Assembly (NCBI GenBank): GCA_013359235.1
Contig: JABWCE010000009.1
Span: 72,796-110,727 of the forward strand
Source: Bacteroidota bacterium
GTDB taxonomy: Bacteria; Bacteroidota; Bacteroidia; NS11-12g; UBA9320
Reading direction: 5' to 3'
Length of the DNA stretch: 37,932 bases
Shown: positions 1 through 37,932 of the stretch, in pieces
Layout: each line of letters opens with the position of its first letter
Position numbering within the stretch: the first letter of the stretch is position 1
Position numbers and translations under genes: made by a program
Notes under the pieces: model-generated
Database searches by the model: none
What the model saw: only the letters and a program-made list of their open reading frames with translations
What the model was told of the DNA's origin: nothing

Positions 1-1342
1 TATTAGTATTCCATTCAAATTGGGGCATTTGGTAAGCATAAGTTTCGTTTGTTGTGTACCCAAAGAACGTAAAATCTGTTGATAATTTGATTTTTTCAAA
101 TTTTTTCAAATTAATACCTGTTTTAAATTTAAAAAGTCCAATGTCGTCATAAAGTAATACAAATTTTCGCAACTCAAATGAGTCTGAAAGAAATAGTGGC
201 ATATTTTTTACCGCTTGATGCGAAATTTCAATTAAATAATCAAAAGAATTGCCGATTTTTCCTTTTATTCCACCATAAATTATATATGGAGAGTATATGT
301 TTCTTATTTCGAAATATGGTGTAATATATGGATTTTTGTTGTATAAATATTTAATTGAAGACTTATAAAGACTACCATTTAAACCAATATATGCTTTTGT
401 TTTTTCGGGAACCAAATAATAATCGAGATTAAATTGCGGGTAAATTATAGGAGAGGATTCGGTACTGTCAAAAATCAATGAGGCAAATACACCCGCAGTG
501 ATATAAACTTCTTTGTATTTTAATTTATACGAAGGGTTAATATCTACATAATTTCTTATAAATTTTCCGGTATCCATATCGGTAGTAAAGCCTTCGTAGG
601 CTGATTTTATTGATATTTCACCGTTTCGTATAATAAATGAAGTAGAATTAGAAATCTTGTAATTTAATTCTGCTTGTTCTTTTGAAGCAAACCTGAAAAA
701 ATCAATATCAAACCCGGTTTTAACTTTTTTGGGTGTATTTATATTATCAAAATGAATATTTGTATAAATGTCAGACAAAACCTGGTTTATTGAGTCTTTT
801 TTGAAGTTGTATTTTTCGTGGTCGTAGCCATAATAATAGTAGCTGAAGCGGTCAAAACCAATCTTGCCACTTAGATTATTTCCATTTAATGCTCTTGAGC
901 CAAATAACTGAACATCATCATTCATAAATGAATTTTGAGTTTTTCCTGATGATGATAAGTGAAATACATTTAAACCATAAGAATAATTTTTGTTATATGA
1001 ATTGTGCAAATTTATGTGTACTAATGGTGTAAGATAATTTCCAAATCCGGCTTTAACAAAGTTGCTGTTTTCAGGAATTAAAGCTTTTGCCTTATATCCC
1101 TGGGCAGAAACAGGAGTGAAATTGGGATTTACTTTGTATCTGAAATCGGTAAAATTGTATTTAAGGTTTAAATTTTGTGGTTCGGGGTGTTTTATTTCTG
1201 GTTGTGATTCTACACGGCGGGCATCACTCAATAAAGGTTTGTATTTTGTGTAAACATCTACTTTGTCTTCGTTTTGAGAAAAAAGAAAATTTGGAAAGAA
1301 AAACAGAATTATGACTAAATTTTTATTGAAAATAAATTTCAT
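1..1342 (-). CDS. Outer-membrane beta-barrel protein, TonB-receptor-like family (3' end cut off)
   Basis: The reading frame stays open from an ATG at 1342 to the window edge (about 447 codons); the C-terminus lies outside. The N-terminus is a signal peptide (MKFIFNKNLVIILFFFPNFL, then FSQ). After it come a proline-rich stretch and a segment reading NPNFTPVSAQGYKAKAL, followed by alternating polar and aromatic strands typical of an outer-membrane barrel (for example FDRFSYYYYGYDHEKYN). This order resembles a Bacteroidota family often annotated as 'TonB-dependent receptor' although a plug domain is not evident; that family call is from memory. No substrate can be assigned. A TAAATTTG box sits 16 bases upstream of the start, so it probably has its own promoter rather than depending on fhs, which lies 96 bases upstream on the same strand. 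Confidence 0.75.
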   Translation of the reverse strand, partial: MKFIFNKNLVIILFFFPNFLFSQNEDKVDVYTKYKPLLSDARRVESQPEIKHPEPQNLNLKYNFTDFRYKVNPNFTPVSAQGYKAKALIPENSNFVKAGFGNYLTPLVHINLHNSYNKNYSYGLNVFHLSSSGKTQNSFMNDDVQLFGSRALNGNNLSGKIGFDRFSYYYYGYDHEKYNFKKDSINQVLSDIYTNIHFDNINTPKKVKTGFDIDFFRFASKEQAELNYKISNSTSFIIRNGEISIKSAYEGFTTDMDTGKFIRNYVDINPSYKLKYKEVYITAGVFASLIFDSTESSPIIYPQFNLDYYLVPEKTKAYIGLNGSLYKSSIKYLYNKNPYITPYFEIRNIYSPYIIYGGIKGKIGNSFDYLIEISHQAVKNMPLFLSDSFELRKFVLLYDDIGLFKFKTGINLKKFEKIKLSTDFTFFGYTTNETYAYQMPQFEWNTN

Positions 1343-1357
1343 TTTATGATTAAACGA

Positions 1358-1365
1358 CAAATTTA
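1358..1365 (-). promoter_or_regulatory. Putative Bacteroidota -7 box for the barrel gene
   Basis: TAAATTTG on the minus strand matches the Bacteroidota -7 consensus TAnnTTTG. It would give a leader of about ten bases before the ATG at 1342. No clear TTG-type -33 element is present at the usual distance, and such boxes also arise by chance in AT-rich DNA. Confidence 0.4.
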
Positions 1366-1438
1366 TTTTTTTAGCATAAAATTGTAGTACTACATATATC
1401 CACAGCAGCTTATTATGTATATAAAAAAAGAAAAAAAA

Positions 1439-3112
1439 TTAAAACAAACCTGAAATTTTACCGTTTTCGTCAACATCAATAAACTCGGCAGAGGGTATCT
1501 GAGGCAAACCAGGCATTCTCATCATTTCGCCACATATAGGAATAATAAAACCTGCACCGGTTGCAAATTCAAATTCGCGTATTGTAAGATTAAATCCTTC
1601 CGGACGCCCCGTTATTTTTGGATTATCAGTAAGTGAATACTGAGTTTTTGCCATACACACAGGAAATTTGTCAAAACCGAGTTTGTATATTTTTTTTAGG
1701 TCAGAAACAGCTTTTGGTGTGTATTCTACATCATTAGCTCCATAAATTTTTTGAGCTATTGATTTAAGTTTGTTTTCTACACTATCGTTCCAATTGTATG
1801 TTGGAATAAAATTGTTTGTATTTTTTTCAATTGCATTTACTACCTTATCGGCTATATCTTTCATGCCTTCGCCCCCTTTTTCAAAACCTTCGCCTATTGA
1901 AATTGAAATACCTTTGTCTTGAACAAGATTTATCAAAGTATCAATTTCGGCTTGTGTATCTGCATAAAATTTATTTATTACCACTACTGGAGGCAAACCG
2001 AAACCTTTAATATTTTCGATATGTTTTTCGAGGTTGCAAAATCCTTTTTTCAATGCCTCTATATTTTCGGTTTTCAATTCTTTAACATCAGCACCTCCAT
2101 GAAATTTCAATGCTCTGATAGTTGCAACTATTACAACACATTTGGGCAATATGCCTGCATAGCCACATTTGATGTTTAAAAATTTTTCGGCACCCAAATC
2201 AGCACCAAATCCGGCTTCGGTTACTACATAATCCGACAGACTCATACCGGTTTTAGTAGCTATTATTGTATTAGTACCTTGTGCAATATTAGCAAAGGGT
2301 CCACCGTGTATTATCACGGGGTTTCCTTCGAGGGTTTGTACAAGATTGGGTTTAATTGCATCTTTGAGCATGGCTGCCATTGCACCGTGGGCATTTAGTT
2401 CACGTGCAAAAACCGGTCTTCCTTCGTAAGTATTTCCTATAAATATATTTCCACACTTTTCTTTTAAATCTTTCAAATTTTTTGACATACACAAAATCGC
2501 CATAACCTCTGATGCGGCTGTAATATTGAAACCTGATTCTCGTGGAATACCTCCGTTTTTTCCACCCAATGCTATTATTATTTGTCGTAAGGCTCTGTCG
2601 TTCATATCCATTACCCGTTTCCAAACAACAGTTCGTGGGTCAATATTCAAATTATTATCTTTTTTGTTTTGAATATTGTTATCAATCAAAGCTGCCAAAA
2701 GATTATTTGCTTTTTCAATAGCTGCAAAATCGCCTGTAAAATGCAGATTGATATCTTCCATTGGTATAACTTGGCTGTAACCTCCACCTGCAGCGCCGCC
2801 TTTCATGCCAAATACCGGTCCAAGCGATGGTTCGCGTAGTACAGCCATTGCTTTTCTTCCGGTTTTATTTAATCCCTCGGTTAAACCAATTGTCATTGTA
2901 GTTTTTCCTTCGCCTGCCGGTGTGGGATTTATTGCAGTTACTAGGATAAGGTTGCTTTTTTTTATTTTTTCTTCATCTATTATTTCAAGCGGTAGCTTTG
3001 CTTTGAATTTTCCGTAATATTCAAGTTGTTCGGGGCTTAAATTTATTTTTTCGGCAATACTTTTAATGTGTTTTGGTTGGATTGATTGGGCAATTTCTAT
3101 ATCTGACAACAT
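1439..3112 (-). CDS. fhs: Formate-tetrahydrofolate ligase
   Basis: This enzyme makes 10-formyltetrahydrofolate from formate, tetrahydrofolate and ATP in the cytoplasmic one-carbon pathway. From the ATG at 3112 the protein is 557 residues, the normal family length (about 555). The nucleotide-binding loop PTPAGEGKTT is at residues 63-72, and the glycine-rich family signature GMKGGAAGGGYSQVIP follows, with the rest of the fold intact to the end. The frame could start at a GTG at 3187, adding 25 residues (numerous N, K, F, R) that bear no resemblance to the family. A TAAGTTTG box at 3139-3146 lies inside that extension, so the ATG start MLSDIEIAQS is preferred. No partner folate genes (folD, formiminotransferase) are adjacent; the upstream neighbour is divergent. 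Confidence 0.97.
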   Translation of the reverse strand: MLSDIEIAQSIQPKHIKSIAEKINLSPEQLEYYGKFKAKLPLEIIDEEKIKKSNLILVTAINPTPAGEGKTTMTIGLTEGLNKTGRKAMAVLREPSLGPVFGMKGGAAGGGYSQVIPMEDINLHFTGDFAAIEKANNLLAALIDNNIQNKKDNNLNIDPRTVVWKRVMDMNDRALRQIIIALGGKNGGIPRESGFNITAASEVMAILCMSKNLKDLKEKCGNIFIGNTYEGRPVFARELNAHGAMAAMLKDAIKPNLVQTLEGNPVIIHGGPFANIAQGTNTIIATKTGMSLSDYVVTEAGFGADLGAEKFLNIKCGYAGILPKCVVIVATIRALKFHGGADVKELKTENIEALKKGFCNLEKHIENIKGFGLPPVVVINKFYADTQAEIDTLINLVQDKGISISIGEGFEKGGEGMKDIADKVVNAIEKNTNNFIPTYNWNDSVENKLKSIAQKIYGANDVEYTPKAVSDLKKIYKLGFDKFPVCMAKTQYSLTDNPKITGRPEGFNLTIREFEFATGAGFIIPICGEMMRMPGLPQIPSAEFIDVDENGKISGLF

Positions 3113-3138
3113 TTTATTTATTATTCTTTTTCGGGCGG

Positions 3139-3146
3139 CAAACTTA
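3139..3146 (-). promoter_or_regulatory. Putative -7 box for fhs
   Basis: TAAGTTTG on the minus strand matches TAnnTTTG. It would give a leader of about 20 bases before the ATG at 3112. It lies within the possible GTG-started extension of fhs and so argues for the shorter protein. The -33 element is not clear. Confidence 0.4.
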
Positions 3147-3273
3147 GTAAAATTATTTTGAAAGTTAATTGGTTGAAGATTGTTCACATTGATTTTTGAT
3201 GTTTTTTTTGTAGTTTATTAATATTCTTTCAGCTATTTGACAATTTTATTATAAAACTATAATATTTATCTTT

Positions 3274-3281
3274 TACTTTTG
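3274..3281 (+). promoter_or_regulatory. Weak -7 box at the start of the first BNR gene
   Basis: TACTTTTG matches TAnnTTTG but overlaps the first possible TTG start (3279). If it is the promoter, transcription would begin near 3288 and translation would have to start at the in-frame TTG at 3303. No -33 TTG lies at the usual distance. Confidence 0.25.
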
Positions 3282-6218
3282 GCTTTGAAAAAAATTGTAC
3301 AATTGAAAAGAGTTTTATTTACTTTAATTTTAATTAAAATTACATGTTTGGCTGTGTCTCAGCCATGGAACAAATATCTATATTCTTCAAATCCTGATTT
3401 TTTTGAAATTCAAAATGCTTTTAAAAAATATTGGGAAGATAAAGAACCTCAAAAAGGCGAAGGTTATAAGCAGTTCAAAAGGTGGGAATGGTTTTGGGAG
3501 CCCAGAGTGGGCTTAAATGGCAAATTTCCCGATTCTGAAATTAATCAAAATGAATATCTGAAATTTTTAAATAAAAGTAAGTTGTACAAAGCTGCACCTG
3601 TAAAAACTAATTGGACTTTTATGGGACCATCAACTACACCGGGCGGTTATAACGGTTTAGGAAGATTAAACTGCATAGCATTTCACCCAACTGATACTTC
3701 TATTATGTGGGTAGGTTCGCCTTCGGGTGGTATTTGGAAAACAACTGATATGGGCAAAACATGGATTTCTCTTTCAGATTTTAATACTGTTTTGGGAGTG
3801 AGCAGTATAGCCGTAAACCCAAATTATCCTGATAGTATTTTTATTGCTACCGGTGATGGAGATAGAGGCAGTTTGTGGGGTATGACAGGTGGACAATCGG
3901 GAGATAACAAAAGCATAGGTGTTTTGCTTACTACTGATGGTGGAAAAACGTGGAAAAAAACAGGAATGAACTGGAATATTTGGGATGTGAAACTCATTAG
4001 CAAAATAATAATGAATCCTAAAAATACCAGCCATTTGCTTATTGCAGCTTCTGACGGTATTTATCAAACCAAAGATGCTGGCAACACGTGGACAAAAACA
4101 CAAGCAGGTTATTTTATGGATATAAATTTTTGCCCGACTGATTTTTCAATAATTTATGCTACAACTTATGAATATTACGGAAATGCCAAAATTTACCGTA
4201 GTATAAATGGTGGAAATTCTTTTAACATTGTTTTTTCAATTGGTCTGGCTTCGCGAATTGCAATTGCCACTACTTTAGCCAATCCTGCCAAAGTTCAATT
4301 ACTTGTTTCTGATAAAACCAATGGTAAATTTGGTGGTATTTATCAATCGCTTGATACAGGCAAAAATTTTATTATAAAATATGATACTTCAGAACGAAAT
4401 ATTTTGAGCAGCAATTGGAATGGAAGCGGCAATAAAGGGCAGGGATGGTACGATTTGGCTTTTTGCATTTCACCTTTTAACGAAAATTTGGTTTGGGTTG
4501 GTGGAGTAAACAATTGGTTTTCTGATAATGGTTCCGACTCGTTTCACATAAATACTATGTGGACTGCCAATATCAAGACAAATCCTACAAAAATTCAAAC
4601 AACACATGCCGATAAACATTTTATTGCTTACAATATACTTAGCGGTAATCTTTTTGATTGCAACGATGGTGGAGTTTATATAAGTCGCAACAATGGAAAA
4701 TCATGGACAGACCTAAGCAATGGACTAGGTATTACTCAGTTTTACCGAATGTCAATTTCGCAAAGCGATACAAATATGATTTTGGCGGGTGCTCAAGACA
4801 ATGGAACTAAGCTAAGGACTAACCAAACTTGGAACGAATCTACCGGAGGTGATGGTATGCACTGCATAATAGACCCGGCTGATAATAATATTTACTATAC
4901 GGGAATTCAATATGGTAAAATTAATAAAATTGAGAACGGAGAAACAAAAGTAATTTCTGATAATATAAGCGGCAAACCTAAAGGAACCTGGGTAACTCCC
5001 TACATTATTGACCCCAACGATAATCAGGTAATAATTGCAGGATATAAACAAATATATAAATCAACCGACAGAGGCGAAACATGGGGCAAAATTTGCGACA
5101 GCCTGTGGAAACCTAATTATGTACAAAATATAGCTGTAGCCGAAGGAAATTCTGATATTATTTATGCTTCTGATTATTATAAAATATACAAAACAAGCGA
5201 TGGCGGCAATAAATGGACATTGATGATTTCTACTTCTACACCTATTTCATCAATAAAAGTTCACCCATATAACCCTGATATTTTATATTACACAAATTCA
5301 TCTTATGTTTCAGGCTCAAAAGTTTACAGATTAAACACTTTAGTTTCGGGAGCAGCGAGAAATTCTAACATTTCATTCAATTTGCCAAACATTGCTATTA
5401 ATTGTATTGAATACGATAAAAATTTAAAAGAAGGTTTGTATATAGGAACTGATATAGGAATTTTTTATAAAGATACAGCAATGGCAGAATGGGAATTATT
5501 AAACGCCAATTTGCCAAATGTAGTAGTTACCGACCTAAAAATAAATTATAAAAAACGCTTGTTGTATGTTGCAACCTTTGGCAGAGGCATCTGGAAGAGC
5601 AATATAAAAATTAATGAAAAATTAATTGCACCTTTTGTTACATCAATTGAGCCGCCTGACAATGCAACCAAAATTCATCCTAAATCACAATTGATTATTT
5701 ACTTTAACGAAAATATTAAAAAAGGAGCAGGGCAGATTTCAATTTTTGAGTCAAATGTATTAAAACAAAAGATAGATATTACAAGCGATTCGGTAAAAAT
5801 AGAAGGAAACCGAGCAGTAATTACCCCTTTGGAATTTACTCTCGGAAAACAAGTTTATGTAACATTTCAAAAAGGTGCATTTAAAGACTTGGATGACAAT
5901 GACCAAAAGGGAATTTCAAGCAATACTGAATGGAATTTTACAATAAATACAAGCACAAAAGTCAGCCAAATTTTGCTCGAAAATTCAATTTTAATTTACC
6001 CTAATCCCACAGAAAACAAATTGAATATTATAAACAATTCAGGAATTGAAATTGAGAAGATGAGTTTGTTGTGCATTAATAGCTATGAATTAAAAACTTT
6101 GCAAAATCTAAAAAACAATAGTTTTGAGCTAAACTTAAATAACTACCCTGCCGGATTATATTTTATAAAAATCAAATTACATGATACTGTAATTATAAAA
6201 AAAATTGTTAAAATCTGA
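3279..6218 (+). CDS. Secreted BNR/VPS10-type repeat protein with Ig-like domain and T9SS sorting tail
   Basis: The 979-residue protein begins with a signal peptide ending near LAVSQ. From about residue 120 to 775 it carries repeated beta-propeller motifs of the BNR/sortilin type (GGIWKTTDMGKTW, STDRGETW, TSDGGNKW), closing with ATFGRGIWKS. An SbsD-like Ig domain (Big_5; NATKIHPKSQLIIYFNENI) follows at about 787-887. The tail has YPNPTENKLNI and ends IIKKIVKI, a T9SS type A sorting domain, so it is probably exported through T9SS to the cell surface or medium. There is no in-frame ATG before the signal peptide: candidate starts are TTG at 3279, 3285 or 3303, and the last gives the most typical start, (M)KRVLFTLILI. 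Substrate is unknown; related propellers include GH74-like and peptidase-associated proteins. It is the first of three closely spaced genes. Confidence 0.9.
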   Translation: MALKKIVQLKRVLFTLILIKITCLAVSQPWNKYLYSSNPDFFEIQNAFKKYWEDKEPQKGEGYKQFKRWEWFWEPRVGLNGKFPDSEINQNEYLKFLNKSKLYKAAPVKTNWTFMGPSTTPGGYNGLGRLNCIAFHPTDTSIMWVGSPSGGIWKTTDMGKTWISLSDFNTVLGVSSIAVNPNYPDSIFIATGDGDRGSLWGMTGGQSGDNKSIGVLLTTDGGKTWKKTGMNWNIWDVKLISKIIMNPKNTSHLLIAASDGIYQTKDAGNTWTKTQAGYFMDINFCPTDFSIIYATTYEYYGNAKIYRSINGGNSFNIVFSIGLASRIAIATTLANPAKVQLLVSDKTNGKFGGIYQSLDTGKNFIIKYDTSERNILSSNWNGSGNKGQGWYDLAFCISPFNENLVWVGGVNNWFSDNGSDSFHINTMWTANIKTNPTKIQTTHADKHFIAYNILSGNLFDCNDGGVYISRNNGKSWTDLSNGLGITQFYRMSISQSDTNMILAGAQDNGTKLRTNQTWNESTGGDGMHCIIDPADNNIYYTGIQYGKINKIENGETKVISDNISGKPKGTWVTPYIIDPNDNQVIIAGYKQIYKSTDRGETWGKICDSLWKPNYVQNIAVAEGNSDIIYASDYYKIYKTSDGGNKWTLMISTSTPISSIKVHPYNPDILYYTNSSYVSGSKVYRLNTLVSGAARNSNISFNLPNIAINCIEYDKNLKEGLYIGTDIGIFYKDTAMAEWELLNANLPNVVVTDLKINYKKRLLYVATFGRGIWKSNIKINEKLIAPFVTSIEPPDNATKIHPKSQLIIYFNENIKKGAGQISIFESNVLKQKIDITSDSVKIEGNRAVITPLEFTLGKQVYVTFQKGAFKDLDDNDQKGISSNTEWNFTINTSTKVSQILLENSILIYPNPTENKLNIINNSGIEIEKMSLLCINSYELKTLQNLKNNSFELNLNNYPAGLYFIKIKLHDTVIIKKIVKI

Positions 6219-6220
6219 TT

Positions 6221-8737
6221 ATGAAATTAAAAATTATACTAACTGCTTTTGTCGTTGCAATTTTATTTTTTAAAGGTTTTTCTCAACCTCTTACATTTGA
6301 ATCGCGTGGAATTGGTGGGGGCGGAGCATTGTTCTCACCTTCGGTAAATCCCAAAAACAACGATGAAATTTACTTGTCGTGTGATATGAGTGAAATTTTT
6401 CATACAAGCAATAAAGGTGAAAGTTGGCAAATACTAAATTTTAAGAAAATACAGGGTGGGCATAACAGCAAAATTAGTTTTACCAACAACGATAATATTA
6501 TGTATTGCATTGATTATACATCTGTGAATGGAGTAGATTATTCGCGTCCGGTAAAAAGTACCGATGGCGGTTTAACATGGAATTTGTTACCCGGAAACCC
6601 TTATCCAAACGACGAAGCTTTTAATATTACTGCCGATTACGATAATCCAAACAATGTGATTTTGGGTTTTTACGGCGAAATATTTTTTAGCAACAATGGA
6701 GGAAGTACTTTTAAGAAAATTTATACATGCAAAAGCAATGATGAAGGAAATCATATTGCAGGAACTTTTTTTGATGCCGATAAAATATACATAGGCTTGA
6801 ATGATGGTTTACTTGTAAGTACTGACGCTGGAGCTAATTTTAATTTAATGACAACAACAGGCATGCCTTCAACAGAAAAAATGTTGTCATTTTCAGGAGC
6901 AAAAGAAGGTTCAAATGTGAGGTTTGTTTGCTTAACTTTAACAAATGTATGGGCGGGTATTCAACACGCCTTTGAATATTCAGCAGGAAATAGTGCTGCA
7001 ATGCAGGGCATTTATGTAATGGACAATGCCGATGGAACATGGAAATCAAAACTTTCAGGTATAAATAAATCAACAGATTTTCCTGTATTTACAGGAATGT
7101 CGCAAAATAATATTTCGATAATTTACGTTTCGGGAGGAAGTTCGTCAGGGGCACCAATAGTTATGAAATCTAGCGATGGAGGCAATAATTGGAATCATGT
7201 TTTTAAAACCTCAAATAATCAAAATATTTTTACTGGATGGAGCGGCTACAACGGCGATAGACAATGGAGTTATGGCGAATGTCCTTTTGGGTTTTGTGTT
7301 TCGCCAAATAATTCAAATATGTTGATTTTTACTGATTTTGGTTTTGCTCATGCAAGCTATGATGGCGGCACCAATTGGAAACAAATGTATGTTGATAATA
7401 AATACCAAAATCCGCAAAATTCATCAACTCCCAAAGGTAAGTCATATAAAGGTATAGGTCTTGAAAACACTACCAATTGGAACATACTATGGATTGACTC
7501 AACAAATATGCTTTCGTCATTTTCGGATATAAATGGTGTAATGAGCAATGATAAAGGAGTAACCTGGAAATTTATCCCAAATCTTACTCAAAATTCGGTT
7601 TATCACATTGTGAAAAGCAATACAGGAACTTTGTACGCTGCAACATCAAATATTCATGATATTTACCAAAGTACACGACTTTCCGATGCTATACTTGATG
7701 CAGGAACCGGAGCTATTTATATAAGTAATGACAAAGCTACGAGCTTTACCCTTATGCACAATTTTAATCATCCCGTAGTGTGGCTTGCATTAGATCCAAC
7801 AAATTCAAAAAGAATGTATGCAAGTGTAATTCACAGTACAGCAGGTGGTATTTTTGTTTCGAACGATATTGATAAAGGAGCAGCAAGTACTTGGTCAAAA
7901 CTATCAAACCCACCGCGTACCGAAGGTCATCCGTTTGTAATAATTGTATTGAAAAATGGCGATTTGGTTGTGAGCTATTCAGGTAGAAGAGGAACACTTT
8001 TTACAGCTTCGTCAGGCGTTTTTTATAGCAAAAATCAAGGTGCAAGCTGGACTGACGTGAGTGATAATAATATGAAATATTGGACAAAAGATGTAGTAAT
8101 TGACCCTTCAGATACTTCGCAAAGTACATGGTATGCTGCAGTTTTTAGCGGATGGGGAAGTTCAGTGCCTCCAGGCACAGGTGGTTTGTACCGCACAATA
8201 AACAAAGGTCAAAACTGGACAAAAATTTCAAATTCTTCGTCTTCATACCGTGTAAATTCTTGTACAGTAAATCCGCAAAACAATGATGAATTGTATTACA
8301 CAACAGAAACAGACGGACTTTGGTTTACAAAAAACGCAACATCTCCAATGCCAGAATTTAGTTTGGTTTCCGGATATCCGTTTCGTCATCCTGTAAGGGT
8401 AAATTTTAATCCATATAAAAATTCCGAAATTTGGGTTTCGAGCTTTGGTGGCGGCATGATGGTGGGAAACAACAATGGCGGAAATAATTCTTTTAATAAA
8501 ATTAAAAATTTAAAGAATCTGAAAATTTATCCAAACCCGGCTGAGTATTTTATACAGCTAAATATGACAGGTACGTTTGATTATGAAATTTATAATTTAC
8601 ATGGTTCTTTAGTTGCCTTTGGAAAAAATTCAGGCTCTGATGAATATATAAAAGTTGATACACTACAAAAAGGTATTTATACAATTAAAGTAAAAAGTGA
8701 AGAAAGAAATTACTTTAGCAAATTTTTGAAAATATAA
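6221..8737 (+). CDS. Secreted BNR-repeat (GH74/VPS10-like) protein with T9SS sorting tail
   Basis: The start lies 2 bases after the previous stop, so the two genes are almost certainly co-transcribed. The 838-residue protein has a signal peptide ending at about FSQ. A long run of propeller blades follows, with motifs such as HTSNKGESWQ, STDGGLTWN, SSDGGNNWN and TINKGQNWT. The opening GIGGGGALFSPSVNPKNNDE resembles the start of GH74-type xyloglucanase propellers, but I see no diagnostic catalytic aspartates and do not assign enzyme activity. Residues from about 766 form a T9SS type A tail (KIYPNPAEYF, ending FSKFLKI). It lacks the Ig-like domain of its upstream neighbour. It is likely surface-attached or released. 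Confidence 0.9.
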   Translation: MKLKIILTAFVVAILFFKGFSQPLTFESRGIGGGGALFSPSVNPKNNDEIYLSCDMSEIFHTSNKGESWQILNFKKIQGGHNSKISFTNNDNIMYCIDYTSVNGVDYSRPVKSTDGGLTWNLLPGNPYPNDEAFNITADYDNPNNVILGFYGEIFFSNNGGSTFKKIYTCKSNDEGNHIAGTFFDADKIYIGLNDGLLVSTDAGANFNLMTTTGMPSTEKMLSFSGAKEGSNVRFVCLTLTNVWAGIQHAFEYSAGNSAAMQGIYVMDNADGTWKSKLSGINKSTDFPVFTGMSQNNISIIYVSGGSSSGAPIVMKSSDGGNNWNHVFKTSNNQNIFTGWSGYNGDRQWSYGECPFGFCVSPNNSNMLIFTDFGFAHASYDGGTNWKQMYVDNKYQNPQNSSTPKGKSYKGIGLENTTNWNILWIDSTNMLSSFSDINGVMSNDKGVTWKFIPNLTQNSVYHIVKSNTGTLYAATSNIHDIYQSTRLSDAILDAGTGAIYISNDKATSFTLMHNFNHPVVWLALDPTNSKRMYASVIHSTAGGIFVSNDIDKGAASTWSKLSNPPRTEGHPFVIIVLKNGDLVVSYSGRRGTLFTASSGVFYSKNQGASWTDVSDNNMKYWTKDVVIDPSDTSQSTWYAAVFSGWGSSVPPGTGGLYRTINKGQNWTKISNSSSSYRVNSCTVNPQNNDELYYTTETDGLWFTKNATSPMPEFSLVSGYPFRHPVRVNFNPYKNSEIWVSSFGGGMMVGNNNGGNNSFNKIKNLKNLKIYPNPAEYFIQLNMTGTFDYEIYNLHGSLVAFGKNSGSDEYIKVDTLQKGIYTIKVKSEERNYFSKFLKI

Positions 8738-8744
8738 AAAACAA

Positions 8745-9677
8745 ATGAAAAAAATTCTATTCAGTTTGATTTTTGCGATATTAATAAAATATGCTTCGGC
8801 TCAGGGTTGTAGCGATGCTGGATTATGTACTGCCGGTGGACTGAAACCTATATTTTTTACTAATGATTCATTAAAAAGCAGTCTGAATTTTTCACTAAAT
8901 TTTTCAATTGGCGAAAATGGCACAAATATTATTACACCACAGTTTGAACCATTAGTAAAAGTGAATGAAAATAGTTTTATTCAGTTTAAAATTCCATATT
9001 TGATTATTAATGGAAATTTAGGTTCGTCAAAAGGAATAAGTGACGTTTCAATAAATTATAACTACAAATTTGATTCGCTTATAAAATATAAACTTTATTT
9101 AACCTGTGGTGTTAAAATTGCATCAGGCTCTGCTTCGCTTAAAACAGATGGAATATGCCTACCAATGACCTATCAAACAAGTATGGGTACTACTGATTTT
9201 TTGGGAGGTTTAAGTCTTGAAATAGCTAAAGGTTTGTCAGTTTCACTCGGTTTACAGGTTCCAATGTTTAATATTAATCAAAACAAATTTGATTCTGCTG
9301 CATTTCTGTACTTTAAAAATGAAAAGAAAATAAATGATAATCAAAACTATTTTATATCTTCAAAATTAAAGCGGAAAAGTGATGTGATGATGAGAATTGA
9401 CAAGACATTTGCCTTTAAAAAAAACAACATTTCAATAGGAATACTTCCCATTTATCATCTTGGAAAAGATAAAGTGAATACCACTTCGCTTAATAATGTA
9501 TTATTAAGTGGCTCACAAGGATTAACTCTGAATTTTAATACTTCGTTAAATTATAAAATATCAGATAAATCGGCAGTAAATTTTATCTTGGCCTTTCCTT
9601 TAATTACTCGAAAATCAAGACCTGACGGGCTGGGACGAAGCATAGTTACAGGTATTAGTTACAAATATGTATTGTAA
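8745..9677 (+). CDS. Outer-membrane beta-barrel (porin-like) protein, QGCSDAGLCT family
   Basis: The gene starts 7 bases after the preceding stop. The 310-residue product has a clear signal peptide (cleavage probably after ASA, leaving QGCSDAGLCT with two cysteines near the mature N-terminus). The rest is amphipathic strands typical of a 10-14 stranded barrel (LSLEIAKGLSVSLGLQVP; SIGILPIYHLGKDK) and the chain ends ...TGISYKYVL, with a penultimate valine after an aromatic. I associate the QGCSDAG(L/F)CT opening with Bacteroidota barrel proteins of unknown role. The gene sits between the secreted propeller genes and the heme-lipoprotein cluster; the 83-base gap to the latter leaves open which transcript it serves. 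Function is unproven. Confidence 0.8.
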   Translation: MKKILFSLIFAILIKYASAQGCSDAGLCTAGGLKPIFFTNDSLKSSLNFSLNFSIGENGTNIITPQFEPLVKVNENSFIQFKIPYLIINGNLGSSKGISDVSINYNYKFDSLIKYKLYLTCGVKIASGSASLKTDGICLPMTYQTSMGTTDFLGGLSLEIAKGLSVSLGLQVPMFNINQNKFDSAAFLYFKNEKKINDNQNYFISSKLKRKSDVMMRIDKTFAFKKNNISIGILPIYHLGKDKVNTTSLNNVLLSGSQGLTLNFNTSLNYKISDKSAVNFILAFPLITRKSRPDGLGRSIVTGISYKYVL

Positions 9678-9760
9678 AAATAGTTTCATTTTTGAATTTA
9701 GAAATCTTTTTATGAAACATTTTGAAATAAAAAGCAGTTTATAATTTTTAGTTTTACAAA

Positions 9761-10462
9761 ATGAAAAAAGCATTAACCTTTTTTTCAATATTTATAGTTT
9801 TTGCTTTGATAATACATTCATGCAAGCATGAGGTGCCTTTCTTTTTGTTTCAAAATTATGATGTTGATACAACTAAGTTTCCATGCAATGCAGATACAGT
9901 TTATTATCAAAACCAAATACAACCAATTTTTAATACATATTGTATGGGAACCGAGTGCCATAGTGGTACAGACCCCAAAGAAAATCTTGATTTGTCCTCT
10001 TATTCAGGTGCAATCAATAGTGGAAAAATTGTACCCTTCAACTCATCAAAATCTAAAATTTATAAAGCAATAATTGAAACCGACCCCGATGATAAAATGC
10101 CTCCGGATATAAATTTATCCCAAGATAAAATAGATTTGATAAAAAAATGGATAAACCAAGGAGCAATTAATAATTATTGTGATGATACGCAAAACCCTTG
10201 CGATACTTCGAACATTACATTTTCTTATACTATTAAAAAAATAATTACAGATTATTGCCTTGGTTGTCATACAAGTTCATTTTCAGTTTCACTCGACACA
10301 TATACCGAAATTAAAAATGCAGTGCAAATCCGCAATTTATGGAAATCGGTTAACCACGATACAGGAGCATTAATAATGCCGCCTGATCCAGCACCTAAAT
10401 TGAGTAATTGCAATATTAGAAAAATAAAAATATGGATTGATTCCGGTATGCCTGATAATTAG
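9761..10462 (+). CDS. Lipoprotein with two cytochrome-c-like heme motifs (Planctomycete cytochrome type)
   Basis: A signal sequence ends in a lipobox with the lipidated cysteine at residue 21 (IIHSC). Two repeated modules follow. The first has a Cx4CH motif (CMGTECH, residues 61-67) and then a DKMPP element whose Met113 could be an axial ligand. The second has a standard CLGCH (166-170) followed by IMPPDP. Each module opens with a cysteine plus D-T/N (PCNADTVYY, PCDTSNITF). The pattern fits the PSCyt1-like family, so it probably binds heme c covalently in the periplasm or at the outer membrane. It is 5 bases upstream of a one-module paralogue. A role in extracytoplasmic electron transfer is inferred from the heme motifs. 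Confidence 0.88.
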   Translation: MKKALTFFSIFIVFALIIHSCKHEVPFFLFQNYDVDTTKFPCNADTVYYQNQIQPIFNTYCMGTECHSGTDPKENLDLSSYSGAINSGKIVPFNSSKSKIYKAIIETDPDDKMPPDINLSQDKIDLIKKWINQGAINNYCDDTQNPCDTSNITFSYTIKKIITDYCLGCHTSSFSVSLDTYTEIKNAVQIRNLWKSVNHDTGALIMPPDPAPKLSNCNIRKIKIWIDSGMPDN

Positions 10463-10467
10463 ATAAA

Positions 10468-10848
10468 ATGAAATTTAAACAAATATTATTTTTGGGATTG
10501 GTTATTTTATTTTCTTCGTGTTATTATGACGTAGAGGAAGAACTATATCCGACAAATATTTCAAAATGTGATACAACAAATACAAAACTTTCAACCAAAA
10601 TTAAACCCATATTAATTAAAAATTGTTACGTGTGCCATTCGGTCTCCAATTCAATAAATTTGGGAGGAAACATTGATTTGGAAACTTATACAGAATTAAA
10701 AAAATACGTAGATAATTCTAAATTGTTGATGTCAATAAAACATCAGTCGGGTGTATGGTCTATGCCCAAGGGTACAAGCTACAAAATACCTGCATGTGAT
10801 ATAAATAAAATTGAATACTGGATAAAAATTGGAGCGAAAAATGATTAA
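10468..10848 (+). CDS. Small lipoprotein with one cytochrome-c-like heme motif
   Basis: The 126-residue protein has a lipobox cysteine at residue 18 (LFSSCYYD) followed by an acidic stretch. It has a single CYVCH heme motif (residues 53-57) after the same module opening seen in its neighbour (KCDTTNTKL, cysteine 34). A WSMPKG segment could supply an axial Met, and a C-terminal CDINKIEYWIKIGA block matches the end of the upstream protein (CNIRKIKIWIDSGM). It is therefore a one-module version of the 9761 product, probably arising by duplication. The gene overlaps the next one by 8 bases, which suggests translational coupling. Confidence 0.88.
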   Translation: MKFKQILFLGLVILFSSCYYDVEEELYPTNISKCDTTNTKLSTKIKPILIKNCYVCHSVSNSINLGGNIDLETYTELKKYVDNSKLLMSIKHQSGVWSMPKGTSYKIPACDINKIEYWIKIGAKND

Positions 10849-11260
10849 AAAAATAATATACATATTCCTGTTTTTTATAATAGCCGCAATAGCTACGGGC
10901 ATTTATTTATGGAACAAGCCACATAAAAATATCGAAACTACTAAAGAAGATTTTGTGCTTTCGGCAGTAGATTTTTATAAAGAATATTCAGCCGACGAAA
11001 CTACCGCAAACAAAAAATATTTGAATAAAGTAATAATAGTTTCGGGCAAAATAGCCGAAATACAATTGGAAAACCCTGATGAACCCTCAATAGCAATTGA
11101 AACAGGTACTGATGAAAGCACAATTAACTGTGGGTTTAAAAAAGAGTTTTTAAATGACTTAAAAGCTTTGAAAACCGGCGAAATAGTAAAAATTAAAGGA
11201 AAATGTGACGGCTTTAGTATGTTTGGCATAGTTTTTACACAGTGTAATCTTGAAAAATAA
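10841..11260 (+). CDS. OB-fold protein, tRNA_anti-like family, membrane-anchored
   Basis: The ATG at 10841 overlaps the end of the preceding gene and gives a 139-residue protein; a TTG at 10829 would only add four residues. The N-terminus is one hydrophobic helix (IIYIFLFFIIAAIATGIYLW) followed by NKPH. The rest fits the OB-fold 'tRNA_anti-like' family: FYKEYSADETTANKKYLNK, then VIIVSGKIAEI and GEIVKIKGKCDG. Despite the family name there is no reason to expect tRNA binding, because the OB domain would lie outside the cytoplasm. Such proteins recur in Bacteroidota beside YceI-like genes (from memory). The role here is unknown. Confidence 0.82.
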   Translation: MIKKIIYIFLFFIIAAIATGIYLWNKPHKNIETTKEDFVLSAVDFYKEYSADETTANKKYLNKVIIVSGKIAEIQLENPDEPSIAIETGTDESTINCGFKKEFLNDLKALKTGEIVKIKGKCDGFSMFGIVFTQCNLEK

Positions 11261-11272
11261 AATAAAATAAAT

Positions 11273-11836
11273 ATGAAATTTAAAACAACAGCAATCATCA
11301 TTCTTACAGTAATTTTATCATCGTTTACCTATAAAAGCGAACCTGGAAAATACATTGCAAAAAATGGTAAAGTAAACTTTTTTTCACATACTGATTTGGA
11401 AGATATATCAGCCGACAACAATAAAGTATCGAGTATTTTAGATTCAAAAACAGGCAAACTTGCAATAGAACTTCTAATTAAATCATTTCATTTTAAAAAG
11501 GCTTTGATGGAAGAGCATTTTAATGAAAATTATATGGAATCTGATAAATTTCCAAAATCAAAATTTGATGGTAAAATAGAAAATATTAACGATGTTGATT
11601 TTTCTAAAAATGGAACTTACAACATAAATATTTCAGGTAATTTAACAATAAAAGACAAAACCAATAAAGTAAGCACTAAAGGTACTTTAAAAGTTGATGG
11701 ACAAAAACTTAATGGTAAGGCGGTTTTCAAAATTCTTCTCTCTGATTACGATATAAAAATTCCGGCAATGGTTAAAGAAAAAATATCAAACGAAATTGAA
11801 ATTTCCGTTGATATTGAGTATCAGGCTATGAAATAA
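11273..11836 (+). CDS. YceI-like lipocalin-fold protein
   Basis: The 187-residue protein has a short N-terminal hydrophobic signal (TTAIIILTVILSSFTY). The YceI-type pattern follows: GKYIAKNGKVNFFSHTDLED, then a middle block with HFKKALMEEHFNENYMESDKFP, SKFDGKI, and a late GTLKVDGQKLNGKAVFKI. YceI domains bind isoprenoid-type lipids in a lipocalin-like barrel and are periplasmic or secreted; several are linked to respiratory quinone traffic in bacteria (family knowledge). It lies 12 bases after the OB-fold gene and 4 bases before the DUF5777 gene, within the heme-lipoprotein cluster. A quinone-related role is only inferred. Confidence 0.85.
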   Translation: MKFKTTAIIILTVILSSFTYKSEPGKYIAKNGKVNFFSHTDLEDISADNNKVSSILDSKTGKLAIELLIKSFHFKKALMEEHFNENYMESDKFPKSKFDGKIENINDVDFSKNGTYNINISGNLTIKDKTNKVSTKGTLKVDGQKLNGKAVFKILLSDYDIKIPAMVKEKISNEIEISVDIEYQAMK

Positions 11837-11840
11837 TAAG

Positions 11841-12740
11841 GTGAAAAGATTAATTGTTCTGATAACTTTTGTCGGTTTGTTTTTTGGTGCAAAACCTGTA
11901 TTAGCACAAACTGACACATTAAATTTATTTAGTTTGATGAACAATGATGAAGAAATCAAATACACTACAGCCACTTTCAAAACTACCCGTATAATAAATG
12001 GTCACAGTATTGAAAATCAAGCTATGGGTGTAATGGATTTTAGAATCAATCATCGTTTTGGTGATATAAACGGAGGTGCTTACGAGTGGTTTGGGCTTGA
12101 CCAGTCTAATGTAAAATTATGCTTAGATTACAGCATTATTGATCGTTTGATGGTTGGAATTGGGAGAACAAACGTAAATAAAACAGTAGATGGCTATTTA
12201 AAATTTAAAATTTTGCGACAAAGTACAGGTAAAAGAAATGTACCTGTAACAATGAGCTACGTTGCGGTAAGCGATGTAAATACATTGAAATGGCAAGAAC
12301 CATCGCGTAAAAATTATTTTACATCAAGGCTTACATTTACACATCAAATATTAATTGGACGAAAATTTTCTAAATCTACTTCATTGCAAATTTCACCCAC
12401 ATTGGTTCACCGCAACCTTGTAGAACTTAAAAAATATAAAAATGATGTGTTTACCATAGGTTTTGGCGGTAGGCAAAAACTAAACAGCAGAATCTCTGTA
12501 AATGCCGAATATTACTACGTTTTTCCAAATCAAATTGCAAACGAGATGAAAAACAGTTTGTGTATTGGTTTTGATATTGAAACAGGCGGTCATGTATTTC
12601 AATTGCATTTTACAAATTCGCGAGGGATGACTGAATCGCAATTTATTACACAAACAACAGGCAATTGGCTAAAGGGTGATATACGATTTGGGTTTAATAT
12701 TTCAAGAGTTTTTACTGTTAAAGAAAGAAAATTAAAATAA
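11841..12740 (+). CDS. DUF5777-family outer-membrane beta-barrel protein
   Basis: Translation begins at a GTG (no ATG is available ahead of the signal peptide), 4 bases after the YceI-like stop. The 299-residue protein has a signal peptide ending PVLAQ. It carries the family pattern MGVMDFRINHRFGDINGGAY, WFGLDQSNVKLCLDYSIIDR and VGIGRTNVNKTVDGYLKFKI, then barrel strands (LQISPTLVHRNLV, ISVNAEYYYVFPN) and FQLHFTNSRGMTE. This is a widespread Bacteroidota barrel family without a defined function, often found with cytochromes and YceI proteins (from memory). It is the last gene of the cluster; a hairpin overlaps the final base of its stop codon. Confidence 0.88.
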   Translation: MKRLIVLITFVGLFFGAKPVLAQTDTLNLFSLMNNDEEIKYTTATFKTTRIINGHSIENQAMGVMDFRINHRFGDINGGAYEWFGLDQSNVKLCLDYSIIDRLMVGIGRTNVNKTVDGYLKFKILRQSTGKRNVPVTMSYVAVSDVNTLKWQEPSRKNYFTSRLTFTHQILIGRKFSKSTSLQISPTLVHRNLVELKKYKNDVFTIGFGGRQKLNSRISVNAEYYYVFPNQIANEMKNSLCIGFDIETGGHVFQLHFTNSRGMTESQFITQTTGNWLKGDIRFGFNISRVFTVKERKLK

Positions 12741-12775
12741 ATCAATAGTTTGCTATTTTACAGCTACTATTGATT
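12740..12775. terminator. Hairpin terminator between convergent genes
   Basis: AATCAATAGT at 12740-12749 pairs perfectly with ACTATTGATT at 12766-12775 around a 16-base loop. It begins at the last base of the DUF5777 stop codon and lies before the end of the convergent methyltransferase gene (12821). The downstream T-run is short (TATCTT), so termination strength is uncertain; it could act in both directions. Confidence 0.55.
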
Positions 12776-12820
12776 ATCTTGGGTTAAACAGATAAAAAAT
12801 GGTTTAAAGGTATTTTTAAT

Positions 12821-13858
12821 TTATTTAGTACAAATTATTACTCCAAATCCTGGAGCATTTAATTTTTTAAGTATAGTATGCTTAAAGCCGGCTTTTTGGG
12901 TAAATGCATCAACTTCATTTTCTGAATAAGTTTTTCCTCCCGCCTGATGTAATAAATTTAAAGCCATGTATGAAGTTGTAGCTTTTGACATTTGAGAATT
13001 TCCGCCAATTCCTTTGATTTGGTCAAGAATTACATAAATCCCACCATTGTTAAGCGAATTGTAAACTTTTTGAGCCAAAATTTCATTTTCTTCAAGGTTT
13101 AAACCATGAATAATGTTAAATGCAAGAATTATATCATTATTTTTTGGCAGTTCGTCTTTCATAAAATCTGAAGGTAAAAATGATACCTGCTTGCTTGCAT
13201 TATGTTTGGCAATACACTCATCAGCATACTTTTTTACAGGAGGCAAATCAATAATTGTAGCTTTAAGATTGGGATTGCGTTTGCAAAGCTCAATGCTGTA
13301 CAAACCATGAGAACCGCCTAAATCAAGCATTTTTGCTGCATTTTTTGCAACAGTAATTTTTCCTGCTACTTCTTTGCAGTTTGTTCTTGAAATATCTATC
13401 ATAGCTCGTGAAAACAATTCCCATTCATTGTCAGTCATTTCATCAATCATTGTTGATTGTGCATTTTTGCCTAATCGTATAGTTTCGTCTAATTGAATAT
13501 AACTTTTGTAAAGGTAATTGCAGAACAAAATGAAATATCTGAAATTTTGAGGTGAATCAGCCGATAGATTTTTGTACCCTCTTTTGGTAAAAGCATATTG
13601 ATTGCCTGTTTTTTTTACATAACCTAAGGCATCTAAACAATCAAGTATTAATTCTGTGCCTATTTCGCTAACATTTGCTGAACTTGCAATGGTAGCAACG
13701 CTTTTGGGCTCCATTGATAGTTGGTCAACAATTTTCAATTTTACCGAACTTCCTAATGCAAAGCCCAATCCTACTGATGATGAGGCATCAGAAAATGGAT
13801 GTGCAATAATATCGTTTGATAATAAAATTTTTTCAATTAATGAAAATTTATAAATCAT
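12821..13858 (-). CDS. SAM-dependent methyltransferase, O-methyltransferase-like with winged-helix dimerisation domain
   Basis: The 345-residue protein has an N-terminal helical/winged-helix region (about 1-100: VATIASSANVSEIGTELILD, GYVKKTGNQYAFTKRG) like the dimerisation domain of plant-type and polyketide O-methyltransferases. A Rossmann-type SAM domain follows, with motif I DLGGSHG at 179-185, the acidic ATIIDLPPV loop and NIIHGL further on. No substrate can be inferred. It lies 81 bases downstream of an AraC regulator on the same strand, which may control it. Its 3' end faces the DUF5777 gene across a hairpin. Confidence 0.87.
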   Translation of the reverse strand: MIYKFSLIEKILLSNDIIAHPFSDASSSVGLGFALGSSVKLKIVDQLSMEPKSVATIASSANVSEIGTELILDCLDALGYVKKTGNQYAFTKRGYKNLSADSPQNFRYFILFCNYLYKSYIQLDETIRLGKNAQSTMIDEMTDNEWELFSRAMIDISRTNCKEVAGKITVAKNAAKMLDLGGSHGLYSIELCKRNPNLKATIIDLPPVKKYADECIAKHNASKQVSFLPSDFMKDELPKNNDIILAFNIIHGLNLEENEILAQKVYNSLNNGGIYVILDQIKGIGGNSQMSKATTSYMALNLLHQAGGKTYSENEVDAFTQKAGFKHTILKKLNAPGFGVIICTK

Positions 13859-13939
13859 TTTTAAGCTATTTTAATTATTAAAAGCCAAAAATATATTATT
13901 AGAAATATCAAAAATTGTATAATTCGGACATTGCAAATT

Positions 13940-14755
13940 TTAACTGAAAATGTGACCCGGTAAAGTAGAATTAAATGCTTTATACTCTCCGGGAGTTAAT
14001 TCTGTATATGATTTAAACTCTCTGATAAAGTGTGATTGGTCAAAATATCCGCATTCTAATCCTATTTCTGTTAGAGTTTTGTTTGAGTTGTGCAATAGTT
14101 GCAGTGATGAAAGATATTTGTTGTAGAGCAAAAATGATTCAGTATTCATTCCCAGCCATTCTACTGCTATTCTTCTCAAGTGCCTGTCAGTCATTAAATT
14201 TTTATTACTTAGTTCGGCTACCGAAAGATTTTTTGAGTTTTGAGAATAAAAAATATTGTGAAATCTATTGATAGTTTTATAATGTTTTGAAGCAGAAATT
14301 TTATTCCATAGCCATTTTCTTATAATTTCAACTTGTTCATCAAAGGTTTTTTTTGAGAATAACTTGTCGCACAGTATATATAATGAACGACAAACCTGCG
14401 AACCATCTACAACATTATCCATAAAGTCTTTTACCGATACATTAAACAAACCTTTTAAACCTATTGCAGTAAGTTGAATTCCTAAGAATAACTGAGGTCC
14501 GCTTTTAATCAAATTGAAAGGTTTTGAGTTTATTCCATTAACAAAACACGATGGTAAATTTACCATATTATTAAATGCTGAATTCAAATAAATGATTTTA
14601 TCAGAAAGGTTAAAAATTATCTCAACTGTACCTTTTGGTAAAATGGTTTCTTTAGTTTCGCGTAGATGAAATTCATCAATTCGCCATATATTTTTTATGA
14701 ATTTTTCTTCAACTTTGTCTGAAGGGATATATATATTTGATGATTTTGTTATCAT
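13940..14755 (-). CDS. AraC-family transcriptional regulator (DUF6597-type N-terminus)
   Basis: The 271-residue protein has an N-terminal cupin-like sensor region (IWRIDEFHLRETKETILPKG then TVEIIFNLSD) of the kind often called DUF6597. The C-terminal two-helix-turn-helix DNA-binding domain is at about 170-265 (MTDRHLRRIAVEWLGMN; TLTEIGLECGYFDQSHFIRE; FKSYTELTPGEYK). Ligand and targets are unknown. The nearest candidates are the methyltransferase downstream on the same strand and its own promoter region at 14756-14809. No operator could be recognised. Confidence 0.9.
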   Translation of the reverse strand: MITKSSNIYIPSDKVEEKFIKNIWRIDEFHLRETKETILPKGTVEIIFNLSDKIIYLNSAFNNMVNLPSCFVNGINSKPFNLIKSGPQLFLGIQLTAIGLKGLFNVSVKDFMDNVVDGSQVCRSLYILCDKLFSKKTFDEQVEIIRKWLWNKISASKHYKTINRFHNIFYSQNSKNLSVAELSNKNLMTDRHLRRIAVEWLGMNTESFLLYNKYLSSLQLLHNSNKTLTEIGLECGYFDQSHFIREFKSYTELTPGEYKAFNSTLPGHIFS

Positions 14756-14809
14756 TTTTTAAAAGCAAACTGCTCAATGTTCGTTTTAAATAAAATAACT
14801 ATATGAGCA

Positions 14810-15070
14810 TCATTGTTTCCATCTTTTAAGTTTTGGAATTCCCATTGTAAAAAAACCTGCAATAAAGCCCGGAAAGCCCATTTCTTTAAGTTTGTTTTTT
14901 ACAAATTTTTGCATGTCTGATGCTGTCCAGTCAGGGTTTATAAACTGTCCATTTTCATAACATTTACTACAATACATTGAACTTTTTGAACCATCGGCAT
15001 TTGTTCCACCACCATTTGGGTCTTTTTTAAGTGGCATAGCACAACTTTGGCAATTTTTATATTTTGTCAT
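14810..15070 (-). CDS. Small zinc-ribbon protein
   Basis: The 86-residue cytoplasmic protein has two CxxC pairs (Cys7/Cys10 and Cys34/Cys37; NCQSCAMPL and MYCSKCY), the pattern of the putative zinc-ribbon family PF12674. A helical tail with an FPGFIAGFFTMGIPKLKRWK end follows. The start lies 4 bases after the odhB stop, so it is probably co-transcribed with odhB. No function is known; metal binding is inferred from the cysteines only. Confidence 0.82.
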   Translation of the reverse strand: MTKYKNCQSCAMPLKKDPNGGGTNADGSKSSMYCSKCYENGQFINPDWTASDMQKFVKNKLKEMGFPGFIAGFFTMGIPKLKRWKQ

Positions 15071-15074
15071 AAAC

Positions 15075-16298
15075 TTAAATTTCTAATAATTTTGTTGCTG
15101 GGTCTGTACCATCAAGCAGCATTTGAGGGTTTTCTAAAAGTGTTTTAATATTTAATAAAAACCCTACTGATTCACGTCCGTCAATAATTCTGTGGTCATA
15201 CGATAATGCAACATACATTACAGGTCTTATTACTACTTGTCCTTTTTCGGCTATGGGTCTTTCTACAATGTTGTGCATACCTAATATAGCTGATTGCGGT
15301 GGATTAATAATAGGAGTGCTGAGCATTGAACCAAATACACCTCCATTTGAAATTGTAAAAGTACCACCTGTCATTTCTTCAATACTAAGTTTGTTATCGC
15401 GGGCTTTTGCGGCTAATGTGGCTATATTGTTTTCAATTTGAGCCATACTTAATTTTTCGGCGTTTCTAATTACAGGTACTACAAGTCCGCGTGGTCCCGA
15501 AACGGCTATTGATATATCGTAATAATTGTTGTAAATAATGTTTTCTCCATCAATATATGCATTTACTGCTTTGAATTTTTGTAGTGAAAGTACGCTTGCC
15601 CTTGTAAAAAACGACATAAAACCAAGACTCACTCCGTGTTTTTCTTTGAATTTTTCTTTAAATTTATTTCGTAAATCCATAACAGGCTGCATGTTCACTT
15701 CATTAAAAGTTGTGAGCATTGCAGTTTCGTTTTTAGCCAAAACTAATCTACGTGAAAGTGATTTGCGTAGATTACTCATTTTTTCAATTGTTTGACTCCT
15801 TTCGGCAATTTGTGTAGGAATTTTTATTTCTACATTTTCATTTACAATTGTTTCGGGTTTGTTTTCAGCTAAATAAATTATATCTTCTTTAATAATTCTG
15901 CCTCCTTTGCCTGTACCTTTTATCAATGCAGGGCTGATGTTTTGTTCTTCAATTATTTTTGAAACAGCAGGAGATGGATATCCTTCGGCATATTTCAAAT
16001 TGTTATCACTATGAATATTATCTGATAATTTTTCAATTTTAGTTTTTGGTTCGGGCTTGGGAGCGTCAGTATTAATTATAGCTGCGGTTTCGCCAATTTT
16101 TATCTCGTTTCCTTCAGTTGTTTTTATTTCTAAAATGCCTGATGCAGTAGCATTGAGTTCTAATGTGGCTTTTTCTGATTCAAGTTCGGCAATTGGCTCG
16201 TCAATATTTACATAATCTCCATCATTTTTAAGCCATTTTGATATTGTAACTTCCGAAATTGATTCTCCTACTGATGGTATTTTTATTTCAATTGTCAT
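15075..16298 (-). CDS. odhB: 2-oxoglutarate dehydrogenase E2, dihydrolipoyllysine succinyltransferase
   Basis: E2 core of the 2-oxoglutarate dehydrogenase complex of the TCA cycle; it transfers succinyl from lipoyl-lysine to CoA. The 407-residue protein has a lipoyl domain (1-77, lipoylated Lys43 in [11 protein letters not shown]), a peripheral subunit-binding domain (about 107-141, [14 protein letters not shown]...GTGKGGRI) and the acyltransferase domain (175-405) with the catalytic His369 in SYDHRIIDG. The [11 protein letters not shown] form and overall length fit OdhB better than pyruvate or branched-chain E2. No E1 (odhA/sucA) or lpd is adjacent: upstream is a NamZ-like gene and downstream the zinc-ribbon gene. 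Two TAnnTTTG boxes upstream suggest its own promoter. Confidence 0.93.
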
Positions 16299-16313
16299 TT
16301 ATGAATTGTTATA

Positions 16314-16339
16314 CAAAAATAACCTTTAAATCAAATTTA
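16314..16339 (-). promoter_or_regulatory. Two putative -7 boxes upstream of odhB
   Basis: On the minus strand TAAATTTG (16339-16332) and TATTTTTG (16321-16314) both match TAnnTTTG, placing possible starts about 25 and 9 bases before the odhB ATG at 16298. Neither has an obvious TTG -33 element at ideal spacing. Confidence 0.35.
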
Positions 16340-16362
16340 TTGTTTTATGTTTATTTATTAAT

Positions 16363-17601
16363 TCAAAGTTCATACAAAAGATATTTGCTGCGAATTTTTT
16401 CATATTTTTTCAAATCTTCCTGCCATGATTTTCGTATATCATCAGAACTTTTACCTTCAATAATTTGCTTGCGAAGTGCATCAGAACCTGCAAGTCTATC
16501 AAACGAACTTTCGATAAAAAATTTAGTATCAGCTTTTTTATTTTTATAAAATAAAATTAGCCAGTCAATATACAATTGCTTTGAGTTTATCAGATAATGG
16601 TTACAAAATTCTGTAAGCAAAATACCTTTACATTCTTTGCCTTCATAAGGAGGATCATCGGCTATCCCTGGTATTTTTTTAGGAGTAAACGTTGTATTTC
16701 CATGACTTGACCCTGGATAGCCAAGCCATTCAAACGGCTTGGGAGTACCCCTTCCTACGCTTACAATTGTACCTTCGAAAAGACCAAGTGAAGGGTAGAG
16801 GTATATTGACTCAGGTGTTTGTAAATTGGGCGAGGGATTTATCCTGCATTTGTATAAAATCCTATGATTGTAATTTTTGAGTTTTATAATAGTTAATTTA
16901 CATTTTTTTCCTCCATCAAGCCATTTTTCGCCATTTATCATTTGAGCAAATTCTCCAACAGTAGCTCCATGTACCAACGGAACAGGATGCATACCTATGA
17001 AAGATTTGAATTTTGTATCAAGCACAGGTCCATCAACATAATAACCATTGGGGTTTGGTCGGTCTAACACTATAAATGGAATATTATTTTCAGCACATGC
17101 TTCCATTGCGTAATGCATAGTAGAAATGTATGTGTAAAATCTTACTCCTACGTCTTGTATATCAAAAATCACAAAATCAATACCTTTGAGTTGTGCTTTT
17201 GATGGTTTTTTATTTTTTCCATAAAGAGATGTGATTTTAATGCCGGTTTGGGGATCAACGCCTGAATTTACAATAGCACCGGCACTGTGGTCGCCTCTAA
17301 AGCCATGTTCGGGTGCAAAAATTGTCTTTATTTTTATCCCGAGTTTCAAAAGTGTATCAACCAAATGTGTTTTGCCTATTACAGAGGTTTGATTAACAAT
17401 AAGAGCTATTGTTTTTGTTTTAATAATTGGTAAATAAAGTTGGGTTTGTTCGGCACCGGTAATAATAAACGAATCATTTTCTATAAGTTTACTTTCGCGT
17501 TTTAAAAAATGTATAGTGTCTTGTTTTGTTTGAAAAACACTTGCAAAACTTATAGATGAACTCCAAAAACAAAGTAAGATAATAAACAATAAATAACGCA
17601 T
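16363..17601 (-). CDS. namZ: NamZ-like exo-beta-N-acetylmuramidase (DUF1343, GH171)
   Basis: From the ATG at 17601 the protein is 412 residues with a clean signal peptide (MRYLLFIILLCFWSSSISFA). An upstream in-frame ATG at 17628 would add nine polar residues and spoil the signal, so it is less likely. The chain carries the conserved DUF1343 blocks: IALIVNQTSV, IFAPEHGFRGD, SLYGKNKKPS, FVIFDIQDVGVRFYTYI, IVLDRPNPNGYYVDGP and VGRGTPKPFEWLG. Family members (B. subtilis YbbC/NamZ, Tannerella NamZ) release terminal N-acetylmuramic acid from peptidoglycan fragments. It is likely periplasmic and involved in wall turnover or recycling. No MurNAc transporter or kinase is adjacent. It is divergent from the permease at 17719. 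Confidence 0.92.
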   Translation of the reverse strand: MRYLLFIILLCFWSSSISFASVFQTKQDTIHFLKRESKLIENDSFIITGAEQTQLYLPIIKTKTIALIVNQTSVIGKTHLVDTLLKLGIKIKTIFAPEHGFRGDHSAGAIVNSGVDPQTGIKITSLYGKNKKPSKAQLKGIDFVIFDIQDVGVRFYTYISTMHYAMEACAENNIPFIVLDRPNPNGYYVDGPVLDTKFKSFIGMHPVPLVHGATVGEFAQMINGEKWLDGGKKCKLTIIKLKNYNHRILYKCRINPSPNLQTPESIYLYPSLGLFEGTIVSVGRGTPKPFEWLGYPGSSHGNTTFTPKKIPGIADDPPYEGKECKGILLTEFCNHYLINSKQLYIDWLILFYKNKKADTKFFIESSFDRLAGSDALRKQIIEGKSSDDIRKSWQEDLKKYEKIRSKYLLYEL

Positions 17602-17718
17602 TTTTGTATTTTTAAAATAGCATTTCAATATTAAGTAATGTAAATAACAATAGAAAGTTTGACATTAAAAGATTGTTCAATTAATTTTATTGTTGCATGT
17701 AATTTTTTATAAAAAATT

Positions 17719-18939
17719 TTGAATTTAGGAATTTTTATAGCTCGAAAACTCAGTTCAAAAGGTAATAACAGCATTACCCGCCGTATAATTAAAGTAGCAT
17801 CGGCAAGTGTAGCTATCAGCATTGTAGTTATGATTTTGGCAATAGGCATAGTCAGAGGTTTTCAGCAAGAAATAAAACGTAAAATCAACCTTTTTAATGG
17901 CAGTGCAGTTATAAAAAATCTTGATTTAAACCATTCGGGAGAGTTTTCAATGTTTTCTTTGAAATCAATTAATACAAAACATTTACTTAAGAATAATTTT
18001 ATAAAATCAATCGAACCTTTTTGCCGAAAATATTGTATAGCACGCACCACTGCCGAAAATGAAGGTATGCAATGCAAGGGTATTTCAAATGGTGAATGTT
18101 TTAATTTCTTTAAAAATCATTTAAAAAAAGGTAGAATGTTTGAAGTAAACTCACAGAATGACCCCAATGAAATATTAATTTCAGAAATTACTGCCAATAG
18201 GCTTGGGTTAGACACTGGTTTGCACCTTGAACTGATATTTGTAAATGAGGGGCAACTTAGAAGGCGTAAACCCAAAATTTGTGGTATTTTTAATAGCGGA
18301 GTGAATGAAATTGACAAAGTTTGGTTAATTACAGATTTGAGAATGGTGCAAAGAGTTGTAACCAATGGATACGACAGCGTAAATGGCATATCGGTTTATT
18401 TTAATTCAAATGAAAAAATTAGTCATTTTTCAAAGTTATTAAATGAAAATTTGCCAATGGATTTAACTGTCGAAACGGTTGAAGAAACCAATTTTCAAAT
18501 TTATCAATGGCTAAAATTATTAGACTTGAACGTGGTTGTAATAATAATTTTAATGATTTTGGTTTCAATTGTAAATATGACAACTGCCCTTATAGTATTG
18601 ATAATAGACCGTACAACCATGATTGGGCTGCTAAAAGCATTAGGAAGCAGAAATTTTCTTATAAGACAAATTTTTATATTTAGCAGTGCAAAATATCTTT
18701 TCAAAGGTATTTTAGCAGGAAACATTATTGGAATATTACTTGGATATATTCAGAAAAAATGGCATTTGGTTAGCCTAAACGAAGAAACATACTATCTTAG
18801 CCATGTGCCTTTTTCTATTTCGTTTTCCGAAATATTTATGCTCAATATTTTCACTTTTGGGGTATGTTTAATTTTATTGATTATACCTTCGCTTTATGTA
18901 GCTAAAATAAATCCTGCAAAATCTATAAAATTTGATTGA
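17719..18939 (+). CDS. FtsX-family ABC permease, LolC/LolE-like
   Basis: The 406-residue inner-membrane protein begins at a TTG giving MNLGIFIARKL, a typical LolC/E N-terminus. The first helix (ASASVAISIVVMILAIGIVR, about 26-45) is followed by a large periplasmic domain (about 46-265) and then three helices in the C-terminal third (LDLNVVVIIILMILVSIVNM; ILAGNIIGILLG; IFTFGVCLILLIIPSLYVA), ending in the family-typical AKINPAKSIKFD. LolC/E with ATPase LolD extract lipoproteins from the inner membrane for delivery to the outer membrane. The ATPase is not in this window, so partnership with LolD is inferred. Confidence 0.9.
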   Translation: MNLGIFIARKLSSKGNNSITRRIIKVASASVAISIVVMILAIGIVRGFQQEIKRKINLFNGSAVIKNLDLNHSGEFSMFSLKSINTKHLLKNNFIKSIEPFCRKYCIARTTAENEGMQCKGISNGECFNFFKNHLKKGRMFEVNSQNDPNEILISEITANRLGLDTGLHLELIFVNEGQLRRRKPKICGIFNSGVNEIDKVWLITDLRMVQRVVTNGYDSVNGISVYFNSNEKISHFSKLLNENLPMDLTVETVEETNFQIYQWLKLLDLNVVVIIILMILVSIVNMTTALIVLIIDRTTMIGLLKALGSRNFLIRQIFIFSSAKYLFKGILAGNIIGILLGYIQKKWHLVSLNEETYYLSHVPFSISFSEIFMLNIFTFGVCLILLIIPSLYVAKINPAKSIKFD

Positions 18940-18955
18940 ATTTGAAAATTTTGTT

Positions 18956-20974
18956 TTAGTTTTTAATAAAAACACCATAAATAATATTATCTATCAAAAC
19001 AGAGTAAACGCCGGTATTCAGAGTAGAAATATCGAGTTTTACTTTGTTATTTTCACCTTCGGTTTTTATAAAATCAACTTTTTGACCCGTGTAGTTTATA
19101 ATCTCGATTTTGCATGATGCTTGATTCAAATTAATATTTATATGGCTTTGGGCAGGATTAGGATATATTTTATTTTTAACTAATAACTTGAAATCATTAA
19201 AACCTGCATCGCCACTAATATTAAAAACCCACTGCGAAGTATCAATTATTGCTATGCCATTGTTTGATGAATCTGTTAAACAATTTTTATCTAAACCAAT
19301 TGATATTTTTGCATTTTTTGCAAACAAATCGGTAGGATTTATCATTAGTTTATTACTATTCACATTTATTTTTGAGCTAGAAATTTCAATAGTTTCTTTC
19401 AACAAATTGTTTTCGTAGATGTATAAGTTTCCTGAGGTGCCTTTTACGATATTTTCGTTAAATTCTATTTGAGGAATAGTATTAGGTTGATTATTTGCTG
19501 TACCTATCATCGGAAAAAATTTAACAGGAACGGGTGCTGTCATGTCAATATTTCCATAAGAACAAGAGTATTTTATTGATTTACCTTCCAATGGATTTCC
19601 GGGTGTAAGTGTTTTGTTTTTAAATCCAGCAAATGTATCAGGGTAAAAATGATATCTGAAAACCCCGTTAGCAGTAGGAATTTCGCCATCTGTTATCACA
19701 GTATCAGTAATTACAGGGTTTATGTATTCCCAAACAATTTTATCGTTTTTATCAATTTCAAAAGCCTTTCCGGAAACTCCGCTGCAAATTAGTGTGTTTC
19801 CATTGGGCAATCTTTCGGCTCCCGAAATAACCATAGAAAAAAACTGTGTAGGAATAGAATCCTTATAAATCCACGATTGCGATTCAGGTCCGTAAGGGAA
19901 ATTTTGAGTGTAGTTTCCGGGGGAACTTTCAACTGGCTTTAAAATTTCTACGGTAGAAAACAGTGGAAATCTACCAAGACCGTTGTTAAACAGTAAAATT
20001 GAGCCTCCATCTTTAAATGATTTTGGTATCCAATGTGCATTGTGATGACCATAAAACTTCTGACTTAATGAATTTCCTTTTTGGTAAGCTTCAGGATTGC
20101 CCCAACGATATAGCAAATCGCCTCCTTTTCCTCTTTTACCACCACTATGCGAAGCTGCTTGTGCGGTTGTAGTTCCATGGTCTATAATCCAAATTTCGTT
20201 CAGATGATGACATGTGAGCATTATCTGGTCAAGGTCTTCATTGTAATCAACAGAGTTTATATGAATCCAATCGGGGTCAGAATTTTTAAAATAATTAATG
20301 TCAACAAGTTCAGGATGGTTTGAAATTGCATCGTAATCAGGCTTTAAAATATCTTTATTTTGTACAATATGGTCAATAAGACTCCATTGCCATACAACTT
20401 CAGCATCATTTGTTCCTTTGGGTTTTATTTCAAGTATTCTTTCGCTCCAAAGTTTTTTTCCAAAACAAGTACCAGTTTCCCTTCCTCTATCTTCGGCTTG
20501 TGCTTCGGGTATGCCATGCCATGTAACTACAAGTATATTTCCGTTTTTCATGGGTAAAAAATCATGGTGCTGCGCTAAAGAATCATTCGAAATTTTATAC
20601 GACCAAAGAAGTTCTCCATCCCAACTAAATTTTTCAATAATACCTCCTTTTCCAGCTCCCATATAGTTTGAGTCTGCAATGTGTCCCGCCCTTAAAAGAC
20701 TACCATCTTCAAGCAAATATGCATGCATACCTGCCAGATATTTGCTTTTCCACATTTTTATCATCTTGCCGCATTTATCTATTAAAAATGTTTTATTGCT
20801 ATTCATTGGTGGCAGCAATATGTACCCATTTTCAAGATGTCCTTTTTTGTATTTCATTACGCCTACTGTTTTTTGTGCATAAGCTGTGTTTTGAAATGAG
20901 TAAATGAGGAAAAAAATTGATAAAAATGAAAAAAATTTAATTTTTGAACTTAAATGAATGTATTTTTTGGACAT
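18956..20974 (-). CDS. Arylsulfotransferase-like protein with Ig-like domain and T9SS tail
   Basis: The 672-residue protein has a signal peptide (ending NTAYAQ). An ASST-type six-bladed propeller (about 40-460) opens with NGYILLPPMNSNKTFLIDKC. It shows the histidine-rich blade motifs of the family: QHHDFLP (His136/137), DWIHINSVDY (His238) and YGHHNAHWIP (His310-314). An Ig-like Big_5 domain follows (about 485-585, IEFNENIVKGTSGNLYIYEN), related to the one in the 3279 gene. The tail KIYPNPAQSHININ is a T9SS type A domain. Family enzymes move sulfate between phenolic compounds without PAPS, but substrate and activity here are unproven. A permease gene converges on its 3' end with 16 bases between. 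Confidence 0.88.
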   Translation of the reverse strand: MSKKYIHLSSKIKFFSFLSIFFLIYSFQNTAYAQKTVGVMKYKKGHLENGYILLPPMNSNKTFLIDKCGKMIKMWKSKYLAGMHAYLLEDGSLLRAGHIADSNYMGAGKGGIIEKFSWDGELLWSYKISNDSLAQHHDFLPMKNGNILVVTWHGIPEAQAEDRGRETGTCFGKKLWSERILEIKPKGTNDAEVVWQWSLIDHIVQNKDILKPDYDAISNHPELVDINYFKNSDPDWIHINSVDYNEDLDQIMLTCHHLNEIWIIDHGTTTAQAASHSGGKRGKGGDLLYRWGNPEAYQKGNSLSQKFYGHHNAHWIPKSFKDGGSILLFNNGLGRFPLFSTVEILKPVESSPGNYTQNFPYGPESQSWIYKDSIPTQFFSMVISGAERLPNGNTLICSGVSGKAFEIDKNDKIVWEYINPVITDTVITDGEIPTANGVFRYHFYPDTFAGFKNKTLTPGNPLEGKSIKYSCSYGNIDMTAPVPVKFFPMIGTANNQPNTIPQIEFNENIVKGTSGNLYIYENNLLKETIEISSSKINVNSNKLMINPTDLFAKNAKISIGLDKNCLTDSSNNGIAIIDTSQWVFNISGDAGFNDFKLLVKNKIYPNPAQSHININLNQASCKIEIINYTGQKVDFIKTEGENNKVKLDISTLNTGVYSVLIDNIIYGVFIKN

Positions 20975-21115
20975 AAATATATGAGTTATTTTATATAATA
21001 CAACAACATTGAAAATATTATTATATTATCTAAATTATTTAAAATAAACAGAATATTACATTAATTTTACATTTTGACAAAGTGACAAAACTCCAAAACC
21101 AAGTTTATTATTTTG

Positions 21116-21123
21116 TAAATTTG
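21116..21123 (+). promoter_or_regulatory. Putative -7 box for the sigma factor operon
   Basis: TAAATTTG matches TAnnTTTG and lies in the 244-base divergent region between the arylsulfotransferase and the sigma factor. It would leave a leader of about 90 bases. A TTTTGACA stretch at 21072-21079 is too far upstream to be its -33 element. Confidence 0.35.
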
Positions 21124-21218
21124 AATTACTCGATTAAAAAATTAAAATTTGTTTTATAGATTAATAATTTATGTAACAGATTTTTTTAATCTTTCGTCAA
21201 TAAAAGAGAAAATTATAA

Positions 21219-21770
21219 TTGGATGAGAAAAAACTAATACAGGCTTGTTGCAAGGGAGATGTTAAAGCTCAGAAAATTGTATATGAAAAATTTGGACCCA
21301 AGCTAATGGGAATTTGTCTAAGATATGCCGGAAACAGGGAAGATGCCGAAGAGATTTTCCACGATACATTTATTAAAATATTTAAAAATATTAATAAATT
21401 CAAATTTGAAAGCAGTTTTCAAACATGGATTTCGCGAATCGGGATAAATTCATCTTTAGATTTTTTAAGAAAAAGAAAAAAAACACTTTTTTTAGGCTAT
21501 ATATCGGACCATATAAACGAAATAGAAGATTATGATATACCAAACGAAATAAGTATTGAAGCAGAAACAGCAATGAGATTGATGAAAACACTGCCAATGA
21601 ATCAGCAAGTAATTATCAATCTTTTTATAATAGAAGAGATGAGCCATAGAGAAATAGCCCAGCAGTTAGGTATAAGCGAAGAGGCTTCACGAGTTCAGCT
21701 TAGCCGTGCAAAAAAAGCTATGGTTGAAGTTTTTAATAGTAATAAGAGCAAAAATGAGCAAACAAAATAA
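21219..21770 (+). CDS. ECF-type RNA polymerase sigma factor
   Basis: The 183-residue protein starts at a TTG (MDEKKLIQACCKGDVKAQKI); no ATG lies in frame before the conserved domain. Region 2 spans about 20-90 (YAGNREDAEEIFHDTFIKIF; TWISRIGINSSLDFLRKRKK) and region 4 about 120-175 (NQQVIINLFIIEEMSHREIA then LGISEEASRVQLSRAKKAM). It is a two-domain ECF sigma without extensions. Its last 17 bases overlap the next gene, an apparent anti-sigma/barrel fusion, which in turn is followed 3 bases later by a T9SS cargo gene. This order suggests a dedicated sigma/anti-sigma/effector unit. Confidence 0.95.
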   Translation: MDEKKLIQACCKGDVKAQKIVYEKFGPKLMGICLRYAGNREDAEEIFHDTFIKIFKNINKFKFESSFQTWISRIGINSSLDFLRKRKKTLFLGYISDHINEIEDYDIPNEISIEAETAMRLMKTLPMNQQVIINLFIIEEMSHREIAQQLGISEEASRVQLSRAKKAMVEVFNSNKSKNEQTK

Positions 21771-23145
21771 CCTTCAAAATTCTTTAAAAAGGGCTTTCGA
21801 TGATTTCGAGGCACCTTTGAAAGAAGCCCAATGGCAAAGGCTTGAAGGCGAATTGGGCGGTTTGAACAAAACAAAAAAATGGAGGTTTTTTCCTTATTAT
21901 TTTATTGCTGTTTTACTTTTATTAGTAGGTTCAGGAATATTATCTTACTTCATAATTTATAAAAACAATAATTTTGATTCTTCTAAATACTCTATAAATA
22001 AAAATTATAAATTTGAATCACAACAAAATAGCTCAAATGAAAATTTAACAAAGCAACAAATTGACAAAAACAAAAATCTATTTGAAACTCAAAAAGGCTC
22101 AATAGACTTGAATTCTAAATTAAATGCCCATAATTCTGATACTTCTTTTAAGCAAAGAAATAAGGTTTTATTAAAAAATAATAAAAACATAATTTTATCC
22201 GAAGTAAATAAAATTGATGATGAAAAAAACGAAACAAAACATTCAAAAGAAAATGAAAAAATAGAAGTAAAAGATACAAACATTGCAATTACTAATGATA
22301 CTTTGATTGATAATGAAGATATTGTTATTACTGATGATTCTAAAAATGAAGGTAAATCAGAATTTGATAAAACAGAAGATTTAAAAAACAAAAAACAAGA
22401 TTCAACACAAATAGTAAAACCCCGGGAAATAAAGAACAAAAGTAAAGCTAAGTATGTACTTTCGCTATCTACAGGTTATTCAAACATGAATGTAAAGGTT
22501 ACTTCGATTGAAAATATTAGCAAAGTCCATAAAGATACTCGTAAAATTTTTGAAATGAGTAACCAAAATACCAAAACCTTGTTTATTAATTTTGGCTTTG
22601 ATTGCAATGTTTTCAAAGGTTTTAATGTGGGTTTGAATACCGGTTTTCAATACTTACACATTTCACAACCAGTAAATTTTGAATACCGCATGTTCGAAAT
22701 TCCATTTTATGATATTGACAGAAATATAATTGGCTATATAAGGAAAGACAGTGCTACTGCAGATTTATTCAAATCAACAACTACAAACAAAACTTCATTT
22801 ATTAAAATTCCATTGAGATTTAACTATTCAATTCCATTAAATTTGAAAAATGAAGTACTGATTACTGCAGGAACTAATATTTCAACGGTGATTTCGGCAA
22901 GAGGAAATGTAATATCAATAAACGAAGGAAAAGTAAAACCACTTAGCAGACAAATGTACGGAAAATTGAATTTTGGCTTTTTGGGAGGAATGCAATACTC
23001 ACGAAAATTAAAAAATAATTGGTGGATTGGTGTAGAAAATGATTGGCAAATAAACCGTGAATTATTTAAAAATGGACCTGAAAAAATTAAAAACAGGTTG
23101 AGTGGATATAATTTTAATTTAATTTTGAAATATAAAATTTATTAA
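21754..23145 (+). CDS. Anti-sigma-like single-pass membrane protein fused to a C-terminal beta-barrel
   Basis: The ATG at 21754 (MSKQNNLQNSL) is preferred to a start at 21706 because it begins the recognisable domain. The 463-residue protein has a cytoplasmic N-terminal helix region (about 1-44, LKRAFDDFEAPLKEAQWQRL) of the type found in Bacteroidota anti-sigma factors. One transmembrane segment follows (46-68, FFPYYFIAVLLLLVGSGILS), then a linker of about 165 residues very rich in K, N, D, E and S. The C-terminal region (about 235-463) has alternating strands like the outer-membrane barrel families (VLSLSTGYSNMNV, SFIKIPLRFNYSIPL, WWIGVENDWQ, NLILKYKIY). It could span both membranes. It overlaps the sigma gene by 17 bases, which argues for a regulatory partnership. 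Confidence 0.85.
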   Translation: MSKQNNLQNSLKRAFDDFEAPLKEAQWQRLEGELGGLNKTKKWRFFPYYFIAVLLLLVGSGILSYFIIYKNNNFDSSKYSINKNYKFESQQNSSNENLTKQQIDKNKNLFETQKGSIDLNSKLNAHNSDTSFKQRNKVLLKNNKNIILSEVNKIDDEKNETKHSKENEKIEVKDTNIAITNDTLIDNEDIVITDDSKNEGKSEFDKTEDLKNKKQDSTQIVKPREIKNKSKAKYVLSLSTGYSNMNVKVTSIENISKVHKDTRKIFEMSNQNTKTLFINFGFDCNVFKGFNVGLNTGFQYLHISQPVNFEYRMFEIPFYDIDRNIIGYIRKDSATADLFKSTTTNKTSFIKIPLRFNYSIPLNLKNEVLITAGTNISTVISARGNVISINEGKVKPLSRQMYGKLNFGFLGGMQYSRKLKNNWWIGVENDWQINRELFKNGPEKIKNRLSGYNFNLILKYKIY

Positions 23146-23148
23146 GGC

Positions 23149-25551
23149 ATGAAGAGAATATTATCAAACATTACATTTATCATGCTTTTTGTACAAGTTA
23201 TATCTGCTCAAAGTTTTATTAAAAGCATAGGAAAAAATATAAATTATCAAATTGAATGTTCTTGTTTTGATAATGATGGAAACCTTACCATTGGTTATTT
23301 TAATTTGAAGGATACATTACGAGATAGTATGGTTTTCAGCAAATGGAACCTAAGCTCAAAAACATGGTCTTACATTAATGCAATTCCTGTAAAAAACACT
23401 AAAAAAAATTACAGTAAATGTATTTATAAAAATGATTCACTTTTAGTATTTACAAAGCTCAAACGTATAGGCACATTAGCCTCCGGATTGATTTATATTA
23501 ACACTACCGGTTATAAATCTCTGGGTGATTTTAGATTTGAAAAGGGTGATGGTTTTGTTAGCGATTTAAAACTATATAAAAATAAAGTTATAATTTTTGG
23601 TAATTTTGATTCGGTGAGATTATCTTCAAACTCATCAAAAATACAGCATATTACTGCTTATAATGGAGTAGATTTTGAGTATTCAAAAGCACCAACAGAA
23701 TTTGCTAATAATCCTATTAGCAATTATCCTGTAGCTAACAATAAAGATACATTTTTATTAATTGCCGGAGGTAGCATGGTTTGGCAATTTGTTTATCCAA
23801 ACAAATGGACTTTAGTTGCCAAATCATCAAAAACAAATTTTAATGCAGTGGCATTTAATGGCATAAACTGGATAATTACAAGAGAAAATGCCGATTCGCT
23901 AATGTTTTACAATGGAAAAAAAATTGAGTTTAAAATTTTGAAACAAAAACTATTTCCGCCACTGTCTATTGTAAACACATCTCAAGGTTTGCTCGTTTCA
24001 GAAAGTGGCAAAGCAGGGCGTTTGCTCATTTATGACAATGTAAAAAATCAATTTACAAATATTTTCCAAAATTATAGAAACGATACATTTACAAGGAATA
24101 TTCAAACTTATAAAAACAAAGTATTTTACATTTCATCTACACCAATAATTTACCGAAATGTAAATTTTGGTAAAATTGCAGAGATGAGTTTGCCTGAATC
24201 TATGCCCGTTGAATACGATACAATTTCAATTTTTGTTTTTAACGATAATAACAACAACATAAAATACGATGCAGGCGATAAAATGATGCAACCTGCAGTG
24301 ATTTTAAATAAAACTTACGGAAAATTGATATCGAGCAGTTCGGGGTTTTTCAAAGATATTGTTCCTGATTACAATGATGTTTCTTACGAAGTAAAATATC
24401 TTCAAAGATGCCTTGTAGTGCCGATATATTTGAAAATTCAAAGTTCAAAAAATTTAGGTAAAGGGATAAAAAGCGATTCTTTATTTTTTCCGGTTCAACA
24501 AAATAACCTTGCAAAAAATATTATAATTAAAAGTTTTGCTCATAAGCAAAAAGCAAGATTAAACGATACAATTCCTCTTGAAATAAATTTAAAAAACAAT
24601 GATTGTCAACTGTATAAAAGTAATGGAACTGTTACAGTAATGCTCGATTCAAACACAAATTTTGTAAATTCAATTCCTCCATATTCAAGCAAAGAAAAAA
24701 ACATATTGAAATATGATTTTACATATCAAAGTGAAGTAAATCAATATAAAATAAAACTTAATGTTGTTTATTCAATTGGCAAATACAAAATAGATGATAT
24801 TGTAAAACACTTCGTAAAACTTGAAACAGATATTACTGACGACTCTACTGACAATTATGACAGTATTGTTCAAAAAATAGTTTACAGTTTTGATCCAAAT
24901 GAAAAAAATTGTGAACCATCGGGCGCTGTAAGTGGTGAAGTGAAAAATATAAGATATTTTATTGAGTTTCAAAATGAAGGAAATGACGAAGCACGTAGAG
25001 TAACAGTAATAGATACACTTGATGTGCATATTCCGGTTTACGAATTTCAAATGGTTTCATGCAGTCATAATTACGAAGTAAGTTTAAATAATAATGTGGT
25101 AACTTGGGTTTTTGATAACATTAATCTTCCGCCAAAATCATTAACCGAAAGCGGTAGTAAAGGTTTTATAGTGTTTGAAGCCCATCTTAACAAAAACCTT
25201 GAAACAAATGACAGTGTTATAAACAAAGCCTATATTTATTTTGATTATAATACTCCAATAATAACCAACACAACATCGGTTATAAAAAAAACAGAGGTGG
25301 TTCAGCCGCCCGATGTTGATGGTAAACTTAGTATCAGAGTTTACCCTAATCCGGCAGATGAAATAGTATCATTTGAAAATGTTTCGATAAAAAATCAGAA
25401 TGTTTCAGTTTTCAATATGCTGGGGCAGCAAATTTCAGATTTTGATATTAAAGCTTCGTCTATTATTAATAAATCAATAGTTGACTGGCCACGAGGTATG
25501 TATTTTATCAAATCAACCAACGGCGGTTTTCAAAAATTTTTAGTTCACTAA
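23149..25551 (+). CDS. Large T9SS cargo protein with DUF7619-type repeat domain
   Basis: The ATG is 3 bases after the previous stop. The 800-residue protein has a signal peptide (ending VISAQ). A long N-terminal region (about 25-350) has no identified domain but shows propeller-like patterns. A short SdrD-B-like element is seen near 365-385 (FVFNDNNNNIKYDAGDKMM). A DUF11/DUF7619-like beta domain lies at about 580-715 (FDPNEKNCEP, IRYFIEFQNEGNDEARRVTV, AYIYFDYNTPIITN). A T9SS type A tail begins near residue 728 (VYPNPADEIVSFEN) and ends FQKFLVH. It is probably displayed on the cell surface. Its position makes it the likely output, or sensed partner, of the sigma unit. The last four bases overlap the convergent aldose epimerase gene. 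Confidence 0.9.
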   Translation: MKRILSNITFIMLFVQVISAQSFIKSIGKNINYQIECSCFDNDGNLTIGYFNLKDTLRDSMVFSKWNLSSKTWSYINAIPVKNTKKNYSKCIYKNDSLLVFTKLKRIGTLASGLIYINTTGYKSLGDFRFEKGDGFVSDLKLYKNKVIIFGNFDSVRLSSNSSKIQHITAYNGVDFEYSKAPTEFANNPISNYPVANNKDTFLLIAGGSMVWQFVYPNKWTLVAKSSKTNFNAVAFNGINWIITRENADSLMFYNGKKIEFKILKQKLFPPLSIVNTSQGLLVSESGKAGRLLIYDNVKNQFTNIFQNYRNDTFTRNIQTYKNKVFYISSTPIIYRNVNFGKIAEMSLPESMPVEYDTISIFVFNDNNNNIKYDAGDKMMQPAVILNKTYGKLISSSSGFFKDIVPDYNDVSYEVKYLQRCLVVPIYLKIQSSKNLGKGIKSDSLFFPVQQNNLAKNIIIKSFAHKQKARLNDTIPLEINLKNNDCQLYKSNGTVTVMLDSNTNFVNSIPPYSSKEKNILKYDFTYQSEVNQYKIKLNVVYSIGKYKIDDIVKHFVKLETDITDDSTDNYDSIVQKIVYSFDPNEKNCEPSGAVSGEVKNIRYFIEFQNEGNDEARRVTVIDTLDVHIPVYEFQMVSCSHNYEVSLNNNVVTWVFDNINLPPKSLTESGSKGFIVFEAHLNKNLETNDSVINKAYIYFDYNTPIITNTTSVIKKTEVVQPPDVDGKLSIRVYPNPADEIVSFENVSIKNQNVSVFNMLGQQISDFDIKASSIINKSIVDWPRGMYFIKSTNGGFQKFLVH

Positions 25552-26411
25552 ACTCCAAATTCCATTGAAAATGATTTTTTTAAAATCTCGAAAGGTTTTA
25601 GTGTAATAATACCTTCTTTAACACTTACATCGTTTTTAAAATTTATGTAATCTGCTATACCTTCCCATGGTTCAATACAAATAAAATCTGCACCGGGTTT
25701 TGACCAAATTCCAAGATATTTCCATCCTTCAATTTTCACTTTTACTGTTTTAGACGAAGATTTTGACTTGAGTATAACATATTTTGATTTTAAATTTTTG
25801 AAAATTAAAGCATCATTATTAAAAGTGTTTTGGTCAATGTTAATAATCCCATTTCCGTTGGTGACTTTTCTTGTTTTAAGTGAAACAAAATTACTAAGTA
25901 AACGCAGTGAATCCGGGTCTGCATCATTTTCAAATTCTATTATTGCATCATCGGGGTCTGAAATTTTAAAGCCAGGATGCCCTCCAAACGAAACCGGCAT
26001 TGCAGAAATACTCAAATTAGCAATTATAAATTCCATCATTAGCTTGTTACCACTGAGTTTGTAATGAATTTTTAAATTGAAATCAAAAGGATAACGCTGG
26101 TAAGTATATTCGTTTTTCGAAAGTTCAAAAATTATAAAATCATCACCTTTGGCATTTATTGTAAATTGCAAATCACGGGCAAAACCATGTTGTTCAATTT
26201 TATATATTTTACCGTTAAAAATATATTCAAAATTGTTTAATCTGCCTACAAATGGAAACAAAACAGGAGCATGTCTGCCCCATATTTCATTATTGGCTTG
26301 CCAAATAAATTCATGTTTTGATTTGTTGTGAAAAACACTGATAAGTTCGGCTCCAAAACTCTTAAATGAAGCGGTAAAATCTCCCGAAGTTATTGATAGA
26401 ATTTCTTCCAA
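25548..26411 (-). CDS. Aldose 1-epimerase family protein
   Basis: The 287-residue cytoplasmic protein matches the galactose-mutarotase-like fold: GAELISVFHNKSKHEFIWQA, then WGRHAPVLFPFVGRLNN (typical of the LacX/YeaD-like subgroup), VSFGGHPGFKI with a conserved His, and a late GIWSKPGADFICIEPWEG. Members interconvert sugar anomers or are structural homologues acting on hexose phosphates; the exact substrate is unclear. Translation appears to begin at a TTG one base after the hppD stop, so it is coupled to hppD. Its 3' end overlaps the convergent T9SS gene by 4 bases. Confidence 0.9.
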   Translation of the reverse strand: MEEILSITSGDFTASFKSFGAELISVFHNKSKHEFIWQANNEIWGRHAPVLFPFVGRLNNFEYIFNGKIYKIEQHGFARDLQFTINAKGDDFIIFELSKNEYTYQRYPFDFNLKIHYKLSGNKLMMEFIIANLSISAMPVSFGGHPGFKISDPDDAIIEFENDADPDSLRLLSNFVSLKTRKVTNGNGIINIDQNTFNNDALIFKNLKSKYVILKSKSSSKTVKVKIEGWKYLGIWSKPGADFICIEPWEGIADYINFKNDVSVKEGIITLKPFEILKKSFSMEFGV

Positions 26412-26412
26412 A

Positions 26413-27537
26413 TTATAAATTGCCTCTTTTTGCTTGTTCTATTTCTATTGATTCAAAAAGTGCTTTAAAATTGCCTTTTCCAAAAGATTTTGCTCCTTTT
26501 CTTTGAATTATTTCGTAAAATAATGTTGGACGGTCTTCTACGGGTTTGGTAAAAATTTGTAAAAGATATCCTTCGTCATCGCGGTCAACCAAAATACTTA
26601 AAGATTTTAATATTTTAATTTCTTCATCAATGTTTCCTACTCTATCCTTTAAACTGTCGTAATACGAATCGGGTATTGTTAAAAATTCAACTCCTCTGCT
26701 ACGCAATTTTGTAACTGTATCTATTATATTATTTGTAGCAACAGCAATGTGTTGTACACCTTCGCCTTCATAAAAATCAAGATATTCTTCGACCTGCGAT
26801 TTTTTTTTGCCTTCAGCCGGTTCATTTATTGGAAATTTAATGTAACCGTTGCCATTGCTCATTACTTTGCTCATAAGAGCTGAATATTCTGTAGAAATAT
26901 CTTTATCATCAAAACTTAAAATATTTTTAAAACCAAGAACATCTTCATAAAATTTAACCCAGGTATTCATTCTGTTCCAGCCTACATTACCTACACAATG
27001 GTCAACATAAAGCAAGCCTACGTCTTCGGGATTAAATTCTGATTCCATTTTTACATACCCTGGCATAAATGGTCCATTGTAATTTTTTCGTTCTACAAAA
27101 ATGTGAACTGTCTCGCCATAAGTGTGAATTCCACTCATTCTCACTTCTCCGTTTTCATCTTTAATAGTTGTAGGCTCCATAAAAACTTTAGCTCCGCGTT
27201 TTACTGTTTGCTCAAAAGCATAATATGCATCATCAACCCACAATGCAAGTGAATGTACACCATCACCATGTTTTATTAAATGTTGATTTATTGGATGATT
27301 TGAATTTAATGGAGTAGTAAGCACTAACCTTATTTTACCTTGTACTAATACATACGAAGCACGGTCTCTTACTCCGGTTTCAGGTCCTGCATAAGCTAAG
27401 TTTTTAAAACCAAATGCTGATTTGTAATAATGTGCCGCTTGTTTGGCATTGCCTACATAAAACTCAATAAAATCTGTTCCTTTTAATGGTAAAAAATCTT
27501 GCTTATTTTCTGTAATAGTTTGCGAATTGCTTTGCAT
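26413..27537 (-). CDS. hppD: 4-hydroxyphenylpyruvate dioxygenase
   Basis: This Fe(II) enzyme converts 4-hydroxyphenylpyruvate and O2 to homogentisate in tyrosine breakdown. The 374-residue protein has two vicinal-oxygen-chelate halves. The metal ligands fall at His180 (YVDHCVGN), His263 (GVQHIAVAT) and Glu342 (LFYEIIQRKG), with the C-terminal GKGNFKALFESIE helix that closes the active site. Length and motifs are complete. No homogentisate dioxygenase or maleylacetoacetate isomerase is adjacent, so the rest of the pathway must be elsewhere. A strong hairpin terminator upstream (27563-27610) separates it from the preceding T9SS gene, so it should have its own promoter in the short gap, though none is clear. 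Confidence 0.97.
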   Translation of the reverse strand: MQSNSQTITENKQDFLPLKGTDFIEFYVGNAKQAAHYYKSAFGFKNLAYAGPETGVRDRASYVLVQGKIRLVLTTPLNSNHPINQHLIKHGDGVHSLALWVDDAYYAFEQTVKRGAKVFMEPTTIKDENGEVRMSGIHTYGETVHIFVERKNYNGPFMPGYVKMESEFNPEDVGLLYVDHCVGNVGWNRMNTWVKFYEDVLGFKNILSFDDKDISTEYSALMSKVMSNGNGYIKFPINEPAEGKKKSQVEEYLDFYEGEGVQHIAVATNNIIDTVTKLRSRGVEFLTIPDSYYDSLKDRVGNIDEEIKILKSLSILVDRDDEGYLLQIFTKPVEDRPTLFYEIIQRKGAKSFGKGNFKALFESIEIEQAKRGNL

Positions 27538-27562
27538 TTTTTATTTTTATTATTAATGTAAA

Positions 27563-27610
27563 AAGGTAATAAATGAACTGAAAATTTTCTCTCAAAACAT
27601 TTATTACCTT
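27563..27610 (-). terminator. Rho-independent terminator after the T9SS gene
   Basis: AAGGTAATAAATG (27563-27575) and CATTTATTACCTT (27598-27610) form a perfect 13-base stem around a 22-base loop. On the minus strand the stem is followed by TTTTTACA, fitting an intrinsic terminator for the gene ending at 27663. The reverse direction also has flanking A/T runs. Confidence 0.75.
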
Positions 27611-27662
27611 AAAAAAACAAACAATTACAAAAATGGTTTATTTTGAATAATAATTTTATTAA

Positions 27663-28670
27663 TTATTTAATAAGTTTTGTATTGTATGTATCGTTGGTTT
27701 CTTTTCCTTTTACATTCATAATATAAATACCATTTGATAATTTAGCAGCATCTTCTTTAATTTCTTCTCCGGCATGAAGTGTGGCAGATAAAACAGTTTT
27801 GCCATTTATATCAGTAATTATGATTTCGCAATTTTCACTTCCTTTGTTTTTAATGATTAAATTCTCGCCTATAGGATTTGCAACTACTACATTTTTTAAG
27901 TTATCTTTATTAATTTCTTTGCTTGATAACGAGCTTGTTTCAATATATTCAAGTTCATTATCGCCTAAACGATATGTAACTACCGGGAAACCTCCACCTT
28001 TGGTAAGCCATATATATTGAACTTCTGTATCGGTTTCGCCAAAATCCTTAATTGGTGTATAATTTCCATTACCTATTTTGCCTTCGGCATAAAATCTGGT
28101 TGTAATATCAGATTTAATTCTAAGCGATTCATAAGTTTTTACTGGTGTTTTTACGTTTCCCCATGCATCGCAAACAGAAGTATATTTAATGCTAAAATGA
28201 ACCCTTACAGAATCTAACAACGGAAATCCCATATCATCACCGGTTGTAACAGAAGTTTCAACAACAGAATCGTTTGAAGTTGACAAATAATTGAATGGGA
28301 AAGTCATAAAAGTCAATTTGAAGTTTTCTTCAGCATCACCTGGCATAAAAAAAAGCGTAGATGATGTTTTTTTAAAATAAACATTGCTATCGCCATCTTC
28401 AACTAAAACAAAATTGGCATCAATGCCCGAGCCGTTGTCTGTGTAAGGCAAGATTATATTGTCGTGAGTAAAAACTTTTTTTACACCCGAAAAGTCCCAT
28501 GTTTTTGATGCACCCGGAGTTCCGAGTGAAATTGAAGGGGCTGTGTCTGTTGCCATTTTGTAAATGCCCTTTACTATTATGTCATCAGATGTAATTTGAA
28601 TTTGAGCATTTAGTTTAAATGTAAAAAGCGAAGTAATAACAAGTAGTAAGTAAATTTTATTATTTTTCAT
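27663..28670 (-). CDS. Secreted protein with T9SS-type C-terminal sorting domain
   Basis: The 335-residue protein has a signal peptide (MKNNKIYLLLVITSLFTFKL, NAQ). Its central region (about 25-235) fits a common Bacteroidota family with GTPGASKTWDFSGV and a late WLTKGGGFPVVTYRL; no catalytic motif is visible. The tail (about 255-335) is a diverged sorting domain: NPIGENLIIKNKGSENCEII, ITDINGKTVLSATLHAGE and LSNGIYIMNVKG, ending TKLIK, with NPIGEN in place of YPNP. Function is unknown. It is bounded by a promoter-like box upstream and a strong terminator downstream, so it is probably monocistronic. Confidence 0.87.
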   Translation of the reverse strand: MKNNKIYLLLVITSLFTFKLNAQIQITSDDIIVKGIYKMATDTAPSISLGTPGASKTWDFSGVKKVFTHDNIILPYTDNGSGIDANFVLVEDGDSNVYFKKTSSTLFFMPGDAEENFKLTFMTFPFNYLSTSNDSVVETSVTTGDDMGFPLLDSVRVHFSIKYTSVCDAWGNVKTPVKTYESLRIKSDITTRFYAEGKIGNGNYTPIKDFGETDTEVQYIWLTKGGGFPVVTYRLGDNELEYIETSSLSSKEINKDNLKNVVVANPIGENLIIKNKGSENCEIIITDINGKTVLSATLHAGEEIKEDAAKLSNGIYIMNVKGKETNDTYNTKLIK

Positions 28671-28701
28671 ATCAAATATATTTTATTTTTTATTTTTAAC
28701 A

Positions 28702-28709
28702 CAAAATTA
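28702..28709 (-). promoter_or_regulatory. Putative -7 box for the T9SS gene
   Basis: TAATTTTG on the minus strand matches TAnnTTTG, about 30 bases before the ATG at 28670. A TTTG lies 18 bases upstream of the box start, closer than the usual spacing, so the call is tentative. Confidence 0.35.
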
Positions 28710-28742
28710 TTGTTTGTCCACTACAAATATTATGATTTTTTT

Positions 28743-31214
28743 TCATTCATACCAATATATTCTTTTCACTCTGGGCGAAATTGATGTAAGTATTTCGTAA
28801 GGTATTGTTTCTGTACTTTTTGCCATTTCACATATTGAGTTTTGCTTTCCGAATATTATCACTTCATCGCCTTCTTTGCATTTTGCGTTAGAAATATCTG
28901 CCATAAACATATCCATACAAATATTACCAACTATGGGTACAAACTTACCATTTATTATTACTTCCCAGTTTCCATTACTTAGTTTACGGTTTAAGCCATC
29001 GGCATATCCCATTGCTATTATTGCTATTTTTCGCTCTTTTTTGCTTTTAGAATGAAGTCCGTAACTAATACCTTCACCTTCTTTTATAATTTTTATTTGC
29101 GAAATATAAGATTTTAATGTTCCTGTTTCGCTTAGTTTAAATGGGTTTTTGTTGTGTGGGTCTATTCCGTAAAGTGCAATTCCGGCTCTTACCATATCAA
29201 AACTTGCCTGTTTGTAATGAAAAATTCCAGAGCTGTTAAGTATGTGTAATAAGGGTTTGGCTGATAAATTTTTGCTTATATTTTTTGCGGTTTTTTCAAA
29301 CACTTTTATTTGGTTCAATGTAAAATTTTTTAATCGGCTTTCGTCACTACCTGCCAAATGGCTAAAAATACTTTTTACTTCTAAAAACTTATTTTCGTTA
29401 AGTATTTTTATAAGTTTATCTGCTTCATCTGGCATAAAACCAAGCCTGTGCATACCTGTATCAATTTCTATATGTACTGATGCTTTTTCAATTCCCCTGA
29501 ATTTATAATTTTCAAATGTTTTTATTAATGAGTTTAAAATTTGGAAGCTGTAAATTTCGGGTTCAAGTTTATTAATCAGCATTTTTTCAAGTTTTTTTTC
29601 ATCGGGGTTCATAACCATTATAGGTATGTGAATACCGCGTTCACGCAGTTGTATGCCTTCGTCAATATAAGCAACACATAGGTAATCTGCTCCGCAATCT
29701 TGTAAGAGTTTGGCTACTTCATAGCTCCCCGTTCCATAAGAATAAGCTTTTACCATTCCCATTATTTTTGTTTTTGGAGGTATGGTAGATTTTATAGCTT
29801 TGTAATTGCTCTCTATTGCCGAAAGATTTATTTCAAAAACGGTTTGATGTGTTTGCTTTTCGAGCAATTTAACAATTCGTTCGAGCATATAATTACGAGC
29901 ACCTTTTATTAGAATATTTTCATTTACGAACGATTTTAAATCAAAATCGGCAATAAATTCTTCGGTGCTTAAATAAAATTTTTTGTTTTTAAGTTTTATA
30001 GATTCTGCATTATTGCTGATGGTTTTGCCTATGCCAATAAATTTTGAAATATGTTTAGATTTTAAAATTTTATTTACTGTGTTATAAAGTTCTTTCTCTC
30101 CTTTTTCGGTTTGTAATATATCTGTAAGTACTACTGTATTAGATTTTAAATTGCCTTGTTTAACTAAAAAATCTGCTGAAATTTCAAGTGAATTTATATC
30201 TGAATTATATGTGTCGTTTATAAGCAAATTGTTGTTTATGCCTTCTATTTTTTGAAGCCTCATTTCAACTGAATGTAGCTCGGCAATTTTTTTAATTAGA
30301 ATTTTAGAATCAAAGCCAAGATAAAATGCTGTAAGCATACAAATTGCAGCATTTTCAAACGAAGCCTCATCTGTAAAAGGAATTGAATAAATAAAACTTT
30401 TTCCTTTGTATTTTGCTTTGTGTTTATTGTTAAGTTTTTTTTCAATATACAAATCAGCGGTTTTGTCTTTTTTACTCCAGGTTAAAATTTTTAGTTTTTT
30501 GTTTTTAGTAAATTCGCTTAAAACATCGTTGAATACAGCATTATCTTTACTACAAATCAAAATTTCGGACTCATTGAAAAGTTGCAATTTTTCTAATGCT
30601 TTTTCTTTTATTGATTTAAAATTTTCGGAATGTGCATCGCCCAAATTAGTAAAAATTCCTATATGAGGTTTTATTATTTTTTCGAGAAGTTGCATTTCGC
30701 CAGGTTTAGAAATTCCGGCTTCAAAAATTGCAAGATTATTTGTATCGCTCATTTGCCAAACTGATAGCGGCACTCCAACCTGCGAATTGTAGCTTTTGGG
30801 GCTTCGCACTATATTGAATTTTTCATGCAAAATTTGATAAAGCCATTCCTTTACTATTGTTTTTCCATTACTGCCAGCTATACCTATCACTTTGTAATTA
30901 AAGGTACTGCGATGATGTGAACAAAGTATTTGAAGGGCTTTTACGGTGTTTTTTACTTTTATAAAATTTAACCCTTTTTCTTTTAAATTTTCAGGTATTT
31001 GGGTTACAACAAAATTGTGGATGCCGTTTTCTGATAATTTCTTTATATAATTATGACCATCATTTAATGTTCCTTTTATTGCAAAAAACAAAATACTATC
31101 AGTTTCGGTTATTCGCCTACTATCAATGCTTATGTGTTTTACAATATCATTTTTGTTTGATAAAAATGCTTCTCCTTTTAATATTTTACATATTTCAGAA
31201 ATTTGATATTGCAT
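28743..31214 (-). CDS. murF-alr: Bifunctional MurF (UDP-MurNAc-tripeptide:D-Ala-D-Ala ligase) / alanine racemase
   Basis: This 823-residue fusion joins two steps of peptidoglycan precursor synthesis. The MurF half (about 1-450) has the ATP loop GIAGSNGKT (111-119), NLGDAHSENF and the substrate-binding NDTYNSD (333-339). The racemase half (about 458-823) has the PLP lysine at 489 (MGMVKAYSYG), HIEIDTGMHRLGF and the active-site tyrosine region ISYGLHSKS, followed by MGYADGLNRKL. The fusion is characteristic of Bacteroidota. I take the ATG at 31214 (MQYQISEICK); a GTG two codons upstream is possible. The gene supplies D-alanine and couples it to the muropeptide. A TAATTTTG box directly abuts the start (31220-31227). 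Confidence 0.96.
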   Translation of the reverse strand: MQYQISEICKILKGEAFLSNKNDIVKHISIDSRRITETDSILFFAIKGTLNDGHNYIKKLSENGIHNFVVTQIPENLKEKGLNFIKVKNTVKALQILCSHHRSTFNYKVIGIAGSNGKTIVKEWLYQILHEKFNIVRSPKSYNSQVGVPLSVWQMSDTNNLAIFEAGISKPGEMQLLEKIIKPHIGIFTNLGDAHSENFKSIKEKALEKLQLFNESEILICSKDNAVFNDVLSEFTKNKKLKILTWSKKDKTADLYIEKKLNNKHKAKYKGKSFIYSIPFTDEASFENAAICMLTAFYLGFDSKILIKKIAELHSVEMRLQKIEGINNNLLINDTYNSDINSLEISADFLVKQGNLKSNTVVLTDILQTEKGEKELYNTVNKILKSKHISKFIGIGKTISNNAESIKLKNKKFYLSTEEFIADFDLKSFVNENILIKGARNYMLERIVKLLEKQTHQTVFEINLSAIESNYKAIKSTIPPKTKIMGMVKAYSYGTGSYEVAKLLQDCGADYLCVAYIDEGIQLRERGIHIPIMVMNPDEKKLEKMLINKLEPEIYSFQILNSLIKTFENYKFRGIEKASVHIEIDTGMHRLGFMPDEADKLIKILNENKFLEVKSIFSHLAGSDESRLKNFTLNQIKVFEKTAKNISKNLSAKPLLHILNSSGIFHYKQASFDMVRAGIALYGIDPHNKNPFKLSETGTLKSYISQIKIIKEGEGISYGLHSKSKKERKIAIIAMGYADGLNRKLSNGNWEVIINGKFVPIVGNICMDMFMADISNAKCKEGDEVIIFGKQNSICEMAKSTETIPYEILTSISPRVKRIYWYE

Positions 31215-31219
31215 CAGCA

Positions 31220-31227
31220 CAAAATTA
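31220..31227 (-). promoter_or_regulatory. Possible -7 box abutting the murF-alr start
   Basis: TAATTTTG on the minus strand, with ATTG about 21 bases upstream, resembles a Bacteroidota promoter. It would place the transcript start at or next to the ATG at 31214, implying a leaderless or nearly leaderless mRNA. Chance occurrence is a real possibility. Confidence 0.25.
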
Positions 31228-31293
31228 ATTTTTTTATTCTTTTCAATATTTTCTTATGCCGAATTATGATAAATAAAACATATAAATTTTTTT

Positions 31294-32313
31294 TTAATGA
31301 ACTTTTGAATTTACTATTAATGCAACATTTGCAGCTATTGCATTTCTACCTTTATAATTGTAATGCTCGGTTGTCCAGTTTTGGTCGGTGTAATCTTTAC
31401 CTTCAACTTTTTCAAGATTATCAATAGTGGTTACATACATGTTGTTATATTTTTTCATTAAATAATCTCTGTTATACCTCATGAGTTCAACAAGGGTGTG
31501 TCCGGCAAGACTATCGGCATATTGAGTATTTTCGGCTAAAAGATTAAAAAATAGTTTTATTTTTTTGTTTTTACAATGGTTTACAATGTTGTCAAGGTCA
31601 TTTATTCTTACATTTCTTTCGTTCAATACAAACCCGTAAGCTTTTACATAATGGTCGGCAAGAGTACGTTTTTCCATGTTTTCAGTGCCATCGGGCAAAC
31701 GAAATTTTTCGGCTTCACACCATTGTTTTACAGTAAGGTAATTAAAATCTATACCTTTTACTTCAAGTTTATCATTTGCCCATTGTTTCCATAGGTTATA
31801 ATCTCTTTCGTATTCTGTCTGGTTGTCGTAATTGTTTAGTGCAGCCCACAAATGAATTATTAATGGAGGAAGATTTCTATAATACAAAGCTTGTTTTTGC
31901 AGGGCACTTTCAAGCCCCGAATGCACACAGGGCGGACCTAATGTTCTTAAATTTAGGGTAACAATTATTGATTTAACCTTGTTTTTGTTACTTATTCTTT
32001 TAATTAATGGTAAATATATTCCGGCATGATATGCCTCGTGGGTAATATCTCCCAAAATTTTTCCATCTAATTTTTCGGCAATCAATCCGCTGATACTTGT
32101 TTTAATGGTGTCGGTTAAGGGGTTATAGCTAATATTGCTCGATTCGCCAAAATATAAAATATCGCATGAATCTGCTATTCTTTGAAGTTTTAACAAATCA
32201 GGAGCTTCGTTTTTAAGTTCTTTTCTCCAGAAAGTGAAAGTGTAAAAATAATTTAAAGCTACTGCAAAAACTGCTATTGTTGTAATTTTTATAATTATAT
32301 TATTTGCTTTCAT
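31294..32313 (-). CDS. SGNH/DltD-like membrane-anchored protein, partner of the MBOAT gene
   Basis: The 339-residue protein has one N-terminal membrane anchor (about 5-27, NIIIKITTIAVFAVALNYFY). The outward domain opens with DILYFGESSNISYNP, resembling the nucleophile block of SGNH-fold esterases and transferases. A C-terminal DQNWTTEHYNYKGRNAIA could supply the catalytic histidine. The family is not one I can name precisely. It starts 6 bases after the MBOAT stop, and such a pair is the usual arrangement in AlgI/DltB-type systems that acylate cell-surface polymers: MBOAT moves the acyl group across the membrane and the SGNH-like protein places it on the target. Acceptor polymer unknown. Confidence 0.75.
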   Translation of the reverse strand: MKANNIIIKITTIAVFAVALNYFYTFTFWRKELKNEAPDLLKLQRIADSCDILYFGESSNISYNPLTDTIKTSISGLIAEKLDGKILGDITHEAYHAGIYLPLIKRISNKNKVKSIIVTLNLRTLGPPCVHSGLESALQKQALYYRNLPPLIIHLWAALNNYDNQTEYERDYNLWKQWANDKLEVKGIDFNYLTVKQWCEAEKFRLPDGTENMEKRTLADHYVKAYGFVLNERNVRINDLDNIVNHCKNKKIKLFFNLLAENTQYADSLAGHTLVELMRYNRDYLMKKYNNMYVTTIDNLEKVEGKDYTDQNWTTEHYNYKGRNAIAANVALIVNSKVH

Positions 32314-32319
32314 TTCTTA

Positions 32320-33741
32320 TTAAAATTGAAAATATACAAAGGGGTGTTTTACTGTAGCGCTGAACATTAAAATACATGCTAAAAGCAGAAAATATATACT
32401 CCATCTGAAAATTTTGCTTTTTGTTACGAGGAAATTATCAATTCTGTTATTTAAAAGCATTGCGTCAAATACTACAAATACTGCTAATACAATCCAAATT
32501 TTAAAATCAATTTGCAAATTGCCTGATGTGGTAGAATTAAAAACCATATAAATAATATCATTGGCATCTGTAATAGTTTCAGCTCTGAAAAATACCCACG
32601 CAAGAGATACAATAGCAAAGGTTTTGATACCGCCGGCTATACGCAAAATCTTATGTTTTGATTCAGATAAATTAATATAAGGTTTTGTAAAATGTTCGGC
32701 AAGGTATGCAAAAGCATGTATAGCTCCCCAAATTATAAATGTATAATTTGCACCATGCCAAAATCCACTAATTAAAAAAACCAGTAAAATATTAAATATC
32801 CAGCGAGGTATTGAAACCTTGTTGCCACCCAGTGGAATATAAAGATAATCTTTGAACCATGTAGTAAGCGAAATATGCCATCGTTTCCAAAAATTGCTAA
32901 TAGAAGTAGAAAGATATGGAGTGCGGAAATTATCCATAAGTTCAATCCCCATACAAATTGACGATCCAAGTGCAATAAGTGTGTAACCTGCAAAATCAGT
33001 ATAAATCTGCAAACCGAAAAATATAATACCTGTCAATATTGAAATGCCGTTGTAATTTTTGTAGTTTTCAAAAATCAAATTGGTATAAGTACCACAATTG
33101 TCGGCAATGCACATTTTCAGAAAAAAGCCCATAAGCAAAAGCCTGAAACCTTTTGAAAAATTAGCATAAACGGGTTTATGATTAGCAAAAAGTTGTGAAG
33201 ATAAATGCTTGTATCTTTCTATCGGACCGGCTACAAGTTGAGGAAAATATGCAACAAATGTAGCATAACGTGCAAAATTTGTCTGAGGCTCTATCTTTTT
33301 GAAATACACATCAAATGTATAGCTCAATGACTGAAAAGTGTAAAATGAGATGCCGATAGGTATTGAAAAATATATTGCATCCATAATCATACCTTTTACT
33401 GGTTCGGTTGCTTTTTTTATATTTACCAGCATTGGGTCTGCATCGGGCAAAAACATTGAAAGGTATTTAAAAATAAACAGAAGCGAGATATTAAAAACAA
33501 GACTAATTGCTAAATATGTACGTTTTTCAAATACACCTTTGGCATTGTAAATTTTTAATGCAAATAAATAATCAACAAAGGTTGACAAAAACAGAAGAAT
33601 CAAAAACTGCGGATGTAAATATCCATAAAATATATATCCTGTAAACAATAGAAAAATCCAGCGTGTTTTGTAGGGTAACAAATAATAAATAAGTATTACC
33701 AGAGGTAAAAAAACAAAAAAGGGAAGTGAGTTAAAAAGCAA
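32320..33741 (-). CDS. MBOAT-family membrane O-acyltransferase, AlgI-like
   Basis: The 473-residue protein has about ten or more hydrophobic segments and the AlgI/DltB signature regions: a start MLFNSLPFFVFLPLVILIYY, FSIPIGISFYTFQSLSYTFD, NFWKRWHISLTTWFKDYLYI and the catalytic-histidine segment SGFWHGANYTFIIWGAIH. The family transfers acetyl or similar groups to exported polysaccharides or teichoic-acid-like polymers. Translation must begin at a TTG, since an in-frame TAA lies three codons upstream and no ATG intervenes. It is followed 6 bases later by the SGNH-like partner gene. No alginate genes are present, so the acceptor is unknown. Confidence 0.94.
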   Translation of the reverse strand: MLFNSLPFFVFLPLVILIYYLLPYKTRWIFLLFTGYIFYGYLHPQFLILLFLSTFVDYLFALKIYNAKGVFEKRTYLAISLVFNISLLFIFKYLSMFLPDADPMLVNIKKATEPVKGMIMDAIYFSIPIGISFYTFQSLSYTFDVYFKKIEPQTNFARYATFVAYFPQLVAGPIERYKHLSSQLFANHKPVYANFSKGFRLLLMGFFLKMCIADNCGTYTNLIFENYKNYNGISILTGIIFFGLQIYTDFAGYTLIALGSSICMGIELMDNFRTPYLSTSISNFWKRWHISLTTWFKDYLYIPLGGNKVSIPRWIFNILLVFLISGFWHGANYTFIIWGAIHAFAYLAEHFTKPYINLSESKHKILRIAGGIKTFAIVSLAWVFFRAETITDANDIIYMVFNSTTSGNLQIDFKIWIVLAVFVVFDAMLLNNRIDNFLVTKSKIFRWSIYFLLLACILMFSATVKHPFVYFQF

Positions 33742-33784
33742 TTGTTTTACTTAATATTAATGGCTGCAAATAAATGAAAAATGA

Positions 33785-33799
33785 CTTTAAAACTTAAAG
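33785..33799 (-). terminator. Weak hairpin after the symporter gene
   Basis: On the minus strand CTTTAA-GTT-TTAAAG is a perfect six-base stem with a three-base loop, followed by TCATTTTTC. It lies between the symporter stop (33828) and the MBOAT start (33741). The A/T-only core makes it weak. Confidence 0.25.
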
Positions 33800-33827
33800 G
33801 TTTTATATTTTAAAAATTAATAAATAC

Positions 33828-35222
33828 TCAAAATTCTTTAACTTCAAGTATTTTTTCATTGTCCATTTTAGGCTTGTATTCACCTTCCCATTTAGCAATT
33901 ACAATTGTAGCAAGGCAATTGCCTATAACATTTACAGCAGTACGACCCATATCCATTATTACATCTACAGCCATAATCAAATATACGGGCCACAACGGCA
34001 AGTTAAACTGGCTTACAGTAGCAGCAAGTATAACCATACTTGCCCTTGCCACACCTGCCACACCTTTGCTTGTGAGCATTAGTGTAAGGCATATAATCAA
34101 TTGCTGGCTAATGCTTAATTCAATACCAGCTACTTGTGCAACAAATATACTCGCAAGAGAAAGGTAAAGTGTTGTTCCATCGAGGTTAAAACTATAACCG
34201 GTTGGTAAAACAAAACCGACAATTTTAGGCGGAACTCCTATTCTTTCCATTTCTTCCATTGCTCTTGGCAAAGCCGACTCTGAACTTGCAGTAGCAAAAG
34301 CAATACTCACAGGTTCTGATATTGCATTTACAAATTTTTTCAAAGGTACTTTTACTATTAATGCGATAGGGAAAAGAACAAATAAAATAAAAATTATTAA
34401 ACCTATATAAAGTGCCCCTACAAGTTTAGCAAGTGGCAAAAACATTTCCAACCCCATATTGCTCACTGTATAAGCAATTGCTCCTCCAACAGCAAATGGT
34501 GCAAACAGCATTACAATATTGGTAAATTTAAACATTATTTCGCTAAGACTTTCGCAAAAAGCTATCATTGGTTTTTTCTTTGATTCGCTTACCATTGCCA
34601 GCCCTATACCAAATAAAATACTAAAAACTACCACTTGCAAAATCAAGCCTTCTGATATTGATTTTGCAAAGTTTTCGGGAAAGATATCAATAATGTGTTC
34701 TTGCCATGTTTTGGGGCTTGCCGGGATAGCTTTTTCTTCAATTATATCAGGTTTTGCTATGCCTTTGCCCGGATTAACAAAGTTTACAACTAATAAACCT
34801 ATAAATAATGCAAGCGTTGTAACAATTTCAAAATAAAAAATTGATTTTAAACCCATCCGTCCAATTTGCTTCAAATCGGAATGACCGGCAATGCCTACTA
34901 CTAATGTGCCAAAAAGCAATGGTGCTATAATTGCTTTTATACATCTTAAAAATATGCTTCCCAACATTTTTCCATTTGCAGCTACCTGTGGAAAATATGT
35001 ACCTATCTCGGCACCAATAAACATACTTGTAAAAATCCAGATTGTGAGATTTTTTCTTTTTGAGGCATAAAAAATGAGCATTGTTTCGCCTGTCCATCTC
35101 AATACTTCTGCCCATACTCCAAGCTCAAACAAGTTTAATACTTCGGCTGCATACCAAAATAGCAGGTATAAACTGATAATAGAAACTGAAATGTGAAACA
35201 AATATTTTTTTATAAATTTCAT
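33828..35222 (-). CDS. Dicarboxylate/amino acid:cation symporter (DAACS family)
   Basis: The 464-residue inner-membrane transporter has the GltP/DctA-type core. This includes FLRCIKAIIAPLLFGTLVVG, the re-entrant hairpin region ATASSESALPRAMEEMERIG and the substrate-site segment GFVLPTGYSFNLDGTTLYLS, then LTSKGVAGVARASMVILAAT and MAVDVIMDMGRTAVNVIGN. These motifs indicate Na+- or H+-coupled uptake of C4-dicarboxylates or acidic amino acids. An extra N-terminal region of about 55 residues with an added hydrophobic helix (ISVSIISLYLLFWYAAEVL) precedes the usual start of the fold. Some Bacteroidota relatives share this extension (from memory). The substrate cannot be fixed from sequence alone. 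Confidence 0.94.
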   Translation of the reverse strand: MKFIKKYLFHISVSIISLYLLFWYAAEVLNLFELGVWAEVLRWTGETMLIFYASKRKNLTIWIFTSMFIGAEIGTYFPQVAANGKMLGSIFLRCIKAIIAPLLFGTLVVGIAGHSDLKQIGRMGLKSIFYFEIVTTLALFIGLLVVNFVNPGKGIAKPDIIEEKAIPASPKTWQEHIIDIFPENFAKSISEGLILQVVVFSILFGIGLAMVSESKKKPMIAFCESLSEIMFKFTNIVMLFAPFAVGGAIAYTVSNMGLEMFLPLAKLVGALYIGLIIFILFVLFPIALIVKVPLKKFVNAISEPVSIAFATASSESALPRAMEEMERIGVPPKIVGFVLPTGYSFNLDGTTLYLSLASIFVAQVAGIELSISQQLIICLTLMLTSKGVAGVARASMVILAATVSQFNLPLWPVYLIMAVDVIMDMGRTAVNVIGNCLATIVIAKWEGEYKPKMDNEKILEVKEF

Positions 35223-35332
35223 AAACTATCTTTCGGCAAATAAAAGCTAAAGTTTTAATTTAAGAATATTCACAATTATTTTTTTTAACCATTTGAAATT
35301 TATAACCTGTTTAATAAAAATTGATATTAATA

Positions 35333-36694
35333 TTATATTTCAACGAAATACATATCTAAATCTCCTTTGTTTTTAACTTTAATTTTTCCGCGATATGTAA
35401 ATTGAAATTTGTCTTTTACTAATTGATAAGTTGTATCTGAAATATTTATTTTTCCCGATTCTGAATTTTGTTCCATTCTTGCAGCAATATTTACTGTATC
35501 GCCCCAAATATCATAAGCAAATTTTTTCTTTCCAACAATACCGGCTACTACAGGTCCGGTATGAATACCAATTCTAATTTCAAATGGTATTTGATTTTTT
35601 GCTTCTTTTTCTCTTTTACGCTCTAAAATAAAATTTCTAATTTCAATTGCGGCATTTATAGTGTCTTCGGCATGACTAAAGGTGAGTATGGGCATTCCTC
35701 CAACACAAATATACGCATCACCCACTGTCTTTATTTTTTCAACAGAATATTTTTCTATTATATCATCAAAGTTGCTGAAACAATAATCAATTTCACTAAC
35801 TAATAACTCCGGACTAACTTTTTCGCTAACTTTAGAAAAATCTTTGAAGTCGGTAAACATAACCGTAACCATTCCGTATGTTTTTGCTTGAGAACGCCCG
35901 TAAAGTCTTAATTCTTCTGCTGTTTCTTTTGGTATTATATTTAAAAGCAACTCTTCTGATTTCTTAAACATATCATCCGACTTCTTTTTCTCAATTTCCA
36001 AATCATGTGTACGTTCTTCAATCCTTTTTTCAAGCAATATATTTTGTTCAGTTATAATTTGTTCATTTTCTTTTTGTGCTATTTTTTTCTTTAAACGCAA
36101 ATCTTCAACTAATTTTAGAAACGTAAGTATTGTTAAAATAGAAGATATGGCATTTGTTGTACCAAAAAAATTAAAGGTAAAACTGTTGTCGGCAATAATG
36201 TGAGTTTGCCTCAATATCTCGAAAATTGTGCCAACAAAAGATGGAGAATATGTCAAAAAACTTACTTTAATAATAGCTATTTTATTTATATTTTGAGCCC
36301 AAATTATTACATGAATTATGAACCAAAACATAAAAGTTAATAAAAACACTTTGTAATAATTTTCATTATCAAAAAAAAGTGGCAATACTATTGAAGCAAT
36401 TAAAAAAGCTGATGTAATTGAAATGTACCATTTAATGATTTTTTTAATATAATTCTTTAAGTCACCTATTGTTAAAAAACACAAACTACCAGAAACAATG
36501 AAACAAGTCCAGTAAATTCTATCGTCAATATGTAATGAATAAATTACACATGATATATTTAGGGCTACAATAGCTAAAGGAAATAATACTTTTGGTCTTC
36601 TTAAAAAACTATTAATCCAAAATACAATTGAGAGAATAAGCACTCCGATAACTATTCCATCTAAAATTGGGATAATGTGTTCTGTAGAATTCAT
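35333..36694 (-). CDS. Membrane-anchored class III adenylate cyclase
   Basis: The 453-residue protein has about six hydrophobic segments (residues 10-195) that could form a membrane sensor, a coiled coil (about 200-250, rich in K/E), then a cyclase catalytic domain (about 272-453). Metal-binding aspartates are Asp282 (MFTDFKDF) and Asp326 (KTVGDAY). The purine-selecting positions are Lys322 and Asp395 (AYDIWGDT), the ATP-type pair, and the transition-state residues are Asn402 and Arg406 (NIAARME). All catalytic residues are present, so it should make cAMP as a homodimer. The signal sensed and any cAMP effector are not in this window. The promoter region upstream is AT-rich and abuts the palindromic element. 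Confidence 0.93.
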   Translation of the reverse strand: MNSTEHIIPILDGIVIGVLILSIVFWINSFLRRPKVLFPLAIVALNISCVIYSLHIDDRIYWTCFIVSGSLCFLTIGDLKNYIKKIIKWYISITSAFLIASIVLPLFFDNENYYKVFLLTFMFWFIIHVIIWAQNINKIAIIKVSFLTYSPSFVGTIFEILRQTHIIADNSFTFNFFGTTNAISSILTILTFLKLVEDLRLKKKIAQKENEQIITEQNILLEKRIEERTHDLEIEKKKSDDMFKKSEELLLNIIPKETAEELRLYGRSQAKTYGMVTVMFTDFKDFSKVSEKVSPELLVSEIDYCFSNFDDIIEKYSVEKIKTVGDAYICVGGMPILTFSHAEDTINAAIEIRNFILERKREKEAKNQIPFEIRIGIHTGPVVAGIVGKKKFAYDIWGDTVNIAARMEQNSESGKINISDTTYQLVKDKFQFTYRGKIKVKNKGDLDMYFVEI

Positions 36695-36804
36695 AAAAAA
36701 TTATATATTTTGATTTTTAATATTTTTTAATTTTAAAAAAATTTCATTTCTCTCTTTTGTTTTATTGTAAATTTATTGAATTTTTATTAGCAATTGCAGT
36801 TCTC

Positions 36805-36921
36805 GGCTTGGCGTAGTGGCGAATTTCACCACAAATGTTTAATCGGAGAACCAAGCTTTGATTAAACACAAATGTGTCTGCGGAGTACTGAACCGCCACT
36901 TTTGCCAAACCCGTGTTATAG
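36805..36921. repeat. Large imperfect palindrome, possible attC-like or mobile palindromic element
   Basis: Outer arms GGCTTGGCGTAGTGGCG (36805-36821) and CGCCACTTTTGCCAAACC (36894-36911) are complementary apart from a few mismatches and one bulge. Inner arms CACAAATGTTTAATC (36830-36844) and GATTAAACACAAATGTG (36860-36876) pair over a central eight-base perfect stem around a 15-base loop. The right edge continues into GTTATAG (36915-36921). The element is clearly more GC-rich than its surroundings. It encodes a spurious 66-codon frame on the minus strand that should not be called a gene. It could be a recombination site of integron type or a dispersed repeat. Confidence 0.7.
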
Positions 36922-37002
36922 TCTTCCAAGATTGTTATTTTATTTGAATTTGGTTCAATCATTTAAATTAAATTATATTTTTCAGGTCAGCATTCCAGAA
37001 AT

Positions 37003-37554
37003 CTAAAACGCTCTAATTGCCCTAATACAAGCCGCATTTACTTTAACTTCATTGTGAGTGCTTCCATTTCCCATGTGTTGATGCCAAGCACGGTCTTTAT
37101 CATCTTCTGTTGATGACCAATATTCCTCTGCAAGAAAGTTTCCAATTCTACCAGCTTCCTTTTGAATAAATAAAAAGTTCAGTTCGTCTTTAGATGGTAA
37201 AAACCAATCATCGAAACCATTGTGAACCAACTTATCACAAATAGCGGCAGCATGATTTCCTGTCTTATTAATTGAAACAATGGTCTGTGTATTGGTTTTA
37301 CCAGTTCCAAGTGCTGTTGCAGTTGCATTTGTCGCAAGGCATGAGCCTGTGCACCATTGAATATTTGTATGTTGGTCTGTTGATGCTGCAATCAGTCCAT
37401 GTTTACCGTTATCTTCTATAAAGAATATGATTCCTCCTTCATGCGTTTGTCCAAGCTCTAAGGGTTTGGTTTCTTCTTCTTTACAATTGGAAAGCAAAGA
37501 AATTGAAAACAGAAATAAAATCAGGGAAATATTAATTATATGTTTTTGTTTCAT
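37003..37554 (-). CDS. DUF1566-domain lipoprotein, probably surface-exposed
   Basis: From the ATG at 37554 the protein is 183 residues with a lipobox (LLSNC, Cys24). An upstream start at 37647 would add 31 residues and bury the signal peptide, so it is rejected. After the lipidated cysteine comes KEEE, like the lipoprotein export signal (K followed by acidic residues) that sends lipoproteins to the surface in Capnocytophaga-type Bacteroidota. The DUF1566 (Lcl) fold is recognisable: GIIFFIEDNGKHGLIAA, WFLPSKDELNFLF, EEYWSSTEDD and the final NAACIRAIRAF. No function is known for this domain beyond surface or fimbrial-like association. It sits alone between the palindrome (36805-36921) and the core-like sequence at 37751, as a cassette gene would. 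Confidence 0.88.
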   Translation of the reverse strand: MKQKHIINISLILFLFSISLLSNCKEEETKPLELGQTHEGGIIFFIEDNGKHGLIAASTDQHTNIQWCTGSCLATNATATALGTGKTNTQTIVSINKTGNHAAAICDKLVHNGFDDWFLPSKDELNFLFIQKEAGRIGNFLAEEYWSSTEDDKDRAWHQHMGNGSTHNEVKVNAACIRAIRAF

Positions 37555-37605
37555 TGGATATGTAATATATAAATGGATTAGGAATAATATGTTACTATAA
37601 TTACA

Positions 37606-37636
37606 CAAAAATATTCTAAATTGGTTATTATGGCAA
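37606..37636 (-). promoter_or_regulatory. Putative promoter of the DUF1566 lipoprotein gene
   Basis: On the minus strand TTG (37636-37634) is followed 23 bases later (start to start) by TATTTTTG (37613-37606), a good -33/-7 arrangement for Bacteroidota. It would give a leader of about 45 bases before the ATG at 37554. A second TAATTTTG lies at 37652-37645. The gene therefore probably carries its own promoter. Confidence 0.5.
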
Positions 37637-37750
37637 CAAGTTCTCAAAATTAATTTTACTACTGGGGGTTCAACAGTTTATGTAAGTAAATTCTATTTTT
37701 AGAATTTCAGAATACTAACTTTTTGAACTTCGGTTTTTTCTGTGGGGGTA

Positions 37751-37770
37751 GCCTATAACGGCAGTTTGTC
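37751..37770. repeat. Core-like sequence GCCTATAAC, possible cassette boundary
   Basis: GCCTATAACGGCAGTTTGTC on the plus strand reads ...CCGTTATAGGC on the minus strand. It mirrors GTTATAG at the edge of the palindrome at 36915-36921 but in inverted orientation, so the two flank the DUF1566 gene. GTTATAGGC resembles integron-type core sites loosely (canonical GTTRRRY is not matched exactly). No pairing arm for this copy is visible before the window ends. Confidence 0.4.
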
Positions 37771-37932
37771 TAAAAACTCAAAAGTAAAATTAAAATATTC
37801 AAGATGCAAGATGTATTGGAAGAAAAAAGCGAAACTTTGGAGTAAAAATTAAAAAATGGTTTACAGAAGTCTGAACAGCATTTACGAAGCGATAATAAGC
37901 CCAAACAGGGTGTAAATACATCAAATTAACGC
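37771..37932. other. Stretch at the window end with no recognisable gene
   Basis: Only short frames are present, for example a 13-codon ATG frame at about 37804-37845 and a 19-codon one near 37857. Neither has family features. With the lipoprotein upstream region and core-like site (37555-37770) this makes a 378-base stretch without a recognised coding gene. It may continue as the next cassette or repeat beyond the window. Confidence 0.5.

Follow-up and report, generated by a model that had tools for sequence, protein, structure and literature searches.

What a run of genes for two outer-membrane barrels, two lipoproteins with heme motifs, an OB-fold protein and a YceI protein does in the bacterial envelope is the question raised by positions 8745 to 12740 of the window, the whole stretch of 37,932 nucleotides analysed here. 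The host belongs to the class Bacteroidia and has a genome of 2.65 Mb. The initial annotation had described a tight five-gene cluster preceded by a further barrel gene, and had suggested that it may be a redox system of Bacteroidota that works outside the cytoplasm and has not been characterised. The locus is laid out as follows.

8745..9677, + strand: accessory outer-membrane barrel, 310 aa, without a Pfam match
9678..9760, + strand: spacer of 83 bases between the accessory barrel gene and the core cluster, with weak inverted repeats only
9761..10462, + strand: diheme c-type cytochrome lipoprotein (PSCyt1)
10468..10848, + strand: monoheme c-type cytochrome lipoprotein
10841..11260, + strand: OB-fold protein with an N-terminal membrane anchor (tRNA_anti-like, PF12869)
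11273..11836, + strand: exported YceI protein with a signal peptide
11841..12740, + strand: DUF5777 outer-membrane barrel, GTG start

The cluster and its heme lipoproteins

The open reading frames, the sequence and Pfam bore out the five-gene cluster in its genes, families, gaps and motifs. From the accessory barrel gene to the DUF5777 gene, the intergenic distances were found to be 83, 5, an overlap of 8, 12 and 4 bases, respectively. The overlap is counted from the ATG at 10841 that was used as the start of the OB-fold gene; the first start in the open reading frame listing is the TTG at 10829, with which the overlap would be 20 bases. When promoters and terminators were looked for around the 83-base gap, no excess over shuffled sequence was found. 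The accessory barrel gene itself begins 7 bases after the preceding gene.

The lipoproteins carry the CxxCH-type motifs ascribed to them, one domain being of the C-X4-CH form. The first lipoprotein matched PSCyt1 (PF07635) in Pfam (E = 9.6e-13) and consists of two heme domains, with the C-X4-CH motif CMGTECH and the CXXCH motif CLGCH, respectively. The second, with the motifs CYVCH, SMPKG and W in this order and the N-terminus CYYDVEEELYP, reached 17.5 bits against PSCyt1, under the cut-off of 22; a profile comparison nevertheless links it to the diheme protein, and the heme and Met ligands are kept. The locus thus holds three heme motifs spread over two lipoproteins, and in all three domains C-X2/4-CH is followed by Met-Pro and then by Trp, the pattern expected of His/Met class I cytochromes. 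Among 139 heme domains found near DUF5777 loci, the downstream Met, Pro and Trp were present in 97%, 99% and 99%, respectively. The heme domains of the module lipoproteins look genuine, because these ligand residues are near-invariant over the 139 domains. The CXXCH motif occurred in 80 of these domains and C-X4-CH, the less common of the two, in 59.

In the first lipoprotein the lipobox departs from the canonical form (IHSC), but the same site reads IQSC, INSC or VPSC in congeners. The classical signal for surface export of lipoproteins is C-X-K-(D/E)2 or SDDDD (PMC5080379); it was sought in the cytochromes and was absent. Acidic residues after the lipid cysteine were found in 50 of 101 cytochromes compared to 56 of 169 controls, a modest enrichment.

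The YceI protein matched PF04264 with 61.9 bits against a cut-off of 23.7 (E = 1.2e-16, Pfam). A second YceI protein of the host, without a signal peptide, is encoded at another place in the genome. The OB-fold protein matched the tRNA_anti-like family with E = 1.2e-20 and is the sole PF12869 match in the host genome; it counts among the optional parts of the module, and a role in assembly or tethering would be a guess. PDB sequence searches with the YceI protein, the diheme lipoprotein and the OB-fold protein returned no credible relative.

Conservation of the neighbourhood across Bacteroidota

A scan of close relatives' contigs with the DUF5777 protein yielded two relatives only, and whole-genome searches were then used. 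Of the 296 Bacteroidota genomes in the sample, 115 carry DUF5777. A COX1 homolog was present in all 115 of these genomes, but also in 285 of the 296 overall, so that COX1 is too common in the sample for its co-occurrence to be other than weak evidence. The set analysed comprised 138 DUF5777 loci (the fetched neighbourhoods, loci L003 and L004, and the window), whose genes were assigned by means of profiles built up from the proteins of the window. Gene calls in the neighbourhoods were mechanical (longest open reading frame, overlaps removed), and small genes may therefore be missed. An iterated DOMON profile was left out of the counts; it had picked up T9SS tails, with 50 matches.

The comparison of gene order proposed with the first reading was run on this set, and the order was found to be conserved. 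Within three genes of DUF5777 and on the same strand, YceI was found in 107 of the 138 loci, a cytochrome in 102, the OB-fold protein in 30 and a Rieske protein in 11. YceI lay directly upstream of DUF5777 with a gap of less than 60 bp in 77 of 138 loci, while its background was 6 of 848 genes at a distance of at least six genes from DUF5777. The linkage is well above chance. A cytochrome or Rieske protein stood beside DUF5777 in 23 of the 24 DUF5777-bearing families, and YceI together with a cytochrome or Rieske protein was found in 19 families and 48 genera. In the same family and order, where 29 loci were seen with 1.5 kb flanks only, the order OB-fold, YceI, DUF5777 was present in 24 and a cytochrome was visible just upstream in 21. 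Approximately 20 of the 138 loci had neither a cytochrome nor a Rieske protein nearby, some of them being cut by contig ends. These findings show that the module is one copy of an unstudied envelope gene set kept together across many Bacteroidota families. Together with the heme ligand residues, the conserved order lends good support to the redox system first suggested.

Predicted folds of the two barrels

The DUF5777 protein matched PF19089 over profile positions 1-247 of 247 with 324 bits against a cut-off of 23.1 (E = 6.3e-97). Its AlphaFold2 model, built with 101 homologs, had a pLDDT of 93.9, with 12 predicted strands and an ordered N-terminal segment at 40-63. The model of the accessory barrel had a pLDDT of 86.3 and approximately 12 predicted strands; the two models agree with the barrel character assigned to both genes at the outset. 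The closest solved folds to the DUF5777 model were FapF (Z 17.8), KdgM and NanC, all of them 12-strand channel folds. No credible relative was found when PDB sequences were searched with the DUF5777 profile. In an alignment with 24% mean identity, H71, H251 and R289 were conserved in 99%, 99% and 98% of sequences, respectively, and mark a candidate site.

The accessory barrel, whose mature N-terminus is QGCSDAGLC, was modelled closest to the COG4313 channel 4rl8 (Z 23.2, rmsd 2.7, 238 aligned residues, 10% identity), nearly tied with FapF (5o65, Z 22.9); its identity to 4rl8 and 5o65 was about 10-15%. The 12-strand barrels FapF, KdgM, NanC and COG4313 are thus the nearest solved folds of both module barrels, although they differ in sequence, with approximately 5-16% identity. 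To our knowledge, none of them is a redox partner.

It had been left open whether the accessory barrel belongs to the cluster. Homologs were found in 34 of 296 genomes, and in five of six congeners a homolog precedes the gene for the diheme cytochrome, in one case with an extra open reading frame between them. In contrast, one congener (G296) has the module without this barrel, and outside the genus its homologs are not linked to DUF5777. The barrel is therefore an accessory, genus-level neighbour, and its candidacy as a core part was rejected. The neighbour of these unlinked homologs is often an "electron transfer DM13" lipoprotein (L182, L184, L185, L186 and L194) and at L191 a YHS protein.

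MtrCAB and other porin-cytochrome systems resemble the module in having an outer-membrane barrel that works with c-type cytochromes. They differ from it in scale: MtrB-type conduits have a 26-strand barrel and decahemes, compared to the 12 strands predicted for the module barrel and its cytochromes with no more than two hemes each. An MtrCAB-type conduit was rejected, as both barrels are predicted to have approximately 12 strands and the locus holds three hemes. DUF5777 is predicted with high confidence to form a barrel of 12 strands, which is too narrow for a cytochrome domain. A classical conduit with hemes inside the barrel would account for the fact that one operon encodes an outer-membrane barrel together with lipoproteins of the c-type cytochrome kind, and that barrel and cytochrome are fused in some genomes, but with 12 predicted strands, not 20 or more, and cytochromes that are mono- and diheme only, it is very improbable. 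The proposal that a barrel houses the heme lipoproteins is accordingly unsupported as it was stated.

The channel folds bear on another explanation, in which a small external substrate is taken up or oxidised, DUF5777 would be its channel, and the cytochromes would pass electrons from periplasmic or surface oxidation to the respiratory chain. KdgM, NanC and FapF are channels, and at some loci there are further proteins with a possible role as redox partners, of the EB_dh-domain, diheme (345 aa), DOMON-T9SS or Temptin-T9SS type. Fold similarity is, however, uninformative on the substrate, and no conserved enzyme accompanies the core, whose near-universal parts are the carrier and the barrel only. 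This explanation was judged unlikely.

Fused parts, exchanged parts and a possible electron path

In one genome (G030), a signal region and a complete DUF5777 domain were found within a single open reading frame of 421 aa together with a cytochrome domain (CAQAGCH, MPLTG and LLEAWV in this order). The same architecture was present in G373 and G406 with 53-55% identity, giving in-frame cytochrome-DUF5777 fusions in three genomes, three genera and two families; the three fused genes may descend from one event. These natural fusions are strong evidence, and the best for this module, of joint action by the cytochrome and the DUF5777 barrel. In the fused proteins the cytochrome domain comes first and the barrel follows. 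The N-terminus of the fused barrel would be expected to enter from the periplasm, but 12-strand autotransporters thread theirs through the barrel lumen, so that the fused cytochrome may lie on either side.

Two positions of the gene set were found to be exchanged between loci. In 10 of 11 Rieske loci the cytochrome was missing, compared to its presence in 108 of 127 other loci (Fisher p 3.9e-7, shared ancestry ignored). YceI was found in 0 of 6 NrfD loci compared to 114 of 132 other loci (Fisher p 1.6e-5, shared ancestry ignored). The six NrfD loci are spread over five families, and L095 adds a DsrO-like Fe-S protein. The 345-aa diheme cytochrome occurred in six loci of two families, with YceI missing in all six. 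On the simplest reading, the part in the cytochrome/Rieske slot carries single electrons, and the part in the YceI/NrfD slot connects it to quinone. The exchange of both slots fits a chain from quinol to a one-electron carrier to the outer-membrane barrel.

As separate observations, DOMON proteins exported by the T9SS are added in L049, L051, L149 and L162, and T9SS-exported Temptin-domain proteins with CXXCH in L125, L129, L130 and L132; both are possible surface partners.

The frequent presence of YceI in DUF5777 loci could also be explained by a defence in which a YceI-held quinol quenches lipid peroxyl radicals of the envelope, the cytochrome or Rieske protein re-reduces it, and the barrel is an anchor or lipid-access site. 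YceI is found in most of these loci, and a Rieske protein or cytochrome would serve as the re-reducing partner. However, high-potential His/Met c-type cytochromes usually accept electrons from quinones and do not reduce them, and no cytochrome b561 family was found by Pfam among the cluster proteins. Moreover, YceI-less loci keep the cytochrome and DUF5777, with NrfD or other cytochromes, and YceI is therefore not the core. Such a defence seems improbable. It is known from Burkholderia cenocepacia, where deletion of bcnA (a YceI lipocalin) or the linked lcoA (cytochrome b561) increases lipid peroxidation (PMC9113575). There as here, the gene of an exported YceI lipocalin is linked to that of an electron carrier with heme in the envelope (PMC9113575), but BcnA is paired with a cytochrome b561 of the inner membrane, in contrast to the c-type or Rieske lipoproteins and outer-membrane barrel of this module.

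Other YceI proteins bind ubiquinone-8 or polyisoprenoids (PMC8981238, PMC9113575). In view of published YceI structures and of the NrfD quinone module found in its place, it is plausible by analogy that the module YceI is a quinone carrier. NrfD quinone modules of the DsrOP/QrcCD type replace YceI beside DUF5777 and the cytochrome in five families and are absent from the locus of the window. Cbp2D and Cbp2E of Cellvibrio japonicus likewise combine a YceI-like quinone-binding X158 domain with c-type cytochrome domains in extracytoplasmic electron transfer (PMC8981238, PMC12542752). They differ in being single multidomain proteins with carbohydrate-binding modules and in having no outer-membrane barrel.

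From the computed linkage, heme ligands, 12-strand prediction, fusions and slot replacement, we infer an order of electron flow, a YceI ligand, a docking site and a substrate. Electrons would leave the inner-membrane quinone pool and be carried by the exported YceI protein with a quinone as its putative ligand; in other loci an NrfD/Fe-S quinone module would take them instead. They would then pass to a small one-electron carrier, a c-type cytochrome lipoprotein here or a Rieske lipoprotein elsewhere, which may dock at the mouth of the DUF5777 barrel and exchange electrons with a presumed terminal substrate or partner that would be accessible at the barrel or through it. It counts against this path that the membrane would not be spanned by a small number of hemes alone if they lie outside a barrel of 12 strands. 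On balance, we lean towards the two cytochrome lipoproteins, the OB-fold protein, YceI and DUF5777 being the core of an outer-membrane redox module with this electron flow. A bolder version, put forward tentatively as possible rather than likely, is that DUF5777 represents a new minimal outer-membrane electron-transfer complex, with a 12-strand barrel, a monoheme or Rieske carrier docked at it or fused to it, and the conserved H71, H251 and R289 as a site for a cofactor or substrate. In this version a lipocalin with bound quinone, and not multiheme cytochromes, would supply the complex across the periplasm.

No paper naming DUF5777 was found in a search of the open-access literature, most subscription journals lying outside its scope, and the literature on YceI with cytochromes in Bacteroidetes, covered mostly in open access, gave no description of the module. 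The module is probably a redox system in which an outer-membrane barrel works with cytochromes, and its parts are unusual, all of them small and testable in culturable flavobacteria. If so, a major phylum would have a redox system that is widespread and yet missed by annotation because of its few hemes, and the exported YceI proteins, on whose role there is debate, would gain a concrete set of partners.

A second type of DUF5777 locus and a cytochrome fusion

A second type of DUF5777 locus was found, in which a cytochrome and DUF5777 occur with an NrfD-type quinone module and without YceI (loci L092, L095, L099, L100, L106 and L113). Some of these loci also carried EB_dh, a second cytochrome c or a DsrO-like Fe-S protein, and both types were present together in several genomes. 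In three genomes from two families (L170, L266 and L267), a c-type cytochrome domain was fused in frame to DUF5777.

L170:8075-9337, (-), cytochrome-DUF5777 fusion gene

Tandem pairs of DUF5777 genes were observed in genomes of a sister family within the order of the window's genome (G330, G335, G338, G341, G345, G349, G351 and G352). The window's genome also contains a second YceI gene, whose product lacks a signal peptide and which adjoins a regulator of Crp-like appearance.

G000:C28:86814-87314 (L001), second YceI gene

Genes upstream of the accessory barrel

window 3279-8737, two large protein genes immediately upstream of the accessory barrel

The second stops 7 bases short of the barrel gene; its 838-aa product combines a T9SS tail with Sortilin/BNR repeats. 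Genes of comparable length were found upstream of the module in L003 and were absent in several other same-genus genomes (L225-L227).

Possible redox partners encoded beside the two barrels

T9SS-exported DOMON proteins (L049, L051, L149 and L162) and T9SS-exported, CXXCH-containing Temptin-domain proteins (L125, L129, L130 and L132) were encoded beside DUF5777, and are possible surface redox partners. The 8745-type barrel (QGCSDAGFC) was repeatedly adjoined by a DM13 'electron transfer' lipoprotein (L182, L184, L185, L186 and L194) and, in L191, by YHS proteins; barrel and neighbour possibly form a second uncharacterised redox pair.
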